From Tenggerimyces flavus (GTDB lineage Bacteria > Actinomycetota > Actinomycetes > Propionibacteriales > Actinopolymorphaceae), in the NCBI RefSeq assembly GCF_016907715.1, contig NZ_JAFBCM010000001.1, positions 2,046,001 to 2,110,000 of the forward strand: a DNA stretch of 64,000 bases. The letters run 5' to 3'. The notes beneath the pieces are model-generated. The model saw only the letters and a list, made by a program, of their open reading frames with translations, did no database searches and was not told where the DNA came from. The position numbers and the translations under genes were made by a program. This document shows positions 1 through 64,000 of the stretch, piece after piece (within the stretch, counting starts at the first letter, position 1; the number at the start of each line of letters is the position of its first letter).

Positions 1-84
1 CTGGAACACGGCCACGAGCTCCTCGTCGGAGAGCGCGCGCAACGTGTCGGCCAGGCTGGCCGGCCGCGGTGGGGAGGGAGGCAT
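1..84 (-). CDS. Helicase-associated (XPB/Ssl2 N-terminal-like) protein, 5' fragment
   Basis: This gene enters from the left edge on the minus strand and only its first 28 codons are present. The ATG lies at 82-84, and the peptide starts MPPSPPRPASLADTLRALSD. The SLADxLRALSDEEL stretch is typical of the start of the large actinobacterial helicase-associated proteins with an XPB/Ssl2-like N-terminal domain, which often precede a DNA repair helicase. The assignment rests on this short N-terminal signature only, so another family is possible. The gene points away from the DedA gene, with about 380 bases between them. Confidence 0.5.
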   Translation of the reverse strand, partial: MPPSPPRPASLADTLRALSDEELVAVFQ

Positions 85-462
85 CCCCTCAACGGTAGAG
101 CGCCCGGTCGACCGCTACCGCACGTGGTCGCGAGACGACCCGATCCGTCTTGCCAAGAAGGCGGACCGCGACTACCTTGAGACGAACCGGCTCGTCTCGC
201 CACTCAGCAAGCTCACAGGGCAGTTCTGGTACCAAGCAACTGACACCAGCGGGCCAGGGCGACAGGGGAAGGGCGGGCCGGCAAGGGGAATGCGGACTAC
301 TCCGCAATCTGTAATAGTGTGCCAAGCGCAACTGGAGGACCCCGGCGCGCCCCTGAGGGCGCTCCAGGGTCGCTCTGGGCAGTTCCCGGATGTGCCGGGA
401 CGTCCAGCCTCGGCAGGGTTGGTACCAGCGCGAAACAGGGCACCAGAGGAGAAGGAGGGGGC
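85..462. other. Intergenic region between divergent genes, no gene seen
   Basis: About 380 bases separate the helicase-like gene from the DedA gene. Open frames here lack a ribosome binding site and recognisable protein content. A GA-rich ribosome binding stretch ends the region just before the DedA start. Promoters for both divergent genes should lie here, but no convincing -35/-10 pair could be picked out. Confidence 0.4.
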
Positions 463-1173
463 ATGCCGATCTCCGGCACGCTGACCGAGATCCACGCGAC
501 ACTGCTCGGGCTCTCGCCTGTGCTGGTCGCCCTGCTCGCCTGCCTCGCTGTGTCGATCGAGACCTCGTTGTTCATCGGCCTGCTGATCCCCGGGGACCTG
601 ATGCTGCTGGTCGCAGGCACCACCGCGACCACGCCCGCGAGGCTCGTCAGCCTCGTCGCGGCGGGCATCGTGGGCTCGCTGATCGGCGAGGCCGTCGGGT
701 ACTGGGTCGGCCACAAGTACGGCCACCGGATCCGGCGCAGCAGGCTCGGCCGCAAGGTCGGGGAGCCGCTCTGGCGGCGCACCGAAGCCTTCATGAACCG
801 CTTCGGACCGCGCGCCATCGTGCTCGCCAGATTTATGCCGGGTATCCATGCGCTGGTCCCAGTCGTTACAGGATCCGTGCGCTATCCGTTCCGCCGCTTC
901 ATCAGGTGGGCGTTCGTCGCGGCGGTCGGCTGGTCGATCGTCTATGTCGGCGTGGGCGCGCTGGCCGGTTCGCAGTTGCACCGGGTCCAGGGATCCCTCG
1001 GGCTGATCGGATACGTCGTACTCGCGGGGATCGCGTTGGTGGTCCTCGGTAAGAAGCTGGCAAACAAGTGGGCGCCGACGGATTTTCCTGCGACCATGCC
1101 GGGTTCGGAAGGGATAGAGATGAAAGCGCAGCCGGTGCTGGCGGCGCAGAGCCCGATGGGGGGAGACCGGTGA
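463..1173 (+). CDS. DedA/VTT-domain membrane protein
   Basis: A 236-residue polytopic inner-membrane protein of the DedA family (SNARE-associated Golgi fold), a family linked to lipid scrambling or flipping and membrane homeostasis. It shows the family's ETSLFIGLLIPGD segment near residues 27-39, the GEAVGYWVGHKYG segment around 72-84, and RFMPGIHALVPVVTGSV around residue 126. The second arginine of the usual RFxPGxR motif is a histidine here. The ATG at 463 was chosen because a strong GAAGGAGGGG site ends three bases upstream; longer frames would lack one. Its stop overlaps the next start by four bases (GTGA), so the two membrane genes form an operon. Confidence 0.85.
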   Translation: MPISGTLTEIHATLLGLSPVLVALLACLAVSIETSLFIGLLIPGDLMLLVAGTTATTPARLVSLVAAGIVGSLIGEAVGYWVGHKYGHRIRRSRLGRKVGEPLWRRTEAFMNRFGPRAIVLARFMPGIHALVPVVTGSVRYPFRRFIRWAFVAAVGWSIVYVGVGALAGSQLHRVQGSLGLIGYVVLAGIALVVLGKKLANKWAPTDFPATMPGSEGIEMKAQPVLAAQSPMGGDR

Positions 1174-2240
1174 CCACGCTGTCGCAGTACACGCCGGTCG
1201 AACGTGCCCAGGCCGCGAACGCCAAGCCGGCCACCATCGAGCGCGAGCGCACCCAGGAAGCGCCCGAAGCGCCCGTCGTCGCAGCGCCCGAGCAGGAACG
1301 TTCGGTCAAGTTCGGCTGGAAGCTCCAGCACCTGCTGCTGCTCGTGGTCGCGGTCGGCGCGGTGAGCGTGCTCGCGTACCTGAACAGGCACCTGATCGAC
1401 CTGAACGTGTGGAAGAGCCAGCTGCACTGGGGCTGGGCGCTGCTCGCCCTGGTCGGCTCGGCGCTCACGCTGTTCGGCAACGCCTGGAACCTGATCGGCG
1501 CCAGCCCGGTCAAGCTGCGCTTCTGGCCCACGACCGGCGCCCAGACCGCGGGGACACTCGCCCGGCTGATCTCGCCGGCGGCGGTCGGTGCGGCCGCGGT
1601 AAACGTCCAGTACCTCCGCAAGGCCGGCGTCGGCAACGTCGCCTCGGTCGGCGTCGTCTCGGTGGCGCAGTCGGTGCAGCTCGTGATGGGCCTGATCCTG
1701 CTGCCGCCGATCGCGATCCTGGCTGGTCAGGACCTGTTCGAGCTCGGCGGGCTGGGCGGTCCGATCGCGATGATCGTTGGCGGCGCGGTCGTCGTGCTCG
1801 CCCTGGCCGGTGCGATCGTGCTTCGCCGTTCGCCGGTACTGCAGGCGCGCGTCAAGGTGTTCTGGAACGAGCTCACCCGCTCGATCCGCGCGATGGCGAA
1901 GAACCCGCGCAAGGCGGCACTGTCCGTGGCCGGCTCCATCGTCATCACGGTCGGCCTGGTCGGCGCGCTGTGGTCCTCAGTGCACGCGTTCGGCGGCGAG
2001 CTCCCGCTGCTCGGTGCCGCGTGTGTGCTGCTGATCGGAAGCACGGCCGGCAACGCGATCCCGATCCCGGGCGGACTGGGAACGGTCGACGCCGCGCTCG
2101 TCGCGACGCTCGGCGCGGCCGGTGTCTCCCTCGGTGTCGCGATCCCGGCCGTCGGTCTGTTCCGGCTCGCGACGCTGTGGCTGCAGCTGCCGGTGGGCCT
2201 GTACTGCCTCACCACCCTCCGGCGGCGGGGCCAGCTGTAG
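1170..2240 (+). CDS. Lysylphosphatidylglycerol synthase TM-region / YbhN family protein
   Basis: A 356-residue integral membrane protein starting at a GTG that overlaps the DedA stop. The first 50 residues are a hydrophilic Ala/Glu-rich cytoplasmic tail. Then follow hydrophobic helices typical of the UPF0104/LPG-synthase transmembrane family, including the C-terminal signature NAIPIPGGLGTVDAAL around residues 294-309. There is no aminoacyl-transferase domain, so it is the flippase-like part only. Substrate is unknown; coupling to DedA suggests a joint role in envelope lipid transport (inference). Confidence 0.8.
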   Translation: MTTLSQYTPVERAQAANAKPATIERERTQEAPEAPVVAAPEQERSVKFGWKLQHLLLLVVAVGAVSVLAYLNRHLIDLNVWKSQLHWGWALLALVGSALTLFGNAWNLIGASPVKLRFWPTTGAQTAGTLARLISPAAVGAAAVNVQYLRKAGVGNVASVGVVSVAQSVQLVMGLILLPPIAILAGQDLFELGGLGGPIAMIVGGAVVVLALAGAIVLRRSPVLQARVKVFWNELTRSIRAMAKNPRKAALSVAGSIVITVGLVGALWSSVHAFGGELPLLGAACVLLIGSTAGNAIPIPGGLGTVDAALVATLGAAGVSLGVAIPAVGLFRLATLWLQLPVGLYCLTTLRRRGQL

Positions 2241-2255
2241 TCACGGACTTGGCGC

Positions 2256-2284
2256 GCCGACCCTGAACCGGCTTCAGGGTCGGC
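2256..2284 (+). terminator. Hairpin terminator after the DedA-YbhN operon
   Basis: A perfect 12-bp stem (GCCGACCCTGAA, 2256-2267) pairs with 2273-2284 around a CCGGC loop. It lies 15 bases after the stop codon. There is no clear T-run, which is common in high-GC actinobacteria. Confidence 0.7.
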
Positions 2285-2389
2285 TGCGCCCAAAGATGAC
2301 GGTCCGAGAGACCTCTGGGGTCTTGCGTACCTGCCCGGTTCGGGGGTAGGGCGACGAGTGTCGACAACCCGGACCCGAGGAGGACGACG

Positions 2390-2896
2390 ATGGCGAAGGT
2401 CGCCTTCATCATGGACAACATCTTCGAGGACAGCGAGTTCCAGGTCCCGTACGACAAGATGCGCGAGGCCGGGCACGAGGCCGTGATCGTCGGCATGGAA
2501 GCCGGCAAGGAGCTCACCGGCAAGAACGGCACCAAGGCCTCGGTCGACCAGGGCTCGAGCGAGGTCTCCGCGGACGAGTTCGACGCGATCGTCGTTCCCG
2601 GCGGCTATTCCCCGGACAAGGTACGGACGGACGAGAAGCTCGTCGCGCTCACCCGAGCGGTGCACGAGGCGAACAAGCCGATCGCTGCGATCTGCCACGC
2701 GGGCTGGATGCTCGTCGAGGCGGACATCGTGCGCGGTCGGACCGTGACCTCGTTCAAGTCGATCAAGACCGACCTGAAGAACGCCGGCGCGACCTGGGTC
2801 GACGAGGAGGTCGTCGAGGACGGCAACCTGATCACGTCCCGGACGCCTGCCGACCTGCCCGCGTTCGTCTCCGCACTCCTGAATCAGCTGAAGTAG
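2390..2896 (+). CDS. DJ-1/PfpI family protein (type 1 glutamine amidotransferase domain)
   Basis: A 168-residue cytoplasmic protein of the PfpI/YhbO branch of the DJ-1 superfamily, which act as stress-related hydrolases, deglycase/glyoxalase-like enzymes or chaperones. The nucleophile elbow AICHAGW carries Cys102 followed by His103, and the acidic partner lies in IFEDSE near Glu13. VVPGGYSPD near residues 68-76 is also typical. Length matches the family. A good GAGGAGGACGACG site precedes the ATG. It stands alone between two strong terminators, so it is likely a monocistronic stress gene. The exact reaction cannot be told from sequence. Confidence 0.88.
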   Translation: MAKVAFIMDNIFEDSEFQVPYDKMREAGHEAVIVGMEAGKELTGKNGTKASVDQGSSEVSADEFDAIVVPGGYSPDKVRTDEKLVALTRAVHEANKPIAAICHAGWMLVEADIVRGRTVTSFKSIKTDLKNAGATWVDEEVVEDGNLITSRTPADLPAFVSALLNQLK

Positions 2897-2908
2897 CCCC
2901 CGTTTCAC

Positions 2909-2943
2909 CAGCCGGCCCGGTCGCGGTGCGACCGGGCCGGCTG
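2909..2943 (+). terminator. Strong hairpin terminator after the PfpI gene
   Basis: A perfect 15-bp stem (CAGCCGGCCCGGTCG, 2909-2923, pairing with 2929-2943) has a CGGTG loop and is followed by ATCTTTG. It begins 12 bases after the stop codon. Confidence 0.85.
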
Positions 2944-3139
2944 ATCTTTGTCCTGATTCGGGCGTGATCGTCCGCCGCACTTGCGCTCACAGGCGAAGAA
3001 TTCTTACTCTGTTCACAATGCAGCAAGGCTTCCCGCATATCGGGAACGCCACGCGCAGGGGAATGTGCTCGCGTCGGTGCGCCAACAAGCGCACGATGGG
3101 TAGTGGACTCAGCATCAAAGGCGAGTTGAGGACAGAGAA

Positions 3140-4570
3140 ATGACCCGCAACGCAGCAGGAGCAACAGCAGGATCGGCCGTCCCCCACCTGGTCGTCGTAC
3201 CAGGAGCGGGAGCGAGGTCGGGTATCAACGCGACCCGACGCCTGGCCGACTTCGTGTCCCACCTCGACGCCGTCAGTACGCCGCACGCCGTCGTCCACCA
3301 GGCCAAGCGCACCCTGCTCGACTGGGCCGGCGTCGCGCTGGCTGGCAGCCGGACCGAGGCGGCGCGGATCGCGTACGACGTGGGCCTCTCCCTCGCCGGA
3401 CCCGGCGACAGCCCTGTGGTCGGCCGCGCTGGCGAGCTGACCCGACCGTTCGCCGCCCTAGCCAACGGGGTGGCGTCGCACGCGTTGGACTACGACGACA
3501 CGTTCGACCCCGACCGGACCGCGGTGCACGGCAGCGCGCCGGTGTGGCCGGCAGTGCTCGCGACCGGACACGCGCGATCGCTGGCCGGAATCGAGACACT
3601 GCTCGCGTTCGTCGCCGGGTTCGAGGTCGAGATCCGAGTCGCGCTCGCGGCCGGCGTTCTGCACGACGCGCTCGGCTGGCACGCCACCGGAACGGTCGGG
3701 CACCTCGGTGCCGCGGCTGCCACCGCGCGGGCGCTCGGGCTCGACACCGCCGGCGTCGTGGCGGCGCTCGGCAGCGCGGGCACGCAGGCGTCCGGCCTGA
3801 AGGCCGTCTACGGAACGATGGGCAAGGCGCTGCACCCCGGCAAGGCCGCGATGGACGGGCTGCTGGCGGCGCACCTCGCCGAGCACGGCTACACCTCGTC
3901 GGAGGACATTCTCGAAGCGCATCGAGGCTTCCTCGACGTTCTCGCGCACGGTGCCGACCCCTCGCGGGTGATCACCGAGCTCGGGTCGCGGTGGCTGCTG
4001 CTCGAGGACGGCTTCAAGGCGTACGCGTGCGGCACGCTGACGCACCCCGTGATCGACGCGCTGCTGCAGCTGCGGCGCCGGTACGAGATCAGCTCGGACG
4101 ACGTCGAGCGCGTCGACATCAAGGCGCACGACTACGTGATCTCGACGACCGGCAACGCCCGGCCGAAGAACGGGCTCGAGGGCCGGTTCAGCATCAACCA
4201 CTGCGTCGCGGTCGCCCTGCTCGACGGTGCTGCGAGACTGTCGCAGTTCACCGACGAGCGCGTGGCTGCCGCCGATGTGGCGTTGGTCCGGGACCGCGTT
4301 TCGGTAACGGTGGAACCGGGTTGGGACAAGGACTCCGCCCTTGTCAAGCTGAGGTTGCGCGACGGCCGGGTGCTGCTCCAGGTCGCCGACTACAACCGCG
4401 GAACGCCGGACAACCCGATGAGCGACGACGAGCTGACGGAGAAGTTCCTCGATCTCGCGTCGGGCGTGCTCTCACCGTCCCGCGCACGCGACGTAGCGGC
4501 GCTGGTGTGGCGGTTCGAGCAGCTCGCGGACGTACGAGAGTTCACCCACGCGCTGCGCGGAGACGCGTAG
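3140..4570 (+). CDS. MmgE/PrpD family protein
   Basis: A 476-residue cytosolic protein of the 2-methylcitrate dehydratase / cis-aconitate decarboxylase superfamily. It has the all-helical MmgE/PrpD N-terminal domain (around residues 35-270, with SHALDYDDTF near 112-121 and GTVGHLGAAAATARALGLD near 180) and the C-terminal alpha/beta lid (around 280-460). About 30 poorly conserved residues precede the domain. No prpB/prpC neighbours occur, so propionate catabolism is not supported by context; dehydration or decarboxylation of another small polycarboxylate is equally possible. It lies between the PfpI gene and the META lipoproteins, each bounded by hairpins. Confidence 0.82.
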   Translation: MTRNAAGATAGSAVPHLVVVPGAGARSGINATRRLADFVSHLDAVSTPHAVVHQAKRTLLDWAGVALAGSRTEAARIAYDVGLSLAGPGDSPVVGRAGELTRPFAALANGVASHALDYDDTFDPDRTAVHGSAPVWPAVLATGHARSLAGIETLLAFVAGFEVEIRVALAAGVLHDALGWHATGTVGHLGAAAATARALGLDTAGVVAALGSAGTQASGLKAVYGTMGKALHPGKAAMDGLLAAHLAEHGYTSSEDILEAHRGFLDVLAHGADPSRVITELGSRWLLLEDGFKAYACGTLTHPVIDALLQLRRRYEISSDDVERVDIKAHDYVISTTGNARPKNGLEGRFSINHCVAVALLDGAARLSQFTDERVAAADVALVRDRVSVTVEPGWDKDSALVKLRLRDGRVLLQVADYNRGTPDNPMSDDELTEKFLDLASGVLSPSRARDVAALVWRFEQLADVREFTHALRGDA

Positions 4571-4580
4571 CCGACGAACG

Positions 4581-4619
4581 CGCGTTCGTGGTCGTAGGTC
4601 GCCCCGGGCCACGAACGCG
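4581..4619 (+). terminator. Hairpin terminator after the PrpD-like gene
   Basis: An 11-bp perfect stem (CGCGTTCGTGG, 4581-4591, pairing with 4609-4619) starts ten bases after the stop codon. A second hairpin at 4623-4657 follows and overlaps the promoter of the next gene. Confidence 0.6.
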
Positions 4620-4633
4620 TCTGGCGGGGACCG

Positions 4634-4663
4634 GGCAACCTCTTGCCCGGTCCCGCCGTCCTA
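4634..4663 (+). promoter_or_regulatory. ECF-sigma-like promoter of META lipoprotein gene 1
   Basis: GGCAACC (4634-4640) and CGTCCTA (4657-4663) are separated by 16 bases and sit five bases before the ATG. The same two blocks at identical spacing precede the next gene. The GGCAACC/CGTC pair resembles -35/-10 elements of some actinobacterial ECF sigma factors. The start codon position implies a leaderless mRNA. The -35 lies inside a G/C hairpin (4623-4657), so a terminator or attenuator role cannot be excluded. Confidence 0.6.
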
Positions 4664-4668
4664 GGTAC

Positions 4669-5478
4669 ATGAAGACGCACATTCTGCTCGTCGCAGCCGT
4701 GGCCGCGATCGCGAGTGCCTGCGGCGCGAACGCCGTGGTCACCTCGCCGCCAGCTACGGACCCCGCCGCCGACCTGCACGGGAAGACCTTCCTGTCCACG
4801 AAGGTGACGGTCGGCGGGAAGAATCACGCGCTCGTCGAAGGCACCCGGATCTCGTTGTCGTTCGAGAAGACCAAGCTGTCGGCTCTCGCCGGCTGCAACG
4901 GGGTGGGCGGTGACGTCAAGCTCGGGAACGGTGTCATCGACCTGACGCCCGGACCGTCGACGCTGATGGCCTGCGCGCCGGAGCTGATGAAGCAGAGCGA
5001 ATGGTTCGCCAAGCTCCTGACGTCCAAGCCGGCTTGGAAGTTCGACGACGGCACGCTCACGATCACCGCGGACCAGACCGTTCTCACGTTCCTGGACAAG
5101 AAGCAGGCGATGCCGGACATCGGCCTCGCGGACTCGCGGTGGACCCTCGAGTCGATCATCACCGGCGACACCGCGTCGTCGTCGGCCGGAGCGTCGAAGG
5201 CGTACCTGGAGTTCCGCGACGGCAAGGTGAGCGGCTTCGACGGGTGCAACCAGCTCGGCGGTCCGGCGAAGGTCGCCGACGGCAAGGTCGTGCTCGGCCA
5301 AATCACGAGCACGCTCAAGGCCTGCGCGGACGGTGCGGAGGTCGGAACGGCGTTCGGCAAGGTCATCACGCAAGGGACCCTGACCGTGGTGATCGACGCC
5401 GACCGCGCCACGCTGACCACGGAGGATGGCAAGAACGGGCTGGTGCTGCGCGGCTCGTACGGTCGGCCGGCGCGCTAA
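4669..5478 (+). CDS. Lipoprotein with two META (HslJ-like) domains, copy 1
   Basis: A 269-residue secreted lipoprotein. The N-terminus has a short hydrophobic signal ending in the lipobox ASAC (Cys19). Two META/DUF306 repeats follow, roughly residues 38-140 and 155-265. Each has the pattern of a small Trp/Phe start, a GCN core (AGCNGVGG and DGCNQLGG) and a conserved Cys later (MACAPE, KACADG). META domains occur in heat-inducible HslJ and in surface proteins; their function is not firmly known. The ATG at 4669 was chosen for the lipobox and promoter spacing; upstream open frame is shadow of the PrpD gene. It is a tandem paralogue of the next gene. Confidence 0.85.
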   Translation: MKTHILLVAAVAAIASACGANAVVTSPPATDPAADLHGKTFLSTKVTVGGKNHALVEGTRISLSFEKTKLSALAGCNGVGGDVKLGNGVIDLTPGPSTLMACAPELMKQSEWFAKLLTSKPAWKFDDGTLTITADQTVLTFLDKKQAMPDIGLADSRWTLESIITGDTASSSAGASKAYLEFRDGKVSGFDGCNQLGGPAKVADGKVVLGQITSTLKACADGAEVGTAFGKVITQGTLTVVIDADRATLTTEDGKNGLVLRGSYGRPAR

Positions 5479-5493
5479 CGGGGGTCGGGGCCG

Positions 5494-5523
5494 GGCAACC
5501 TCCAGCCCGGCCCTACCGTCCTA
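5494..5523 (+). promoter_or_regulatory. ECF-sigma-like promoter of META lipoprotein gene 2
   Basis: GGCAACC (5494-5500), a 16-base spacer and CGTCCTA (5517-5523) lie five bases before the ATG, exactly as upstream of copy 1. Outside these blocks the intergenic bases differ in places, so the blocks look selected, although recent duplication could explain part of the match. The mRNA is probably leaderless. It also overlaps a GGGCCGGGC hairpin. Confidence 0.6.
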
Positions 5524-5528
5524 GGGAT

Positions 5529-6341
5529 ATGAGAATCGGACTGCTCGCACTCGCGCTCGGTGTCGTGACGCTGGCGGCCTCCGCCTGCGGAGACCAGACT
5601 GCTCAGACCACGCCCGGCGGCTCCGGTTCGGACGACTCCCAACTGGAGGGTCGTACGTTCCTGTCGTCGTCGGTGATGTCGAACGGCAAGCCGTATCCGC
5701 TGGTCAGCGGCACTCAGATCTCGTTGTGGTTCCCCGAGGACGGACGGCTGGTGGCGAACGCTGGCTGCAACACGATCGGCGGGGAGAAGGTCCAGCTGTC
5801 GGACGGGAAGCTCTCGGCGTCCGGGCTCGGGATGACCGAGATGGGCTGCGACGCTCCGCGGCACAAGCAGGACGAGTGGCTCGTCGGCGTTCTCGAGGCC
5901 GGGCCGACGTGGAAGCTGAACGAGGCCACGTTGACGTTGACGTCCGGCGAGACCGTGCTCACGTTGGTGGACAAGAAGGTCGCCCAGCCGGACCTGCCGA
6001 TCGAGGGCACGAAGTGGGCTGTCAGCACGATCTACACCGGCGACGTGGCGTCGAACACCGCGGGGATGGACAAGGCCTTCCTGGTCTTCGCCGACGGCAA
6101 GGTCACCGGCTCGACCGGCTGCAACCGGCTGAACGGGACCGCGACGATCTCCGGCTCGGAGATCACGTTCGGGCCGATCGCGACGACGAAGATGGGTTGC
6201 GCCGATCCGCTCATGCAGGTCGAGAAGTCGGTGCTTCTCGCGCTGGAGGGCACGGTGCCGTTCAGCATCGACTCGAGCGCGCTGACGCTCAACCACCCGA
6301 AGGGTGCGAACGGGCTCGGCCTCACCGGCACCGCCCAGTAG
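5529..6341 (+). CDS. Lipoprotein with two META (HslJ-like) domains, copy 2
   Basis: A 270-residue paralogue of the preceding gene, separated by 50 bases. The signal peptide ends in ASAC (Cys20), followed by a Gly/Ser/Thr linker. The two META repeats cover roughly residues 38-145 and 155-268, with NAGCNTIGG and STGCNRLNG cores and later cysteines in EMGCDAP and KMGCADP. The first domain of each protein shares the motif EGxTFLSxxV near its start. The pair is likely exported and anchored outside the membrane, perhaps in an envelope-stress regulon controlled by one ECF sigma factor (inference). It ends before a convergent hairpin. Confidence 0.85.
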   Translation: MRIGLLALALGVVTLAASACGDQTAQTTPGGSGSDDSQLEGRTFLSSSVMSNGKPYPLVSGTQISLWFPEDGRLVANAGCNTIGGEKVQLSDGKLSASGLGMTEMGCDAPRHKQDEWLVGVLEAGPTWKLNEATLTLTSGETVLTLVDKKVAQPDLPIEGTKWAVSTIYTGDVASNTAGMDKAFLVFADGKVTGSTGCNRLNGTATISGSEITFGPIATTKMGCADPLMQVEKSVLLALEGTVPFSIDSSALTLNHPKGANGLGLTGTAQ

Positions 6342-6356
6342 GCCACCGGGTTTCTC

Positions 6357-6403
6357 ATGAAGGGCACCTTCATTCGAACCTATTGAATGAAGGTGCCCTT
6401 CAT
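6357..6403. repeat. Loop-conserved double-arm hairpin, copy 1
   Basis: A perfect 19-bp stem (6357-6375 pairing with 6385-6403) has the 9-nt loop GAACCTATT (6376-6384). Each arm is itself a small palindrome (ATGAAGG, 3 nt, CCTTCAT), so the DNA or RNA could form one long hairpin or two short ones. It sits between convergent genes ending at 6341 and 6411 and may act as a two-way terminator. Further copies lie at 39985 and 48114. Confidence 0.85.
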
Positions 6404-6410
6404 TCAATCG

Positions 6411-9400
6411 CTAGCGGACTCCGTAAGCCCGCTTGACGATCTGCTCCACGGCGTTGCCCTTGCTGTCGGTCGCCGCGACCTTCAGCGTCACGTACCCACC
6501 CTTGGCGATGCGGTTGTCGACCGAGGCGATCCAGCCCTTGCCGTCCTTGCTTACGGGCACGGAGACGAACGTCTCGCCGTCGTCCTTCGACGCCCACGCC
6601 TGCACGGATCGCAGCGGTCCCGGCGCGTAGTCCGGCTGTCCCGCGAACGTCAGCCTCACCGGGTACGAGGCCACCGCTGGCGTCAGGTTGAACGCGTCGA
6701 CGTCCACGTCGTAGTCCGGCAGCAGCAACGGCAGCGCGGCGAGCTTCTCGCCGCCCGGATTGCCGGACGTGAACGAGAACTTCGTCCGCGTCGCGAGCGA
6801 CAACCGCCAGTTCGGGTACGTCTCGGAGCCGGCGAAGTAGCGCTCGGTCAGCAGGTCGAGCTCGTACCGCCCCGGCGTCGCGGGCACCGGCACCTGACCG
6901 AAGGCCACCGGCGACCAGCCGATCTCCTTGCCGTCCCGGTACAGATGGAAGCCGCCGACGTCACCGAACCCTGCCGGCCAGCCGAAGTGGTCGGGCTCGG
7001 CGTCCTGCCAGTTCGGGAACTCGAAGCCCATCAGGTTGGCCTGCCGCTCGGCCACATGCAGCTTCTGGCCGTACGCGTCCTGGCGGATCCCGGTCTGCAT
7101 CGGGTGCTTGTACCAGGTCGTCTCGTCCTTCTGCCCGGGTCGGTACGAGCGCACGCGGTCCTGCATGATCGCGCCCCAGTTGGGATTCGCGTCGGCGAAC
7201 TGCTTCCACTCGGTGTCGCCCGGCGAGTAGTACGACGTCCGCTGCTGCGGCACCCGGACGAAGTTGCCGACGCCGGGGTAGAACGTCGAGAGCGGATCCC
7301 ACGGACGGAACGCGGCCACGAAGTCGGCATAGCCGTTCGCCTTCAGGCGCGGGGCAAACCACGTCTCGTCCATCCGGCCGAGGTCGCTCGTACGCACGCG
7401 ATGCTGCTGCGACCACTCCGCTCGTTCGCGGTCGAAGAACGCCAGGTTGTAGACGTACGGGCTGTCGGCGACCGCTGTCCAGCTCAGGTTGACAGCGCCG
7501 GCGGCGAGCTGCTTGCGCAGCATCGCCGCGTCGGCCGGGTTCAGCGTCAGACCGGGAGCCTGCTTGATCTCCTCGATCCCGGAGTTCCAGCGCCTACCGG
7601 CGCTCCAGGTCCACCGTCCGGGCGCGTCCCGGCTGACGAGAACACCGACGGCACCGGCCTCGGCCGCGTCGGCGAGCAGGGCGTTCATGCGTTCGCGATC
7701 GGCGTCCGACGGGTCGGGAACGTGCACGAGCGCGAGCTTTCCGCGTACACCCGCGTTGGCGAAGTCGTCCGGCGTGCCGCCCTTGGCGTCGACGAGCGGC
7801 GCCGTCTTCTTGCCATCGAACAGGTCGTCCCCGCGCATGATCTCGGGCGAGATCGCCGGCCCGCCGGCGACCCGCATCGCCAACGAGGGCGCCAACATCC
7901 GCAGGTACTTGCCGAGCTCGAAGTGCCCACGCCTGGCCCGCTGCCGGTCCGGGACCGCGAAGTACTCGTCGATGTACTCCGTGCCGATGTAGCTGCCGCT
8001 GATCGCCCAGCCCTTGTCCCAGCGGCCGTACGCCAGGCTCGCGCCCTGTTGCTCGAGTGCTCGGTCCGCGTCAACGGTGACTTGACGACCCTGGCGGGCG
8101 TCCAGCACAACGGTCTGATCGCGGTCGATCCGGATCTCCGGCGCGCCGGCGTAGGTGACCGAGTGGATCATGGTGCCGTCCGGATCGGTCGTTGGGATCA
8201 TCGACGCGATCGCGTACGAACCCGCACGGACGCGGAAGGTTTGGTCCTCCGAGGAGTACGCCCGCCACCCCGAGAGGTTGTCGAGTCCGAAGACGTCGAG
8301 GAAGCCCATCCCCTCCGCGGGCTGCCCTCCGTTCCGGTCGATCCGCTTGACGGTGAGGTCGACGGTCTTCGGCTCGAGCCAGAACGCCACCGGCGTCGTG
8401 ACCGTCGAGCCATCCGAACCGCGAGCGATCAGGCGGCCGCCGAACTTGCCGTACGCCCTCGCGCTGACGGGAATCCGTGGGTTGATCGTGACGGGGACGC
8501 TCGCAGAGCCGTTCGCGGGCACTGTCAACCACGGCTTGCCGAGGCTCGCCATGCCCTGCCGTGCTGGGCGATCGTCGTTTCCTGTCATCGAGAGCGAGAG
8601 CCGCAGCTGGACCGGCTTGCTCCCGAAGTTGCGGTACGTGACGTTCTTCGTTGCCGGCTTGGTCGAGGTGTGCGGCCAGCTGAACGCAGCGACGTCGACC
8701 GAGCCGGGTCCGTACACCGTCGCCTTGATCGCGCGGGACACGTCCACGATGCCCGCGCCCTGCTGGAACGGCAGTCCGCCCGGTCCGGGCTGGGCCGTCG
8801 AGATCAGCATCGCCTTGAGCTGTTGGGCATTGAGCTCCGGCCGGCGGGCCGCGAGGATCGCGGCGGCGCCCGCGACGTGCGGGCTGGCCATCGACGTGCC
8901 GCTCATCGGCGCGTACGGGATGTCGCCGTAGCTGTCGTAGTTGGCGGCCATGATGCCGACGCCGGGCGCGGCGATCTCCGGCTTGAGGACGTGGCTTCCG
9001 GGCGCTGGTCCCTTGGCGGAGAAGTCCGCCGTACGACCGTCCCGGTCGACCGCGCCGACGGTGAGAACGCCCGGAACGCAGCCCGGTGAGGTGATCCCCT
9101 CGTCGACGTAGGTGTTGCCCGCGGCGACGACGAAGAGCGTTTTGCCCTGTGCCGCAAGGAGCTTCGTCGTCTCTGAGAGCGGGTCGCTGCAGTCGCTGGG
9201 GTCGCGCGTGCCGAGGCTCATGTTGACGACGTCGGCCTGCTGGGCGATCGCCCACTCCATGCCTGCTGCGATCCAGGACTCCTGGCCGCCGCCGTAGGAG
9301 AGCACCCGACCGATCAGGAGCTCCGCGCCGGGCGCTACCCCCTTGCGCCCGGCACGGCCGCTCCCGCCAACGATCGAGGCGACATGGGTGCCATGACCGT

Positions 9401-10142
9401 CCTCGTCGTGAGTGTTCGGTTGGTCGGTGAAGTTCTTGCTCGCCGTCACGCGGCCGACCAGGTCCGCGTGCTTCTCGTCGTAGCCGCCGTCCAGGACCGC
9501 CACGCGGGCGCCCTTGCCGGTGTAGCCGGCGGCCCAGGCCTTCGTCGCACCGATCTGCTTGGTGCTGCGGTCCAGGCTGCCTCGGACCTTGCCGTCCAGC
9601 CACAGCTTGCCGATCGCCGCGTCGCGGTTGCGGGGCTTGCTGAACTCCTGCCAGAACTCCGTCGCGCTCTTCTTGTCGACAGTCAGCACTGCCGCGCCGA
9701 TCGTCGTCAAGGTCGCGGTCCGCCGCGCGGCACGGGGAGTCGTGCCGGGGTCGGTGGCGATCAGCGGGATGCGCGGAGTGGTGCGGTCGTCGTACCCCTG
9801 CTCGATCAGGCCGGTGACGTTGAACAAACGTTCGTCAAGCCGGCCTTTCGCGAGCAGCGGGGCGGCGGAGGCGGGAACGACGTAGACGTCGTCCTTGAAC
9901 CGGCGGGTGAGGTAGCCACCGGGGTCGGGATGGGCGGAGACGACCACGGTGGACTTGCGTCCGTCGGGATCGGTGCTGACCGCCACCCGGTCGCCGGTCA
10001 CCAACGTGACGGTGGTGGCGACGGGGGCGTTCGCTCCGATGAGGGCGGGGGTCTTGGCCGGGGCTCCGGCGGCGGCGGATGGCACAACGGTCGCCACGGA
10101 GAGCAGCAGGACCGAGGCGACCGCCGATGTCACGGCACGCAT
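6411..10142 (-). CDS. Large secreted S8 (subtilisin-like) serine protease
   Basis: A 1243-residue secreted protease. The ATG at 10142 has GAGGG eight bases upstream; a GTG 15 bases further out is weaker. Residues 1-25 form a signal peptide ending near SAAAGA. A propeptide-like segment (VATTVTLVTGDRVAV) follows, then the S8 domain around residues 200-470: Asp218 in VAVLDGGYD, His250 in DGHGTHVAS, oxyanion Asn343 in VVAAGNT and Ser417 in SGTSMAS. The usual D-T/S-G is D-G-G here. About 770 residues of C-terminal beta-rich sequence with a PA-like insert follow. A TrmB/LuxR regulator is divergent, and a paralogue lies at 33072. Confidence 0.92.
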   Translation of the reverse strand: MRAVTSAVASVLLLSVATVVPSAAAGAPAKTPALIGANAPVATTVTLVTGDRVAVSTDPDGRKSTVVVSAHPDPGGYLTRRFKDDVYVVPASAAPLLAKGRLDERLFNVTGLIEQGYDDRTTPRIPLIATDPGTTPRAARRTATLTTIGAAVLTVDKKSATEFWQEFSKPRNRDAAIGKLWLDGKVRGSLDRSTKQIGATKAWAAGYTGKGARVAVLDGGYDEKHADLVGRVTASKNFTDQPNTHDEDGHGTHVASIVGGSGRAGRKGVAPGAELLIGRVLSYGGGQESWIAAGMEWAIAQQADVVNMSLGTRDPSDCSDPLSETTKLLAAQGKTLFVVAAGNTYVDEGITSPGCVPGVLTVGAVDRDGRTADFSAKGPAPGSHVLKPEIAAPGVGIMAANYDSYGDIPYAPMSGTSMASPHVAGAAAILAARRPELNAQQLKAMLISTAQPGPGGLPFQQGAGIVDVSRAIKATVYGPGSVDVAAFSWPHTSTKPATKNVTYRNFGSKPVQLRLSLSMTGNDDRPARQGMASLGKPWLTVPANGSASVPVTINPRIPVSARAYGKFGGRLIARGSDGSTVTTPVAFWLEPKTVDLTVKRIDRNGGQPAEGMGFLDVFGLDNLSGWRAYSSEDQTFRVRAGSYAIASMIPTTDPDGTMIHSVTYAGAPEIRIDRDQTVVLDARQGRQVTVDADRALEQQGASLAYGRWDKGWAISGSYIGTEYIDEYFAVPDRQRARRGHFELGKYLRMLAPSLAMRVAGGPAISPEIMRGDDLFDGKKTAPLVDAKGGTPDDFANAGVRGKLALVHVPDPSDADRERMNALLADAAEAGAVGVLVSRDAPGRWTWSAGRRWNSGIEEIKQAPGLTLNPADAAMLRKQLAAGAVNLSWTAVADSPYVYNLAFFDRERAEWSQQHRVRTSDLGRMDETWFAPRLKANGYADFVAAFRPWDPLSTFYPGVGNFVRVPQQRTSYYSPGDTEWKQFADANPNWGAIMQDRVRSYRPGQKDETTWYKHPMQTGIRQDAYGQKLHVAERQANLMGFEFPNWQDAEPDHFGWPAGFGDVGGFHLYRDGKEIGWSPVAFGQVPVPATPGRYELDLLTERYFAGSETYPNWRLSLATRTKFSFTSGNPGGEKLAALPLLLPDYDVDVDAFNLTPAVASYPVRLTFAGQPDYAPGPLRSVQAWASKDDGETFVSVPVSKDGKGWIASVDNRIAKGGYVTLKVAATDSKGNAVEQIVKRAYGVR

Positions 10143-10271
10143 GGAAGTCACCCTCACAGATGCGTACGGTGCATGGATACGTCCGGTGTGGGTCGGTTAT
10201 GCGACATGGCCGATACTCGTCAGACAGGTTTCGACTCTGTGACCAGCTCGTTCTGACCGGGAGGTGGGGGC

Positions 10272-11249
10272 TTGTTCGAGGCGCTCGGCCTCGACGCCGA
10301 CGAGGAGCGGGTCTATCTCGCGCTCGTTCCGGTACCCGGCGCGACGGCTTCGGAACTTTCGGTGGAGCTGGGCTTGTCGGTCGGGGACGCCGAGCGGCTG
10401 CTGAAGCGGATCGAGTCGCACGGGTTGGCGGCACGTTCCGGAACGAGCGGCCGCTACGTCGCGGCACCACCGACGGTGGCGCTCGGGGCCTTGCTGACGC
10501 TGGCGCGGGACTCGCTGTGGCGGGCCGAGCAGGGGACGGCGGCGCTGTCCGAGCAGTACCGGGCGGCCTCGGCGGCTCGTACGGTCGGCGATCTGGTCGA
10601 GGTGGTGAGCGGGCCGGACGCCGTACGGCACCGGTTCACCCAGCTGCAGCAGGCGGCGGAGTCGGAGCTGCTGGCGTTCGTGACCGCGCCGACTCGGCTG
10701 GTGCACTGGTCGGACAACCCCGCCGAGCGCGAAGCCGCGCGGCGTGGGGTGCGGATGCGGCTGATCGTCGAGCGGGAGCTGCTCGAGGAGCCGGGCGCGA
10801 TGGACGACGCCGAGCGGTCGATGGCGGCCGGCGAGGAGATCCGGATCGCGGAGTCGCTGCCGATCAAGCTCGTGCTGGCCGACCGCACGATGGCCTTGGT
10901 GCCGCTGCGCCCGAACGCCGCCGAGGGTGCGGTGGTGGTGCACACGAGCATGCTGCTGGACGCGTTGGTGGCTCTGTTCGACGCCTGCTGGGAGCGGGCC
11001 ATCCCGCTGCGGTTCCGTTCTTCTTCGGGTTCGCCCGGCTCGTCCGATGACGAGGCGTCGTTGGTGACGGACATGGACGTGAAGATTCTGTCGCTGCTGC
11101 TGACCGGGATGACCGACGAAGCCGTGGCGAAGCAGCTGGACCTCTCGGCCCGCACCATCCAGCGCCGCATCCGCCAGCTGATGGACCTCGCCGGCGCCCG
11201 CACCCGCCTGCAGCTCGGCTGGCACGCCTCCCGCGCCGGCTGGCTTTGA
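10272..11249 (+). CDS. TrmB-type N-terminal / LuxR-type C-terminal transcriptional regulator
   Basis: A 325-residue DNA-binding protein starting at TTG with GAGGTGGGGG just upstream. Residues 1-65 form a TrmB-like winged helix (LGLDADEERVYLALVPVPGA). The middle resembles a phospholipase-D-like or sensor domain found in such regulators. Residues 258-325 are a LuxR/GerE-type HTH (LSLLLTGMTDEAVAKQLDLS, then RTIQRRIRQLMDLAGA). It is divergent from the S8 protease with about 130 bases between them. This pairing is common for secreted proteases in actinobacteria and suggests that it controls the protease gene (inference). Confidence 0.85.
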   Translation: MFEALGLDADEERVYLALVPVPGATASELSVELGLSVGDAERLLKRIESHGLAARSGTSGRYVAAPPTVALGALLTLARDSLWRAEQGTAALSEQYRAASAARTVGDLVEVVSGPDAVRHRFTQLQQAAESELLAFVTAPTRLVHWSDNPAEREAARRGVRMRLIVERELLEEPGAMDDAERSMAAGEEIRIAESLPIKLVLADRTMALVPLRPNAAEGAVVVHTSMLLDALVALFDACWERAIPLRFRSSSGSPGSSDDEASLVTDMDVKILSLLLTGMTDEAVAKQLDLSARTIQRRIRQLMDLAGARTRLQLGWHASRAGWL

Positions 11250-11380
11250 GTGCCCCGGCCCTGTGCATTCTCGGTTGCCGAACCAGACGATTGGCGCGAG
11301 AATGACTCTGCGCGGTGCACTAGCGCCGTGAAGTGAGCCCGGCAGCCTTCCGGACGGTGGGTGAGCCGGGTTTCGCGCGT

Positions 11381-11746
11381 CTACGGAGCTGTCAGCCGAT
11401 CGACTCGCGTGCCCGCGGGCAGCGCCTTGCGCCAGTGCCCGCCGCGCGTCCAGCACCAGGCGAGGGTGTCCGGAATCGCAAGCAAGCACTCCTCGCGAGC
11501 TCGTTGATGGACGTACTCGACCTGATCGGCTTGCACCGCTCTCAGCCGGTCGTACAACGTGTGCCGGTCGCTCGTCATCAACGAGTCGTCCTCGCGCTCC
11601 TTGCAGAAATGCAGGCGTCGCTGTCCTGGGAGGATCAAGGAGCTGATGGATCTCCGCGCCGCCGCGAGATCGCGCGGCGAGATCAGTGCAGCCGCCATCA
11701 CGTAGCGGGTCCGCACGGACTCGTCGACGAAGGCATGCACGGTCAT
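11381..11746 (-). pseudogene. DUF3800-like protein remnant with internal deletion
   Basis: An open frame of 121 residues starts with MTVHAFVDESVRTRYVMAAAL and LILPGQRRLHFCKERE, which matches the N-terminus of short DUF3800-like (RNase H-fold) proteins. It ends with ECLLAIPDTLAWCWTRGGHW, which matches the C-terminus. The family is normally near 190-200 residues, and the middle third (between the KERE and DSLM parts) is missing while the frame is kept. Active-site residues of the middle section are therefore absent. I infer a decayed gene with an in-frame deletion; a shortened functional protein cannot be excluded. It lies antisense to the leader of the PhoD gene. Confidence 0.55.
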
Positions 11747-11920
11747 GTGGTTCGACGATATGGCGAGGGCGGAGCGATGCTGACGTTGTCCACAGCTCGA
11801 TCCGACTCGGTTCTAGCTCCGGCCAGGTTCGGTCAGTTCTCCCACGTCCCACGTCTACGTCGCCCATCGTTCACTAGGACCAGGTCGGATCGGGTGCGGC
11901 GATCCTCGGGAGGGACTGTG

Positions 11921-13498
11921 GTGGAGCGACACGAGCACGGCATCGGGCGGCGACGACTGCTCGGGCTCGGCGGGGTCAGCGGGGCGGCGATCCTGCTCGG
12001 CACCGGTCTGTACGGCGTCGGCCGCGCCACCGATGCGCTGGCGGTCGGCCCGTACCCGTTCCAGCTCGGCGTCGCATCAGGCGACCCGCTCCCCGACAGC
12101 GTGGTGCTCTGGACCCGCCTCGCCCCCGAGCCGCTCGCCGAGGACGGGCTCGGCGGGATGCCGCAGCGCGCTGTCGCCGTTCGGTACGAGGTCGCGCGCG
12201 ACGAACGGTTCCGCGACGTCGTACGCCGCGGCCAGGCCGCCGCGACGCCGGAGCTCGCGCACTCCGTGCACGTCGACGTCCAAGGGCTCCAGCCGGGCCG
12301 CGAGTACTTCTACCGCTTCCGCGCCGGCCGCGAGCTCAGCCCGGTCGGCCGGACGAAGACCGCGCCGGCGCCGGGTGCGGCGACGCGGGAGATGACGTTC
12401 GCGTTCACCTCCTGCCAGCACTTCGAGGAGGGCTACTTCTCGGCGTACCGCCACCTGCTGGCCGACGACCCGGACCTCGTCGCGCACTGCGGCGACTACA
12501 TCTACGAGTCGCCGTCCGGCCTCGCCGTCCAGCCGCGCAAGCACGTGGTCCGCGAGCCGTTCGACCTGCGCGAGTACCGGCTGCGGTACGCCCAGTACCG
12601 CACCGACGCCGACCTCGCCGAGGCGCACCGGCTGCTGCCGTGGATCTTCACCTACGACGACCACGAGGTCGACAACAACTGGGCGGGCGACATCTCCGAG
12701 CACTACCCGACGGTCGGCAAGGAGGAGTTCCTGCGCCGCCGCGCCGCCGCCTTCCAGGCGTACTACGAGCATCTCCCGCTCCGCCCCGACCGCGCGCCGC
12801 ACGGTCCGGACATCGCGATCCACCGGCGGTTCCGGTACGGCGACCTCGCGACATTCCACGTTCTCGACGGCCGGCAGTTCCGCGACCCGCAGCTCCCGTG
12901 CACCGACCCGATGGCCTGCCCGGACCGTCTCGCGCCGGCGCGGACGTTGCTCGGACCGGAGCAGGAGGCCTGGTTGAAGAGCGGGCTCCGCTCGTCGGCG
13001 ACGCGGTGGGACGTGCTGGTGCAGCAGGTTCCGTTCACCCAGCTGGACGAGGCCGCCGGGCCAGGGTTCCAGTACGGGAAGGACAACTGGAACTACTTCC
13101 CGGCCGCCCGCCAGCGCATCGTCGACGAGCTCGTCGCGCGTCCGGACCTGAACGCGATCGTGATCGGCGGCGAGATCCACCGGCACCTCGCCGCCGACAT
13201 CAAGGCGACCTGGGACGACCCAGCGGCGCCGCCGGTCGCGTCGGAGTTCGTCGCGACGTCGGTCGCCTCGGGCGGGAACGGCAACGCCGGGAGCACCTGG
13301 GTGACGCGGATCCTCGCCGAGAACCCGCACATCAAGTACGCATGGGAGCAGCGCGGGTACGTGCGGGCGCGAATCTCCCAGCAGGAGTGGCGTACCGACC
13401 TGCGCGTCGTCCCCGTCGTGACCACTCCATCTGGCGACGCGGTGACGGGTGCGTCGTTCGTCGTCGAGGCGGGTAAGCGCGGGCTACAAGTGGTCTAG
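11921..13498 (+). CDS. phoD: Alkaline phosphatase D (PhoD) family protein, Tat-exported
   Basis: A 525-residue secreted phosphodiesterase/alkaline phosphatase. The GTG at 11921 lies six bases after GGGAGGG; the adjacent GTG at 11918 is the alternative. The N-terminus has a twin-arginine signal (GRRRLLGLGG), as expected for PhoD, which folds with Ca and Fe before export. An N-terminal Fn3-like PhoD_N domain (around residues 40-140, GVASGDPLPDSVVLWTRL) precedes the catalytic domain (150-510) with metal-ligand motifs CGDYIYE, YDDHEVDNNW and GGEIHRH. It probably releases phosphate from extracellular esters. No pho regulon genes adjoin it, and no PHO box was recognised. Confidence 0.92.
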   Translation: MERHEHGIGRRRLLGLGGVSGAAILLGTGLYGVGRATDALAVGPYPFQLGVASGDPLPDSVVLWTRLAPEPLAEDGLGGMPQRAVAVRYEVARDERFRDVVRRGQAAATPELAHSVHVDVQGLQPGREYFYRFRAGRELSPVGRTKTAPAPGAATREMTFAFTSCQHFEEGYFSAYRHLLADDPDLVAHCGDYIYESPSGLAVQPRKHVVREPFDLREYRLRYAQYRTDADLAEAHRLLPWIFTYDDHEVDNNWAGDISEHYPTVGKEEFLRRRAAAFQAYYEHLPLRPDRAPHGPDIAIHRRFRYGDLATFHVLDGRQFRDPQLPCTDPMACPDRLAPARTLLGPEQEAWLKSGLRSSATRWDVLVQQVPFTQLDEAAGPGFQYGKDNWNYFPAARQRIVDELVARPDLNAIVIGGEIHRHLAADIKATWDDPAAPPVASEFVATSVASGGNGNAGSTWVTRILAENPHIKYAWEQRGYVRARISQQEWRTDLRVVPVVTTPSGDAVTGASFVVEAGKRGLQVV

Positions 13499-13667
13499 TC
13501 GCAGTCCGGCTCGTCGAAGAAGCCCCAAAGGAGCGACCGAACCCGCCTGACAGACGGTGGCGTGCGGCGAAACTGAGCGTGCCGGGGCTGCGATCATGTG
13601 ACTAGCGTTTACAGCGATGCAAGCCAGCGGCTAGCGTCGAGCACCGACTCGTCTTCGGCAGAACGGG

Positions 13668-15137
13668 GTGCCCACGATGTTGCGACGCGTGCTCTTCGCT
13701 GGAGTGGTGACCGGGGCGTTGGTGATCACGCCGTACGCTTCGGCGATGGCCTCCTCCGACCAGCAGGCGACCGCCGCGCAACCGCTTGCCGATGTGTGCA
13801 ACCTCCACTGTGACCGTCGTGATCCCGCGGTCGCGCAGGGCGATCGGGTCGCCGCACAGGCGACGGTGTTCAGCCGGCAGCTCGTGCTGCACGTGTCCGA
13901 CGCGGACAACATGGCGTGGGCGAGCATCGACAACGGCGACCCCGGCGACGAGGTGTGGCTGGACCGTTCGTGGGACGGCGGGCGTACGTGGTCCGACGGG
14001 AGCAAGCTCGGCGCCACGACGATCCCGACCGGGCGGCGAGGATGGCGGACGTTGATGTACAACGTCGACGACCCGTCCGGACGCCAGGTCGGCGCGCTGC
14101 GCGCGTGCGGCAAGGCGGGGAACCGGGCCGACATCGCCTGCACGACGTGGCATCGTTCGACGATCAACGCGAGCAACCGGCTGGACGCCGGAGCGACGGC
14201 GTTGATGATGGACTACAACGTCTCGAACGGCTTGTGGCGGACGACCGGGTGGTGGAACTCGGCGAATGCCCTTACGGCGTTGCTGGATTACAGCAAGCAG
14301 ACCGGGTCGACGACTTATCGGTACGCGATCGCCAACACGTTCGACAAGAACCGCGGCAACAACTTCACCAACGAGTACATGGATGACACCGGTTGGTGGG
14401 GTCTCGCGTGGGTGCGTGCGTACGACCTGACGGGTGAGCAACGCTACCTTGACATGGCGAAGATCGACGCCGACTACATGTGGTCGCACAAGGACTCGCA
14501 CTGCGGCGGTGGCGTGTGGTGGCGGGACGACCACAACTACAAGAACGCGGTGACGAACGAGCTTTTCATCAAGCTGGCAGCGTCATTACACAACCGCCTA
14601 CCGGGCGACACGGTGTATCTGTCACGGGCGAACGAGATCTGGTCGTGGTTCAAGGCTTCGGGGATGATCAACTCGTCTCAGTTGGTGAATGACGGCTTGG
14701 ACAACTCGACCTGCCGGAACAACGGGCAGGAGACGTGGACGTACAACCAGGGGATCATCCTTGGTGCGTTGGCCGAACTGCATCGCGCGACCGGTGACAA
14801 CGCGCTGTTGACACAGGCCCGCACGATCGCCGACGCGACGGTGGCGAGCACGCGGCTCTCTCCTGGCGGGGTGCTGCGGGAGCCGTGCGAGGCTGGTGAC
14901 TGTGGCGGGGACGGGCCGTCGTTCAAGGGCGTGTTCGCGCGGAACCTGGGCGAGCTGAACCGTTATGTGTCGGGGAATCCGTACGGGACGTACCTGGACC
15001 GGCAAGCCGACTCGATGTTCGCGAACAACCGGACATCGCTGAACCAGTACGGCCTGCGCTGGGCTGGCCCGTTCGACAAAACCGACGGCGCCCGTCAGCA
15101 CAGCGCGCTGGATGCGCTGACGGCGGCCGACGGCTAG
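13668..15137 (+). CDS. Secreted glycoside hydrolase family 76 (alpha-1,6-mannanase-like)
   Basis: A 489-residue secreted protein starting at GTG. A signal peptide covers about residues 1-28 (ending ASAMAS). An N-terminal module of about 110 residues follows (TVFSRQLVLHVSDADNMAWASI, with DGGRTWSDGS), then the (alpha/alpha)6 GH76 barrel from about 165 onward. The family's twin catalytic aspartates are in EYMDDTGWW (Asp239, Asp240). GH76 enzymes cleave alpha-1,6-mannan backbones of yeast or actinobacterial glycans. The gene converges with the following oxidoreductase and overlaps it by four bases at a shared CTAG. Confidence 0.88.
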   Translation: MPTMLRRVLFAGVVTGALVITPYASAMASSDQQATAAQPLADVCNLHCDRRDPAVAQGDRVAAQATVFSRQLVLHVSDADNMAWASIDNGDPGDEVWLDRSWDGGRTWSDGSKLGATTIPTGRRGWRTLMYNVDDPSGRQVGALRACGKAGNRADIACTTWHRSTINASNRLDAGATALMMDYNVSNGLWRTTGWWNSANALTALLDYSKQTGSTTYRYAIANTFDKNRGNNFTNEYMDDTGWWGLAWVRAYDLTGEQRYLDMAKIDADYMWSHKDSHCGGGVWWRDDHNYKNAVTNELFIKLAASLHNRLPGDTVYLSRANEIWSWFKASGMINSSQLVNDGLDNSTCRNNGQETWTYNQGIILGALAELHRATGDNALLTQARTIADATVASTRLSPGGVLREPCEAGDCGGDGPSFKGVFARNLGELNRYVSGNPYGTYLDRQADSMFANNRTSLNQYGLRWAGPFDKTDGARQHSALDALTAADG

Positions 15138-15559
15138 ATGTGCAGCTTGTCCGGGGTGAGGACGATCGCCGCGGAGAAGAGCTTGCCGAACTGCTCGGGC
15201 GTGTCGAAGAGGGCGCCGATGCGCTCGGTGTACTTGGCCAGGTAGGCGTCCTGCTCGTGAGCAGGCGGCACGTCGTGAACCTGGGCCGCGGTGCCCTCGA
15301 TGCGCACGATGTTGCGGCCGATGTCGGTGACGTCGAGCGTGAAGCTCACCCTCGGATTGGCCTCGAGGTTGCTCAGCTTCTGCTTGCTCGGGCGGCTGTA
15401 GATGAGGATGGTCTCGTCGTCGCGAAGCAGGAACCAGAGCGGGACGCTGACCGGCTGCCCATCGGGACGGACGGTGGTGAGCCAAGCCATCAGGTTGTGC
15501 CTGAGCCGATCTTCGACCCGCCGCCGATCAGCCGGCTCGAGCTGTTGCGTGAGCTTCAT
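15134..15559 (-). CDS. Pyridoxamine 5'-phosphate oxidase-fold protein (F420/flavin-dependent, Rv3369-like)
   Basis: A 141-residue split-barrel flavin/deazaflavin-binding protein. The N-terminal HNLMAWLTTVRPDGQPVSVPLWFLL and the YSRPSKQKLSNLEANPRVSFTLDV stretch match the TIGR03618/TIGR03667 group of F420H2-binding oxidoreductases in mycobacteria and relatives. It is likely a cytosolic reductase with unknown substrate. Length fits the family. It is convergent with the GH76 gene and has a long non-coding region upstream that carries repeat R1 copy A. Confidence 0.8.
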   Translation of the reverse strand: MKLTQQLEPADRRRVEDRLRHNLMAWLTTVRPDGQPVSVPLWFLLRDDETILIYSRPSKQKLSNLEANPRVSFTLDVTDIGRNIVRIEGTAAQVHDVPPAHEQDAYLAKYTERIGALFDTPEQFGKLFSAAIVLTPDKLHI

Positions 15560-15667
15560 GCTCGCATGAACATCGGATCGGCCGCGACTTCTTCCACAGT
15601 CGGCGATTTCGGGAAGTTCTCCACAGATCTGGCTGGCGCTGCCCGCTCACCCCGCGGAAGCCGGATG

Positions 15668-15831
15668 CTGGGGTCAGTCGCATTTTCAGCGGCAGGCCTC
15701 GGGTCGCTCCAGCCAGCCGCCGGCTCGGCCCTGCCCGGAAGGCAGTCTGGTCGCCCGATGCGAGCCCGGTGGGTACAGGTGGGGGACAGGCCTCTCGCCC
15801 GGCGGAGCGACTGTTGGGGACAGCCCGCCCC
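15668..15831. repeat. Long repeat R1, copy A
   Basis: This 164-base core recurs almost unchanged at 21770-21933; I count about three substitutions. Weaker similarity extends about 80 bases to the left (from about 15586), with matching CCACAG and CTCCACAGATC blocks. The core contains self-complementary segments, such as CGCTCC near the left third and GGAGCG near the right, and two GGGGACAG boxes. It has no good open frame and no terminal inverted repeats. A structured RNA or a mobile intergenic element are both possible. Confidence 0.85.
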
Positions 15832-16107
15832 TGGCGGGCGGCGGGCCGGCGATTGTACGGCTGAGTCTAGGGGGGAGCGGAGGGTTAGCGCGAGCGTCAA
15901 GGTGAGATTGACAGCGTGATCTCGAGAGGCTCGGGGTGAGTTGTCAAGGTCGACTTGCCAACGTGGGCTGGCGATGTGGGGCGGGTCCGGATCGGCCAAC
16001 GGGCTTGAGTGTTGGCATCTGGAGGCGTGGTAGCGAGTGGCTTCGGCGAGGGGTCCGACAGGTGGAGGAACCGGCACGAGGGTCTGCTGGAGGTGATCCG
16101 CTGGGAG

Positions 16108-16168
16108 GTTTCGAATGAGGGCGTCCCTGTAGCGATCTATTCGATAGAGGGACGCTCTGATTCGAAAC
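16108..16168. repeat. Long imperfect hairpin with CTATT loop
   Basis: The 21-base left arm (16108-16128, starting GTTTCGAAT) pairs with 16148-16168 with two mismatches. An inner part (around GCGA and TCGA) extends the stem. The loop region reads CGATCTATTCGA, which resembles the CGAACCTATTGA of the loop-conserved hairpins, though less exactly. It lies in a non-coding stretch downstream of the response regulator gene. Confidence 0.6.
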
Positions 16169-16184
16169 GTGGCGGGGTCTGGTT

Positions 16185-16235
16185 GGGTCGGGGGCACCTT
16201 GGTCCGAACCTATGGGACCAGGGTGCCCCCGACCC
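16185..16235. repeat. Loop-conserved hairpin, GGGTCG-stem type, copy 1
   Basis: A 21-bp stem (16185-16205 with 16215-16235, one G-T pair) has the loop GAACCTATG (16206-16214). The stem sequence differs from the copies at 6357, 39985 and 48114 except for the GGGCACC block, while the loop is the same but for its last base. A near-identical copy lies at 48743-48793. Confidence 0.85.
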
Positions 16236-16311
16236 ATGCGGACCAGGCGCGTTTCAGAGGCCCCAAGGGGATGGGCCGGCCGCCATCCTCGGGCCATCCC
16301 GCATCGTGACT

Positions 16312-16375
16312 TTGCCCACCGAAGGGGCGTTCGCGGACCCCACGAGCACCCTCCGAACGCCCCTTTGATGGGCAA
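16312..16375 (-). terminator. Hairpin downstream of the NarL-type response regulator
   Basis: Two stacked stems, TTGCCCA (16312-16318 with 16369-16375) and AAGGGGCGTTCG (16322-16333 with 16354-16365), enclose a 20-base loop. It starts 14 bases after the minus-strand stop codon at 16389, which fits a terminator for the two-component operon. A smaller hairpin with GGGATGG arms lies next to it (about 16268-16301). Confidence 0.65.
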
Positions 16376-16388
16376 GGCGGTTCGGTGG

Positions 16389-17033
16389 TCAGGCGTTGAG
16401 ATAGCGCAGCACGGCGAGGACGCGGCGGTGGCCGGAGTCGTCGGGGTGGAGGTCGAGCTTGGTGAAGATGTTGCGGATGTGCTTGCTCACCGCCGTCTCC
16501 GTCACCACCAGTTGTGCGGCGATGGCCGAGTTCCCCTGCCCCTCCGCCATCAGGGACAGCACCTCCCGCTCGCGGGGCGTCAACGTACGCAGCGGGTCGG
16601 AGGCTCGGCGACGCACCATCAGCTGCGACACCACCTCAGGATCCATCACCGTCCCGCCGTCCACCACGCGCCGCAACGCGTCGAGGAACTTCTCGACCTT
16701 CCCCACCCGCTCCTTCAGCAGATACCCCACCGCCCCCGCACCACTGGCCAGGAGCTCCGACGCGTACCGGTCCTCGACGTAAGCCGACAGCACCAGGATC
16801 GGCAGGCCCGGATGCAGCGACCGCGCCTCGATCGCGGCGCGCAACCCCTCGTCCCGGAACGAAGGCGGCATCCGTACGTCGACGATCGCCGCGTCCGGCC
16901 GATCCGCGGAGACGGCCGCGAGGAAGTCCAAAGGGTTGTCGACCGAAGCCACCACCTCGATGCCTTCGCTCGCCAACAGCAGCTTCAGGCCCTCGCGCAG
17001 CAGCGCGTAATCCTCCGCGATCACGACCCGCAT
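16389..17033 (-). CDS. NarL/LuxR-type response regulator
   Basis: A 214-residue two-component response regulator. The receiver domain (1-125) has the acidic pair Glu7/Asp8 in VVIAEDYALL, the phosphoacceptor Asp in AIVDVRMPP (about residue 57) and the conserved Lys in YLLKERV. The C-terminal GerE HTH (around 145-214) contains LTPREREVLSLMAEGQGNSAIA and VSKHIRNIFTKL. The start overlaps the end of the histidine kinase gene by 13 bases, so the two are translationally coupled. The divergent ABC exporter is the likely target (inference). Confidence 0.92.
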   Translation of the reverse strand: MRVVIAEDYALLREGLKLLLASEGIEVVASVDNPLDFLAAVSADRPDAAIVDVRMPPSFRDEGLRAAIEARSLHPGLPILVLSAYVEDRYASELLASGAGAVGYLLKERVGKVEKFLDALRRVVDGGTVMDPEVVSQLMVRRRASDPLRTLTPREREVLSLMAEGQGNSAIAAQLVVTETAVSKHIRNIFTKLDLHPDDSGHRRVLAVLRYLNA

Positions 17034-18265
17034 GGCAGCTCCACCGTCAACGTCGTCGGTCCACCCGAGGGCGAGACTAGCGAGAACGAGCCGTCGAACG
17101 CCTCCACACGACGGCGAATTCCGGCCAGCCCCGACCCCGCCGACTCCACCGCACCACCGTGCCCATCGTCCAAAACCGTGATCAGCATCCCCACGTCCGA
17201 GCTGTCCAACCGCACCGAAGCCTGCGAAGCGCCGCTGTGCTTGGCCACGTTCGTCAACGCCTCCGCGATCACGAAGTACGCGGCCGACTCCACCGCAGCC
17301 GGTGCCCGCGGGACCAGGCTCTCCTCGAGCGTGCACGGGATCGGGCAGCGTGCCACCAGCGCCGCGGCGGCTCCGTCCAACCCGCGCTCGGTCAGGATCG
17401 GCGGGTAGATGCTCCGCACCACCCCGCGCAGTTCCGCCAACGCGTCCGTCGCCGCGTCCTGCGCGCGCAGCACCATCGGCAACGCGTTCTCCGGGTCGCG
17501 GCGCAGCGCGCGTTCGGCGATGCCGAGCTGCATGACGACCGCGACGATCCGGTTCTGCGTACCGTCGTGCAGGTCGCGTTCGATCCGCCGCAGCTCGTTC
17601 CCGTGCGCCTCCAACGCCGCCGCCCGGGTCGCGGTCAGCTCCGCGACCCGCGCCGACAGCTGGGCTCCCTTCGCCGGCGACAGGAGGAGTTTCGCCAAGC
17701 GGGCGTGCCAATTCGCCAGCTTGGGAACGAGCACCAGAGCGAGAGCCAGGTACGCGAGCCCGATCGGGACCATCGCCAACGCGCGCGGCCACGAGGTGAT
17801 CGGGAAGAACGAGTCCGCCGGCTCGTTCGCCGGAAGCGCCCACCAGTAGAACGGGAGCGTCAGCGAGTTCAGCGCCCCGAGCAGCAGCCCGATGCCGACG
17901 ATCGACATCGCGAGCCCGACGGACAGGTGCGCGCCGATCCAGCCGAGGTCGCGTCGCGTCGCCGGATCGGCCAGGATCGTCCCCGCCCGCGTGACCAGCG
18001 ATCCCTCCACCGGCCGGTACGCCTCGTTGATCGGGGTCCCGAGGTACCTGCCCCATTTCACCCGGTCGCGCCGCATCAGCCGACGTACGAGACCCATCAC
18101 CGCCGGAAGCCCCAGCACGCCGAATCCCACGAACGAGGTCAGCAGGACGAACAGCGTGACCACGAACACGAACATGTAGCCGAACCCGCTGACGATCGAG
18201 CTCGCCAGGTAGCCGAGGGCGCGCAGCCACTCGCGGCGCGGCACGACCCATCGACGAAGATCCAC
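17021..18265 (-). CDS. Sensor histidine kinase, HisKA_3 type
   Basis: A 414-residue membrane sensor kinase. The GTG at 18265 has GGAG nine bases upstream. The N-terminal half has about four membrane helices (near 26-58, 112-135, 138-145 with little loop, 160-182). The dimerisation/phosphoacceptor region has RIERDLHDGTQNRI with His233. The HATPase_c domain (around 310-410) has EALTNVAKHS (N box) and DDGHGG and SGLAGIRRRV (G boxes). It is the partner of the overlapping NarL-type regulator and diverges from an FtsX-type ABC exporter, a layout typical of antimicrobial-peptide or envelope-stress sensing. Confidence 0.9.
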   Translation of the reverse strand: MDLRRWVVPRREWLRALGYLASSIVSGFGYMFVFVVTLFVLLTSFVGFGVLGLPAVMGLVRRLMRRDRVKWGRYLGTPINEAYRPVEGSLVTRAGTILADPATRRDLGWIGAHLSVGLAMSIVGIGLLLGALNSLTLPFYWWALPANEPADSFFPITSWPRALAMVPIGLAYLALALVLVPKLANWHARLAKLLLSPAKGAQLSARVAELTATRAAALEAHGNELRRIERDLHDGTQNRIVAVVMQLGIAERALRRDPENALPMVLRAQDAATDALAELRGVVRSIYPPILTERGLDGAAAALVARCPIPCTLEESLVPRAPAAVESAAYFVIAEALTNVAKHSGASQASVRLDSSDVGMLITVLDDGHGGAVESAGSGLAGIRRRVEAFDGSFSLVSPSGGPTTLTVELPCGS

Positions 18266-18374
18266 ACGCCCATTCTCCGCTAGCGCGGCGCGCGAGGCGG
18301 TACAGCTGCCTATACCTCCGATGGAGCGGCCGGCAGGATCGTTCACGCGGGCGGATCGGACGAGGCTTTCAGGC

Positions 18375-19136
18375 ATGGCGAACCTGATGAGCACGACCGA
18401 GCGGGCGACCGGCCTCGCGGTCCGGCTGGACGCGGTGACCAAGGTGTACGGAACGGGCGCGAGCGCGGTCACCGCACTCCGCGACGTCAGCATCGGCCTG
18501 CCGGTCGGCAGCTTCACCGCCGTGATGGGTCCGTCCGGATCGGGCAAGAGTACGTTCCTGCACTGCGCCGCCGGGCTCGACCGTCCGACGAACGGCGAGG
18601 TCTGGCTCGGCGACCAGCAGCTCGCCGGACTGCGCGAGGGCGCGCTCACCAAGATCCGCCGCGAACGGATCGGGTTCGTCTTCCAGGCTTACAACCTGTT
18701 GCAGGCGCTGACCGTCGAGCAGAACATCACGCTCCCGCTCCGACTAGCAAACGCACGCGTGGACCGAGTCTGGCTGGCGGAGGTCGCTGCCAACGTCGGG
18801 TTGACGGAGCATCTCGACCGGCGGCCGAGCCAGCTGTCCGGCGGCCAGCAGCAGCGAGTCGCGATCGCGCGGGCGCTCGTGACCCGCCCGAACGCCGTGT
18901 TCGCCGACGAACCGACCGGCGCGCTCGACACCAGAACCGCCCGGCAGATCCTGCAGCTATTGCGCGAGGTTGTCGACAGGCTTGGGCAAACGGTCCTGAT
19001 GGTGACCCACGATCCGGTCGCAGCCTCCTACGCCGACTCCGTGGTCTTCCTTGCCGACGGGCGTATCGCCGGCGAGGAACGCGCGCCGAGCGCTGAGCTC
19101 ATCGCCGAACGCCTGACGCATCTCGGGGAGTGGTAA
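18375..19136 (+). CDS. ABC transporter ATP-binding protein (MacB/LolD type)
   Basis: A 253-residue ATPase of the MacB/LolD class. Walker A is GPSGSGKST, the Q-loop is VFQAYNLL, the signature is LSGGQQQR, Walker B is VFADEPTGALD and the H-loop is MVTHDP. It starts at ATG 18375; an in-frame ATG at 18321 and another at 18387 are alternatives, none with a strong ribosome binding site. It is three bases from the FtsX-like permease, with which it forms an exporter or a mechanotransmission complex at the inner membrane. It is divergent from the histidine kinase gene. Confidence 0.92.
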   Translation: MANLMSTTERATGLAVRLDAVTKVYGTGASAVTALRDVSIGLPVGSFTAVMGPSGSGKSTFLHCAAGLDRPTNGEVWLGDQQLAGLREGALTKIRRERIGFVFQAYNLLQALTVEQNITLPLRLANARVDRVWLAEVAANVGLTEHLDRRPSQLSGGQQQRVAIARALVTRPNAVFADEPTGALDTRTARQILQLLREVVDRLGQTVLMVTHDPVAASYADSVVFLADGRIAGEERAPSAELIAERLTHLGEW

Positions 19137-19139
19137 CCG

Positions 19140-21680
19140 ATGTTCGATCTCGCCAAGCAGACGATCCGCGCTCGCAAGGGTGGCTTTGCCGCCACGTTCA
19201 TCGCCTTGTTCTGTGGTGCCGCGCTGGTGACGGCGTGCGGCATGCTCTTCGAGTCCGCCCTGCGCGGAGGGGTTCCGCCGGAACGGTACGTCGCCGCGAC
19301 CGTCGTGGTCGGCGCGAAGCAGAGCGTCCCGGTGCAGGAGGACGCTGACCGTTATCTCGCCGAGCGGGTGCCCCTGCCGGCGAGCCTGGTCGAGAAGGTC
19401 GACGAGGTCGCCGGCGTCGAACGGGCGATCGGCGACGTCAGCATCCCGATCACGATGGTGGCCGGAGGGAAGCTCGTTCCGGCCATCCGTCCGATCGTGG
19501 CTCACGGTCAGGACTCGTTGCCGCTCGGGCGGTATGGGCTGCAGGCCGGGACGAAGGCGCGAGCCTCCAACGAGGTGGTCCTCGACCTCGCGACGGCGAA
19601 GGCGGCGGGCGCGACCGTCGGCGACGTGGTCCAGCTCGCCGCCGGCTCGAAGCCGAAGTCGTACGAGGTCGTGGGCATCGCCGACCAGGTCGAGCAGGAG
19701 AACCGGCAGTCGAACGTTTGGCTCACCGACGCGACGGCTCGGCAGCTCACCGGTCGACCGACGCAGGTCGACGCGATCGGCGTTGTCGGAGCGTCGGGCA
19801 CGTCGCCCCGGGAGCTGGCGGAACGGATCGAACGCGCTCTCGGCGAGCAGGTCGTGACGTACACCGGGCATCGGCGCGGTGACGTGGAGTTCCTCGACGC
19901 GGGCCAGTCCCGTTCGGAACTCACGATGCTGGCCATCTCGTTCGCCGGCTCGGTGCCGATGATCGCGATGTTGGTGGTCGCGAGCACCCTGACGTTGGCG
20001 ATTCAGCAACGCCGTAGGGAGTTCGCGCTGCTGCGGGCGATCGGGGCGACGCCGCTCCAGGTGCGGCGGATGATCGCCTCCGAGCTGTGGCTGGTGTCGT
20101 TGCTCGCCGGGGTACTGGGGAGCGTTCCGGGGATCGCGGTGGGCTACCTGCTGCGGAACGGGTTCGCCGCGGGTGGGCTCATTCCGCCGGACTTCCAGGT
20201 GGCGTGGAGTCCGCTGCCCATGCTGGCCGCGGTGCTGATGATGGTCGTGACCGCGCAGCTCTCCGGCCTCATCGCAGGGCGGCGCCCGGCGCGGTTGCGG
20301 CCGGTCGACGCGTTCGGCGAGGCGGCGGTCGAGCCTCGTACGTTCAGTCGCAAGCGGCTCGTGATCGGGCTGGTACTCGGCTTCGTCGGCGTGGCCGCAT
20401 CCGCGCTGCCGCTGCTGATCAAGGGCGAGGCGGCGGCCGGTGGCGTGGGCAGCACGATCCTGCTGCTGGTCGTCGCGGTGATCGTGCTCGGGCCGAAGAT
20501 CGCGTCGGCGTCGACGAGCATGCTCGGACCCATCGTCCGGACGTTCTCTGGAGCGAGTGGATATTTGGCGTCAGTACAAGTTTCGACTAACTCTCGTCGA
20601 TTGGGTGCGTCGATCACCCCACTGGTGTTGGCGATCTCGTTCGTCTCGGTGCAGATCTTCATGCAGACCACCACCGCCGCGGCAGCGGTCGCTCAGGCAC
20701 GAGAGGGAACGGTGGCGGACTTCGTGGTCAGCGGTGCTGCCGACCTTTCGCCGGACGTGGTCTCGTCGGTGCGAGAGGTTGAGGGCGTGCGTGCGGTGAC
20801 GCCTATGGTCACGACGCAGGTGATTGCGAAGTACGACTTCGCCGACAGCGTGGAGATCCAGCCGTTCGGCGCGCAGGGAGTCGACCCCCGGCAGCTGTCG
20901 GACACGCTCGACCTGTCGGTGACGTCCGGGCGGCTGTCCGCCCTGGGCGAAGGCACGGTGGCGCTGAGCGAGTGGGCAGCCGGGACGCTCGGTGCCAGTA
21001 TCGGCGACAAGCTGGACCTGACGCTGGGCGACGGTACACCGTTCGCGCCGCGAGTAGTGGCGATCTATCAACGGGGTTTGGGGTTCGGCGACTTCACGAT
21101 GGCTCGCGACGCCGTCCTCCCGCATGTCACGTCGGGGCGTGACTCGGCCGTCCTGGTTCGCGTGACGCCGGGGGCTTCTCGTACAACTGTTGGCGCGGCG
21201 CTCGGCGAGTTGGCCTCGACGTACCCGGGCCTTGCCGTCGCGGATCAGGAAGCCCTGCAGGCGAATCTGCAGCAGAACCTGAAGGCGCAGTCGTGGGGCA
21301 ACCTGCTCGGCACCGCGGTGGTCCTCGGGTACCTGGCGATCGCGATCGCGAACACGTTGGTGCTGGCGACCGCCGACCGGGCGCGCGAGTTCGCACTGCT
21401 GCGGCTCGTCGGCGCGTCGCGGCGCCAGGTGGCGCGGATGATCCGGACGGAGGCGTCCGTGGTGGTGCTGATCGCAGTGGTGGTCGGCTCGTTGATCACG
21501 GTGCCGCCGCTGGTCGGGATCTCGCTGGCGACGACCGGGTCGCCGATCCCGTACGTCCCGCCGCTCGGCTATGCGGCCATCGTCCTCGCGGCTGTCGTCT
21601 TCGGCCTGATGTCGATGACGATCCCCGCTCGCCTCGCCCTACGGACCCGCCCCGTCGACGCCGTCACCGCGGAGGCGTAG
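19140..21680 (+). CDS. ABC transporter permease, FtsX/MacB-like (two FtsX domains)
   Basis: An 846-residue membrane protein with a first helix at residues 17-40 and extracytoplasmic domains before each of two FtsX cores. FtsX core 1 is around residues 265-400 (RRREFALLRAIGATPLQVRRMI) and core 2 around 720-840 (RAREFALLRLVGASRRQVARMI). An intervening helix near 425-470 separates them. The duplicated FtsX design matches bacitracin/antimicrobial-peptide exporters and lipoprotein-type transporters of actinobacteria. It is encoded directly after its ATPase. The substrate is unknown. R1 repeat copy B starts shortly after its stop. Confidence 0.9.
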   Translation: MFDLAKQTIRARKGGFAATFIALFCGAALVTACGMLFESALRGGVPPERYVAATVVVGAKQSVPVQEDADRYLAERVPLPASLVEKVDEVAGVERAIGDVSIPITMVAGGKLVPAIRPIVAHGQDSLPLGRYGLQAGTKARASNEVVLDLATAKAAGATVGDVVQLAAGSKPKSYEVVGIADQVEQENRQSNVWLTDATARQLTGRPTQVDAIGVVGASGTSPRELAERIERALGEQVVTYTGHRRGDVEFLDAGQSRSELTMLAISFAGSVPMIAMLVVASTLTLAIQQRRREFALLRAIGATPLQVRRMIASELWLVSLLAGVLGSVPGIAVGYLLRNGFAAGGLIPPDFQVAWSPLPMLAAVLMMVVTAQLSGLIAGRRPARLRPVDAFGEAAVEPRTFSRKRLVIGLVLGFVGVAASALPLLIKGEAAAGGVGSTILLLVVAVIVLGPKIASASTSMLGPIVRTFSGASGYLASVQVSTNSRRLGASITPLVLAISFVSVQIFMQTTTAAAAVAQAREGTVADFVVSGAADLSPDVVSSVREVEGVRAVTPMVTTQVIAKYDFADSVEIQPFGAQGVDPRQLSDTLDLSVTSGRLSALGEGTVALSEWAAGTLGASIGDKLDLTLGDGTPFAPRVVAIYQRGLGFGDFTMARDAVLPHVTSGRDSAVLVRVTPGASRTTVGAALGELASTYPGLAVADQEALQANLQQNLKAQSWGNLLGTAVVLGYLAIAIANTLVLATADRAREFALLRLVGASRRQVARMIRTEASVVVLIAVVVGSLITVPPLVGISLATTGSPIPYVPPLGYAAIVLAAVVFGLMSMTIPARLALRTRPVDAVTAEA

Positions 21681-21769
21681 GTGCCAGGTTTCCTTCCACA
21701 GAAGCCGAATTGGCGAGGTTGTCCACAGATCCGCGCTGGCGTCTCCGTTAGCGGTGGGGAAGGCGAATC

Positions 21770-21933
21770 CTGGAGTCAGTCGCATTTTCAGCGGCAGGCC
21801 TTGGGGCGCTCCAGCCAGCCGCCGGCTCGGCCCTGCCCGGAAGGCAGTCTGGTCGCCCGATGCGAGCCCGGTGGGTACAGGTGGGGGACAGGCCTCTCGC
21901 CCGGCGGAGCGACTGTTGGGGACAGCCCGCCCC
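21770..21933. repeat. Long repeat R1, copy B
   Basis: This is the second copy of the 164-base R1 core found at 15668, in the same orientation. It is preceded, as there, by CTTCCACAG and TCCACAGATC blocks (from about 21691). Here it follows the FtsX permease on the plus strand; copy A lies upstream of a minus-strand gene, so the two copies do not share one position relative to genes. Confidence 0.85.
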
Positions 21934-22153
21934 CTGGGCGGGGTGCGGGTGCGTGAGATGGGTCTGATGGATTGATCATCAGATGAATCGAGTGAGCGCG
22001 AGATGAACCGCGTCGCTGGCGAGGAGGTGGGCGAGGAGGTGGCGCCTCCATTGCAGGAGGATCCGAGGGCGCGCCAGCGGATGGGGCAAGAGGCTGTTGG
22101 TGGCCAAGAGTGAGCGGACTGGTGCGTAGCGTGAGCCACGTAGGCTCGGGGGT
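21934..22153. other. Intergenic stretch upstream of the HAD-LarE gene
   Basis: About 220 bases without a convincing gene. It contains a small hairpin (TCTGATG at 21963-21969 with CATCAGA at 21977-21983). At its end TAGGCT (22141-22146) sits seven bases before the GTG start of the fusion gene and looks like a -10 element of a leaderless transcript. Confidence 0.45.
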
Positions 22154-23593
22154 GTGGCTGCTGAGCTTGTCGTCGGGTTCGACCTGGACATGACGTTGAT
22201 CGACTCCCGCCCCGGTATAGCCGCGGTGTGGGAGGCGGTCTCGCAGGAGACCGGTGTGTTCATCGACAGCCAGCTCGTCGTCTCCCGCCTCGGTCCACCC
22301 CTCGCCGTCGAGGCCGCGCACTGGTTTCCGGAGCACGAGATCCCGGACGTCGTCGCGCGGTACCGGGCCCTCTACCCCGACCACGCGATCGACAAGGTCG
22401 CGCTGATCCCCGGTGCGCAGGAGGCGTTCGAGGCCGTACGCAAGCACGGCGGGAAGGTCATCGTCGTCACGGCCAAGAACGAACCGCACGCTCGCAGGCA
22501 CCTCGAGCACCTCGGCCTGCACGCGGACGAGGTCGTCGGCGACGCCTGGGCCGAGCAGAAGGGCGAAGCCCTCAAGGCGCGCAACGCCAGCATCTTCGTC
22601 GGCGACCACCTCGGTGACATCGTCGGAGCGAAGACGGCCCACGCGATCTCCGTCGCTGTCCCCAGCGGCCCCATCGGCATGGACGAGCTCCGCGCCGCCG
22701 GCGCCGACGTCGTGCTCGCGGACCTGGCCGACTTCCCGTTCTGGCTGGACGAACACATCCTCACCAGCAGGCTGGAAGCCCTCGAGAAGAGCCTGCAGGA
22801 CGCCGGCTCGGTCCTCGTCGCCTTCTCCGGCGGGGCCGACTCCGCGTTCCTGCTCGCCGCGGCCGTACGAGCGCTCGGAAACGAAAGAGTCGCCGCCGCC
22901 ACCGCGATCTCCGCCAGCCTGGCCGAGGCCGAGCTGGCCCCCGCCAAGCAGTTCGCCGAGGACCTCGGCGTCCAGCACTTCACGCCCGACACCGACGAAA
23001 TGTCGAGCGAGGGCTACCGCGCGAACGCCGGCGACCGTTGCTACTTCTGCAAGGCCGAGCTGCTGGACACCTTGGGGCCGCTGGCCACGCAGCTCGGCCT
23101 CGCGTACGTCGCGACCGGGACCAACGCCGACGACGCAAGAGCTGGGTTCCGGCCGGGCATCCGCGCGGCGCACGAGCGCGGGGCGACCACGCCACTCAAG
23201 GACGCCGGCCTCACCAAGCAGCAGATCCGCGAAGCCTCGAGGCGATGGGGCCTCGCCACCTGGGACAAGCCCGCCGCGGCCTGCCTGTCCAGCCGCATCG
23301 CGTACGGCCTGCAGATCACGCCCGCGCGCCTCGCCCGCGTCGACCAGGCCGAAGCCGCACTCCGCGCCGCCCTGCACGACGAGGGCGTCCACGTCACCAA
23401 CCTGCGCGTCCGCGACGTCGGCGACACCGCTCGGGTCGAGATCGACAAGGAGCTCGTCGAGCGCGTGACCGAATCGGACACTGTCCTCGAAGCGGTCCTC
23501 GCGGCAGGGTTCGACACCGTTGAGGTCGATCCGCGCGGGTTCCGGTCGGGTTCGATGAACGAGATGCTGACCGATCCAGAACGTTATCGGTAG
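22154..23593 (+). CDS. larE: HAD phosphatase-LarE fusion (ATP-dependent sacrificial sulfur transferase)
   Basis: A 479-residue two-domain cytosolic protein. Residues 1-205 are a HAD-superfamily hydrolase with motif I GFDLDMTLIDSR (Asp10, Asp12), motif II VVTAKN and motif IV VGDHLGDI. Residues 206-479 are LarE, which adenylates and sulfurates the pyridinium dicarboxylate precursor of the nickel-pincer nucleotide. The PP-loop is SGGADS (225-230). Cys296 and Cys299 (RCYFCK) and Cys377 (AACLSS) match the three-cysteine LarE type thought to bind a 4Fe-4S cluster. No larA, larB or larC is nearby. The fusion is unusual; the HAD part may act on a nucleotide intermediate (inference). Confidence 0.85.
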   Translation: MAAELVVGFDLDMTLIDSRPGIAAVWEAVSQETGVFIDSQLVVSRLGPPLAVEAAHWFPEHEIPDVVARYRALYPDHAIDKVALIPGAQEAFEAVRKHGGKVIVVTAKNEPHARRHLEHLGLHADEVVGDAWAEQKGEALKARNASIFVGDHLGDIVGAKTAHAISVAVPSGPIGMDELRAAGADVVLADLADFPFWLDEHILTSRLEALEKSLQDAGSVLVAFSGGADSAFLLAAAVRALGNERVAAATAISASLAEAELAPAKQFAEDLGVQHFTPDTDEMSSEGYRANAGDRCYFCKAELLDTLGPLATQLGLAYVATGTNADDARAGFRPGIRAAHERGATTPLKDAGLTKQQIREASRRWGLATWDKPAAACLSSRIAYGLQITPARLARVDQAEAALRAALHDEGVHVTNLRVRDVGDTARVEIDKELVERVTESDTVLEAVLAAGFDTVEVDPRGFRSGSMNEMLTDPERYR

Positions 23594-23678
23594 AGGTCCA
23601 GCGCCCGGACGTCTAGGCTGGGAACGGCCCCCGTCCTCGGGGGTCGCATTGCGTCAGGTTCGATCGAGCGAGGTTTCT

Positions 23679-24062
23679 GTGCCGGCAGGCAAGGTCAAGT
23701 GGTACGACACGGACAAGGGTTTCGGCTTCCTCACCAAGGATGAGGGAGGCGACGTCTACGTTCGGGCTGCCGCGTTGCCGGCGGGAGTGACTGCGCTGAA
23801 GGCCGGTCAGCGCGTGGAGTTCGGCATCGTCGCGGGCCGCAAGGGCGACCAGGCCTTGTCGGTGCGAGTGCTGGACGCGCCCCCGAGCGTGGCCAAGGCG
23901 ATGCGGAAGACGCCGGACGAGATGATCGTGATCGTCGAGGACCTGATCAAGCTTCTTGACGACCTGGAGTCGACGTACCGGCGGAACCGCCATCCGGAGA
24001 GCCGGACGGGGAAGCAGGTGTCGACGGTCCTGCGGGCTTTGGCGAACGAACTCGAGTCCTAG
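23679..24062 (+). CDS. Cold-shock domain protein with C-terminal extension
   Basis: A 127-residue RNA/ssDNA-binding protein. The GTG at 23679 follows GAGCGAGG. Residues 1-65 form the cold-shock OB fold, with KWYDTDKGFGFL (RNP1) and VYVRAAAL in place of the usual VFVHFS (RNP2). A helical extension of about 60 residues follows, as in actinobacterial CspB-like proteins that adjoin DUF3027 genes. A TAGGCT -10-like box (23614-23619) and a CCCCCG/CGGGGG hairpin (23628-23643) lie in the leader. Its last 116 bases overlap the end of the convergent MFS gene on the other strand. Confidence 0.88.
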   Translation: MPAGKVKWYDTDKGFGFLTKDEGGDVYVRAAALPAGVTALKAGQRVEFGIVAGRKGDQALSVRVLDAPPSVAKAMRKTPDEMIVIVEDLIKLLDDLESTYRRNRHPESRTGKQVSTVLRALANELES

Positions 24063-25536
24063 GTCTCACGACCCACACCAGCGCGCCGAGCAGGACCGCG
24101 GCGAACAGGCCGAGACCGAGCTGGGGGATCAGCGGGAGCACGATCCCGATGCCGCCGCCGATGACCCAGGCCAGCTGGAGCAGGGTTTCCGACCGCGCGA
24201 AAACGCTGGTGCGTACGTGCTCCGGTACGTCCCGTTGGATCAACGCGTCCAGCGACAGCTTGCCCATCTGCTGCGCGAGCCCGGCCGCCAACGCCACCAG
24301 CGCGATCGTGATCAGGCCGTAGAACGCGGCCGCGAGTACGGCGAGCCCGCAAGTGGCGGCGAGCAACGCACGGACGACGACCTCGGGGCTGCGCGCTCGC
24401 GTCAACGCACCAGCCGTCGTTCCTGCCAGCGCGCCGATGCCGGCCGCACCCGCGACCACGCCGACCTGCAGCGCGGTCGGGATCGTCGACAGCGGGTGCT
24501 CGCGCAGCAGGAACGCCATGAACATGATCAGGAAACCGGCGAACGCGCGGAACGCCGCGTTCGCACGCAGCGCGAGCACGACCGACGTCGGAACCCCGCG
24601 CAACGTCCGGCCGATGTCGGCGACGCCGACGCCCTCCTCGCCCTCGGAGGAGTCGACCCGGGCGGGCAGCCGGATCGCGAGCACGGTGCCGATGATGAAC
24701 ACCACGAAGCCGAAGCGCAGCGCCCAGTCCGGCCCGACCGCGGACAGTGCGGCGGCGATGCCGGCGCCGATGCCGGTGCCGATCGTGCCGGCGAGGGAGA
24801 TCCGCGAGTTCGCCGTGACGAGCTCGACCTGATCGGGGAGTAATCGGGGTAACGCGGCCGCGCGTGTCACGCCGTACGCCTTCGACCCGACCAGGCAGCC
24901 CAGCGCGAGCGCGTACATGTACGGCTCTTCGGTGATCACCGCGCCCGCGAGCACCCAGCAGAAGAAGCCACGCGCCGCCATCGTGGAGCCGATCGCCCAG
25001 CGCCGGCCGCGGCGGAACCGGTCGAGGAACGGGCCGATCAGCGGCGCGACGATCGCGAACGGCGCCATCGTGATCAGCAGGTAGAGCGCGACCCGGCCGC
25101 GGGCCTCGGCCGACGGAACGGTGAAGAACAGCGTGCCGGCGAGCCCAACCATCACGCACGCGTCGCCGGCCATGTTGACCGCGTGCATCTCGATCAGCTT
25201 CGCGAGGCCGGTCTCGCCCATGCCCTGGGCGTGGGTGACCTTGCGGACCATGCGGGCGGTGCCCTTGGCCGCTCCGGTCGAGGCGCCGGCGATCCTGCTG
25301 CCGGCGGTCTTCATCGCCCGGGTCGCGTTGCCGAAGCGGCCGGTGGTCCCGTTCGACTCGGCTGCCTCCTCCTCCGCCTTGGGCTGCTCAGGCGGCTGCT
25401 TGGGCGGCGGTGGCAGCTCGCGCGGCGGCTGGGGAGGAGGCGTGGGTGGCGCACTTCCGCCCGCCCGCCGGGCGGCTCTGCGGCCGGGCGGACCCAGAGG
25501 CTGGCCGTGTCTGCGCGGCTCGCTGCTGGGTTCCAC
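23947..25536 (-). CDS. MFS transporter with Pro-rich N-terminal extension
   Basis: A 529-residue major facilitator. The first 105 residues are cytosolic, Pro/Ala/Arg-rich, then 12 helices follow from about residue 120 to 485 (LIGPFLDRFRRGRRWAIG resembles the loop 2-3 motif). The start is a GTG at 25536 with AAGG directly before it, so a start further inside is possible. The C-terminal 39 residues after VWVVRPR are Ser/Pro/Gly-rich and are read antisense through the cold-shock gene. Homologues sit beside DUF3027 in many actinobacteria. Substrate is unknown. Confidence 0.8.
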   Translation of the reverse strand: MEPSSEPRRHGQPLGPPGRRAARRAGGSAPPTPPPQPPRELPPPPKQPPEQPKAEEEAAESNGTTGRFGNATRAMKTAGSRIAGASTGAAKGTARMVRKVTHAQGMGETGLAKLIEMHAVNMAGDACVMVGLAGTLFFTVPSAEARGRVALYLLITMAPFAIVAPLIGPFLDRFRRGRRWAIGSTMAARGFFCWVLAGAVITEEPYMYALALGCLVGSKAYGVTRAAALPRLLPDQVELVTANSRISLAGTIGTGIGAGIAAALSAVGPDWALRFGFVVFIIGTVLAIRLPARVDSSEGEEGVGVADIGRTLRGVPTSVVLALRANAAFRAFAGFLIMFMAFLLREHPLSTIPTALQVGVVAGAAGIGALAGTTAGALTRARSPEVVVRALLAATCGLAVLAAAFYGLITIALVALAAGLAQQMGKLSLDALIQRDVPEHVRTSVFARSETLLQLAWVIGGGIGIVLPLIPQLGLGLFAAVLLGALVWVVRPRTRVRSPKPAGPSTPASPSGSPDGGSAGTSTPGRQEA

Positions 25537-25629
25537 CCTTCAATCCTGCCTACTGTGCGGCCCGCTGTCTTCAGGGAGGTCCCCCGTTGCTGTCACGTGT
25601 CTTGCGGACGCGTGACAGAATCACTCCCC

Positions 25630-26409
25630 GTGAGTACCGCAGTCCGGCGCACCGCCAAGTCCCTGAGGCTCGATGCTGCCTGCGCGGAAGCGGTTGAGCT
25701 GGCTCGTGACGCCGCCCTCGAGATGGCAGGCAAGGACGAGTTGGGCGCTCACCTGGGCTGCGTCGCCGACGGTGAACGCGTCGTCACGCACTACTTCGCC
25801 AACCAGAACGCCGCCTACCAGGGCTGGCGCTGGGCGGTCACGGTCGCCCGTGCGCCGCGGCAGAAGCACGTCACGGTCGACGAGGTCGTGCTGCTTCCCG
25901 GTGACGAGTCGGTGCTGGCCCCGGCGTGGGTGCCGTGGTCGGAGCGCGTACGTCCCGGCGACCTCGGTCCCGGCGACCTGCTGCCCACGACCGGCGACGA
26001 CCCCCGCCTCGTACCCGGCTACGCCGAGGCTCCGGCCGACCCGGACGAGGTGAAGCGGGTCGCCGACGAGCTCGGCCTCGGCCGTATCCGCGTGCTGTCG
26101 CCGGTGGGCAAGGACGACGCGGTGTTCCGCTGGTACGCCGGGGACAACGGGCCCGAGTCGCCGATCGCCCAGGCGGCGCCCGGACACTGCTCGACCTGCG
26201 GTTTCATCGTGCGGATGGCCGGCGAGCTGGGAACGGTCTTCGGCGTCTGCGCGAACGAGTACGCCCCGAGCGACGGCAAGGTCGTCTCCCTCGACCACGG
26301 CTGCGGCGCGCACTCCGAGGCGGTGCCGTACGAGGAACCACGACAGCCGGTCGACCTGCCCAGCCACGTGTTGGACACGCTCGGCTTCGACGACATCGAG
26401 CGCTTGTAA
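25630..26409 (+). CDS. DUF3027 family protein
   Basis: A 259-residue actinobacterial protein of unknown function. The N-terminal LRLDAACAEAVELARDAALEMAG and the central YQGWRWAVTVARAPRQK and VLLPGDESVLAPAWVPWSERV stretches are the family hallmarks. The C-terminal part has CSTCGFIVR followed by GVCANE and DHGCGAHSE, four to five cysteines and histidines that could bind zinc (inference). A GTG at 25612 is an alternative start. It is divergent from the MFS gene. The neighbourhood cold-shock protein, MFS, DUF3027 and DUF2530 is conserved in actinobacteria. Confidence 0.85.
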   Translation: MSTAVRRTAKSLRLDAACAEAVELARDAALEMAGKDELGAHLGCVADGERVVTHYFANQNAAYQGWRWAVTVARAPRQKHVTVDEVVLLPGDESVLAPAWVPWSERVRPGDLGPGDLLPTTGDDPRLVPGYAEAPADPDEVKRVADELGLGRIRVLSPVGKDDAVFRWYAGDNGPESPIAQAAPGHCSTCGFIVRMAGELGTVFGVCANEYAPSDGKVVSLDHGCGAHSEAVPYEEPRQPVDLPSHVLDTLGFDDIERL

Positions 26410-26446
26410 GCACGCATCGCCGGCTTCGTTAGCCGACCTCTGTAGA

Positions 26447-26755
26447 TCAGGCAGCGGTGGGGGTGTCCGGCGGTGGGGGTGTGTCCGCCGCCTGCGTACG
26501 CTCACGGGCGCGGCGGAGGTGCGCGGCGCGGCGGCGGCAGTACTCGAAGCCGATGACGCCCAGGCCGAAGCCCGACAGGCAGGTCCACAGCCACCAGCCG
26601 TTGCCCTGCTCCTGCAGCCGACCGTAGAACGGCAGCAGCGCGAGGAACGCGACCAGCCAGACGACTGCTCCCACTCCCAGCGTCCGGACGCCGTCTACGT
26701 CCAGCGGCTCCACGTGTGCCTGTTCGAGCAAACGAGGGGGCGACTTCTCCGACAC
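26447..26755 (-). CDS. DUF2530 family small membrane protein
   Basis: A 102-residue protein with two membrane helices (about residues 28-46 and 56-75) and a basic, then Pro/Thr-rich tail. The pattern EPLDVDGVRTLGVGAVVWLV and WWLWTCLSGFGLGVIGFEYCRRR is characteristic of DUF2530. The function is unknown. GTG 26755 was chosen because the family begins close to it; no strong ribosome binding site helps. It converges with DUF3027 and diverges from the NCS2 permease, a common actinobacterial arrangement. Confidence 0.8.
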   Translation of the reverse strand: MSEKSPPRLLEQAHVEPLDVDGVRTLGVGAVVWLVAFLALLPFYGRLQEQGNGWWLWTCLSGFGLGVIGFEYCRRRAAHLRRARERTQAADTPPPPDTPTAA

Positions 26756-26850
26756 ACATCGAGCATATCTGTCCAGGTCACCCCATGGTCTGGCATTCTG
26801 CGCACGAGATCCGCTGGGGATCGAGGGCACGGACCCATGAAGGGACCGAG

Positions 26851-28341
26851 ATGGCCGAGTCAGGCACCCGGAAAGCCGCCACCGAGTCCCGCCCGCGGGG
26901 CGGCGCGCTCGACCGGTACTTCAAGATCACCGAGCGCGGCTCGACGGTCGGCCGCGAGGTCCGCGGTGGTCTCGTGACGTTCTTCACGATGGCGTACATC
27001 ATCGTGCTGAACCCCCTCATCATCGGCACCGGCAAGGACGTCACCGGCGCGTTCCTCGGCGGCGGTGCGGCGCCGAACCTCGCGCAGGTCGCGGCCGTCA
27101 CCGCGCTCGTCGCGGGCCTGCTGACGATCCTCATGGGCGTCGTCGCGAACTTCCCGCTGGCGCTCGCGACCGGCCTGGGCCTGAACGCGTTCGTTGCGTT
27201 CAGCATCGCGACCCAGATGACCTGGGCCGACGCGATGGGCCTGGTCGTGATCGAGGGCTTGATCATCCTCGTGCTCGTGCTCACCGGGTTCCGAACGGCG
27301 GTCTTCCGCGCGGTGCCGCGGGAGCTGAAGATCGCGATCTCGGTCGGCATCGGGTTGTTCATCGCGTTCATCGGGTTCGTCGACGCGGGCTTCGTCCGTC
27401 GCGCCGCGGCGCCGCCGGTGCCGGTGCAGTTCGGGGTCGACGGGTTCCTCGGTGGTTGGCCGGTCCTCGTGTTCGTGGTCGGGCTGATCGCGATCGCGAT
27501 CATGCTGGTGCTGCGCGTCAAGGGCGCGCTGCTGATCGGCATCCTCGGTGCCACCGCGCTCGCGATCATCATCGAGGCGATCGCGAAGATCGGCCCGTCG
27601 GTGTCCGGCGACCAGGTCAACCCGAAGGGCTGGGGACTGAACGTTCCCGCGCTGCCGGACCGCTGGATCGAGCTGCCGGATTTCTCGCTGGTGGGGCATT
27701 TCAGCCTGCTCGGCTCGTTCGAACGGATCGGCGTCGTCTCCGCTCTGCTGATCGTGTTCACGCTGATGCTCGCGGACTTCTTCGACACGATGGGCACGAT
27801 GACCGCGATCGGCGCCGAGGCCGGGCTGCTCGACAAGGGCGGGAATCCGCCGAACACACAGCGGATTCTCATCGTCGACTCGGTCGCCGCTGCTGCTGGC
27901 GGTGCGGCTTCGGTGTCGTCGAACACCTCCTACATCGAGTCCGCGTCCGGTGTCGGCGAGGGTGCGCGGACCGGTCTCGCGTCGGTCGTGACCGGGCTGT
28001 GTTTCTTGCTGGCAACGGTGTTCGCGCCGATCGTCGAGATCATTCCGTACGAGGCCGCGACGCCAGCGCTGATCGTGGTCGGGTTCTTGATGATGACGCA
28101 GGTCAAGGACATCCCGTGGGATCGCATCGAGGTCGCGCTGCCGGCGTTCCTCACGATCGTGCTGATGCCGTTCACGTACTCGATCACGGTCGGCATCGGG
28201 GCCGGCTTCGTGTCGTACGTGATCCTGCGCGCTGTCCGCGGCAAGGCGCGCGAGGTGCACCCGCTGCTGTGGGCAGTGGCGGTGCTCTTCCTCGTCTACT
28301 TCGCGATCGACCCGATCAAGCAGCTGCTCGGGGTGTCGTAG
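26851..28341 (+). CDS. NCS2 family adenine/guanine/hypoxanthine permease
   Basis: A 496-residue inner-membrane proton symporter for purine bases of the AzgA/PbuG branch. Typical motifs are FFTMAYIIVLNP near residue 47, ANFPLALATGLGLNAFVAF near 103 and LMLADFFDTMGTM near 305, with TSYIESASGVGEGARTGL around residue 363. The ATG at 26851 has GAAGGGACCGAG directly upstream. No purine riboswitch could be recognised in the short leader. The stop codon overlaps the -10 element of the following SDR gene. Confidence 0.92.
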   Translation: MAESGTRKAATESRPRGGALDRYFKITERGSTVGREVRGGLVTFFTMAYIIVLNPLIIGTGKDVTGAFLGGGAAPNLAQVAAVTALVAGLLTILMGVVANFPLALATGLGLNAFVAFSIATQMTWADAMGLVVIEGLIILVLVLTGFRTAVFRAVPRELKIAISVGIGLFIAFIGFVDAGFVRRAAAPPVPVQFGVDGFLGGWPVLVFVVGLIAIAIMLVLRVKGALLIGILGATALAIIIEAIAKIGPSVSGDQVNPKGWGLNVPALPDRWIELPDFSLVGHFSLLGSFERIGVVSALLIVFTLMLADFFDTMGTMTAIGAEAGLLDKGGNPPNTQRILIVDSVAAAAGGAASVSSNTSYIESASGVGEGARTGLASVVTGLCFLLATVFAPIVEIIPYEAATPALIVVGFLMMTQVKDIPWDRIEVALPAFLTIVLMPFTYSITVGIGAGFVSYVILRAVRGKAREVHPLLWAVAVLFLVYFAIDPIKQLLGVS

Positions 28342-28344
28342 GGT
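28339..28344 (+). promoter_or_regulatory. -10 element of the SDR gene, leaderless start
   Basis: TAGGGT overlaps the TAG stop of the permease gene and ends seven bases before the GTG start of the SDR gene. No ribosome binding site is present. The spacing fits transcription starting at the start codon. Confidence 0.5.
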
Positions 28345-28351
28345 TCCGAGC

Positions 28352-29113
28352 GTGAACGACTTCCTGTCTGACCTGTTCTCGCTGTCCGGCCGGGTGGCGG
28401 TCGTCACCGGTGGCTCGTCGGGCATCGGTCGGGCGATCGCTCTGGGCTTGGGTCAGGCGGGCGCGTCGGTGGTCGTGGTCGCACGGCAGGAGGACGCGCT
28501 GCGGTCGACTGTCGACGAGCTGCCGAAGGGCGCGTACGTGGTCGCCGACCTGGCCTCACGCTCGGCGCTGGCGGCCGCGTGCGAGGCGATCGTCGAGCCG
28601 TTCGGGCCGCCGGACATCCTCGTGCACGCGGCCGGGCTGAACCTGCGCCCGCCGTTCGCCGAGCAGCCGGTCGAGCAGTGGGACCAAACGATGGCGATCA
28701 ACCTGGACGCGGCGTACCTGCTCGGACAGGCCCTTGGTCCGGGCATGGCCGAACGCGGCTGGGGACGCATCATCAACATCGGCTCGCAGCAGTCGGTCCG
28801 CGCGTTCGGCAACAGTGGCGCGTACGGCGTCTCGAAGGCCGCGACGCTGGGGCTGACGCGTTCGCAGGCCGAGGCATGGTCGTCGTCTGGGGTGTGCTGC
28901 AACGCGATCGTGCCAGGCTTCGTCAAGACGCCGTTGACGCAGGAGACGTTCGCCGACCCCGAGCGCGTCGCCCGCCTGGCGGCACGCACGATGATGGGCA
29001 GGAACGGGCTCGCCGAGGACTTCGTCGGCGCGGCGATCTTCCTGGCCAGCGACGCGAGCGCGTACGTCACCGGGCAGGCGATCTTCGTCGACGGAGGCTT
29101 CTCGGTCTACTAG
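28352..29113 (+). CDS. SDR family NAD(P)-dependent oxidoreductase
   Basis: A 253-residue classical short-chain dehydrogenase. The Rossmann motif is VTGGSSGIG (residues 18-26), followed by VHAAG, the catalytic serine in INIGSQQS and the Tyr/Lys pair in YGVSK. The C-terminal VTGQAIFVDGGFSV is standard. The sequence resembles gluconate 5-dehydrogenase or 3-oxoacyl reductase types; the substrate is unknown. It follows the NCS2 permease by ten bases but seems to have its own promoter. MITE copy 1 abuts its stop codon. Confidence 0.9.
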   Translation: MNDFLSDLFSLSGRVAVVTGGSSGIGRAIALGLGQAGASVVVVARQEDALRSTVDELPKGAYVVADLASRSALAAACEAIVEPFGPPDILVHAAGLNLRPPFAEQPVEQWDQTMAINLDAAYLLGQALGPGMAERGWGRIINIGSQQSVRAFGNSGAYGVSKAATLGLTRSQAEAWSSSGVCCNAIVPGFVKTPLTQETFADPERVARLAARTMMGRNGLAEDFVGAAIFLASDASAYVTGQAIFVDGGFSVY

Positions 29114-29288
29114 GTCGTGTCTGGCAAATAGCGCCGGTCATCGCGCGTAGCGCGATGGCGCGCGGCGCCCCGCGCCCGGCTGGGCGTGGTGCAGGAGGAA
29201 TTCATATTGGTTATATGGGTGACGAGGTGCACCGCGTCCAGGCGGGATGTGGGGTGTCGCGCGTCAGGCGATCTTCGACAGACACGGC
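29114..29288. mobile_element. MITE-like element, copy 1
   Basis: A 175-bp non-coding element with imperfect terminal inverted repeats of about 20 bp (GTCGTGTCTG at the left, complement of CAGACACGGC at the right). It is flanked by CTAG on both sides (29110-29113 and 29289-29292), which fits a 4-bp target duplication of the IS5 YTAR type. The left CTAG includes the SDR stop codon. The interior has GC-rich dyads and an AGGAGGAATTCAT segment. A diverged copy lies at 38152. Confidence 0.75.
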
Positions 29289-29294
29289 CTAGCA

Positions 29295-30023
29295 TCAACC
29301 CGTCGCGAGCTTGACCTGGTCGCGGAACGCCGGCACCACCTCCTCGTCCCCCTGGACGGTGAGAGGCTCGAGCGGGCCGCGGCCCCAGATCCAGCGCACC
29401 AGGTCGGACGGGTCGCCCGAGACCTGGGCGTCGGGCGTACGTCCGCCTGGGAGAACGGCGATCGACGTCTCCTCGAACGCGACCAGCCAGGATCGCTCGT
29501 TCGCCGCGAGCTCGACCGTCTTGCCGGCAAGTGGCTTGGACAGCGGCTCGTCGGACCAGTCGCCGGCGAGCATCACCCGCAGCGCCTCGTCGACGCCGTC
29601 GGCCGCCAGCTCGGCGTCGATCGGGGTCACCTGGTCGGCGGCCAGCTCGACGTCGACGCGGTGGATCGCGGTCTCCTGCGCCATCCGGCGGAACCAGAAG
29701 CCGACGGTCTGATCGGGTGCGTACCAGGTGTACGAGGGTGCGGCCGGGCCTCGGGTGAGGAACTCCGTCCGCATCGCCTCGTACGCCTCGGTGAACGCCT
29801 CGAGCGGGTCGCGCTCAGGCAGCTCCGGTGGCCACGGGTCGGGCCGCGCCTGCTGGCGCATGCACTCGATCTTGTGCAGGTAGACGAACGTCACGTGCTC
29901 TACAACGTCGCGGACCGTCCAGTCCGGGCACGACGGAACCGCGGCAGCAGGCCCTTCTCGCGCCACGGTCGCGAGGCGGTCGGCGTCGGCCGCGAGGGTC
30001 TCGAGGTACCGGTTGAACTCCAT
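29295..30023 (-). CDS. Maleylpyruvate isomerase-fold, mycothiol-dependent family protein
   Basis: A 242-residue DinB-like protein. The N-terminal four-helix domain (1-160) has the metal-site pattern PDWTVRDVVEHVTFVYLHKIE and QETAIHRVDVE, both with histidines. The C-terminal alpha/beta domain (165-240) has the family's GDPSDLVRWIWGR. Such proteins transfer or use mycothiol; the real substrate is unknown. AAGG lies ten bases before the ATG. The start lies inside the 3' end of the upstream MFS gene (same strand, other frame). Confidence 0.82.
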   Translation of the reverse strand: MEFNRYLETLAADADRLATVAREGPAAAVPSCPDWTVRDVVEHVTFVYLHKIECMRQQARPDPWPPELPERDPLEAFTEAYEAMRTEFLTRGPAAPSYTWYAPDQTVGFWFRRMAQETAIHRVDVELAADQVTPIDAELAADGVDEALRVMLAGDWSDEPLSKPLAGKTVELAANERSWLVAFEETSIAVLPGGRTPDAQVSGDPSDLVRWIWGRGPLEPLTVQGDEEVVPAFRDQVKLATG

Positions 30024-31387
30024 GGCCGTACCTTGTCAGGCTCCACCGACAAGGCTTGGGGCGTGGGGTCCGGGGCGGCCTCGGGACCGCGCGGAGTGGG
30101 CACGGCACCGTTCGGCGGCGTGGGCTCGCCGTCCTCGGGCTCGAAGACGTGGAAGTGCGGCCGCGGCAGCATGTGCGCCCGGACGCGGAGGCCCTGGTGC
30201 CGCTTGAGCAGCCAGGCGGCCAGCAGCGTGCCGAGCACGGAGAGCGCGCCGCCGCCGATCAGCGTCCAGCGTGCGCCGAACGCCTCGGCGACCCAGCCCA
30301 CGATCGGGGCGCCGAGCGGGGTGCTGCCGATGAAGACCATCGCGTACAGCGCCATCACCCGGCCGCGCATCTCCGGAGTCACCGACAGCTGCATGGTCGC
30401 GTTGGCCGCGGTGATCATCGTCATCGAGGCGATGCCGACGAGCGGCAGCGTGACCGCGAACAGCAGGTAGGTCGGCATCAGGCCGGACATCATCTCGAGG
30501 AGACCGAACAGCACGGCGGCGCCGATGATCATCCGCTGCCGTGGCCTCCCGCCGCGGCGAGCCGCGAGCAGGGCGCCGGCGAGTGAGCCGACCGCCATGA
30601 TCGAGCCGAGGATGCCGTACTCGGCCGAGCCCTTGCCGAACACGTCGGTCGCCATCAGCAGGCTGGTGAGCTGGAAGTTGAGGCCGAAGCAGCCGACGAA
30701 GAACACGACCGCGAGGATCAGCATCAGGTCTGGGCGGCCCCGGACGTACTGCAGGCCGTCGCGCACCATGCCCTTCTTGCGCGGTGCCGGCTCGGGGGTG
30801 CTGAGCTCGCTGGCGCGCATCCGGGAGAGCGCCCAGATCGGTCCGAGGTAGGTGACCGCGTTGATCGCGATCACGACGCCCGGGTCGAACGCGATCAGCA
30901 TGAAGCCGGCGATCGCCGGGCCGACGATACGGGCGGCGTTGAAGCTGGCGGAGTTGAGGCCGACGGCGTTCGTCACGTCGTCCTTGCCGACCATCTCGAT
31001 GACGAACGACTGCCTTGCCGGGTTGTCGATCGCGCTGAAAACGCCGAGCAGGAAGGAGAGCACGTACACGTGCCACACCTCCGCGACGCCGGTCAGCGAC
31101 AGCACGGCCAGCACGACCGCGGTCGATCCCATGCCGGCCTGGGTGATCTGCAGGACCTTGCGCTTGGAGAAGCGGTCCGCGATCAGCCCGGCCCAGGGGG
31201 CGAGGATGAGGAAGGGGAGGAACTGCAGGCCGGTAGTGATACCCACCGCCGTGCCACTACCGGAGAGCTGAAGGACGAGCCAGTCCTGGGCGACTCTTTG
31301 GAGCCACGTACCTACGTTGCTTGCTGCCGACCCTGCTGCGTATAGACGATAGTTGCGGTTCCGAAGTGAACGGAACGTCGCACTCAC
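29900..31387 (-). CDS. MFS transporter (DHA3/ enterobactin-exporter-like)
   Basis: A 495-residue permease with 12 helices up to about residue 400 (FRSLRNRNYRLYAAGSAASNVGTWLQRVAQDWLVLQL at the start, AGLIADRFSKRKVLQ as loop 2-3 motif). The tail of about 90 residues is cytosolic and Pro/Thr-rich. The GTG start overlaps the MarR stop by four bases (GTGA), so the pair is coupled. The last 124 bases overlap the MDMPI gene in another frame; a late frameshift or natural overlap are both possible. It is likely a drug or siderophore exporter controlled by the MarR protein. Confidence 0.88.
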   Translation of the reverse strand: MSATFRSLRNRNYRLYAAGSAASNVGTWLQRVAQDWLVLQLSGSGTAVGITTGLQFLPFLILAPWAGLIADRFSKRKVLQITQAGMGSTAVVLAVLSLTGVAEVWHVYVLSFLLGVFSAIDNPARQSFVIEMVGKDDVTNAVGLNSASFNAARIVGPAIAGFMLIAFDPGVVIAINAVTYLGPIWALSRMRASELSTPEPAPRKKGMVRDGLQYVRGRPDLMLILAVVFFVGCFGLNFQLTSLLMATDVFGKGSAEYGILGSIMAVGSLAGALLAARRGGRPRQRMIIGAAVLFGLLEMMSGLMPTYLLFAVTLPLVGIASMTMITAANATMQLSVTPEMRGRVMALYAMVFIGSTPLGAPIVGWVAEAFGARWTLIGGGALSVLGTLLAAWLLKRHQGLRVRAHMLPRPHFHVFEPEDGEPTPPNGAVPTPRGPEAAPDPTPQALSVEPDKVRPWSSTGTSRPSRPTPTASRPWREKGLLPRFRRARTGRSATL

Positions 31388-31824
31388 GATGAAGCCAACC
31401 TCTCCAGGATCGGTGCGGCAGCGCGCAGGATCTCTTTCTCTTGTGGTGTGAGCTCGCGCAGGCGCTTCGCCAACCAAGCATCGCGGCGCTTGCGGTCCTC
31501 GGCGAGCAGGCGGCGGCCCTCATCTGCGAGCCGCACGACGACCTGCCGGCCATCGGTCGGGTGCGGCTCGCGCACAACCAGGCCGATGGTCTCGAGGTGC
31601 GACACCGTCCGCGTCATCGAGGGCGGTTGAACCTTCTCGTACGCGGCCAGCTCGCCAATCGTCAACAGGTTATGTCGATTGAGCGTCGACATAACAGCCA
31701 GTTGGTTGGCGGAGAGCTGGTTGTCATCGGCCACCTGGTTACGAAGGCGGCGGGCCAGTCGCATCACCGAGAGTCTCAGGGTGCTCGCCAGCCCAGGGTC
31801 GGACCGCACGAGCATCGGAGACAT
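31384..31824 (-). CDS. MarR family transcriptional regulator
   Basis: A 146-residue winged-helix repressor. The DNA-binding core covers residues 35-105 (LSANQLAVMSTLNRH, LTIGELAAYEKVQPPSMTRTVSHLETIGLV, then the wing REPHPTDGRQVVVRL). It is the first gene of a MarR-MFS operon. A TTAGC-TTG-GCTAA palindrome lies 18 bases upstream of its start, which suggests autoregulation and control of the exporter. The inducer is unknown. Confidence 0.9.
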   Translation of the reverse strand: MSPMLVRSDPGLASTLRLSVMRLARRLRNQVADDNQLSANQLAVMSTLNRHNLLTIGELAAYEKVQPPSMTRTVSHLETIGLVVREPHPTDGRQVVVRLADEGRRLLAEDRKRRDAWLAKRLRELTPQEKEILRAAAPILERLASS

Positions 31825-31826
31825 GT

Positions 31827-31854
31827 CTTTAGCCTACCTCATTAGCTTGGCTAA
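31827..31854 (-). promoter_or_regulatory. Putative MarR operator
   Basis: A 13-bp perfect palindrome, TTAGC-TTG-GCTAA (31842-31854), lies just upstream of the marR start, with a further TTAGCCTA half site at 31828-31835. The AT-rich composition stands out from the surrounding GC-rich DNA. Confidence 0.55.
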
Positions 31855-31933
31855 GGAAAATTCTGGCAACCGCTTGCTGAGGTGGGCGGTGGTGTGGACG
31901 TGGAAGCGCGTGCCAGGTCGCACTGTTTCGCGG

Positions 31934-32006
31934 TGATCATGTACGTGATCATGAAGCCGAACGGTCATATACGACGGGTTTGCCTTCATGATCACGTACA
32001 TGATCA
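31934..32006. repeat. GATC-rich hairpin with conserved 27-nt loop, copy 1
   Basis: A perfect 23-bp stem pairs 31934-31956 with 31984-32006. Each arm is nearly palindromic itself, with two TGATCA boxes. The loop (31957-31983) contains CGAACGGTCATATACGAC and recurs, reversed, in the hairpin at 48610-48689, where the stem differs. It lies between the divergent marR and AAA ATPase genes. Confidence 0.8.
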
Positions 32007-32029
32007 TGGTGAGGCGGGGCGCCGGAGGG

Positions 32030-32058
32030 TTGCTTACTTTAATTACTGTAAGTAAAGT
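32030..32058 (+). promoter_or_regulatory. Palindromic operator over the promoter of the AAA ATPase gene
   Basis: A 23-bp palindrome (32036-32058) has 11-bp arms, ACTTTAATTAC and GTAAGTAAAGT, with one mismatch. TTGCTT (32030-32035) and TAAAGT (32053-32058), 17 bases apart, look like -35 and -10 elements that bracket it. The expected start site falls on the GTG at 32065. A repressor bound here would block RNA polymerase. Confidence 0.6.
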
Positions 32059-32064
32059 TAGGGC

Positions 32065-32952
32065 GTGGTCACCAGGAGACGTCCGCAGGTGAGTAATCGG
32101 CCGTTGCTTGATACGCGTACCGATGCCGATCTCTTCGTGGGGCGGGAGCTCGAGCTCAACCGCCTCACGCGGGCGGTTGAGCTGGGCCTCAATGCGCTCG
32201 TGGTCGGCACCGCGGGCGTGGGCAAGACCTCGCTGCTCCGCCAGCTCGCGTACCGGCTCCGCGGCAACGGGCAGGCCGTGCACCACCTCACCGCCGGAAG
32301 GCTAACCGGCGTGCAGGACGTCCTCGACCAGCTCGAGCAGCTCCGCGCCGACGCCACCCAGGTCGTGCTGCTCGACGAGCCCGAGCTCGACCTCGCGACC
32401 AACCTCTTCGGGCGCCTCCGTGACGAGCTGTGGCAGCTCCCGTTCACCTGGATCGTCGCCGTCGAGCCGCCGGCGGCCACGGTACTGGCGAAGGCGCCGA
32501 TCGACGCGTTCTTCGAGGTACGGCTGGAGATCGACCCCCTCGCTCCCGGCGAGCTCCGCACCATGCTCGACCGTCGGCTCCCCGCGGGCGCGCTGCCCGA
32601 CTCCGTGCTGGACGAGCTCACCGCCGACGACGAGCCGCGCCGCGTTCTCGACGCGGCCAGGCAGTTGCTGACCGGGGCGAGCTGGCCGGAGCTCAAGGAG
32701 GCCCGCAAGCAACGCGACACGGCCGTCGGCAAGCTCAGCCGTCCCGAACGGGAGGCGATCCGCGCCCTCGAGTCGGTCGGCGGCGCCGCGAGCGCGTCCG
32801 ATCCCGACCTGCTGGCGGCGTTGGGCTGGACCAGGGCCCGTGCCGTTCAGGTGCTCGGTGCCCTGGCTGAGGCGGGCATCCTCATCGCCGAGTCGGTCCG
32901 TGGGAACGGGGCCGGGCGCCCGCGCAAGGTCTACCGACTCGCCCTGCCCTGA
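32065..32952 (+). CDS. AAA/P-loop ATPase with C-terminal winged-helix-like domain
   Basis: A 295-residue STAND/ORC-like ATPase. It has FVGRELELNRLTRAVELG before Walker A (VGTAGVGKTSLLRQL, about residues 47-61), Walker B VVLLDEPELDL near 100 and an arginine-rich lid. The C-terminal 70 residues (LSRPEREAIRALESVGGAASASD, RPRKVYRL) look like a winged helix, as in archaeal-type ATPases. GTG 32065 suits a leaderless mRNA; GTG 32089, with GGAG upstream, is the alternative. It stands alone, under a palindromic operator. The function is unknown, perhaps regulatory. Confidence 0.75.
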   Translation: MVTRRRPQVSNRPLLDTRTDADLFVGRELELNRLTRAVELGLNALVVGTAGVGKTSLLRQLAYRLRGNGQAVHHLTAGRLTGVQDVLDQLEQLRADATQVVLLDEPELDLATNLFGRLRDELWQLPFTWIVAVEPPAATVLAKAPIDAFFEVRLEIDPLAPGELRTMLDRRLPAGALPDSVLDELTADDEPRRVLDAARQLLTGASWPELKEARKQRDTAVGKLSRPEREAIRALESVGGAASASDPDLLAALGWTRARAVQVLGALAEAGILIAESVRGNGAGRPRKVYRLALP

Positions 32953-33071
32953 CTGGATCCGCGTTCCTGAAAGAAAACTGAGAAATCGCACAACTCTCCG
33001 CGCACTTGTGGCGTCAAGCAGTCAACGGGTCTCGCATCGGGACGAGACCGTTACGAAGTGGGGGATCACTC

Positions 33072-36000
33072 GTGCAAGTTGTGCGTCATTCCGCACGCAG
33101 TCTTGCGCTCGCGATCATCGCGGGCGCGGTGGCTGTCAGCACTGTGGCAGCGCTCCCCGCGCAAGCGGGCGAGACGCAGCGCGCGTCGGCCGAACCGAAG
33201 GCCGGCAAGTCCGTCGCCACCGTCACCCTGATCACGGGCGACAAGGTGACCCTGCTCAAGGCGAAGAACGGCCGCACCACCGTTCTGCCGCGAGCAGCCA
33301 GGGGCCGGGAGGGCATCACCTTCGGGGTCCGTGAACACGGGAAGGTCATCGCGGTCTACCCGTCCGACGCCGTGGGCCTGGTGGCCCAGGGCAAGCTGGA
33401 CAAGCGTCTGTTCGACGTGGCTGGGCTCGTCGCGGCGGGGTACGACGACGCCAAATCGAAGACGCTGCCGCTGATCGTCCGGCAGCGCCCCAGCAAGCAG
33501 CTGGGCAAGCCGAAGGGCATCATTCCCAACCGTTCGCTGCCGTCGATCGGCGCGACGGCGGTGAAGCAGACGAAGAAGGACGGCACGAAGTTCTGGGGGT
33601 GGCTGGTCGGCTCGGTCAACCGCAAGCCCGGCACGTCCGCGAGTCTGAACGGCACCGTGGACAAGGTCTGGCTGGACGGCAAGGTCAAGGCCACGCTGGA
33701 GCGGAGCGTCCCGCAGGTCCGCGCACCGCAGGCGTGGAAGGCCGGCTTCACCGGCAAGGGCGTCCGCGTCGCCGTTCTCGACACCGGCATCGACGAGAAC
33801 CACCAGGACCTGAAGGGCGCGGTCGTCGCGCGGCAGGACTTCTCCGGTACGGGTGACACGGCCGACCTGTTCGGCCACGGCACGCACGTCGCCTCGATCA
33901 TCACCGGCAACGGCGCGAAGTCGGCCGGCAAGTTGAAGGGTGTCGCGCCCGACGTCGCGCTGGTCAACGGCAAGGTGCTCGACAACGAGGGCTTCGGTTC
34001 GGAGTCGGGGATCATCGCCGGCATGGACTGGGCCACGCGTACGGCGAAGGCCAAGGTCGTCAACATGAGTCTCGGCGGCGACCCGACCGACGGCACCGAC
34101 CCGATGTCGCAGGCCGTCAACACCCTGACGGCGTCCACCGGCGCGCTGTTCGTGATCGCGGCGGGAAACGCGTACGACAACTTCTCGGTGGGGACGCCGG
34201 GTGCGGCCGACAAGGCGCTCACCGTCGCCGCCACCGAGCGCGACCTCACCACCGCTGACTTCTCGAGCAAGGGTCCGCGGGTCGGCGACTTCGCGCTGAA
34301 GCCTGACATCTCCGCACCGGGGGTCGACATCGCCGCCGCCCGTGCCGCTGGCACGAACATCGGCGACAACCTGGATGCCTTCTACACAAGGCTTTCCGGC
34401 ACCTCGATGGCGACGCCGCACGTTGCGGGCGCGGCCGCGATCCTGGCTCAGCGTTCCCCGAAGTGGAAGTCCGACCAGCTCAAGACGGCTCTGATGAGCA
34501 CCGCGAACGCGCCGAAGGGCCGTCCGTGGGAGCAGGGCGCCGGCTTCCTCAACGTCGAGCGCGCGGTCAAGGCGAACGTGTGGTCGTACGAGGGCAGCAT
34601 CTCGCGGTTCTACAAGTGGCCGCACACGAAGGTCGACTCCACGTCGGTGCACTACGTCAACCGCAGTACCAAGGCGATCAAGCTGAACGTCGCGTTCCAC
34701 CCGGCCGATGTGGCTGGCGCTCCGATCCCGGCGGGCGTCTTCTCCGGGGTGCCGAAGACCGTCACGGTCCCGGCCGGTGGAACGGTCGCGGTGCCGGTCA
34801 AGATCGACCCGACGAAGAGCAAGCCGAACAAGTTCTACGTCGGCACGATCATCGCCTCCGCCGCGGGGATCACGATCCGCAACGCGGTCTCGGTGCACGT
34901 GGAGCCCGAGTCGTACGACGTGACGCTCGACTACACCGACCGCAACGGCCAGAAGGTCACCAGCCTGGACCGGTTCGCGCAACTGCCGGTCGTGCTGAAC
35001 CCGTACACGGGCAACTTCTGGGACGTGCGGGCGAAGGGCGGCAAGCTCGTCGCGCGGGTGCCGAAGGGCACGACGTTCGCGGTGACGGAGAACCTCATCA
35101 CGCCGGGCAAGGACGAGGTCGCTCCGTCGATCACGGTGATCTCCAAGCCGTCGTTCGCGGTGACCGCCAACACGACGGTCAGCCTGGATGCGCGGCAGGC
35201 CAAGAAGGTCTCGGTCAAGCTCGACCAGAACGCGCAGACCGAGTTCTGGCAGCTGTCGGTGATGGAGGCGATCCCGGACACCCAGTGGCACAGCTACTCG
35301 CTGGGCTTCCCGTCGCCGCCGGACGCGTACGTGCTGGCGACCGCTCCGGTCGCTGGGCGGAAGTACCAGTTCACGTACTACCAGGAGGCCGAGGCGGGTG
35401 ACACGACGTACGAGACCGTGTCGGCGACGTCGCAGCGGCTGCCGGCCGACCCGACGTACACGGTGAAGGACTCGTCGCTGTCGGAGGTCACGTTCTCGAT
35501 CGGCTCGGGTGGCAAGGCGCTGCCCGGTGCGTTGGGACACGGGCTGGCGTACGACGCGAACGGGCTGCTCTTCAACTTCGGCTACGAGCGTCCGGTCGAC
35601 CTTCCGTCCACGCGCAAGCACCTGGTGACGACGGAGGTCAACGGCAGCGTCGAGGCGCTGTGGAGCGGGTATCTGTACGGCTTCGACTCCACGAGCGGGA
35701 ACGCGCTGTTCGTGCAGGAGGCTCGGGAGCGGGCGTACTCGGGCACGGCGGAGTTCCGGAAGCGGGAGTTCCTGACGCCGGCGTACGGGTCGTCGGCGTT
35801 CGGCCTGCACTTCGGCGACGGCGGGATGGTGCTGTTCACGGAGCCTGTGAACAGCGCGAACGGTCCGGTGTTCGCGTTCGAGGACTCGATCGGCGGTCAG
35901 CTGCAGCTGAAGCGGAACGGGACTGTGATTGGGTCGTCCAACAACCCGTACTCCGTCGAGGCCCTGGGCTCGGCGACGGGGACGGCCACGTACGCGCTCG

Positions 36001-36428
36001 AGCTGCAGACGGGGCACCAGCTGTCGTGGCTGAACTACGGGCGGCAGGTCTCGGGGTCGTGGACGTTCAAGGCGACGAAGCCGGGTGCGGGGGATGCGCA
36101 GCAGTACAACCTGGTGGCGCCGCGCGTCAGCGGTGACTTCTCGCCGTCGGGCGATGCCCCGGCGGGGTCGAGCTTGCCGTTGACGATCCAGTCCGACCCG
36201 GGGACGCCTTGGCTGAGCAAGGTCGAGCTGTCGATCTCGTACGACGACGGCGCGACCTGGCGTGCGCTCACGGTCATGCCCGACCCGGACGGGTTCAAGA
36301 CGACAGCGCCGTTGCCGAACGTGGCCTCGGGCTTCGCCTCGCTCCGCATCAAGGCCACCGGCGGCGACCCCACGTCGACGGCTGACCTCACCATCCTGCG
36401 CGCCTTCGGTATCAAGCGCGTGAGCTAG
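33072..36428 (+). CDS. Large secreted S8 (subtilisin-like) serine protease, second copy
   Basis: A 1118-residue secreted protease, paralogous to the one at 6411. GTG 33072 has GGGGGA upstream. The signal peptide ends near PAQAGE. The pro-region (VATVTLITGDKVTLL) matches that of the paralogue. The S8 domain spans about 215-490: Asp237 (VAVLDTGID), His269 (FGHGTHVAS), Asn366 (IAAGN) and Ser445 (SGTSMAT), all canonical. The C-terminal 600 residues are beta-rich, without a cell-wall anchor. A hairpin with GTCTCG/CGAGAC arms lies in the leader. It ends in a strong terminator. Confidence 0.92.
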   Translation: MQVVRHSARSLALAIIAGAVAVSTVAALPAQAGETQRASAEPKAGKSVATVTLITGDKVTLLKAKNGRTTVLPRAARGREGITFGVREHGKVIAVYPSDAVGLVAQGKLDKRLFDVAGLVAAGYDDAKSKTLPLIVRQRPSKQLGKPKGIIPNRSLPSIGATAVKQTKKDGTKFWGWLVGSVNRKPGTSASLNGTVDKVWLDGKVKATLERSVPQVRAPQAWKAGFTGKGVRVAVLDTGIDENHQDLKGAVVARQDFSGTGDTADLFGHGTHVASIITGNGAKSAGKLKGVAPDVALVNGKVLDNEGFGSESGIIAGMDWATRTAKAKVVNMSLGGDPTDGTDPMSQAVNTLTASTGALFVIAAGNAYDNFSVGTPGAADKALTVAATERDLTTADFSSKGPRVGDFALKPDISAPGVDIAAARAAGTNIGDNLDAFYTRLSGTSMATPHVAGAAAILAQRSPKWKSDQLKTALMSTANAPKGRPWEQGAGFLNVERAVKANVWSYEGSISRFYKWPHTKVDSTSVHYVNRSTKAIKLNVAFHPADVAGAPIPAGVFSGVPKTVTVPAGGTVAVPVKIDPTKSKPNKFYVGTIIASAAGITIRNAVSVHVEPESYDVTLDYTDRNGQKVTSLDRFAQLPVVLNPYTGNFWDVRAKGGKLVARVPKGTTFAVTENLITPGKDEVAPSITVISKPSFAVTANTTVSLDARQAKKVSVKLDQNAQTEFWQLSVMEAIPDTQWHSYSLGFPSPPDAYVLATAPVAGRKYQFTYYQEAEAGDTTYETVSATSQRLPADPTYTVKDSSLSEVTFSIGSGGKALPGALGHGLAYDANGLLFNFGYERPVDLPSTRKHLVTTEVNGSVEALWSGYLYGFDSTSGNALFVQEARERAYSGTAEFRKREFLTPAYGSSAFGLHFGDGGMVLFTEPVNSANGPVFAFEDSIGGQLQLKRNGTVIGSSNNPYSVEALGSATGTATYALELQTGHQLSWLNYGRQVSGSWTFKATKPGAGDAQQYNLVAPRVSGDFSPSGDAPAGSSLPLTIQSDPGTPWLSKVELSISYDDGATWRALTVMPDPDGFKTTAPLPNVASGFASLRIKATGGDPTSTADLTILRAFGIKRVS

Positions 36429-36444
36429 GGGAACGCATCAACGG

Positions 36445-36475
36445 AAGCGCCCCGGCCTGTTGGGCCGGGGCGCTT
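36445..36475 (+). terminator. Terminator between the S8 protease and the molybdopterin enzyme
   Basis: A perfect 13-bp stem (AAGCGCCCCGGCC, 36445-36457, with 36463-36475) has a TGTTG loop and is followed by TC. It lies between convergent genes and could stop both transcripts. Confidence 0.85.
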
Positions 36476-36488
36476 TCGCGTGCCCGGG

Positions 36489-37997
36489 TTAGTTGACCTT
36501 CACCGACACGGTGTGCCAGCCGGAGGCGCCGTTCGGGGCGGGAGGGGCGAGCTGGTCGGTCTGGGTGTCGCCCTCGGCGTCGGTCGCGCGGACCTGGAGC
36601 TTGTACGAGCCGGCCGTCGCGCCGGTCCACTGCCAGGTCCACTGGCGCCACGAGTCCACCGTAGGTTCGCCGGCCAGCCGCGCGGCCTGCCACGGGCCCT
36701 CGTCGACGCGCACCTCGACCTTGTCGATGCCGCGGTGCTGCGCCCACGCCACGCCCGCGACGACGACGTCGCCGGCGGGCACGGTGGCGTTGGACCGGGG
36801 TACGTCGATGCGCGACTGGGTCTTGATCGGCGCCTGCTCGTCCCACCCGCGCGGTGTCCAGTACGCGTCGAACCGGTCGAACCGCGTCACCTCGATGTCC
36901 ACGACCCACTTCGTCGCCGACACGTACCCGTACAGCCCCGGCACCACCATCCGCACCGGGAAGCCGTGCTCCAACGGCAGCGGCGCGCCGTTCATCGCGA
37001 ACGCCAACAGGGAGTCCCGCGCGTCCGTCAGCACCGACAGCGGCGTCCCGCAGGTCCAGCCGTCCACCGACGTCGACTTCACCGCGTCCGCGCCGGCGAG
37101 CGGACCGGCTTCGCGGAGCACCTCGGCGATCCGTACGCCGGACCACTGTGCGTTGCCGATCAGGTCGCCGCCGACCTCGTTCGAGACGCACGCGAGCGTG
37201 GCCCAGCTGTGCACGACTGGCCGCTTCAGCAGGTCGGCGAGCGACAGCTCGATCGGCTTCTCGACCATGCCGTGCACCTTCAGGCGCCATTCGTTCGGGT
37301 CGACGAGCGGGACCGAGAGCGCGGTGTCGATCCGGTAGAACGTGTCGTTCGGCGTCTGCCAGGTCGACAGGCCCTTGAGGCCGAGCTCGGCGATCGCGGG
37401 CGGCTGGGGCGTCGGCGGGCTGGGCAGGTTGAGCGCCGAACGGGCGTCCTCGAGACCGAGCCGCCGCCCGAGCCAGAGCCGCCCGGCGCCCGCCGCGAGG
37501 AGCGAGCCGAGCGCGACGGCACCGGCGTTCAGCAGCAGCTCGCGGCGGCCGTTGTCCGACTCGCGCTTGGGGACGAACCGGTCGAGCAGGAACGGCAGCA
37601 GCACCACCGCGACCAGGCCGGCCGCGAGCGACGGCAGCGCGTTCGTGACCCCTGCTCCTGGCCTCGTCGCCGCGGCGAGGGTCGCTACGGCGGCGAGGAC
37701 GACCAGTAGGACGAGCCCGAGGCCGCGCCGGAACGCCGCGATGATGCCGGCGGCGACGGAGAGGGCGCCGAGCAGCACGACGATGAGGATGACCAGGAAC
37801 AGCTTGTCGTTCGTCCCGAACAACTGGATCGCCAGATCCTTCATCCACGGCGGGACGAGGTCGATGAACGCCGCGCCGACGGCCTCGACCGGGGTCTCCC
37901 GGACGCTGAACAGCCCGGCGACGAGCTCGGCGGCGCCGAGGCCGGCGCCGGCGGCGAGGACGCCAGCCAGCGCGGACCGGGGAAGCGTGGGGGTCAC
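36489..37997 (-). CDS. Membrane-anchored molybdopterin-dependent oxidoreductase (sulfite oxidase fold)
   Basis: A 502-residue protein. The GTG at 37997 has AGGA eight bases upstream. About five membrane helices fill residues 1-185. The periplasmic sulfite-oxidase-type molybdopterin domain follows (about 225-400), with the Mo-ligand cysteine in ATLACVSNEVGG. The C-terminal Ig-like dimerisation domain (about 410-500) has VAWAQHRGIDKVEVRVDEGPW. This design matches YedY/nitrate-reductase-like enzymes of actinobacteria; the substrate and electron partner are unknown. A 27-residue membrane peptide gene lies directly upstream on the same strand. Confidence 0.88.
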   Translation of the reverse strand: MTPTLPRSALAGVLAAGAGLGAAELVAGLFSVRETPVEAVGAAFIDLVPPWMKDLAIQLFGTNDKLFLVILIVVLLGALSVAAGIIAAFRRGLGLVLLVVLAAVATLAAATRPGAGVTNALPSLAAGLVAVVLLPFLLDRFVPKRESDNGRRELLLNAGAVALGSLLAAGAGRLWLGRRLGLEDARSALNLPSPPTPQPPAIAELGLKGLSTWQTPNDTFYRIDTALSVPLVDPNEWRLKVHGMVEKPIELSLADLLKRPVVHSWATLACVSNEVGGDLIGNAQWSGVRIAEVLREAGPLAGADAVKSTSVDGWTCGTPLSVLTDARDSLLAFAMNGAPLPLEHGFPVRMVVPGLYGYVSATKWVVDIEVTRFDRFDAYWTPRGWDEQAPIKTQSRIDVPRSNATVPAGDVVVAGVAWAQHRGIDKVEVRVDEGPWQAARLAGEPTVDSWRQWTWQWTGATAGSYKLQVRATDAEGDTQTDQLAPPAPNGASGWHTVSVKVN

Positions 37998-38061
37998 ATC
38001 TGGAATCCTCGCTCGGAATGCCGGCGAGCGCACACTCCCGCCGGCAGACGTCATCGGACCG

Positions 38062-38145
38062 TCACAACACGGCGGCGAGCACCACGATCAGCAGCAGGAT
38101 GCCGAGCACGCCGGGGATGATCAGCCGGCGATGCTTCGGGTTCAC
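38062..38145 (-). CDS. Very small membrane protein (27 residues)
   Basis: A GTG-started frame encodes VNPKHRRLIIPGVLGILLLI followed by seven more residues: a basic start, one hydrophobic helix and a stop. Tiny proteins beginning NPKHR and continuing with one helix are seen in many actinobacteria and have no known function. It is on the minus strand, 64 bases upstream of the molybdopterin oxidoreductase gene and could share its transcript. MITE copy 2 begins six bases before its start codon, so its natural ribosome binding site may have been displaced. Confidence 0.55.
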   Translation of the reverse strand: MNPKHRRLIIPGVLGILLLIVVLAAVL

Positions 38146-38151
38146 GGGCAG

Positions 38152-38327
38152 GCCGTGTCGCTCGAGTAGCGTCGGTCATCGCGCGCAGCGCGGTGGCGCG
38201 CGGCGCACCGCGCCCGGCTGGGCGTGGTGCAGGAGGAACTCATAGTCCGTCCTCTGGGTGACGAACTGGACCGCGGCCAGGCGGGATGCGGGGTGTCGCG
38301 CGTCAGGCGATAGTCGAGTGACACGGC
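38152..38327. mobile_element. MITE-like element, copy 2
   Basis: A 176-bp element, clearly related to that at 29114, in the same orientation. The terminal inverted repeats are GCCGTGTCGCTCGAGTAGCG at the left and a near complement at the right, three mismatches. The right flank is CTAG and overlaps the ThpR stop codon; the left flank is GCAG, so the target duplication is not intact. It separates the small membrane gene from the thpR-like gene. Confidence 0.75.
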
Positions 38328-38888
38328 CTAGACCTTACCTGCGAGGGGCCAGGAGGCGATCGTCTCGTACCTCGCCCGGCCGCCTGCGCCCTGGGCGAGA
38401 TGGGACCGGACGAGTTCCACCTCGGTCGCCGTCCAGGTCGGGCTGGCGTACTCCGTGAGCGCCTCGACCGCCGGCCGTACGTCCGTCGGCGTCCGCAGCC
38501 GCGCAAGGGTGAGGTGGGGCTTGTATCGGTTCTCCGTGAGCTCGATCCCCGCCCGCCTCGCCGCGGCGGTGACCGATCGGGCCAGGTCGCGGAGGGGCTG
38601 GAAGTCTCCGCGTACGCCGGTCCACAGCACCCGAGCGTTCTTCGCCGACCCGAAGCCACCGCCTCCGGTGAGCGCGAGCGTGACGGGTGCGTGGCGCGCG
38701 GCGGCGCGGGCGAGGCGGCGTTCCAGCTCCAGCCGGGTCGCGTCGTCGACCTCGCCGAAGAACGCGAGCGTCACGTGCCAGTGCTCCGGCGCCGTCCAGC
38801 GGTAGGGGAGATCGCGCAGCGGCGCGACGGCGTTCGCCAACGAGATGAGAACGGGCTCGGGAGGGACGAGCGCCGCGAACAGCCGCAC
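38328..38888 (-). CDS. thpR: RNA 2',3'-cyclic phosphodiesterase (2'-5' RNA ligase family)
   Basis: A 186-residue 2H phosphoesterase. Both catalytic tetrads are present: HVTL (HWHVTLAFFGEV, near residue 39) and HLTL (YKPHLTLARL, near 131). The start FAALVPPEPV and the GTGGFG-like middle are typical of ThpR, which opens 2',3'-cyclic phosphates at RNA ends. GTG 38888 lies four bases after the stop of the P-loop ATPase gene, so the two form an operon. The stop codon TAG is shared with the edge of MITE copy 2. Confidence 0.88.
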   Translation of the reverse strand: MRLFAALVPPEPVLISLANAVAPLRDLPYRWTAPEHWHVTLAFFGEVDDATRLELERRLARAAARHAPVTLALTGGGGFGSAKNARVLWTGVRGDFQPLRDLARSVTAAARRAGIELTENRYKPHLTLARLRTPTDVRPAVEALTEYASPTWTATEVELVRSHLAQGAGGRARYETIASWPLAGKV

Positions 38889-38892
38889 CAGG

Positions 38893-39960
38893 CTAGGCCT
38901 TCGGTTCCTCGGGCGAGGTCTCGGCGATCGCGAGCTCGAGGTGTCCGAGGTCGATGGTCTCCGCGCCCTCGTCCCAGGCCTGGGCGAGCGCGGTGTGGAC
39001 GACGAACAGCACCCGCCGGCGGATGTCCGACGTCCCTCCGCGCGTGTAGTGCCGGAACAGGGCGGCAAGGGCGTCGTCGTCGAGCAGCGGCACGTCGGGG
39101 CCGATGCCGTGCTCGCCGGCCCGATGTGCGAGCAGCTTGGCGAGCGCGGCGGCGTCCGGGACGCGCGGGATCCGGATCGTGGTCTCGATGAACCCGGCGG
39201 TCGGCTGGTACGCGGGATGGTTCAGGTAGCTGTTGTGCACCGCGAGAACGGTGGGCGCGGCCAGATCCTCGGCGAGCAGGCGTACGACGCGGCCGAAGAA
39301 GCCGTCGATCAGGTCGTCCACGTTCGGGAACGCGGCGCCGAACCACTTGTCGGTGTCGTCGAACACAAGCACCGGCATCAGGTCGTGCGCGCTGATCAGG
39401 TCCAGGATCGAGCGGGCCTGGTCGAGGACCTCGCTGCTCGGGCGGGGCAGCGGCTGCGTGACCGTACCCAGCTCGACAGCCAGCTCGACCTTCGCCTCCA
39501 GCCAGCCGATGCCGCCGCCGATGCGCCGGAACCGATGCTCGGCACCGGCAATGGGCGTGGAGTGGTCGACGAACTCCTTGGTCTTGGACGCGTCGCGCGG
39601 GTGGGCGTGCTGGACGTACCTTGCGACCGTACGGACGACATGGCCGGCGAACTCGACCGGATCGCGCGCGACCTCGGGCCGTTCGACCGCGACGGGAATC
39701 GGCAACGGGGCAAGGCCTTCGACGAGCGGACCGAGCACGTGGCCGATGACGCTGGACTTCCCACTGCCGCTGCCCCCGACGAGCGCGACCTGCTCACCGC
39801 GCCGAATCGCCTGTCCCAGTGGCTTTTCGCAGATGGGCTGGCCGACGAGCTCGTCGAACGGAACGTGATAGCGGTACAGCTCGTCCAGGGCAGGTGCCGG
39901 ATCGAACGCGTGTCCTTCCCACAGTGCAAGGAGATCAGCCGAGCTCACTGTCGTGACCAT
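38893..39960 (-). CDS. P-loop ATPase (AAA/KAP-like)
   Basis: A 355-residue ATPase. Walker A is LVGGSGSGKSSVIG (about residues 60-73). Walker B is PVLVFDDTDKW (about 199-209). The C-terminal part (GGTSDIRRRVLFVVHTALAQAWDEG) resembles the sensor-2/lid of Orc/KAP-type ATPases. ATG 39960 has GGGCGGGT upstream; an in-frame codon 15 bases earlier is less likely. It is cotranscribed with the thpR-like gene and is preceded by repeat R2 copy 1. A function cannot be assigned; it could work in DNA or RNA processing (inference). Confidence 0.72.
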   Translation of the reverse strand: MVTTVSSADLLALWEGHAFDPAPALDELYRYHVPFDELVGQPICEKPLGQAIRRGEQVALVGGSGSGKSSVIGHVLGPLVEGLAPLPIPVAVERPEVARDPVEFAGHVVRTVARYVQHAHPRDASKTKEFVDHSTPIAGAEHRFRRIGGGIGWLEAKVELAVELGTVTQPLPRPSSEVLDQARSILDLISAHDLMPVLVFDDTDKWFGAAFPNVDDLIDGFFGRVVRLLAEDLAAPTVLAVHNSYLNHPAYQPTAGFIETTIRIPRVPDAAALAKLLAHRAGEHGIGPDVPLLDDDALAALFRHYTRGGTSDIRRRVLFVVHTALAQAWDEGAETIDLGHLELAIAETSPEEPKA

Positions 39961-39983
39961 ACCCGCCCTGCCCACCCGGTTTT

Positions 39984-40420
39984 AATGAAGGGCACCTTCA
40001 TACGAACCTATTGAATGAAGGTGCCCTTCATTCAAACCGGGGGGGAACGGAAGGCCCGGCTTCATCTGCACGACAAGAGGCCGGGGGCCAACAGGCGACC
40101 TCAGCACGGCAACAAACCCGAGCAAGAAGGAACCTGGCCCGGGCACCCGTTCCCGGGGGAGGGGGCGGCGCGTTAAAGACAGGTGGCCGGGCCGGGGCGA
40201 GTCAAGGGCCGCAAACCGGTCGCGAAGCGACGCCTCTCTCCCTGCGCGAAGCGCCCCTAGGGAGGCGCCCTTGACGCGCCCCGGACCGGCCACCACCATC
40301 GACCGCCGCAAGAGCCCACGGCAGCACCAATCGCCCGGAGAGCTCTCAGCGAACACCGCACCGAGAGAGCTCGATCGCCAAGCGAAGCTTCGCCGAGACG
40401 AACCGAGCCACTTCCGCCCG
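39984..40420. repeat. Composite structured repeat R2, copy 1
   Basis: This block of more than 400 bp matches 48113-48550 in order and orientation. It starts with the loop-conserved hairpin (39985-40003 with 40013-40031, one mismatch; loop GAACCTATT at 40004-40012). Next comes a CCCGGG-CACCCGTT-CCCGGG hairpin (around 40138-40157). Then a large hairpin follows whose outer arms (40182-40209 and 40267-40294) start GGTGGCCGG and end CCGGCCACC. Similarity fades near 40420. There is no convincing gene. It occupies the space between the ATPase and EamA genes. Confidence 0.85.
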
Positions 40421-40562
40421 GCCAGCGTCGACCCGGAGCAACTCGGACTTGCCACGGGGAACTCGGGCTAGAAGCCGAGACCTTGTGACAAGTCTGTGGC
40501 AGCCCCGACTGCCCCGCACCGCGACAAACCGCATGGCGGCAGCACACAGGGCGCGGCGCCAC

Positions 40563-40568
40563 TAGGGT
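40563..40568 (+). promoter_or_regulatory. -10 element of the EamA transporter gene, leaderless start
   Basis: TAGGGT ends seven bases before the GTG start, and no ribosome binding site is visible between them. Confidence 0.45.
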
Positions 40569-40575
40569 CCGGACA

Positions 40576-41409
40576 GTGGAGATCGTGCTGGCCATCGCGT
40601 CGGCTGTCGCGTACGGCGTGTCGGACTTCGGTGGGGGCGTGCTCTCCAAGCGGATGCACGTCTTCGTCGTCTTCCTGATCTCCCAGGTCGTCGGCCTCGC
40701 CGTACTCCTCGTCGCCGTAGCCGTGCTGTGGGACGCGTTCTCGGTGGCCGGCGTCGCGTGGGGCGCGGCCGCGGGGGTGGCCGGGGTGATCGGCACGTCG
40801 CTGCTCTACCAGGGCCTCGCGATCGGGCGGATGAGCGTCGTCGCGCCCATCACCGGGGTGGTCGGCGCCGGCGTCCCCGTGGCGTTCGGGCTCGCGATCG
40901 GCGAGCAGCCCGCCCCACTGGCCCTCGCCGGGATGGCGCTCGGGCTCGTCGCCGTCGTCGTCATCACCAGGTCGCCGGACCAGACGACAGCGAAGAGCTC
41001 GAAGCAGTCCGTCCTCTGCGCCCTCGGTGCCGGCCTCGGCTTCGGTACGTTCTACGTCCTGCTCCAACGCTCCCCAGCCGACTCCGGCCTCTGGCCGATG
41101 CTCGGCACCCGCGTCGCGCTGGTCGTCCTCCTCGTGGCGATCGTCGCAGTCCTCCGCCTCCCACCCAAGCCCGAGCGCGCCATGCTGCCGACCCTGATCG
41201 GGCTCGGACTCGTCAACCTGGCCGCCGACCTGCTCTTCCTTCTCGCCACCAGGCAGGGCATGCTCTCGATCGTCGCCGTTCTGACCTCGCTCTACCCCGC
41301 GGTCACGATCGGCCTCGCCGCCGGCTTCCTGCACGAACGCGTCGCCCGAATCCAGCTGCTCGGCCTGCTGGCCGCGGGCGTCGCCATCGCTCTCATCGCC
41401 CTGTCGTAG
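40576..41409 (+). CDS. EamA/DMT family transporter
   Basis: A 277-residue inner-membrane protein with about ten helices in two EamA repeats (residues 1-130 and 145-277). SVVAPITGVVGAGVPVAFGLAIGE and SIVAVLTSLYPAVTIGLAAGFLHERV are the paired repeat signatures. Family members export or import amino acids, nucleosides or other small metabolites. No substrate can be assigned. The promoter spacing suggests a leaderless mRNA. The next gene follows after nine bases. Confidence 0.88.
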   Translation: MEIVLAIASAVAYGVSDFGGGVLSKRMHVFVVFLISQVVGLAVLLVAVAVLWDAFSVAGVAWGAAAGVAGVIGTSLLYQGLAIGRMSVVAPITGVVGAGVPVAFGLAIGEQPAPLALAGMALGLVAVVVITRSPDQTTAKSSKQSVLCALGAGLGFGTFYVLLQRSPADSGLWPMLGTRVALVVLLVAIVAVLRLPPKPERAMLPTLIGLGLVNLAADLLFLLATRQGMLSIVAVLTSLYPAVTIGLAAGFLHERVARIQLLGLLAAGVAIALIALS

Positions 41410-41418
41410 GCCTCTGGC

Positions 41419-41778
41419 ATGGTCACGCCCATGCACGCATCCGACGTCATGCACAAACTCGCCACGGTGATCGACGAACACGCCTGGCACGAGCTGCCAA
41501 GCCTCCTGCACGAGGACTTCACCTGCAGGTACGTCCACACCGGCCAACGGTTCGACGCGCCGAGCTGGGTCCGGTTCAACGCCGAGTACCCAGGCTTCCA
41601 ACGCTTCGTCCTCGAGGACTGCGTCGGCACCGAGGACAGGGCCGTCGGCCGCGCCCACGTCACCGGCATGACCGACGGGGAGCTCCAGCACTTCGAGGTC
41701 GCCACGTTCCTCACCGTTCGCGACGACCTCATCATCGACATGACCGAGGTCTGGGCCGACGTGATCAACCCCGCCTAG
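41419..41778 (+). CDS. Nuclear transport factor 2 (SnoaL-like) fold protein
   Basis: A 119-residue cone-shaped NTF2-like protein. The N-terminal helix HKLATVIDEHAWHELPSLLHEDFTCRY, the central VGRAHVTG strand and C-terminal VATFLTVRDDLIIDMTEVWAD fit SnoaL-like and polyketide-cyclase-type folds. Such proteins are small enzymes or ligand binders. ATG 41431 (fifth codon) is an alternative start. It lies nine bases after the transporter and may be cotranscribed. Confidence 0.75.
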   Translation: MVTPMHASDVMHKLATVIDEHAWHELPSLLHEDFTCRYVHTGQRFDAPSWVRFNAEYPGFQRFVLEDCVGTEDRAVGRAHVTGMTDGELQHFEVATFLTVRDDLIIDMTEVWADVINPA

Positions 41779-41805
41779 CCCGTCGCCGCGACGATTACCC
41801 CTCGA

Positions 41806-41811
41806 TAACGT
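41806..41811 (+). promoter_or_regulatory. -10-like element of the fucosidase gene
   Basis: TAACGT ends seven bases before ATG 41819. The same spacing as at other likely leaderless genes here supports ATG 41819 rather than the GTG nine bases upstream as the start. Confidence 0.35.
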
Positions 41812-41818
41812 GGCGTCG

Positions 41819-43096
41819 ATGAGCGATCTGGAGCAGGCCTCGCGGGTACGACCGTCCGAACGGCAGCTGGTGTGGCAGCGGCAGGACCTGTTGGCGTTCG
41901 TACATTTCGGGCCGAACACGTTCACCGGGCTCGAATGGGGCACCGGGCTGGAGGATCCGTCCGTCTTCGCCCCTTCTGAGCTGGACTGTTCGCAATGGAT
42001 GCGCGCGTTACGCGACGGCGGGTTCAAGGGCGTGATCCTGACCGCCAAGCACCACGACGGCTTCTGCCTGTGGCCGAGCAAGTGGGTCGACCACAAGCTC
42101 ACGTCCGGCGATGTCGTACGGGAGGCGGCCGACGCCGCGCGTGCGCACGGCCTCGCGTTCGGCGTCTACCTGTCGCCCGCCGACCTCTACCAGGCCGAGC
42201 GCGGCTGTTATGGCAACGGCAGCCCGGCGGTCGAGTCGGAGATCGCGCCCAGCTTCACCTACACCGTCGACGACTACAACCGCTACTACCTGAACCAGCT
42301 GTACGAGCTGCTCACCGAGTACGGCCCGATCGCCGAGGTCTGGCTGGACGGCGCGAACCCCACCAAAGCGAGCCAGTCTTACGCGTACGACGCGTGGTTC
42401 GACCTCGTGCGGCGGCTCGCCCCGGACGCGACGATCGCGATCGGCGGACCGGACGTGCGCTGGGTCGGCAACGAGGACGGGTACGCGCGGGAGACCGAGT
42501 GGAGCGTGATCCCGTTCGCCGGCGGGCGCATGGTGGCCGAGGAGACGGCCGCCGAGGTCGCCGGAGCGGAGCAGCTGCGCGACGCCGACGAGCTGCGCTG
42601 GTACCCCGCCGAGGTCGACGTGTCGATCCGGCCGGGCTGGTTCTACCACGCCGAGGAGGACGCGGAGGTCAAGTCGCTCGCCACGCTGATGGAGATCTAC
42701 CGCTGCTCGGTCGGGCGGAATGCCCTTCTGTTGTTGAATATTCCGCCGGACCGTCGCGGGCTGTTCGCGGAGCCGGACGTGGCGCGGTTGGCGGAGTTCG
42801 GCGCGAACGTACGGGCCGTCTATGAGAACGATCTCAGGCCGGCGATCTTCAACGTGGTCGGGCTGTCCGAGGACATCGCGAACGGCCAACAGGTCGAGGC
42901 GTTCGCCGTCGACGCGCTCATCGACGACGAATGGCGCGAGCTCGCCACGGGAACGACGATCGGCTACCGCCGCCTGCTCCCGTTGAGCGAACCGGTGGCG
43001 GCGACGGACGTACGCGTGCGGGTCCTGGCGACTCGCGGGCCGGCGACGGTGGCGGTGTCGCTGCATCTCGATCCGCTTGTAGGCTCGCAGGAGTGA
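41819..43096 (+). CDS. GH29 alpha-L-fucosidase-like glycosidase
   Basis: A 425-residue cytosolic (no signal peptide) TIM-barrel enzyme. FVHFGPNTFTGLEWG near residue 27, GVILTAKHHDGFCLWPSK near 72-89 and EVWLDGANP with the likely nucleophile Asp177 are GH29 hallmarks. After the barrel (to about 340), a C-terminal beta domain (350-425) follows. The intracellular location suggests cleavage of imported fucosides. The GTG of the following SDR gene overlaps its stop (GTGA), so the two act together, perhaps in deoxy-sugar breakdown. Confidence 0.88.
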   Translation: MSDLEQASRVRPSERQLVWQRQDLLAFVHFGPNTFTGLEWGTGLEDPSVFAPSELDCSQWMRALRDGGFKGVILTAKHHDGFCLWPSKWVDHKLTSGDVVREAADAARAHGLAFGVYLSPADLYQAERGCYGNGSPAVESEIAPSFTYTVDDYNRYYLNQLYELLTEYGPIAEVWLDGANPTKASQSYAYDAWFDLVRRLAPDATIAIGGPDVRWVGNEDGYARETEWSVIPFAGGRMVAEETAAEVAGAEQLRDADELRWYPAEVDVSIRPGWFYHAEEDAEVKSLATLMEIYRCSVGRNALLLLNIPPDRRGLFAEPDVARLAEFGANVRAVYENDLRPAIFNVVGLSEDIANGQQVEAFAVDALIDDEWRELATGTTIGYRRLLPLSEPVAATDVRVRVLATRGPATVAVSLHLDPLVGSQE

Positions 43097-43836
43097 GCGA
43101 TCGCGGTGTACTCGTGACAGGCGCGTCCAGGGGTGTCGGCGCGGCCGTGGCGCGGACTTTCGCCGCGCTGGGCGACCGGGTCGTCGTGCACTACGGCGGT
43201 TCGCAGGCCGCGGCCGAAGCGGTGCTGGAATCGTTGCCGGGAACGGGCCACGTCGCGCTGCAGGCCGACCTCGCCTCGCCGGACGCCGTCCAGACGCTGG
43301 TCGACGAGGCGGTGAAAGCCCTTGGTGGCTTGGATGTTCTCGTCAACAACGCCGGCATCTACGAGTTGCACAAGATCGAGGAAGTCTCGTACGACGAGTG
43401 GCAGGCCGCCTGGCAACGGACGTTGGCCGTCAACCTGCTCGGCCCGGCGAACCTCATCTGGTGCGCCGCCCGCTATCTCCCGCGAGGTGGGCGGATCGTC
43501 AACGTGTCCTCGCGCGGCGCGTTCCGCGGCGAGCCCCGCCAACCGGCGTACGGTGCGAGCAAGGCCGGTCTCAACTCGCTCGGACAGTCCATGGCCCGCG
43601 CGCTCGGCCCGCGCGGCATCGCGGTGGCGACCGTCGCGCCCGGCTACATCGACACCGACATGGCCGCCGACGTCATCCACGGCCCGGAGGCCGAGGACAT
43701 CCGCGCCCAGAGCCCACTCGGCCGCGTCTCGACGCCAGAGGAGGTCGCGGCGGCGGTCGTCTACCTCGCGTCGGCTGAGGCGGAGTACGCGTCCGGCGCG
43801 ATCCTCGACCTGAACGGCGCGTCCCACCTGCGTTAG
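43093..43836 (+). CDS. SDR family oxidoreductase coupled to the fucosidase
   Basis: A 247-residue classical short-chain dehydrogenase. It has VTGASRGVG near residue 8, NNAGIYE near 84, catalytic Ser in VNVSSRGAF and Tyr/Lys in YGASK. The end SGAILDLNGASHL is typical. GTG 43093 overlaps the fucosidase stop by four bases. In this context an L-fucose or other sugar dehydrogenase is plausible (inference). It converges with the OmpR-type regulator gene with a 4-bp overlap. Confidence 0.9.
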   Translation: MSDRGVLVTGASRGVGAAVARTFAALGDRVVVHYGGSQAAAEAVLESLPGTGHVALQADLASPDAVQTLVDEAVKALGGLDVLVNNAGIYELHKIEEVSYDEWQAAWQRTLAVNLLGPANLIWCAARYLPRGGRIVNVSSRGAFRGEPRQPAYGASKAGLNSLGQSMARALGPRGIAVATVAPGYIDTDMAADVIHGPEAEDIRAQSPLGRVSTPEEVAAAVVYLASAEAEYASGAILDLNGASHLR

Positions 43837-44489
43837 GCGATTCTGTACCCCACGCCGGGCGTCGTCGCTATGACTGGCGGTCCGCCGAGCTTGCGCCGCA
43901 ACCGGCCGACGGTCACGGCGACGGTGTTGGTGAACGGGTCGGCGTACTCGTCCCACACCTGCTCCAGCAGCGCCTCGGCGGACAGGAAGCCGGGGCTGGC
44001 TCGCAGGAGTGCCTCGAGCACCGCGAACTCCTTGACGGACAGGTCGAGCAGGCGCCCATCGCGTACGGCGGTCCGGCGTACCGGATCCAGCTCGATCCCC
44101 GCCGCGTGCAGCGTCCGAGGGCGCGCGTCCGGCTTGCGGCGGGCCAGCGCGCGGATGCGCAGCACCAGCTCCGGGAAGTGGAACGGCTTGCCCAGATAGT
44201 CGTCCGCACCCAACGTCAGTCCGCTGACCCGGTCACCGGGCGCGCTCGCCGCGGTCAGCATCAGCACCATCGGCCGCTCGGCCCGGTCGGTGATCAGCTG
44301 GCAGAGCAGGTCGCCGTGCAGCCCGGGCAGGTCGCGGTCCAGGACAACGACGTCGTGCGTCGCGAGCTCCAGCTTCGCCGCGGCGGCCAGCCCGTCGTAC
44401 GCGAGGTCGACGGCCATGCCCTGGTCGCCGAGGCCTTCGGCGATGACCTCCGCGAGCGCGTGGTCGTCCTCGACGAGCAGGATCCTCAT
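43833..44489 (-). CDS. OmpR/PhoB-type response regulator
   Basis: A 218-residue regulator. The receiver (1-117) has LLVEDDHAL, phosphoacceptor Asp51 in VVVLDRDLPG and Lys in YLGKPFHFPEL. The winged-helix DNA-binding domain (about 125-218) has LSVKEFAVLEALLRASPG and VGRLRRKLGG. The start overlaps the histidine kinase stop (ATGA). A likely target is the divergent ABC-2-like permease gene or its own promoter. Confidence 0.93.
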   Translation of the reverse strand: MRILLVEDDHALAEVIAEGLGDQGMAVDLAYDGLAAAAKLELATHDVVVLDRDLPGLHGDLLCQLITDRAERPMVLMLTAASAPGDRVSGLTLGADDYLGKPFHFPELVLRIRALARRKPDARPRTLHAAGIELDPVRRTAVRDGRLLDLSVKEFAVLEALLRASPGFLSAEALLEQVWDEYADPFTNTVAVTVGRLRRKLGGPPVIATTPGVGYRIA

Positions 44490-45601
44490 ACCGCGACCTC
44501 CACCCGCAGGCCGCCCTCGGGACGGGCGAGCAGCGCGACCCTTCCACCGTGCGCGGCAGCAACAGCGGCGACGATGGACAGACCGAGTCCCGAGGAGCCG
44601 GTACGTTCGTCGCCGAGCCGCTCGAACGGTTGCGTGAGCCGGTCGACCTCGCGCTGGTCGAACACCCGCCCACCTGTCTCGACGATCAGCACAGTCTCTT
44701 TCCCGGCCGAGCCCGTGATCGCGATCCAGCCGCCGTTCTCGTTGTGGGTCACGGCATTGTCCACGACGTTGCCGACCAATCGAGCCAGCAGTGTCGGGCT
44801 GCCGGATGCCGGCAGGCGCGGGAGGTCCACCGTGACGCGCAGCGCCTTCCGTTCCACGTCGGCCGACCGTTCGCGCAGCGCCGCGCCGACGAGGTCGCCG
44901 AGGTCGACCGCGGCGGCGTCCGCGAACGCGCCGTGCTGCGCCCGCGCCAGCACGAGGAGGCCGTCGAGCAGGTGGTCGACCCGGTCGAGCTGGGTACGCA
45001 TCCGGGTCGCGAGCGCGACCGTCGAGGCGGCCGGGTCGGGTTTGGCGACGGCCACGTCCAGCGACGCCCGCATCGTCGCCAGCGGTGTACGCAACTCGTG
45101 CGAGGCGTTCGCGACGAACCGGCGCTGAGCGGCGAACGAGGCCTCCAGCCGGGCGAGCAGCTCGTCGATGGTGTCGGCGAGGTCCTTGACCTCGTCGTCC
45201 GGACCGGTGACGGCCAGCCGCTGGTCAAGGTTGTCGGCGGAGATGCGCTGGGTGGCGCCGGTGATCAGCCGCAGCGGCCGTAGGACGCGCCGCGCGAGGA
45301 TTCGGCCGACCAGCAAGGAGACTCCGGCGAGGACGACCAGCGCGACGAGCGACCCGACCAGCAGCTGGCGGGACTGCTGCGTGTGGATGGTGTCGAGCTG
45401 CTCCTCCAGCGCGCGGATGCGTTGCTGGGTGGCGTCGACGCCGCCCTGCGGCGGCTGGTTGCCCGCCGGGGAGGTCCGGCTGATGCTGCCGTCGAAGATC
45501 AGGAACGTCAGGCCCAGGAGCCCGATGCCAGAGATGAGGAACACGGCCGCGTACAGGATCGTGAACCGAACTCCGACGGTCCCGCGGCGCAGGCTGATCA
45601 T
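44486..45601 (-). CDS. HAMP-containing sensor histidine kinase
   Basis: A 371-residue membrane kinase. ATG 45601 was chosen, although in-frame starts up to 36 bases upstream exist. The first helix is around residues 13-38, an extracellular segment of about 55 residues with a coiled-coil-like QQRIRALEEQLDTIHTQQSRQ follows, the second helix is near 80-100, then HAMP (to about 150). HisKA has RRFVANASHELRTPLA with the phosphoacceptor His. HATPase_c has NVVDNAVTHN and GSSGLGLSIV. It is the first gene of the kinase-regulator operon. Confidence 0.92.
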   Translation of the reverse strand: MISLRRGTVGVRFTILYAAVFLISGIGLLGLTFLIFDGSISRTSPAGNQPPQGGVDATQQRIRALEEQLDTIHTQQSRQLLVGSLVALVVLAGVSLLVGRILARRVLRPLRLITGATQRISADNLDQRLAVTGPDDEVKDLADTIDELLARLEASFAAQRRFVANASHELRTPLATMRASLDVAVAKPDPAASTVALATRMRTQLDRVDHLLDGLLVLARAQHGAFADAAAVDLGDLVGAALRERSADVERKALRVTVDLPRLPASGSPTLLARLVGNVVDNAVTHNENGGWIAITGSAGKETVLIVETGGRVFDQREVDRLTQPFERLGDERTGSSGLGLSIVAAVAAAHGGRVALLARPEGGLRVEVAV

Positions 45602-45623
45602 GCGTACAGCATGCCCGCGTTGA

Positions 45624-45664
45624 CCTAACAACGGCATGACACGGCTGGTTCGGGCCGTGTTAGG
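45624..45664. promoter_or_regulatory. Nested inverted repeat between kinase and permease genes
   Basis: CCTAACA (45624-45630) mirrors TGTTAGG (45658-45664), and inside ACACGG (45639-45644) mirrors CCGTGT (45655-45660). It lies between the divergent kinase and permease starts and is a candidate binding site for the OmpR-type regulator, although such regulators more often use direct repeats. Confidence 0.4.
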
Positions 45665-45687
45665 CGTCGAGCTCTAGAACTCACGAC

Positions 45688-47052
45688 ATGTCGACCTTCC
45701 TGCGGCCCGGCCGCGTGATCGCGCTGATCATCGCCGCCCTCGCCATCATCGCGTTCGGCCTGCTGTACAGCTTCGGCATGCGGGCGTCGTGCGACCCTGG
45801 CCCCTGCCCGCCCGCGTCGCCCGTGAGTGACAAGTTCTGGTTCCTGCATCGCGACCTCGGGCCGGAGGGCAGCATCACGGTCCGGCTGGCGTCGATGACC
45901 GGGACGATCACGTACCCGCCCCCGAACCACGACGAGATCGTCTCCGGCCTGGTGCCGTGGGCGAAGGTCGGGCTCATCGTCAAGGACGGCTTGCGCGAGG
46001 GTTCGCCGTACGCGGCGGTCATGCTAACCGGCAACCATGGCGTGCGATTCCAGTACGACTACGACCAGGACGTCGCGGGCAGAACGGGCGACTGGCTGCG
46101 GCTGACCCGTTCGGGCGACACGATCACCGGGTTCTCGTCGACGGACGGTCAGCAGTGGCAGAGGGTCGGGACCGCGAAGTTCGAGGGGCTGCCGGACACC
46201 GTGCAGGTCGGCTTGTTCGCCACGTCTCCCGGCGATCTCACGCTCCGCGAGGTCGGTCTGGGTGGCGCGATCGAGGAGGTCCGGTTCACCCAGGCCGTCG
46301 GTGTCTTCGACCACGTCACCGTCGAGGGGTCGGCGGGTGGCTGGCAGAGCGATCCGGTGGGCGGCGAGATGAACCACACCGACTGGGAGAAGTACCACAA
46401 CCCGTCCGGGGCGGTGCAGAAGGACGGCGTGATCACCGTGAGCGGCTCGGGTGACATCGGTCCGGTGAGTGACGGGCTTGCGCCCATGGTGAAGTTCCTG
46501 CTGCTCGGTCTGGTGGTGGCGCTGGTCATCGTGCTCGTGGTGGGTGCTCGCGCGACGTACGCGCCGGTGCTCGTCGGGGCGGCGGCGTTCGTCACTGGCC
46601 TGGTCGGCGTGGGGGTGATTCTCCCTGTGGGCATGGCGATTCTGGCGGCGAACGGTGTACCCGTACCGCCCCTGCCGTTGCTGACTGGCGTCCGGGTGGT
46701 CGTCGGTGCCGCGGTGGTGCTCGGGCTGGGTGCCGTCTTCGCGAACGGGCTCAGCGCGTGGCTGCGCCGGCGTTGGCTGGCGATCGTCGTCGCGGTGCTG
46801 CTGGTGGCGGTGCCGTACGTCCTGACTGCCTTCCCGCTGCTGCCCGACGTTGTCGCCGACTGGCTGCTGCGCCTCACGCCGGCCGCGGGCTTCGCCGTTC
46901 TGCAAACGGCGGTGGAGTATCCGCAGGTGACCGCGCACTACGCGCCGTCGTCCGGGTACTTCCCGCTCCCGTGGTGGGCCGGGCTCACCGTGCTCGCCGC
47001 GTACGCGCTCGCGGCTATGGCAGCGTCAGGATCTGTGGGCCGTCGGCGGTGA
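45688..47052 (+). CDS. ABC-2-like membrane protein with extracellular DUF1349-like domain
   Basis: A 454-residue membrane protein. A first helix (about residues 9-31) is followed by an extracellular beta-sandwich of about 235 residues (VSGLVPWAKVGLIVKDGLREGSPYAAVMLTGN) and then five or six helices (about 270-450). The end LLRLTPAAGFAVLQTA and FPLPWWAGLTVLAAYAL resembles ABC-2 exporter permeases of actinobacteria with such inserted domains. No ATPase gene is adjacent. It diverges from a two-component system, which may control it. The 3' end overlaps map on the other strand by 38 bases. Confidence 0.65.
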   Translation: MSTFLRPGRVIALIIAALAIIAFGLLYSFGMRASCDPGPCPPASPVSDKFWFLHRDLGPEGSITVRLASMTGTITYPPPNHDEIVSGLVPWAKVGLIVKDGLREGSPYAAVMLTGNHGVRFQYDYDQDVAGRTGDWLRLTRSGDTITGFSSTDGQQWQRVGTAKFEGLPDTVQVGLFATSPGDLTLREVGLGGAIEEVRFTQAVGVFDHVTVEGSAGGWQSDPVGGEMNHTDWEKYHNPSGAVQKDGVITVSGSGDIGPVSDGLAPMVKFLLLGLVVALVIVLVVGARATYAPVLVGAAAFVTGLVGVGVILPVGMAILAANGVPVPPLPLLTGVRVVVGAAVVLGLGAVFANGLSAWLRRRWLAIVVAVLLVAVPYVLTAFPLLPDVVADWLLRLTPAAGFAVLQTAVEYPQVTAHYAPSSGYFPLPWWAGLTVLAAYALAAMAASGSVGRRR

Positions 47053-47782
47053 TCGCCACGGTGTGCTCGACGTGGGCGGCGCGAGAGCCGTCGCCGGTCA
47101 CCATCGACCAGCCGTCGTCGGCCATCCGGAAGTGGTCTCGGCCGCCGGCCATGAACATCGGCTCGATCGCGATCACCAAGCCTGGCTTGAGCTTGAGGCC
47201 GCGGCCGGCGCGGCCTTCGTTCGGTACGGACGGATCCTCGTGCATCGCGCGCCCGATGCCGTGGCCGCCAAAGCCAGCCGGCAGCCCGTACCCGGCCGCC
47301 CGCCCGATCGTGCCGATCGCGTGCGAGATGTCGCCAAGCCGTCCGCCTGGCTTTGCTCTTGCGATGCCGGCGGCGAGTGCCTCTTCGGCCTTCGCGATCA
47401 GCTCGAGGTCGGCTTGTGCGGCCGCGCCGACGACGAAGCTGATCGCCGAGTCGCCGTGGTACCCGGCCAACTCGGCACCGAAGTCGATGCCGAGCAGGTC
47501 GCCGTCGCGCAGTTCGTACTCGCCGGGAATCCCGTGCACGACGACGTCGTTGACCGACGCGCAGATCACGCCGGGGAACGGGGTCGGTGCCCAGCGTGGG
47601 TGGTAGTCGAGGAAGCTCGACGTCGCCCCGGCGTCCTTGAGGACCCGCCGCGCGACCTCGTCGAGCTCGCGGAGGGAGACGCCGACCTTCGCCGCGTCCT
47701 TGCACGCCTGGAGCGCGGTCGCCACGACCCGGCCGGACTCGCGCATCTTGGCGATCTGGGCGGCAGACTTCAGGTCGACCAT
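47015..47782 (-). CDS. map: Type I methionine aminopeptidase
   Basis: A 255-residue pita-bread metalloprotease that removes the initiator methionine. Metal ligands are seen in GIDFGAELAGYHGDSA (two Asp), GHGIGRAMHEDP (His), IAIEPMF (Glu) and HVEHTVA (Glu). GAGGAG lies eight bases before the ATG. The gene is not in the ribosomal-protein/adk context where the main map usually lies, so it may be a second copy. It is divergent from a small XRE regulator with only 44 bases between the starts. Confidence 0.93.
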   Translation of the reverse strand: MVDLKSAAQIAKMRESGRVVATALQACKDAAKVGVSLRELDEVARRVLKDAGATSSFLDYHPRWAPTPFPGVICASVNDVVVHGIPGEYELRDGDLLGIDFGAELAGYHGDSAISFVVGAAAQADLELIAKAEEALAAGIARAKPGGRLGDISHAIGTIGRAAGYGLPAGFGGHGIGRAMHEDPSVPNEGRAGRGLKLKPGLVIAIEPMFMAGGRDHFRMADDGWSMVTGDGSRAAHVEHTVAITADGPQILTLP

Positions 47783-47794
47783 GGCGCACTCCTC

Positions 47795-47816
47795 ATACCA
47801 ATAGTTATACCGGTAT
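47795..47816. promoter_or_regulatory. Operator-like palindrome between map and the XRE gene
   Basis: ATACCGGTAT (47807-47816) is a perfect 10-bp palindrome, and an ATACC copy lies at 47795-47799. The AT-rich 44-base gap must hold both promoters. It is a likely target of the XRE protein encoded at 47827. Confidence 0.6.
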
Positions 47817-47826
47817 CATCGCGTTC

Positions 47827-48099
47827 ATGGTGCGACAGCCGCTCGGCCCAGAGGACCACGCCAGGGGAGCCCGCCTCGGCGAAGCGCTCCGCCTCGCCCG
47901 CGGCGACCGCAGCATGGTCGAAGTCGCCGCGCGCGCCGGTGTCTCGGTCGAGACGCTGCGCAAGATCGAGCACGGCCGCGTCCCGACCCCGGCGTTCTTC
48001 ACCGTGGTAGCGCTGGCGAACGTGCTGGACGTTCCGCTCGACCGCCTGGGCCAGCTCTACGCCCTCGAGTCAGCAGGAGAGCCCCGCCTCACGGCCTAG
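47827..48099 (+). CDS. XRE/Cro-type helix-turn-helix regulator
   Basis: A 90-residue DNA-binding protein that is little more than one HTH_3 domain (about residues 15-78: LGEALRLARGDRSMVEVAARAGVSVETLRKIEHGRVPTPAFFTVVALANVL). It is divergent from map and probably represses both genes through the palindrome in between (inference). Pairing of a map-type gene with a small XRE gene recurs in actinobacteria. It is followed by repeat R2 copy 2. Confidence 0.88.
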   Translation: MVRQPLGPEDHARGARLGEALRLARGDRSMVEVAARAGVSVETLRKIEHGRVPTPAFFTVVALANVLDVPLDRLGQLYALESAGEPRLTA

Positions 48100-48112
48100 C
48101 GGTCACCGCTTG

Positions 48113-48580
48113 TATGAAGGGCACCTTCATACGAACCTATTGAATGAAGGTGCCCTTCATTCAAAACAGCGGAGACGGAACCCCCGGCTTCATCCGAGCC
48201 ACAAGAGACCGGTGGAACCCCCACAAGCAACGCAAGCACGGCAACAAACCCACGCAACAAGGAACCTCCCCCGGGACACCTGTTCCGGGGGCCGGGGGCG
48301 GCGCGTGAAAACAGGTGGCCGGGCCGGGGCGAGTCAAGGGTCGAAGATCGCGAAGCGACGCCTCTCTCCAACTGCGCGAAGCGCCCCTAGGGAGGCGCCC
48401 TTGACGCGCCCCGGACCGGCCACCACAATCGACCGCCGCCACAGTCCCCGAGAGCACCAACCCCAGGACAGTCCGCAAAAGAACACCGCACCAAGACAGC
48501 ACCAGAACCAGATGAGCTTCGCCAAGAACAGCCCGAGCCCGCATCCGAACAGACCTTGGATGAAGGTGCCCTTCATCCAA
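48113..48580. repeat. Composite structured repeat R2, copy 2
   Basis: This copy starts with the loop-conserved hairpin (48114-48132 with 48142-48160; loop GAACCTATT at 48133-48141; the same A/A mismatch as copy 1). A CCCCCGGGACACCTGTTCCG hairpin (from about 48268) replaces the CCCGGG hairpin of copy 1 with compensating changes. The large hairpin has outer arms at 48314-48340 and 48397-48424. A short TTGGATGAAGG hairpin (48556-48580) ends it. It lies between convergent genes, unlike copy 1. Confidence 0.85.
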
Positions 48581-48609
48581 CCCCTCACCCGAACCCCGGC
48601 CCACCCTGT

Positions 48610-48689
48610 CCGTGATCATGAACGCGATCATGAAGGCAAACCCGTCGTATACGACCAGTTCGGCTTCACGATCACCATCATGATCACGG
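48610..48689. repeat. GATC-rich hairpin with conserved 27-nt loop, copy 2
   Basis: The arms (about 48610-48638 and 48662-48689) pair imperfectly and start CCGTGATCATGA and end TCATGATCACGG. The loop segment CAAACCCGTCGTATACGACC matches the reverse complement of the loop in the hairpin at 31934-32006, while the stems differ. GTCGTATACGAC inside the loop is itself palindromic. Confidence 0.75.
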
Positions 48690-48742
48690 TCGTCAACGGC
48701 GCCGTCGAAACGCGACGGAGTGCCGGTTGGCGAGATCTGGCT

Positions 48743-48793
48743 GGGTCGGGGGCACCCTAGTCCGAACCTATGGGACGAGGGTGCCCCCGACCC
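48743..48793. repeat. Loop-conserved hairpin, GGGTCG-stem type, copy 2
   Basis: A 21-bp stem with one mismatch (48743-48763 with 48773-48793) has the loop GAACCTATG (48764-48772). It matches 16185-16235 closely. It lies 18 bases beyond the 3' end of the AraC gene and may terminate it. Confidence 0.85.
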
Positions 48794-48811
48794 AAACCGG
48801 GTGGCCGGGCG

Positions 48812-49603
48812 TCACCGGGCGCAGAGGCGGGCGTACGCGGTCGGCGACATCCCTACCCGGCTGGTGAAGTCGCGGACGAAGTGCGCCTGGTCGCTGTAGC
48901 CCAGCCGGTGCGCGAGCGCCGCCCAGTCCACTGCCGCGCCGGTCGCGGCGACGTCGGTCGCCTCGTGCATGCGGTACTGTCGGATCACCCACTTTGGCCC
49001 GACCCCGACGTACTCGTGGAACAGCCGCTGCAGCCCGCGCATCGGCAGGGCCAGCGCCGCGGCCAGGTCGTCGACGCGGAGCAGGTCGGGTGCGCTGGCG
49101 ACGGTGTCGACCGCCTTGGCCGCGAGCTCGACGGACGGGTCAGCCGGCGGTTGACGTTCCAGCAGGAACGTCTCGATCTCGGCGATGGCCGCGCCGGTCT
49201 CCGCGGCGATCACTCGATCAGCCAGCTCGACACCGGCCGGCCCGAAGTGGTCGTCAATGTCGACGAACCTGTCGGTGAGAGTCGACACCGCCGCTCCGAG
49301 GTAGCCGCGGAAGGCACCCGGGCGGAACATCACGCCGATCACCCGGCCGGACTCGGCGAGCTGCTCGGTGAACAGGCCCCGGACGACGCCGGCGATCCGC
49401 GCGCGGCCTGGGAGGAACGTGACGTTGATGCGCGGATGAGGCAGCACGTTCTGCCGGTGCGGCTGCTCGCCCCGCAGGTCCCAGGTCGTGATCCAGTACC
49501 GCTCGACGACGCCCACGAGCGGTGCGCTCGGGTCGCGGCGCTCGACCGAGAAGCTTTGTTCGGCCTTGTGCGGTTGGAGAATCCCACGGCCGAGGTTGAC
49601 CAT
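48812..49603 (-). CDS. AraC family transcriptional regulator
   Basis: A 263-residue regulator. The N-terminal sensing domain (about 1-150, VVERYWITTWDLRGEQPHRQNVLPHPRINVTFLPG) is the DUF6597 type often found in AraC proteins of actinobacteria. The two HTH motifs lie in about 170-260 (LLRVDDLAAALALPMRGLQRLFHEYVGVGPKWVIRQYRMHEA and AHRLGYSDQAHFVRDFTSRVGMSPTAYAR). It is divergent from the TIGR03086 protein gene, which it may control. Confidence 0.9.
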   Translation of the reverse strand: MVNLGRGILQPHKAEQSFSVERRDPSAPLVGVVERYWITTWDLRGEQPHRQNVLPHPRINVTFLPGRARIAGVVRGLFTEQLAESGRVIGVMFRPGAFRGYLGAAVSTLTDRFVDIDDHFGPAGVELADRVIAAETGAAIAEIETFLLERQPPADPSVELAAKAVDTVASAPDLLRVDDLAAALALPMRGLQRLFHEYVGVGPKWVIRQYRMHEATDVAATGAAVDWAALAHRLGYSDQAHFVRDFTSRVGMSPTAYARLCAR

Positions 49604-49667
49604 CCTCCGATACTACGTGTCGCGTTTGTTCAAGACGGGCGGAGTCGGGCCTGCTGCAATGGGGGAC

Positions 49668-50234
49668 ATGAGTTTGCCCGAGCTGATGCGAACGGCCGCC
49701 GAGGCGGCGAACGACGTCGTACAAGGCGTTCGCCCTGACCAGCTGTCGTTGCCCACGCCGTGCGCCGACTGGGACGTCCGCGCGCTCATCAACCACCTGC
49801 TCACCACGTCGGGGCACATGTCGGAGCTCGTCGCCCGCAAGCAACCCGTCGATCTCGCCGCGTTGATGGAGACCGACTTCATGACCGGCGACTGGGCCAA
49901 GGACTACGCGGTCCAGGTCGACAAGGCGGCCGCGGCCTGGGCGCTACCCGGGGCGACCGAGGGGGAGTTCGCGATGCACGGCCCGCCGTACCCCGCCGAG
50001 GCGTTGGCCGGGATGTTCCTGAGCGAGCTCGTCACCCACGGCTGGGACCTCGCCCGCGCGACCGGCCAGACGCTGCGAGTCTCGGACGAACTGGCCGCCG
50101 CCGTGCTCGAGCTCAACGCCGGCATGGCTCCCGAGGGACGTACGCAGGGCCTGTTCGGCGAGCCCGTCACGCTGAAAGAAGGCGCCTCGACGCTCGAGAC
50201 GGCCGTGGCGATCGCCGGTCGCGACCCCCGGTAG
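49668..50234 (+). CDS. TIGR03086 family metal-binding protein (DinB/MDMPI fold)
   Basis: A 188-residue protein of the actinobacterial TIGR03086 family. PTPCADWDVRALINHLLTTSGHMSELVA and the later SELVTHGWDLARATGQ carry the histidines of the DinB-type metal site. The C-terminal helical part has GMAPEGRTQGLFGEPV. ATG 49668 has GGGGG close by; ATG 49659 is the alternative. Its exact reaction is unknown; a mycothiol link is plausible. It precedes a Nudix gene by nine bases. Confidence 0.82.
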   Translation: MSLPELMRTAAEAANDVVQGVRPDQLSLPTPCADWDVRALINHLLTTSGHMSELVARKQPVDLAALMETDFMTGDWAKDYAVQVDKAAAAWALPGATEGEFAMHGPPYPAEALAGMFLSELVTHGWDLARATGQTLRVSDELAAAVLELNAGMAPEGRTQGLFGEPVTLKEGASTLETAVAIAGRDPR

Positions 50235-50237
50235 CCT
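50232..50237 (+). promoter_or_regulatory. -10 element of the Nudix gene, leaderless start
   Basis: TAGCCT overlaps the TAG stop of the TIGR03086 gene and ends six bases before the GTG start of the Nudix gene. Confidence 0.45.
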
Positions 50238-50243
50238 GCGTGG

Positions 50244-50687
50244 GTGAAGCGCGCGCTGGTCTGGATGTGGAGACGACTCCGTCCGTTCCAGTGGCGCATC
50301 CTGTGGATCATGAACGCGACCTTCATGGTCGGCGTCTCCGGCGTGATCCGCAACGAGCAGGGCCAGGTCCTGCTGCTCAAGCACCGTCTCTGGGCGGCGC
50401 GCGGCGGTGACTGGGGCGTGCCGACGGGCTACGCCAAGAGGCGCGAACGGCTGGAGGACACGGTCGTACGCGAGGTACGCGAGGAGACCGGCCTCGAAGT
50501 ACGGACGGGCTCGCTGATCCGGGTCCGGAGCGGCTTCAAGTTCCGCGTCGAGGTCGCGTACGAGGCCCACGTCGTCGGCGGCACGCTGAAGCTGGACCCG
50601 TTCGAGATCGTCGACGCGAAGTGGTTCGACCCGTCGGACCTACCGGAGGGCACTCGGCAGGCGCACCGGACGCTCATCCATCACTGA
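50244..50687 (+). CDS. Nudix hydrolase
   Basis: A 147-residue pyrophosphohydrolase. The Nudix box is complete: G at about residue 62, then E, and REVREETGL (GX5EX7REUXEEXGU), which binds the divalent metal. A basic, hydrophobic N-terminus (RALVWMWRRLRPFQWRILWIM) precedes the fold and could touch the membrane. The substrate is unknown; the family cleaves nucleoside diphosphate derivatives. Its stop overlaps the end of the convergent cupin gene by seven bases. Confidence 0.9.
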   Translation: MKRALVWMWRRLRPFQWRILWIMNATFMVGVSGVIRNEQGQVLLLKHRLWAARGGDWGVPTGYAKRRERLEDTVVREVREETGLEVRTGSLIRVRSGFKFRVEVAYEAHVVGGTLKLDPFEIVDAKWFDPSDLPEGTRQAHRTLIHH

Positions 50688-51091
50688 GCGCGTTCCCACT
50701 CCTGGACCGACGCCGCCTCGATCAGCCGGAAGTCGGGCGTCTGCTCGAGCGCTGCCTCCTCGCCGCCGGGCACGTACGTGACGATCAGCCGGAGCGGGCG
50801 CCAGGTCGTGTTGAGCGTGGAGTGGAACGCCGCCATCGGAACGTGGACGGCGTCGCCCTCCTTGATCGGGAACGGCTCGCCGTCGTCGACCATCTGCAGG
50901 CCCTCACCGGAGATCACGTAGATGACCTCCTCCGCCGTCGGATGGTTGTGCCGCGCGTGCCCGCGGCCGGGGTTGACGATCACCTCGCCGAGAGACTGCG
51001 AGGCGCCCGGAATCAGCCGTGGGGTGACGAACCACTTGGTCGATCCCCAGTCGAACGTCATCGTCGCCACGTCGTCCGGACGCACTCGCAT
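50681..51091 (-). CDS. Cupin domain protein
   Basis: A 136-residue single-domain cupin. The first motif is GRGHARHNHPTAEEVIYVISGEG (His, His, Glu ligands) and the second is GDAVHVPMAAFHSTLNTTW (His ligand). Such proteins are small dioxygenases, isomerases or sugar-binding enzymes. AGAGGAG lies before the ATG. It lies 14 bases after the aldo/keto reductase gene on the same strand, so the two form an operon. Confidence 0.85.
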   Translation of the reverse strand: MRVRPDDVATMTFDWGSTKWFVTPRLIPGASQSLGEVIVNPGRGHARHNHPTAEEVIYVISGEGLQMVDDGEPFPIKEGDAVHVPMAAFHSTLNTTWRPLRLIVTYVPGGEEAALEQTPDFRLIEAASVQEWERAQ

Positions 51092-51105
51092 GTGTCGGTT
51101 CTCCT

Positions 51106-52074
51106 CTACCAGGCGTAGGCCTCGGGCGCCTGTCCGCCCGGGCCGGGGAACAGCTCGTCCAGCCGCTCGAGCACCTTGTCGTCGAGCTTGATCTCCGGAA
51201 CGCGGAGCGCGGTCGTGAGCTGCTCCATCGTGCGCGGCCCGATGATCGGCGCGGTCACGCCGGGCTGGTGCAGCAGCCACGCCAGGGCGAGGTTCGCGGC
51301 GGTCTCGCCCAGCTCCGCGGCGAGGTCCTCGAACGACTGGATCTGGTCGCGGTGCTCCTCGACGTACGTCGCCGCGCGGCCGCCGGTCGAGCGGCTCTTG
51401 TCCGCCTTCGCGAGGATGCCGCCGAGCACGCCGCCGTGCAGCGGGGACCACGGGATGACACCGATCCCATACTCGCGGGCCGCGGGCAGCACCTCGAGCT
51501 CGATGGACCGTTCGACCAGGTTGTAGAGCGACTGCTCCGACACCAGGCCGAGGAAGTTGCGCCGCTTCGCGGTCTCCGAGGCCTGCGCCAGGTTCCAGCC
51601 GGCGAAGTTGCTCGACCCGACGTAGAGCACCTTGCCCTGCGTCACGAGCGTTTCCATCGCCTGCCAGACCTCGTCCCAGGGAGTATCCCGGTCGATGTGG
51701 TGCATCTGGTACAGGTCGATCCGGTCGGTCTGCAGCCGGCGGAGCGAGTCCTCGGCGTGGCGGACGATGTTGTACGCGGACACGCCCTTCGCGTCGGGGC
51801 GGTCGTTCATGGCGCCGTAGACTTTGGTGGCGATCACCGTACGGTCGCGGCGCGACTTGTCGGCGGCGAACCAGCGGCCGATGATCTCCTCGGTGAGGCC
51901 TCGGTTCTCCCAGCCGTACACGTTCGCGGTGTCGGCGAAGTTGACGCCCGCGTCGAGCGCCGCGTCGAGGATCGCGTGCGACTCCTCTTCCGGCGTGACC
52001 GGGCCGAAGTTCATGGTGCCGAGACAGAGCTTGCTGACGAGCAGGCCGGTGCGGCCCAGATGCGTGTACTCCAT
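51106..52074 (-). CDS. Aldo/keto reductase
   Basis: A 322-residue NADPH-dependent TIM-barrel reductase. The tetrad is visible: Asp and Tyr in FADTANVYGWEN, Lys in VIATKVYG and His in YQMHHID. Cofactor-binding residues occur in SNFAGWN and GPRTMEQL near the C-terminus. ATG 52074 has GGAGGGTCGGAAG upstream. It is followed by a cupin gene in the same operon and is divergent from the alanyl-tRNA synthetase gene. Confidence 0.92.
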   Translation of the reverse strand: MEYTHLGRTGLLVSKLCLGTMNFGPVTPEEESHAILDAALDAGVNFADTANVYGWENRGLTEEIIGRWFAADKSRRDRTVIATKVYGAMNDRPDAKGVSAYNIVRHAEDSLRRLQTDRIDLYQMHHIDRDTPWDEVWQAMETLVTQGKVLYVGSSNFAGWNLAQASETAKRRNFLGLVSEQSLYNLVERSIELEVLPAAREYGIGVIPWSPLHGGVLGGILAKADKSRSTGGRAATYVEEHRDQIQSFEDLAAELGETAANLALAWLLHQPGVTAPIIGPRTMEQLTTALRVPEIKLDDKVLERLDELFPGPGGQAPEAYAW

Positions 52075-52279
52075 GTCTTCCGACCCTCCTGCGGGAATGC
52101 GGTTTCTGCAAGGTCGTGGCCCCAACCAGGTTGGCAGGTTTCGGCAAAGCCGTGCATACTGAGCCCCATGTCTCACGGACAGCGAGCTATCTGCGCCGAG
52201 CTGGGCTAGTCAGCCCCTCGGTCCGGCTCGGCGTGTGCCTGCGTCCTTCACTGTTGAAGTTTCGTCCTGTGAGGCTCCC

Positions 52280-54871
52280 GTGCGTTCCGTCGAGATTCGC
52301 CGTACGTTCCTGTCCTACTTCCAGAGCAAGGGCCACCGGCTCCTGCCCTCGTCGTCGCTCGTCACCGACGACCCCACCATGCTGCTTACGACAGCCGGCA
52401 TGGTGCAGTTCAAGCCGTACTTCCTCGGCGAGGACAAGCCACCGCACTCGCGGCTGACCACGCTGCAGAAGTGCATCCGGACGGTCGACATCGACAACAT
52501 CGGCGAGACCGACCGACATACGACGTTCTTCGAGATGCTCGGCAACTTCTCGTTCGGCGACTACGACAAGCCGGACGTGATGCCGTGGGCGTACGAGCTG
52601 TTGACCTCGCACTACGGGCTCGATCCGACCCGGTTGTGGGCGACGGTCTACCTCGACGACGAGGAGTCGGTCGGGCTGTGGCAGGAGATCGGCATCCCGT
52701 TGTCGCGGATCCAGCGGCTGGGGATGGCGGACAACTACTGGTCGACCGGCGGGGTCGGTCCGTGCGGCCCGGACTCGGAGATCTTCTACGACCGTGGGGA
52801 GAAGTACGGACCCGAAGGTGGGCCGGCGGTCAACCCCGAGCGCTACCTCGAGGTGTGGAACCTCGTGTTCATGCGGCACATTCGCGGCGAGGGCGGAACG
52901 GACGACGACTTCCCGATCGTCGGTGACCTGCCTGTGCGCTGCGTGGAGTCGGGGCTCGGCGTCGACCGGCTCGCGGTCGTCCTGCAGGGCGTCGACAACG
53001 TTCACGAGGTAGATCTACTCGCGCCAACTTTGGAGCGGGTCCAAACTTTGACTGGCTGCGATTATGCGACCGGCGACAAGCGTACGCGGGCGTCGCTTCG
53101 GGTGATCGCGGACCACGTTCGCGCGGGCACGTTGCTGATCGGCGACGGGGTGCTGCCATCGAACGAGGGTCGCGGGTACGTCCTGCGCCGGCTGCTGAGG
53201 CGGGCGGTACACCGCGGTCGGTTGCTCGGCCGGGCGACGCCGTTCCTCGCGGAGCTCGCGTCGACGGTCGTGGACAACGTGGGCGAGCAGTGGCCGGAGC
53301 TGCGGACGAACGCGGAGCTCGTCGCGCAGGCGATGGCGCACGAGGAGGAGGCGTTCGACCGTACGTTGCGGCAGGGTTCGCGGCTGCTGGAGACGACCGT
53401 GAGCCGGACCCGGTCGGAGTCGGGCACGTCTTTGCCCGGCGGCACGGTGTTCCAGCTGCACGACACGTTTGGGTTCCCGCTGGACCTGACGATGGAGATC
53501 GCGCGCGAGGCGGGGCTGTCGGTCGACACCGAGCGCGTCGAGGAGCTCATCGAGGAGCAGCGGCGACGCGGGCAGTCGGCTCGGGCGACCTCGTCGGATT
53601 CGCAACGACGTAAGGCGTATGCGGAGCTGCTGATGGAACACGGGCGCACGACGTTCGTGGGGTACGACTCGCTGGTCGGCGACGGCAACGTCGTGTCGGT
53701 GCTGCCCGGCGAGGACGGTCGGGTGGAACTGGTGCTCGACCGAACCCCGATGTACGCGGAGTCGGGCGGCCAGGTCGGCGACACCGGACTGGTGCGGACG
53801 ACGGACGGCAGCGAGCTGCGGGTGACCGATACCCGTTATGGCGTTGACGGTCTGTACGTCCACGTGGCGGAGGTCGTGCAAGGCGAGGTGCATCCGGGCG
53901 ACTCCGTCGAGGTGTTCGTGGACGGCGATCGGCGTGCGGCGACGGCGCGTTCGCACAGCTCGACGCACGTACTGCACGCGACCCTGCGGGAGACGCTGGG
54001 CGAACACGTACGGCAGCACGGCTCGCTGGTCGCGCCGGGCCGGCTGCGGTTCGACTTCAGCAGCTTCGACGCGGTGTCGCCCGAGCAGCTCGCGCACGTG
54101 GAGTCCGTCGTCAACGCGCGGTTGCTCGCGGATCCGGAGGTCCGGGTCTGGGAGGCGTCCCGCTCCGAGGCGCAGGCGGCGGGCGCGATGGCCTTGTTCG
54201 GCGAGAAGTACGGCGAGGTCGTGCGGATCGTCGACATCGGCGACTTCTCCCGCGAGCTGTGCGGCGGCACGCACGTCGGCCACGGCAGCCAGGCGGGTCC
54301 GGTGCGGCTGGTGTCGGAGTCGTCGATCGGCTCCGGGCTGCGGCGGCTGGAGGCGCTGACCGGGTTGGACGCGTTGCGGCACGCGGACCACGAGCGCCAG
54401 TTGCTGTCGTCGGTGGCGTCGCTGCTGGGTGGCGTACGTTCGGACCAGGTGCTCGACCGGCTGAGCGAACGCCTCTCGGCGCTGGCGACGGCGGAGCGTT
54501 CGCTGCGAGAACTGCGCGAACGCCAGTTGGTCGAGGTCGCGCGCGGCCTGGCGTCGACCGCGGTCGGTGGCCTCGTGGTGGCGCGCGTCGCGCAGCCGCT
54601 CGACGCGCTGCGCGGCCTGGTCGACCACGTCCTGCGGCTGCTTCCGCAGCCCGGCGCGGTTCTGCTCGGCGCGGTGGGTGACGGCAAGGCGCAGCTCGTA
54701 CTCGGCGTCAACACCGACCTGACAGCGCGTGATCTGCTGACCGAGGCGGGCCGGCTCATCGGTGGCGGGGCGGGCGGCCATGGCCACCTGGCGATCGCGG
54801 GCGGCCGCAAGCTCGAGAACCTGGACCAGGCCATCGAGCTCGCGACCCGCCGCATCCGCGAAGTGCTGTAG
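52280..54871 (+). CDS. alaS: Alanyl-tRNA synthetase, isolated copy
   Basis: An 863-residue class II synthetase of full length. The catalytic domain (1-240) has RRTFLSYFQSKGHRLLPSSSLV, TFFEMLGNFSFGDY and GLGVDRLAVVLQG. A tRNA-binding domain follows, with HDTFGFPLDLT. The editing domain has the zinc motifs HSSTH and CGGTHVGH. A C-Ala domain ends it (GGAGGHGHLAIAGG). The start GTG 52280 follows GTGAGG. The usual partners (ruvX, mltG, aroE) are absent, so this may be a second AlaRS. No T-box was recognised. Confidence 0.93.
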   Translation: MRSVEIRRTFLSYFQSKGHRLLPSSSLVTDDPTMLLTTAGMVQFKPYFLGEDKPPHSRLTTLQKCIRTVDIDNIGETDRHTTFFEMLGNFSFGDYDKPDVMPWAYELLTSHYGLDPTRLWATVYLDDEESVGLWQEIGIPLSRIQRLGMADNYWSTGGVGPCGPDSEIFYDRGEKYGPEGGPAVNPERYLEVWNLVFMRHIRGEGGTDDDFPIVGDLPVRCVESGLGVDRLAVVLQGVDNVHEVDLLAPTLERVQTLTGCDYATGDKRTRASLRVIADHVRAGTLLIGDGVLPSNEGRGYVLRRLLRRAVHRGRLLGRATPFLAELASTVVDNVGEQWPELRTNAELVAQAMAHEEEAFDRTLRQGSRLLETTVSRTRSESGTSLPGGTVFQLHDTFGFPLDLTMEIAREAGLSVDTERVEELIEEQRRRGQSARATSSDSQRRKAYAELLMEHGRTTFVGYDSLVGDGNVVSVLPGEDGRVELVLDRTPMYAESGGQVGDTGLVRTTDGSELRVTDTRYGVDGLYVHVAEVVQGEVHPGDSVEVFVDGDRRAATARSHSSTHVLHATLRETLGEHVRQHGSLVAPGRLRFDFSSFDAVSPEQLAHVESVVNARLLADPEVRVWEASRSEAQAAGAMALFGEKYGEVVRIVDIGDFSRELCGGTHVGHGSQAGPVRLVSESSIGSGLRRLEALTGLDALRHADHERQLLSSVASLLGGVRSDQVLDRLSERLSALATAERSLRELRERQLVEVARGLASTAVGGLVVARVAQPLDALRGLVDHVLRLLPQPGAVLLGAVGDGKAQLVLGVNTDLTARDLLTEAGRLIGGGAGGHGHLAIAGGRKLENLDQAIELATRRIREVL

Positions 54872-54938
54872 GTCAGCCGACCCGGTGGATGAGCACGCTC
54901 GGGCGCGGCCGGCGTGGCGGTGGCCGGGGGGTCTCGCG

Positions 54939-55008
54939 ACTTCACCCATCGGGTCGGGGTTCTGCAACGTGGCAACCGCCTCGCGAACCCCGTTTCGGGA
55001 GGTGAAGT
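54939..55008 (+). terminator. Nested hairpin after alaS
   Basis: ACTTCACC (54939-54946) pairs with 55001-55008, and CGGGGTTC (54955-54962) pairs with 54985-54992, giving a two-step hairpin about 70 bases after the alaS stop. It may terminate alaS or shape the SPFH operon leader. Confidence 0.5.
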
Positions 55009-55054
55009 GCGTCCCAGCTGTTGACAAGCGCCCGCCAGCTCCTGGTCTGAGGGC

Positions 55055-55080
55055 TTGTCAAAAAGTGATATCACTATGCT
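55055..55080 (+). promoter_or_regulatory. Palindromic operator and promoter of the SPFH operon
   Basis: AGTGATATCACT (55064-55075) is a perfect 12-bp palindrome. TTGTCA (55055-55060) on its left and TATGCT or TGCTAC (55075-55082) on its right look like promoter elements, though the spacing is short for the former. A regulator bound there would overlap the polymerase site. Confidence 0.6.
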
Positions 55081-55115
55081 ACTCTCCTGACATCGACTCA
55101 GAGAGAGGCAGCACA

Positions 55116-56012
55116 ATGACCAACGTCGATATGCCAAAGCCGCAGGTCAGGGAGCGGGTCGCGCACGGGATGACCGGGTGGCCGATGTTCCTCGCCATGC
55201 TCATCCTGATCATCGGCGGCCTGATCCTCTTCATCGTCGGCCTCGTCCAGTCCAGCGCCGCCTGGATCATCCTCGGTCCCGTAGCCGTGGTGGTGGGCAC
55301 CTTTCTGGGCATCGGGCTGACCGCCGTCGCACCCGGTGAGGCGCGCGTCGTCCAGTTGCTGGGACGGTACGTCGGCACAGTAAGAACCGACGGTTTGAGA
55401 TGGGTCAACCCCCTCACCAGAAGGCGGAAGGTCAGCACCAGGATCCGCAACCACGAGACCGGCGTCACCAAGGTCAACGACGCCGACGGCAACCCGATCG
55501 AGATCGCCGCCGTCGTGGTCTGGCAGGTCGAAGACACCGCGCAGGCTGTGTTCGAGGTCGACGACTTCGTCGCGTTCGTCGCGATGCAGAGCGAGACCGC
55601 CGTACGGCACATCTCCAACAGCTACCCCTACGACGCGCACGGCGAGAACCAGCTCTCCCTGAGGGACAACGCCGACGAGATCACCGAGAAGCTCTCCGAG
55701 GAGATCGCGGCGAGGGTCGCGTCCGCCGGGGTAAAGGTGATCGAGTCCCGCATCACCCACCTCGCCTACGCGCAGGAGATCGCCCACGCGATGCTCCGTC
55801 GCCAGCAGGCCAGCGCGGTCGTCGCCGCCAGAACGCGCATCGTCGAGGGCGCCGTCGGCATGGTCGAGCTCGCCCTCAACCGGCTCGCCGAGCACAACGT
55901 CGTCGACCTCGACGAGGAACGCAAGGCAGCCATGGTCAGCAATCTGCTCGTCGTCCTGTGCGGTGATCGCGACACTCAGCCCGTCGTCAACACCGGCACG
56001 CTCTACCAGTGA
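55116..56012 (+). CDS. SPFH/band 7 (flotillin-like) membrane protein
   Basis: A 298-residue protein with a double N-terminal membrane helix (about residues 22-70) followed by the SPFH domain ([28 protein letters not shown] through [29 protein letters not shown]). Its Ala-rich helix [24 protein letters not shown] drives oligomers in the family. GAGAGAGG precedes the ATG. SPFH proteins form large ring scaffolds in the membrane. It is the first gene of an operon with an RHH protein and a GPP34 protein. Confidence 0.9.
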
Positions 56013-56024
56013 GCCAGCGAGCCG

Positions 56025-56231
56025 ATGCCGGCCGAACGTGAACGCAAGAAGCTCCTGCTCCGTCTCGACCCCGCGGTGTACGACGCACTAGCACGCTGGG
56101 CCGCTGACGACCTGCGGAGCGCTAACGCCCAGATCGAGTTCCTGTTACGACGTGCGCTCGCCGACGCCGGGCGCCTGCCCGGCGAGGTCGGGCAGATGCG
56201 ACCCCGCGGACGACCGCGAAAGGAGGACTGA
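56025..56231 (+). CDS. Ribbon-helix-helix (Arc/HicB-like) small protein
   Basis: A 68-residue protein. RKKLLLRLDPAVYDALARWAADDLRSANAQIEFLLRRAL is a typical RHH strand-helix-helix unit (about residues 7-46), and the tail is Arg-rich (RPRGRPRKED). No toxin gene follows, so it is not clearly an antitoxin. It might bind the AGTGATATCACT operator of its own operon (inference). It lies 12 bases after the SPFH gene and its stop overlaps the GPP34 start. Confidence 0.82.
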   Translation: MPAERERKKLLLRLDPAVYDALARWAADDLRSANAQIEFLLRRALADAGRLPGEVGQMRPRGRPRKED

Positions 56232-56875
56232 TGGCCATGGAACTTCCCAAGACTCTCCCCGGAAGGCTCTACCTGCTGGCGTACGACCGGCAGAAGCGCC
56301 GGGTCCGTGGCGGCGGGTTCTTCGGCTACGCCCTCCGCGCGGCCGCCCTCGCCGACCTCTACATCGCCGGCCGCCTGGTCGACGAGAACGGCAAGGTCCA
56401 CACGGCGATCGGACCGACGCCCACCGAACCACTCCTGAAGACCGTCCTCGAGGAGGTCAGCGAGTCCAAACCGCGCACCTGGCAGCACTGGGTCACCAAG
56501 TCCGTCGGGAAGGCGCCGCGCGCCGTACGTGACCAGCTCGAACGCGCGGGCTGGCTGAAGATCGAGCCACGCCGCATCCTCGGCATCTTCCCCGCCGACG
56601 AGATCGGCCTCCGCCAGGAGCACCTGGTCGCGAAGCTGCTGACGGAGGCCCTGCACCCCCTCCGCAACGGCCAGCTGGTCGCCCGTACCGACAAGCGCCA
56701 GGCCGCGCTCCTCGCGCTCGCCGCCACAGCCTCGCTTCCCACCATCTTGTCCAGCGCGGAACGGCGGCAGTACAAGCAGCGCCTCGTCGAGTTCGCCGAC
56801 CGCGCTGGTCCCGCCGTTCCCGCACTGCGCAAGGCGATCGAGAGCCACCAGGCCGCCAACTCCGGCGGCGGCTGA
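56231..56875 (+). CDS. GPP34 (GOLPH3-like) family phosphoprotein
   Basis: A 214-residue, mostly helical protein of the GPP34 family, named after the Golgi phosphatidylinositol-4-phosphate reader GOLPH3. The N-terminal LPGRLYLLAYDRQKRRVRGGGFFGYALRAAALADLYIAGRLV and the central ESKPRTWQHWV and RILGIFPADEIGLRQ segments match the actinobacterial members. Its start overlaps the RHH stop (TGATG); an ATG six bases later is possible. It likely binds the membrane surface and works with the SPFH scaffold (inference). Confidence 0.85.
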   Translation: MAMELPKTLPGRLYLLAYDRQKRRVRGGGFFGYALRAAALADLYIAGRLVDENGKVHTAIGPTPTEPLLKTVLEEVSESKPRTWQHWVTKSVGKAPRAVRDQLERAGWLKIEPRRILGIFPADEIGLRQEHLVAKLLTEALHPLRNGQLVARTDKRQAALLALAATASLPTILSSAERRQYKQRLVEFADRAGPAVPALRKAIESHQAANSGGG

Positions 56876-56905
56876 CGCACCCGTACTCACGAGGGAGAAC
56901 CCACC

Positions 56906-58084
56906 ATGGCGACATCGCTTCAGACACCTGTGCCCTCAGCCGGCACCGCCACCACCGGGCGGGCCCTGGCTCCCGACCTCGCCCGCGGCGGCATGCTCCT
57001 CGCGATCGCGTTCGCCCACGCGCCGCTGTTCGTGACGAACGTCGACCGCGGACCGGCCTGGCTGAACGACTTCATCACCTCGTTCCACATGCTGTTCGTC
57101 AACAACCACGCGCGCCCGATGTTCGCGTTCCTGTTCGGGTACGCGCTGGTCCAGCTGATGAATCGTCAACTGGCCAAGGGTAACGACTGGGTCCCGACGC
57201 GAAAGCTGCTGCGCCGCCGAGGCTTCTGGTTGATCGCGATCGGCTTCGTGCACCTCGCGATCCTCGTCCCGATCGACATCCTCGCCGCGTACGGACTGTC
57301 CGCCGTTCTGCTCGTCGGATTCCTGCGCGCCAAGGACTCCACGTTGTTGTGGGTGGCCGGCGTCGCGCTCGTGCCCGCGACGTTCTCGGTGGGCTGGATC
57401 ACCTGGTTCGCCCTGAACGAGGGCGCCTCGACGTACGCCAAGGGCAGCGTCGCCGCGGGCTCGGCAGGATTCGTGGAGCTGTTCGTCTCACGGGTCATGG
57501 TGTTCCCTCCTTCCCTGATCGCCGGTGTCATCCTGGTCATCCCCGGCGTCCTGCTCGGCATGTGGGCGGCGCGACGCCGCGTGCTCGACGAGCCGGAGCG
57601 GCACCGTTCGTTCCTCGTCCGGGCGACCATCGTCACCGGTGCCGTCTCGCTCGCGGGCTCGCTGCCGCTCGTCCTGGTGGACCTCGGGATCTGGAGCCCG
57701 ACCGGAATCGCCTTGTGGGTCGTGGCATTCGTCCAGCCGCTCACCGGCTACTTCGGCGGGATGGCCCTGGCCGGTGCCATCGCCCTGGTCGCGATCGCGG
57801 CCGCCCGGCGGCAAGGCCGCCTGACGACCGCGATCCAGGCGCTCGGTCAGCGCTCGATGAGCCTGTACCTGTTCCAGTCCGTCGTGTACGTCGCGGTGTT
57901 CTTCCCGTACGGGTTGGGACTTCAGGACGACCTCGGCATGGCCGGAGCCACTGGCGTCGCGCTCGCGACGTGGGTCGCCTCGATCCTCCTCGCCGAGCTG
58001 ATGCGCAAGGCGAACTACCGAGGCCCTGCGGAGATTCTCCTGCGCAGGTTGGCCTATCGCGATCGGCGTACGGTCGCGAAGTAG
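56906..58084 (+). CDS. DUF418 family membrane protein
   Basis: A 392-residue polytopic protein with about ten helices. PDLARGGMLLAIAFAHAPLF at the start, MFAFLFGYALVQ in the middle and the C-terminal DUF418 pattern GQRSMSLYLFQSVVYVAVFFPYG are typical. The family is unassigned but related to acyltransferase-3-like membrane proteins. GAGGGAGAACCCACC precedes the ATG. It follows the GPP34 gene by 30 bases and may share its operon. The last 31 bases overlap the convergent MFS gene. Confidence 0.88.
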   Translation: MATSLQTPVPSAGTATTGRALAPDLARGGMLLAIAFAHAPLFVTNVDRGPAWLNDFITSFHMLFVNNHARPMFAFLFGYALVQLMNRQLAKGNDWVPTRKLLRRRGFWLIAIGFVHLAILVPIDILAAYGLSAVLLVGFLRAKDSTLLWVAGVALVPATFSVGWITWFALNEGASTYAKGSVAAGSAGFVELFVSRVMVFPPSLIAGVILVIPGVLLGMWAARRRVLDEPERHRSFLVRATIVTGAVSLAGSLPLVLVDLGIWSPTGIALWVVAFVQPLTGYFGGMALAGAIALVAIAAARRQGRLTTAIQALGQRSMSLYLFQSVVYVAVFFPYGLGLQDDLGMAGATGVALATWVASILLAELMRKANYRGPAEILLRRLAYRDRRTVAK

Positions 58085-59496
58085 GCGAACGCCGCGGTCG
58101 CCAACCCCAGCACTGCTTCGGCCGCGAGCACCGCGACGGTCGCCGTCTTCCAGCCCGGCGCGCCGACCGGACCCGAAGCGAACTGGAAGAACAGCAAGCC
58201 CAGCAGGCCGACTCCGACCGCGAAGCCGGCCTGCTGGGTCGTTGCCAGCACGCCGCTCGCGAAGCCGGCCCGGTCGACCGGGATCTGCGCCAGCACGGCA
58301 CCGATGATCGGCACCATCGCCAGACCCTGGCCGAGGCCGAGCGGCACCAACGTCGGCGCGAGCGTCAGCCAGCTGAGCTCCCCGTACCCGAGCAACGCCT
58401 GCACCGTCACGGCCGCGAATGTGACCGCCGTGAGCAGCGCGCCGGCGACGATCGCGCGACCGCCGTATCGCGCGACCAGACGGGGAGCGGCGAGCGACGC
58501 GATGAGGAAGCCCACGGCGTACGGACCCAACGCGCCCGCCGCGGACAACGCGGTGAAACCCAGCCCGTCCTGCAAGGACAAACCGATGGTCAGGAAGAAG
58601 CCGCCGACGCCGACGCAGAACATCAGCAACGTCGCCAGCCCGCGCCGGAACGCGACCAGTTCGAACAGTGACGGCGGCAGCAACGGATGTCCGCCACGCC
58701 GCTCCCGCCCGCGCTGATCCAGCACGAACCACACACCGACGAACGGCATCGCGACGAGCGCGACGACGCACCACAAGGGCCAGCCGGCGCCCGGACCCAC
58801 CGACAGCGGAACGAGCAAGAGCGCGAGCGTCAGCGTCAACAACAACGCGCCTCGACCGTCGACCGGACGCGCGACGCCGCGAGTCTCCGGTACGAACCGC
58901 ACGGCCATGAGCGCGACGAGCAGACCGAGCACCGCGTACAGCTCGAAAACAGCGCGCCAGCCGAACGCCTCGTCCAGCGCCACCGCGCCGCCGCCGAGCA
59001 TTTGGCCAAGCACACAAGCAAGTCCGATAGCAGCGCCGTAGTAGCCCAGCGCGCGTTGCCGGTGCTCGCCGGTGAAGATCGCCTGCACGGACCCGAGCAC
59101 CTGCGGTGCCATCAGACCCGCCGCGATGCCCTGGACCAGCCGCCCAATCGCGAGCGTCCAGCCGTCGAACGCGAACCCGCAGGCGGCCGAGGCGAGCGCG
59201 AACGCGATCGCGCCGATCGCGAAGAGCCGCCGCCGTCCGAACCGGTCGCCGAGCCGGCCGCCGGCGACGAGCGTCGCCGCGTACGTGACGCTGTAGGCGG
59301 CGGTGATGAGCTGCAGCATCGCGTTGTTCGTCTGCAGCGAGTGCCCGATCGCGGGCAAGGCTATGTTGACAACGAAGAAGTTGGAGACTGCCATGAAGGT
59401 GCCGAGCAGGATCACCGGCAGCGCCAGCCAGGGCGCCGCGCGATCCAGGCTCGTCGCTGAGGTCTGGGCCGTTGCCAGACTTGGAGTCGAGGTCAC
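58054..59496 (-). CDS. MFS transporter, DHA2 (EmrB/QacA) type
   Basis: A 480-residue exporter with 14 predicted helices. FMAVSNFFVVNIALPAIGHSL (helix 1), GGRLGDRFGRRRLFAIG (loop 2-3 motif A) and GLACVLGQMLGGGAV (motif C) mark the drug:H+ antiporter-2 family. It starts at GTG 59496. A MmyB-type XRE regulator is divergent, with CTGGTA boxes between the two, so a drug-responsive repressor-exporter pair is likely. Confidence 0.9.
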   Translation of the reverse strand: MTSTPSLATAQTSATSLDRAAPWLALPVILLGTFMAVSNFFVVNIALPAIGHSLQTNNAMLQLITAAYSVTYAATLVAGGRLGDRFGRRRLFAIGAIAFALASAACGFAFDGWTLAIGRLVQGIAAGLMAPQVLGSVQAIFTGEHRQRALGYYGAAIGLACVLGQMLGGGAVALDEAFGWRAVFELYAVLGLLVALMAVRFVPETRGVARPVDGRGALLLTLTLALLLVPLSVGPGAGWPLWCVVALVAMPFVGVWFVLDQRGRERRGGHPLLPPSLFELVAFRRGLATLLMFCVGVGGFFLTIGLSLQDGLGFTALSAAGALGPYAVGFLIASLAAPRLVARYGGRAIVAGALLTAVTFAAVTVQALLGYGELSWLTLAPTLVPLGLGQGLAMVPIIGAVLAQIPVDRAGFASGVLATTQQAGFAVGVGLLGLLFFQFASGPVGAPGWKTATVAVLAAEAVLGLATAAFAYFATVRRSR

Positions 59497-59522
59497 CTCG
59501 CCACGATCTGTCGCGTCATAGC

Positions 59523-59567
59523 CTGGTACCAGAGCGTACTTATCCTGGTATTTCTGCTACCTGGCAC
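59523..59567. promoter_or_regulatory. CTGGTA operator boxes between the MFS and XRE genes
   Basis: CTGGTACCAG (59523-59532) is a perfect palindrome. A second CTGGTA (59545-59550) is followed by TACCTG (59558-59563). The boxes fill the gap between the divergent starts and are likely bound by the XRE protein. Confidence 0.55.
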
Positions 59568-59596
59568 CCGGACCGCATGCGCGTCATGCTGGAAGC

Positions 59597-60490
59597 ATGA
59601 CGATGTGGGAGTCCCGTCACGAGGAGATCGCGGCGTTCCTGCGGTCGCGACGGGAACGGCTGCGTCCGGAGGTCGTCGGCCTGCCCGGCGGCGGCCGGCG
59701 ACGTACGCCTGGCCTGCGCCGCGAGGAGGTCGCGCAGCTCGCCGGCGTCGGGGTGACCTGGTACACGTGGCTCGAGCAGGGCCGGCAGGTGAACGCGTCG
59801 CTGTCGGTGCTCGGGGCGATCTCGCGCGCGCTGCAACTCGATCCGAACGAGGAGGCGCACCTGCTCAACCTGGCCGGGTTGGCTACCCGTTCGCGGGGGA
59901 CCCGGCGCCAGGCGCCGCTCGACCCCGCCGTGCGACGCGTCGTCGATGCGCTCGCGCCGATGCCGGCCTGCGTGATCTCGCCCTGCGCGACGGTGGTGGC
60001 GTCGAACGAGTCCTCGCTCAAGCTGCTTGGCGACATCACGGTGCTGCCGCCGGAGCGGCGCAACACGCTCTGGCTGTTCTTCACCGAGCCGTACTGGCAG
60101 AAGCTCATGATCGACTGGGAACGCGAGGCCTCGTTGTCGATCGCGCTGTTCCGCGGCGCGATGGCGGAGCACGCCGGCGAGCCACAGTGGGAGGAGATCG
60201 TCGACGAGTTGTCGGAAGTTTCGGAGGACTTCCGAAAGCAGTGGGCGGCGCACAACGTGGCGGTGCCGACCAGCCGGGTGAAGTCGTTCCTGCATCCCGA
60301 GGTCGGGTTGGTGCGGCTGATGACGACGCCGTTCTGGCTCGCGCCGATGACGGGGACCCGGCTGATCTCGTACGCGCCGCTCGACGAGGAGTCGGAGGCG
60401 GCGATGGATCGGCTGCTGCGTTCGTCCGAGCCGCAGTTCTCCGACTGGTCTCCCACCGCACGTGGCCTGCAGCTGGAACCCAGTAGGTAA
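59597..60490 (+). CDS. XRE regulator with MmyB-like ligand-binding domain
   Basis: A 297-residue regulator. The N-terminal HTH (about residues 10-90) has RRTPGLRREEVAQLAGVGVTWYTWLEQGRQ, the hallmark of this actinobacterial group. The C-terminal PAS-like MmyB domain (about 110-290) has VVASNESSLKLLGD, NTLWLFFTEPYW and SRVKSFLHPEVGLVRLMTTPFWL. It diverges from a DHA2 exporter, which it probably controls together with its own gene. Confidence 0.9.
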   Translation: MTMWESRHEEIAAFLRSRRERLRPEVVGLPGGGRRRTPGLRREEVAQLAGVGVTWYTWLEQGRQVNASLSVLGAISRALQLDPNEEAHLLNLAGLATRSRGTRRQAPLDPAVRRVVDALAPMPACVISPCATVVASNESSLKLLGDITVLPPERRNTLWLFFTEPYWQKLMIDWEREASLSIALFRGAMAEHAGEPQWEEIVDELSEVSEDFRKQWAAHNVAVPTSRVKSFLHPEVGLVRLMTTPFWLAPMTGTRLISYAPLDEESEAAMDRLLRSSEPQFSDWSPTARGLQLEPSR

Positions 60491-60541
60491 CCGCTTTCCG
60501 GTACTCTTCGCGGTGTTACCGCCTGAGTCTTTCGCGAAGGG

Positions 60542-61561
60542 ATGCGCATGCCATTGACGAGTCTGCCCACTGTTCGGTTCGGCCGTACCGGCATGGACAT
60601 CACCCGCGTCGGGTTCGGCGCCTGGGCGATCGGCGGAGGGGACTGGTCGTTCGCCTGGGGCGACCAGGACGACAACGAGTCGATCGCCGCGATCCGGCAC
60701 GCGGTCGAGGCCGGCGTGAACTGGGTCGACACCGCCGCGGTGTACGGGCTCGGGCACTCCGAGGAGGTCGTCCGCCGTGCCCTGGAGCCGTTCTCCGACG
60801 CTGACCGCCCGTACGTCTTCACCAAGTGTGGCCTGGTGTGGGACGAGTCGGACCGGCAGAAGACGGCCGCGCGGATCGGTGCGGCGGACAGCCTGCGGCG
60901 CGACACCGAGGCGTCGTTGCGGCGGCTCGGCGTGGAGCAGATCGACCTGATGCAGCTGCACTGGCCTTCGCAGGACGGGACGCCGCTGGAGGAGTACTGG
61001 CAGACGCTGCTGGACCTGAAGGCGGAGGGGAAGTTCCGGGCCGTTGGCCTGTCGAACCACAACGCGGACCAGCTGGAGCTCGCGGAGAAGGTCGGGCACG
61101 TGGACACGCTGCAGCCGCCGTTCTCCGCGATCCGGCGCGAGGTCGGCGAGAAGGAACTGCCGTGGTGCGCGTCGCACGAGACGGGGGTGATCGTCTACAG
61201 CCCCATGCAGGCAGGGCTGCTGACCGGGCGCTTCTCGGCGGAGCGCGTGGCGTCGCTCCCGGCGAACGACTGGCGATCGCGGCACGCCGAGTTCACCGGC
61301 GACAAGCTCCAGGCCAACCTGACGCTGGCGGCCGCGTTCGGCCCGGTGGCTGAGCGGCACGGCGTGTCCGTGCCCGCGGCCGCGGTCGGCTGGGTGCTCG
61401 CCTGGCCGGGCGTCACGGGCGCGATCGTCGGGGCACGGAACGCCGAGCAGGTGGACGGCTGGATCTCGGCTGCCGCGTTGGAGCTGACCGCGGCGGACGT
61501 GGACGAGATCGCGGCGGCCATCGGCGCGACCGGCGCCGGTGCGGGACCCGCTCGCCCCTGA
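60542..61561 (+). CDS. Aldo/keto reductase
   Basis: A 339-residue TIM-barrel oxidoreductase. The tetrad is in NWVDTAAVYGLGHSE (Asp, Tyr), YVFTKCGLVW (Lys) and DLMQLHWPSQ (His); AIVGARNAEQVDG is the C-terminal NADPH site. ATG 60548 is an alternative start. The upstream 50 bases contain GGTAAC and GTTACC halves, a possible operator. It is followed by three hairpins that separate it from the convergent TetR gene. Confidence 0.9.
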   Translation: MRMPLTSLPTVRFGRTGMDITRVGFGAWAIGGGDWSFAWGDQDDNESIAAIRHAVEAGVNWVDTAAVYGLGHSEEVVRRALEPFSDADRPYVFTKCGLVWDESDRQKTAARIGAADSLRRDTEASLRRLGVEQIDLMQLHWPSQDGTPLEEYWQTLLDLKAEGKFRAVGLSNHNADQLELAEKVGHVDTLQPPFSAIRREVGEKELPWCASHETGVIVYSPMQAGLLTGRFSAERVASLPANDWRSRHAEFTGDKLQANLTLAAAFGPVAERHGVSVPAAAVGWVLAWPGVTGAIVGARNAEQVDGWISAAALELTAADVDEIAAAIGATGAGAGPARP

Positions 61562-61573
61562 GCGCTCCGGTCG

Positions 61574-61745
61574 TTTGGATGAAGGGCACCTTCATCCAAA
61601 CCTCCTCGAGCGAGGGGACCCTCCGCCCTTCGCGAAACTGTGGGGTTCTGGTTGCGACACGCTGGCGTGTCGCGACCAGAACCCCACAGTTTGATGGGAC
61701 CTGGTGGATGGGCCGGGCTATTGGATGAAGGTGTCCTTCATCCAA
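61574..61745. repeat. Cluster of three hairpins between convergent genes
   Basis: Hairpin 1 (61574-61585 with 61589-61600) has 12-bp GGATGAAGG-type arms and a 3-nt loop. Hairpin 2 (61635-61661 with 61666-61692) has a 27-bp stem with one G-T pair and a 4-nt loop. Hairpin 3 (61721-61731 with 61735-61745) repeats the GGATGAAGG type. The short ones match the single-arm unit of the loop-conserved hairpins. They lie between the aldo/keto reductase and TetR ends and may act as terminators. Confidence 0.8.
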
Positions 61746-61764
61746 ACGGGCCGCGTGCCGGAAC

Positions 61765-62325
61765 CTAGCGCCCAACCTCATCGAGGAGGGCTCGCGCGCG
61801 GTCTCGGCCGCCTTTGATGCGGCCGGCCAGGGACAGGACGATGAGGCCGTGGGTTTGGGCCCAGAAGAGGTCGGTGGCGTCGTCGAGGTCGGCGTGAGCT
61901 GGTGAGGCCGCGGCGACAGCCTCGCGGAGGAGGTCGAAGCAGCGGCGGGCGGGTTCGGGGGTCTCGGGGGTGCCGAACGGGATGTCGACGAGGTTGTGCA
62001 TGAGCAGGTAGAGCCGCGGGTGGGCGTTCGCGAAGTCCCACAGCGCGCCGGCGGCCGCGCGCTTGGTCGGGCCGGCCTCGGCGAGCTGGCTGGCGAGCCG
62101 CTCGAACCCCTCGGTGAGGACGCCGACCAGGAGCTCGCGCTTGCTGGCGAAGTACTCGTACACGACCGGCGCGGTGTAGCCCACGCGCTCCGCCACCTGG
62201 CGCATCGTCACCGGCTCGTAGCCGCCGGCCTGCTCGGCCAGCTCGCGCGCGGCGGTCAGGATGTCGGCCCGCAGCTGGGAGCGGGCGGCGGCGCGTTGGT
62301 GGTCATCGCCCTTGATCCGTGGCAT
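61765..62325 (-). CDS. TetR family transcriptional regulator
   Basis: A 186-residue repressor. The N-terminal HTH (about 18-62) has ADILTAARELAEQAGGYEPVTMRQVAERVGYTAPVVYEYFASKRELL. The C-terminal ligand domain (about 80-186) is of the TetR_C_13/WHG-like helical type (LYLLMHNLVDIPFG). It diverges from a NAD-epimerase gene, with two 15-bp TCTA-N7-TAGA sites between the starts, so it probably represses that gene and itself. Confidence 0.9.
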   Translation of the reverse strand: MPRIKGDDHQRAAARSQLRADILTAARELAEQAGGYEPVTMRQVAERVGYTAPVVYEYFASKRELLVGVLTEGFERLASQLAEAGPTKRAAAGALWDFANAHPRLYLLMHNLVDIPFGTPETPEPARRCFDLLREAVAAASPAHADLDDATDLFWAQTHGLIVLSLAGRIKGGRDRARALLDEVGR

Positions 62326-62341
62326 CTCGTTCCGTCCCGTC

Positions 62342-62399
62342 GATTTCTACCAAGAGTAGACAACCGTGCTACGGTCGAAATCTAACGTTGGTAGAAATC
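62342..62399. promoter_or_regulatory. Paired TetR operators
   Basis: Site 1 is TCTACcaagaGTAGA (62346-62360), and site 2 is TCTAAcgttgGTAGA (62381-62395); centres are 35 bases apart. In addition GATTTCTACCAA (62342-62353) is a perfect inverted repeat of 62388-62399. The sites occupy the space between the divergent tetR and epimerase genes. Confidence 0.7.
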
Positions 62400-62412
62400 A
62401 GGGAGCGGAGTC

Positions 62413-63225
62413 ATGCGCGTACTTGTCACAGGCGTGGCCGGAACGGTCGGCAGCGCGGTCGCGGGGGCGTTGGAACGGCACGGCCACACCGTCGTCGGCG
62501 TGGACCGGATGCGGGCCGACCTGTTCGATCCGGCCGCGCTCGCCCCGCTGCTCGAGGGCGTGGACGGCGCGGTGCACGCGGCGTCGAGCAACGACGCGCG
62601 GGCGGGCGAGCTGGACCGGACCGTGCTGTCGACTGTCTTCGACGCGTTCGCGGGGAGCGACCGGCCGGTCGTCTACACGAGCGGGCTGTGGCTGCACGGC
62701 GACACCGGTGCCGAGCCCGCGACCGAGGACTCGCCGCTCGCGCCGCCGCTGGTGGTGTCGTGGCGACCCGAGCTGGACAAGCTGGTCGGCGCGGCCGTCG
62801 ACCGCGGCGTACGGACGGTGCGGATCCGGCCGGCGCTCGTGTACGGGTACGGGCGGGGCTATCCGGCCGCGCTCCTCACGCCCAACGACGCGGTGGTGCG
62901 CTACCTCGGCGAGGGGACGAACCGGTGGGCGACCGTTCATGCCGACGACCTCGGCGACCTGTACGTCCGCGCGCTGGAGGCTGCGCCCGCCGGCTCGGTA
63001 TACCTGGGCGGGGCGGCGGACCGGTCGGAGCAGGTGCGAGACATCGCCGCTGCTGTCGCCACGAGGGCGGGAGCGCGCGTCGAGAGCTGGGATCCGGCCG
63101 AGGCTGAGCAGGTGTGGGGTCCGATGGTCGAGGCGCTCCTGCTCGACCAGGTGGCCTCGGGCGAACGGGCCGCGCGCGACCTGGGCTGGCGCCCGACCCG
63201 CCCGTCGATCCTCGAAGGTCTCTAG
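62413..63225 (+). CDS. NAD-dependent epimerase/dehydratase-like protein
   Basis: A 270-residue extended-SDR fold protein. The Rossmann motif is VTGVAGTVGSAVAG (about 5-18). VVYTSGLWLHG carries the usual serine, but the catalytic YxxxK is not seen; SWRPELDKLVG lies in its place. It may be an atypical or non-catalytic NAD(P)-binding protein, related to NmrA-like and uronate dehydrogenase-like groups. GGGAGCGGAG precedes the ATG. It is divergent from the TetR gene and under its operators. Confidence 0.82.
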   Translation: MRVLVTGVAGTVGSAVAGALERHGHTVVGVDRMRADLFDPAALAPLLEGVDGAVHAASSNDARAGELDRTVLSTVFDAFAGSDRPVVYTSGLWLHGDTGAEPATEDSPLAPPLVVSWRPELDKLVGAAVDRGVRTVRIRPALVYGYGRGYPAALLTPNDAVVRYLGEGTNRWATVHADDLGDLYVRALEAAPAGSVYLGGAADRSEQVRDIAAAVATRAGARVESWDPAEAEQVWGPMVEALLLDQVASGERAARDLGWRPTRPSILEGL

Positions 63226-63293
63226 GCCGGGGTTTGGTGTGTCGGGGGTTGCTGGCGGATGGGCGCCGATGCCGCTTTACCTGGCGAGTGGGT

Positions 63294-63356
63294 GCTCTAC
63301 GTGGGGTGTATCCCACGTAGAGCGGCAAATGATCATGTAAACATGATCATTTGCCG
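63294..63356. terminator. Two tandem hairpins between convergent genes
   Basis: Hairpin 1 has a perfect 12-bp stem GCTCTACGTGGG (63294-63305 with 63312-63323) and a GTGTAT loop. Hairpin 2 has a perfect 16-bp stem (63323-63338 with 63341-63356), including a TGATCA box, and a 2-nt loop (AA). They lie between the epimerase and DUF624 genes. Confidence 0.8.
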
Positions 63357-63380
63357 TCGCTGGGGAGCGTGACGGGCGGG

Positions 63381-63992
63381 CTAGGCCGTCGCCGGCTCTG
63401 CGGCCTCTTGGCGCGCGGCGTACTTGGCGAACGCGCGCTTGGTCAGGATCGTGATGACATACGCGGCCAGCCCGGCGGTGACCGGCAGCGAGGCGGGCGC
63501 GAAGTAGATCGCGACGACCGCGAGGGCGAAGACGCCGAGGCCGAGCAGCGTGGTGCCGACGTATCCCGCGGCGAACAGGGCGGAGTTGCGCAGGGTCCGC
63601 CGCCACGGGGAGGGGTACGTCGTCATCACCGGGAACAGGAACACCATCATGCCGGCGAGCCCGATGGTGAGCACGACGGCGACCACGAGCACGACGGTCC
63701 GCAGCGGCGCGTTCTCCGCACGGAAGCCGAACGTGACGTCGACCGCGAGGATGACCGCGACCACCTCGAGGATCACGCCGATCCCGAGCGCCTGCCAGAA
63801 GTGCTTCTTGAAGGCGCCCCAGAACGTCGACCACACCGGCGGCGGGCCGTCGAGGGTCCAGCTCGTCATCACGGCGTACATCGCGGTCGTCGCTGGGACG
63901 ATCGTGATGATCGGGATGCAGGCGAGCGCCCACAGCAGCCCCGCCACGCCGATGGCGAGGATCGCCTCGAACGGTCGCGTCAAGCGGTTCAT
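63381..63992 (-). CDS. DUF624 (YesL-like) membrane protein
   Basis: A 203-residue membrane protein with five or six helices. The start MNRLTRPFEAILAIGVAGLLWAL and PATTAMYAVMTSW, followed by FWGAFKKHFWQA, are characteristic of DUF624/YesL, usually found beside sugar ABC transporter genes. The function is unknown. The gene begins eight bases from the right edge, so any sugar transporter partners would lie outside the window. Confidence 0.85.
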   Translation of the reverse strand: MNRLTRPFEAILAIGVAGLLWALACIPIITIVPATTAMYAVMTSWTLDGPPPVWSTFWGAFKKHFWQALGIGVILEVVAVILAVDVTFGFRAENAPLRTVVLVVAVVLTIGLAGMMVFLFPVMTTYPSPWRRTLRNSALFAAGYVGTTLLGLGVFALAVVAIYFAPASLPVTAGLAAYVITILTKRAFAKYAARQEAAEPATA

Positions 63993-64000
63993 CCGGTCCC

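Follow-up and report, generated by a model that had tools for sequence, protein, structure and literature searches.

A gene in the 64,000-nucleotide stretch of the Tenggerimyces flavus genome analysed here (the window) raises the question of whether a HAD phosphatase-like domain joined to LarE, the sulfur-inserting enzyme of nickel-pincer nucleotide (NPN) synthesis, serves the same pathway as its partner. The first-pass annotation of this DNA had read both domains in one clean frame, and had suggested either a task for the HAD domain in NPN synthesis or that the LarE-like part sulfurates a different substrate. Comparison across many genomes leads us to a reading that we consider probable, namely a neighbourhood fusion, repeatedly broken, between a HAD protein with a role of its own that is not NPN-specific and a LarE of the NPN pathway.

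One reading frame in a conserved gene slot

ORF reading of the 64-kb window confirms that a single open frame of 479 aa, free of internal stops, encodes both domains (Table 1). A Pfam profile scan recognizes HAD_2 in its N-terminal part (2e-16), and in an NCBIfam scan the LarE model TIGR00268 scores 294.5 bits against a cut-off of 150 (5.8e-88, model positions 3-259 of 259). Modelling of the fusion, which the first-pass annotation had proposed, gave a confident AlphaFold2 structure (mean pLDDT 93.4, pTM 0.86; 40 aligned fusions as input), in which residues 191-217 form one unbroken helix that starts where the HAD half finishes and extends into the LarE half, joining the two; the junction is aligned with no gaps in 17/17 fused proteins. 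Alignment A1 was made without L054, which has a stop within its stretch, and alignment A2 consists of 39 loci kept from 80, without L161, which has an ambiguous base. A promoter scan of positions 21600-24200 returned no promoter-like sites; the minus strand has a single terminator-like site, against 0.7 expected.

Table 1. Coordinates of the fusion gene, its domains and motifs, and the neighbouring genes, in window positions.
Feature	Position	Strand	Basis
HAD-LarE fusion gene	22154..23593	+	479 aa, GTG start, stop 23591-23593; full-length homologues
Phosphatase-like HAD domain and its helical cap (residues 7-190)	22172..22723	+	HAD_2 at 9-169; model residues 2 to ~200 match 2ah5, 3mc1, 4ex7
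HAD motif I DLDMT (D10, D12, T14)	22181..22195	+	Residue conservation
HAD motif II T106	22469..22471	+	T in 50/53, S in 3/53
HAD motif III K136	22559..22561	+	53/53
HAD motif IV GDHxxD (150-155)	22601..22618	+	G150, D151, H152, D155 in 53/53
Inter-domain continuous helix, residues 191-217	22724..22804	+	AlphaFold2 model; gap-free junction in 17/17 fused proteins
LarE domain, residues 207-469	22772..23560	+	TIGR00268; LarE structure matches
PP-loop SGGADS (225-230)	22826..22843	+	S225, G226, G227, D229, S230 in 77/77 LarE domains
CxxC pair Cys296/Cys299	23039..23050	+	77/77 LarE domains
Third cluster cysteine Cys377	23282..23284	+	77/77 LarE domains
Cold-shock-domain gene directly 3' of the fusion, start uncertain	23649..24062	+	CSD 8.8e-15, synteny; slot marker, outside the system
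MFS transporter of the conserved neighbourhood	23947..25536	-	MFS_1 2.2e-16, synteny
DUF3027 gene of the conserved neighbourhood	25630..26409	+	DUF3027 3.1e-85, synteny; scan start taken at 25630

The fusion is widely distributed among public genomes. All eight family genomes, with the window's own among them, carry it at full length, and since the other seven (at 70-74% identity) are fused without exception, the case of separate genes in all close relatives, which had been named as a possible refutation, does not apply. The proposed search for the same domain order in actinobacteria was likewise successful: 36 of 296 genomes of the class, the window's own counted, hold the full-length fusion, and with G060, scored as fused although its copy is split in two by contig ends, the number is 37/296, at most five candidates having been scored per genome. 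In a scan of named genomes, the best 80 of 472 relatives matched over both domains in every case (80/80), and include Kribbella, Nocardioides, Actinopolymorpha, Frankia, Embleya, Actinocatenispora and Phytomonospora, together with others. The phylum was searched in 296 genomes at E 1e-30, and among the matches listed the window's own fusion was the only full-length one. Stops occur within 7 of the 29 fetched class loci (L007-L035), all of them C-terminal, at residue 470 or later; 78 of the 80 named-genome loci contain none, and the remaining two have theirs at residue 471 of 472 or 473. A merger of two genes through faulty sequencing or assembly would agree with the separate, overlapping HAD and LarE genes of three genomes (G034, G010 and G052), but a frameshift or assembly artefact is for all practical purposes ruled out by full-length fusions without internal stop in the whole family and in many separate assemblies of the class.

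A plasmid or a phage origin was also rejected, since none of 72,556 plasmid records and none of 50,697 phage records match 80% or more of the query (partial matches occur in 108 and 3 records, respectively). One LarE-like frame, with 39% identity to the LarE half, lies at MT839013.1:857-1660, in an unannotated 4.7-kb record filed as bacteriophage from human faeces, and may be bacterial DNA or else a larE carried by a phage. Another match, in JAJAYQ010000255.1 (L111), is titled as a Spirochaetaceae MAG; its length and match position equal those of contig C254 of G097, a genome of the window's class, and the title seems wrong. No description of the HAD-LarE architecture turned up in the open-access papers searched. 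LarE and HAD are themselves known kinds of protein.

The fetched neighbourhoods reveal a conserved slot upstream of the cold-shock, MFS and DUF3027 genes, which exists in four gene states. In the fusion state, the cold-shock gene is found in the window, L050-L054 (on the other strand in L050) and L056-L062. In the second state, HAD and LarE are separate genes (L038, L039 and L040; cold-shock gene in 2/3), and in all three pairs the TGA that ends HAD shares bases with the GTG at which LarE begins (GTGA), in a frame different from that of the fusion, an arrangement that suggests coupled translation. LarE stands alone in 18 slot loci, with the cold-shock gene downstream in 18/18 and larB or larC in the stretch in 0/18; no HAD frame precedes LarE in these 18, of which L082, L086 and L091 have less than 900 bases upstream to the contig end. 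Finally, HAD stands alone in 13 loci, with the cold-shock gene in 10, and a search for LarE remnants 3' of these 13 HAD genes gave nothing above chance (best E 0.24). LarE of the other type was found at 19 loci in 18 genomes, 16 of the 19 having larB or larC within the fetched stretch. At five loci, L055 and L099 (both of G064, which has two LarE genes), L070, L071 and L097, actinobacterial LarE genes lie beside larB or larC, and these branch separately from most slot-type LarE.

The LarE half and the genes of NPN synthesis

Comparison of 77 LarE domains (37 fused, from the window, L007-L035 and L056-L062; 3 adjacent to HAD; 18 alone in the slot; and 19 of the other type) shows Cys296, Cys299 and Cys377, together with the PP-loop and Ser380, Arg418 and Arg420, to be identical in all 77, and the cysteine set recurs in 40/40 aligned fusions. 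The three-cysteine assignment thus stands, and the cysteines and the SGGADS motif are where the first-pass annotation had placed them. In pairwise alignment, Cys176 of Lactiplantibacillus plantarum LarE falls on Ala376, with Cys377 one residue further, and this position is Ala or Pro in 77/77 domains. PMC9283937 reports the same one-residue shift of the third cysteine with respect to Cys176 in the T. maritima [4Fe-4S] enzyme, and proposes that a Ser/Arg/Arg set binds the phosphate of P2CMN in LarELp; as read from the alignment, Ser380, Arg418 and Arg420 are the counterparts of these residues. When matched to solved structures, the LarE half finds LarE entries with Z up to 26.8, and the [4Fe-4S]-type mmLarE (8cnz) with Z 25.7. 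With T. maritima LarE, as presented in PMC9283937, and with mmLarE (8cnz and 8cp4) it has in common the PP-loop, the CxxC-C cysteines and the phosphate-binding Ser/Arg/Arg, whereas it differs from them in its additional N-terminal HAD domain and in the distance of its gene from larB and larC. L. plantarum LarE (5udq and others) has the same fold, with the top Z of 26.8, a PP-loop and 31-33% identity in structural alignment, but there Cys176 is sacrificed, while here Ala376 occupies its place and three cluster cysteines are present. The residue pattern differs from that of the sacrificial type. We regard this half as very probably a true LarE of NPN synthesis, belonging to the [4Fe-4S] type, and it would bind a [4Fe-4S] cluster.

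The first-pass statement that no lar genes adjoin the fusion is correct for the 64-kb window, where no larA, larB or larC was found, and needs to be supplemented for the contig, on which the suggested search located all three elsewhere. An adjacent larB-larC pair lies at about G000:C1:1282353-1284223, its LarB scoring 259.7 bits with NF033503 (cut-off 175) and its LarC 196.1 bits with LarC1 (cut-off 90) and 140.4 bits with LarC2 (cut-off 50). The same contig encodes two LarA homologues, at 3.60 and 5.51 Mb. With 924.3 bits against a cut-off of 740, one belongs to the LarAH14/15/16 family; the second, a Lar_N protein, passes the Pfam cut-off but does not reach those of the NCBIfam LarA models. 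Apart from the fusion, no LarE in this genome scores above cut-off. A second, truncated LarC-like piece at G000:C1:7111779-7112348 (L037:6798-7331, minus strand), beside an MFS-like frame, covers PF01969 positions 64-235 with 66% identity to the genome's own LarC, and looks like the remnant of a duplicate.

The same association is seen across the class, where LarE occurs in 76 and LarC in 75 of 296 genomes: 71 have both, 5 only LarE, 4 only LarC and 216 neither (Fisher p 6e-57, shared ancestry being ignored). The five with LarE and without LarC (G007, G008, G084, G097 and G152) are all drafts. Among the fusion genomes, LarC is present in 33/37, and was not found in G008, G084, G097 and G152, drafts of 230-850 contigs; among those with unfused LarE it is present in 38/39. 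Because LarE and LarC co-occur in this way, and because the window's genome has larB, larC and LarA, the LarE half very likely makes NPN, and another substrate is unlikely.

LarA itself is distributed more loosely. A Lar_N match at E 0.001 was obtained in 64 of the 296 genomes (61 above cut-off), comprising 30/39 genomes with unfused LarE (29 above cut-off) and 25/37 fusion genomes (23 above cut-off, with G068 and G170 below it). The other 12/37 fusion genomes, the single-contig G166 among them, lack a LarA match. G166, G185 and G219 (1, 4 and 3 contigs) have LarE and LarC with no Lar_N match at E 0.001. Eight genomes (G038, G088, G122, G162, G224, G233, G268 and G276) show the reverse, a Lar_N protein (E 2e-22 to 9e-33) with no LarC or LarE at the thresholds used; all eight belong to one genus (g40, of Frankia's family, f20), G038, G088 and G233 being single-contig assemblies, and their Lar_N proteins may be relatives of LarA that work without NPN.

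The HAD half and the separation of the two domains

Following the DxDxT, Ser/Thr, Lys and GDxxxD pattern, D10/D12/T14, T106, K136 and residues 150-155 are taken by us to be HAD motifs I-IV. D10, D12 and T14 are identical in 37/37 fused, 3/3 adjacent and 13/13 stand-alone HADs, and the catalytic residues as a whole are common to these forms (53/53, with Ser for T106 in three). Since they are the same whether the domain is fused, adjacent or alone, the HAD half is most likely an active phosphohydrolase. Its fold, which includes a helical cap, is matched by 2ah5 (Z 24.5), 3mc1 (Z 23.7) and AlnB 4ex7 (Z 22.7). A profile search of solved structures returned PtkA (6f2x, Protein Tyrosine Kinase A; 2e-17), predicted phosphatases, AlnB (3e-12) and phosphoglycolate phosphatases, with the pyrophosphatase of B. 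thetaiotaomicron lower (4e-8 to 7e-7; structural Z 19.6-20.0). PtkA, AlnB (4ex6/4ex7), the phosphoglycolate phosphatases and this pyrophosphatase (3qu2 and others) have the HAD core and cap in common with it, but the HAD half is far under the equivalog cut-offs tested. It scores 51.3 bits against 225 and 40.8 against 180 with the phosphoglycolate phosphatase models, and 36.7 against 218 (PpaX) and 25.5 against 245 (NF053653) with those of HAD inorganic pyrophosphatases, and assignment to a named phosphatase was rejected on these scores. A closer relative is the stand-alone actinobacterial HAD of L047 (G018), which has 60% identity to the HAD half and the same cold-shock and MFS neighbours, but has no LarE half and comes from a genome without LarE and LarC.

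This relative is not an isolated case, as the HAD occurs outside a fusion or pair in at least 72 genomes, to which G164 and G235 are added, and 69 of the 72 listed have neither LarC nor LarE. The HAD half is therefore kept without NPN genes, which points to a job independent of NPN. Conversely, among the 36 genomes with unfused and unpaired LarE, a HAD orthologue (at least 43% identity across the domain, called by identity and not by tree) was present in five, none of which has its LarE in the slot, and was not found by the HAD search in 31. A HAD match at E 0.001 was obtained in 20 of the 36; of the 31, 16 gave none at this threshold and 15 gave weaker ones (best 36% identity, in G211), taken by their scores for paralogues. 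The genomes with LarE alone in the slot yielded no orthologue (0/18), 14 having no match at E 0.001 and four a weak one. The many-genome comparison thus suggests that the halves can each do without the other, and lends no support to the earlier proposal of a HAD function within NPN synthesis.

In both the HAD tree and the LarE tree, fused and unfused forms interleave. The stand-alone HADs of two Frankia-family genomes and of one Nocardioides-family genome fall within otherwise fused groups (support 99), and two Frankia-family rows with LarE alone fall within a fused group of the LarE tree (support 98). Placing all fused forms in one clade is rejected (p-AU 5e-63 for HAD, 4e-58 for LarE) in quick IQ-TREE runs on matched segments with 33 (HAD) and 32 (LarE) fused rows, the test leaving out L092, L094 and all other-type LarE. 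From this pattern we infer one old fusion followed by repeated loss of either half, with larC mostly lost along with the LarE half. Repeated fusion at the same place could have left the same pattern instead, and the choice between the two was judged from the gap-free shared junction alone.

What the fusion may mean

In the reading that we prefer, the LarE half, of the three-cysteine [4Fe-4S] type, would insert sulfur into P2CMN to give P2TMN while ATP is converted to AMP and PPi, would work with LarB and LarC encoded elsewhere, and would serve the unlinked LarA homologues. The HAD half would be a catalytically intact capped HAD phosphohydrolase with its own role, not specific to NPN. The two genes would once have been neighbours of like orientation within an old actinobacterial gene block. 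They would then have merged into a single frame, with a rigid helix linking the halves, before many lineages dropped one half or the other. Against such independence stand the active-site residues of the HAD, intact in every fused form compared, and the persistence of the fusion in many families; together with the start-stop overlap of the separate genes, these amount to more linkage than a neutral accident needs. Other points that weigh against the preferred reading are the 4/37 fusion genomes in which LarC was not found, the 12/37 that lack a LarA match, and the weaker HAD matches of 15 of the 31 genomes scored as lacking the orthologue.

Such linkage would be accounted for if the HAD half assisted LarE by hydrolysing PPi, or by dephosphorylating AMP or a dead-end, mis-made pyridinium nucleotide, so as to drive the reaction or clear its by-products, with the stand-alone orthologues carrying out a related general clean-up. 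Fusion and adjacency, the start-stop overlap in 3/3 unfused pairs, the intact active site and the presence of the B. thetaiotaomicron pyrophosphatase among both structural and profile matches agree with such coupling; since the LarE reaction yields AMP and PPi, according to PMC11796402, a pyrophosphatase role would also be chemically sensible. We nevertheless regard this coupling, the chief alternative, as rather unlikely, given the 31/36 unfused, unpaired LarE genomes in which no orthologue was found, the absence of LarC from 69/72 of the listed genomes with the HAD outside the fusion, the PpaX and NF053653 scores far below cut-off, and the better profile matches to PtkA, predicted phosphatases, AlnB and phosphoglycolate phosphatases than to the pyrophosphatase. 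The other proposal of the first-pass annotation, extended to a LarE-like half that sulfurates something other than P2CMN after the HAD half has prepared that substrate, appears still more improbable: the window without larA, larB and larC and the 12/37 fusion genomes without a LarA match would fit it, but LarC accompanies the fusion in 33/37 genomes, the sole LarE above cut-off in a genome with larB and larC is the fusion, and the counterparts of the P2CMN-phosphate residues are conserved in 77/77 domains.

The HAD fusion widens the range of known LarE architectures, and, if the coupling just considered were true, the HAD half would be an integral module that drives or repairs NPN synthesis. 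The conserved block in which many actinobacteria keep LarE lies far from larB and larC, and operon-based searches therefore overlook the gene. Finally, the fusion is not proof of a common pathway, since HAD and LarE separate here in both directions.
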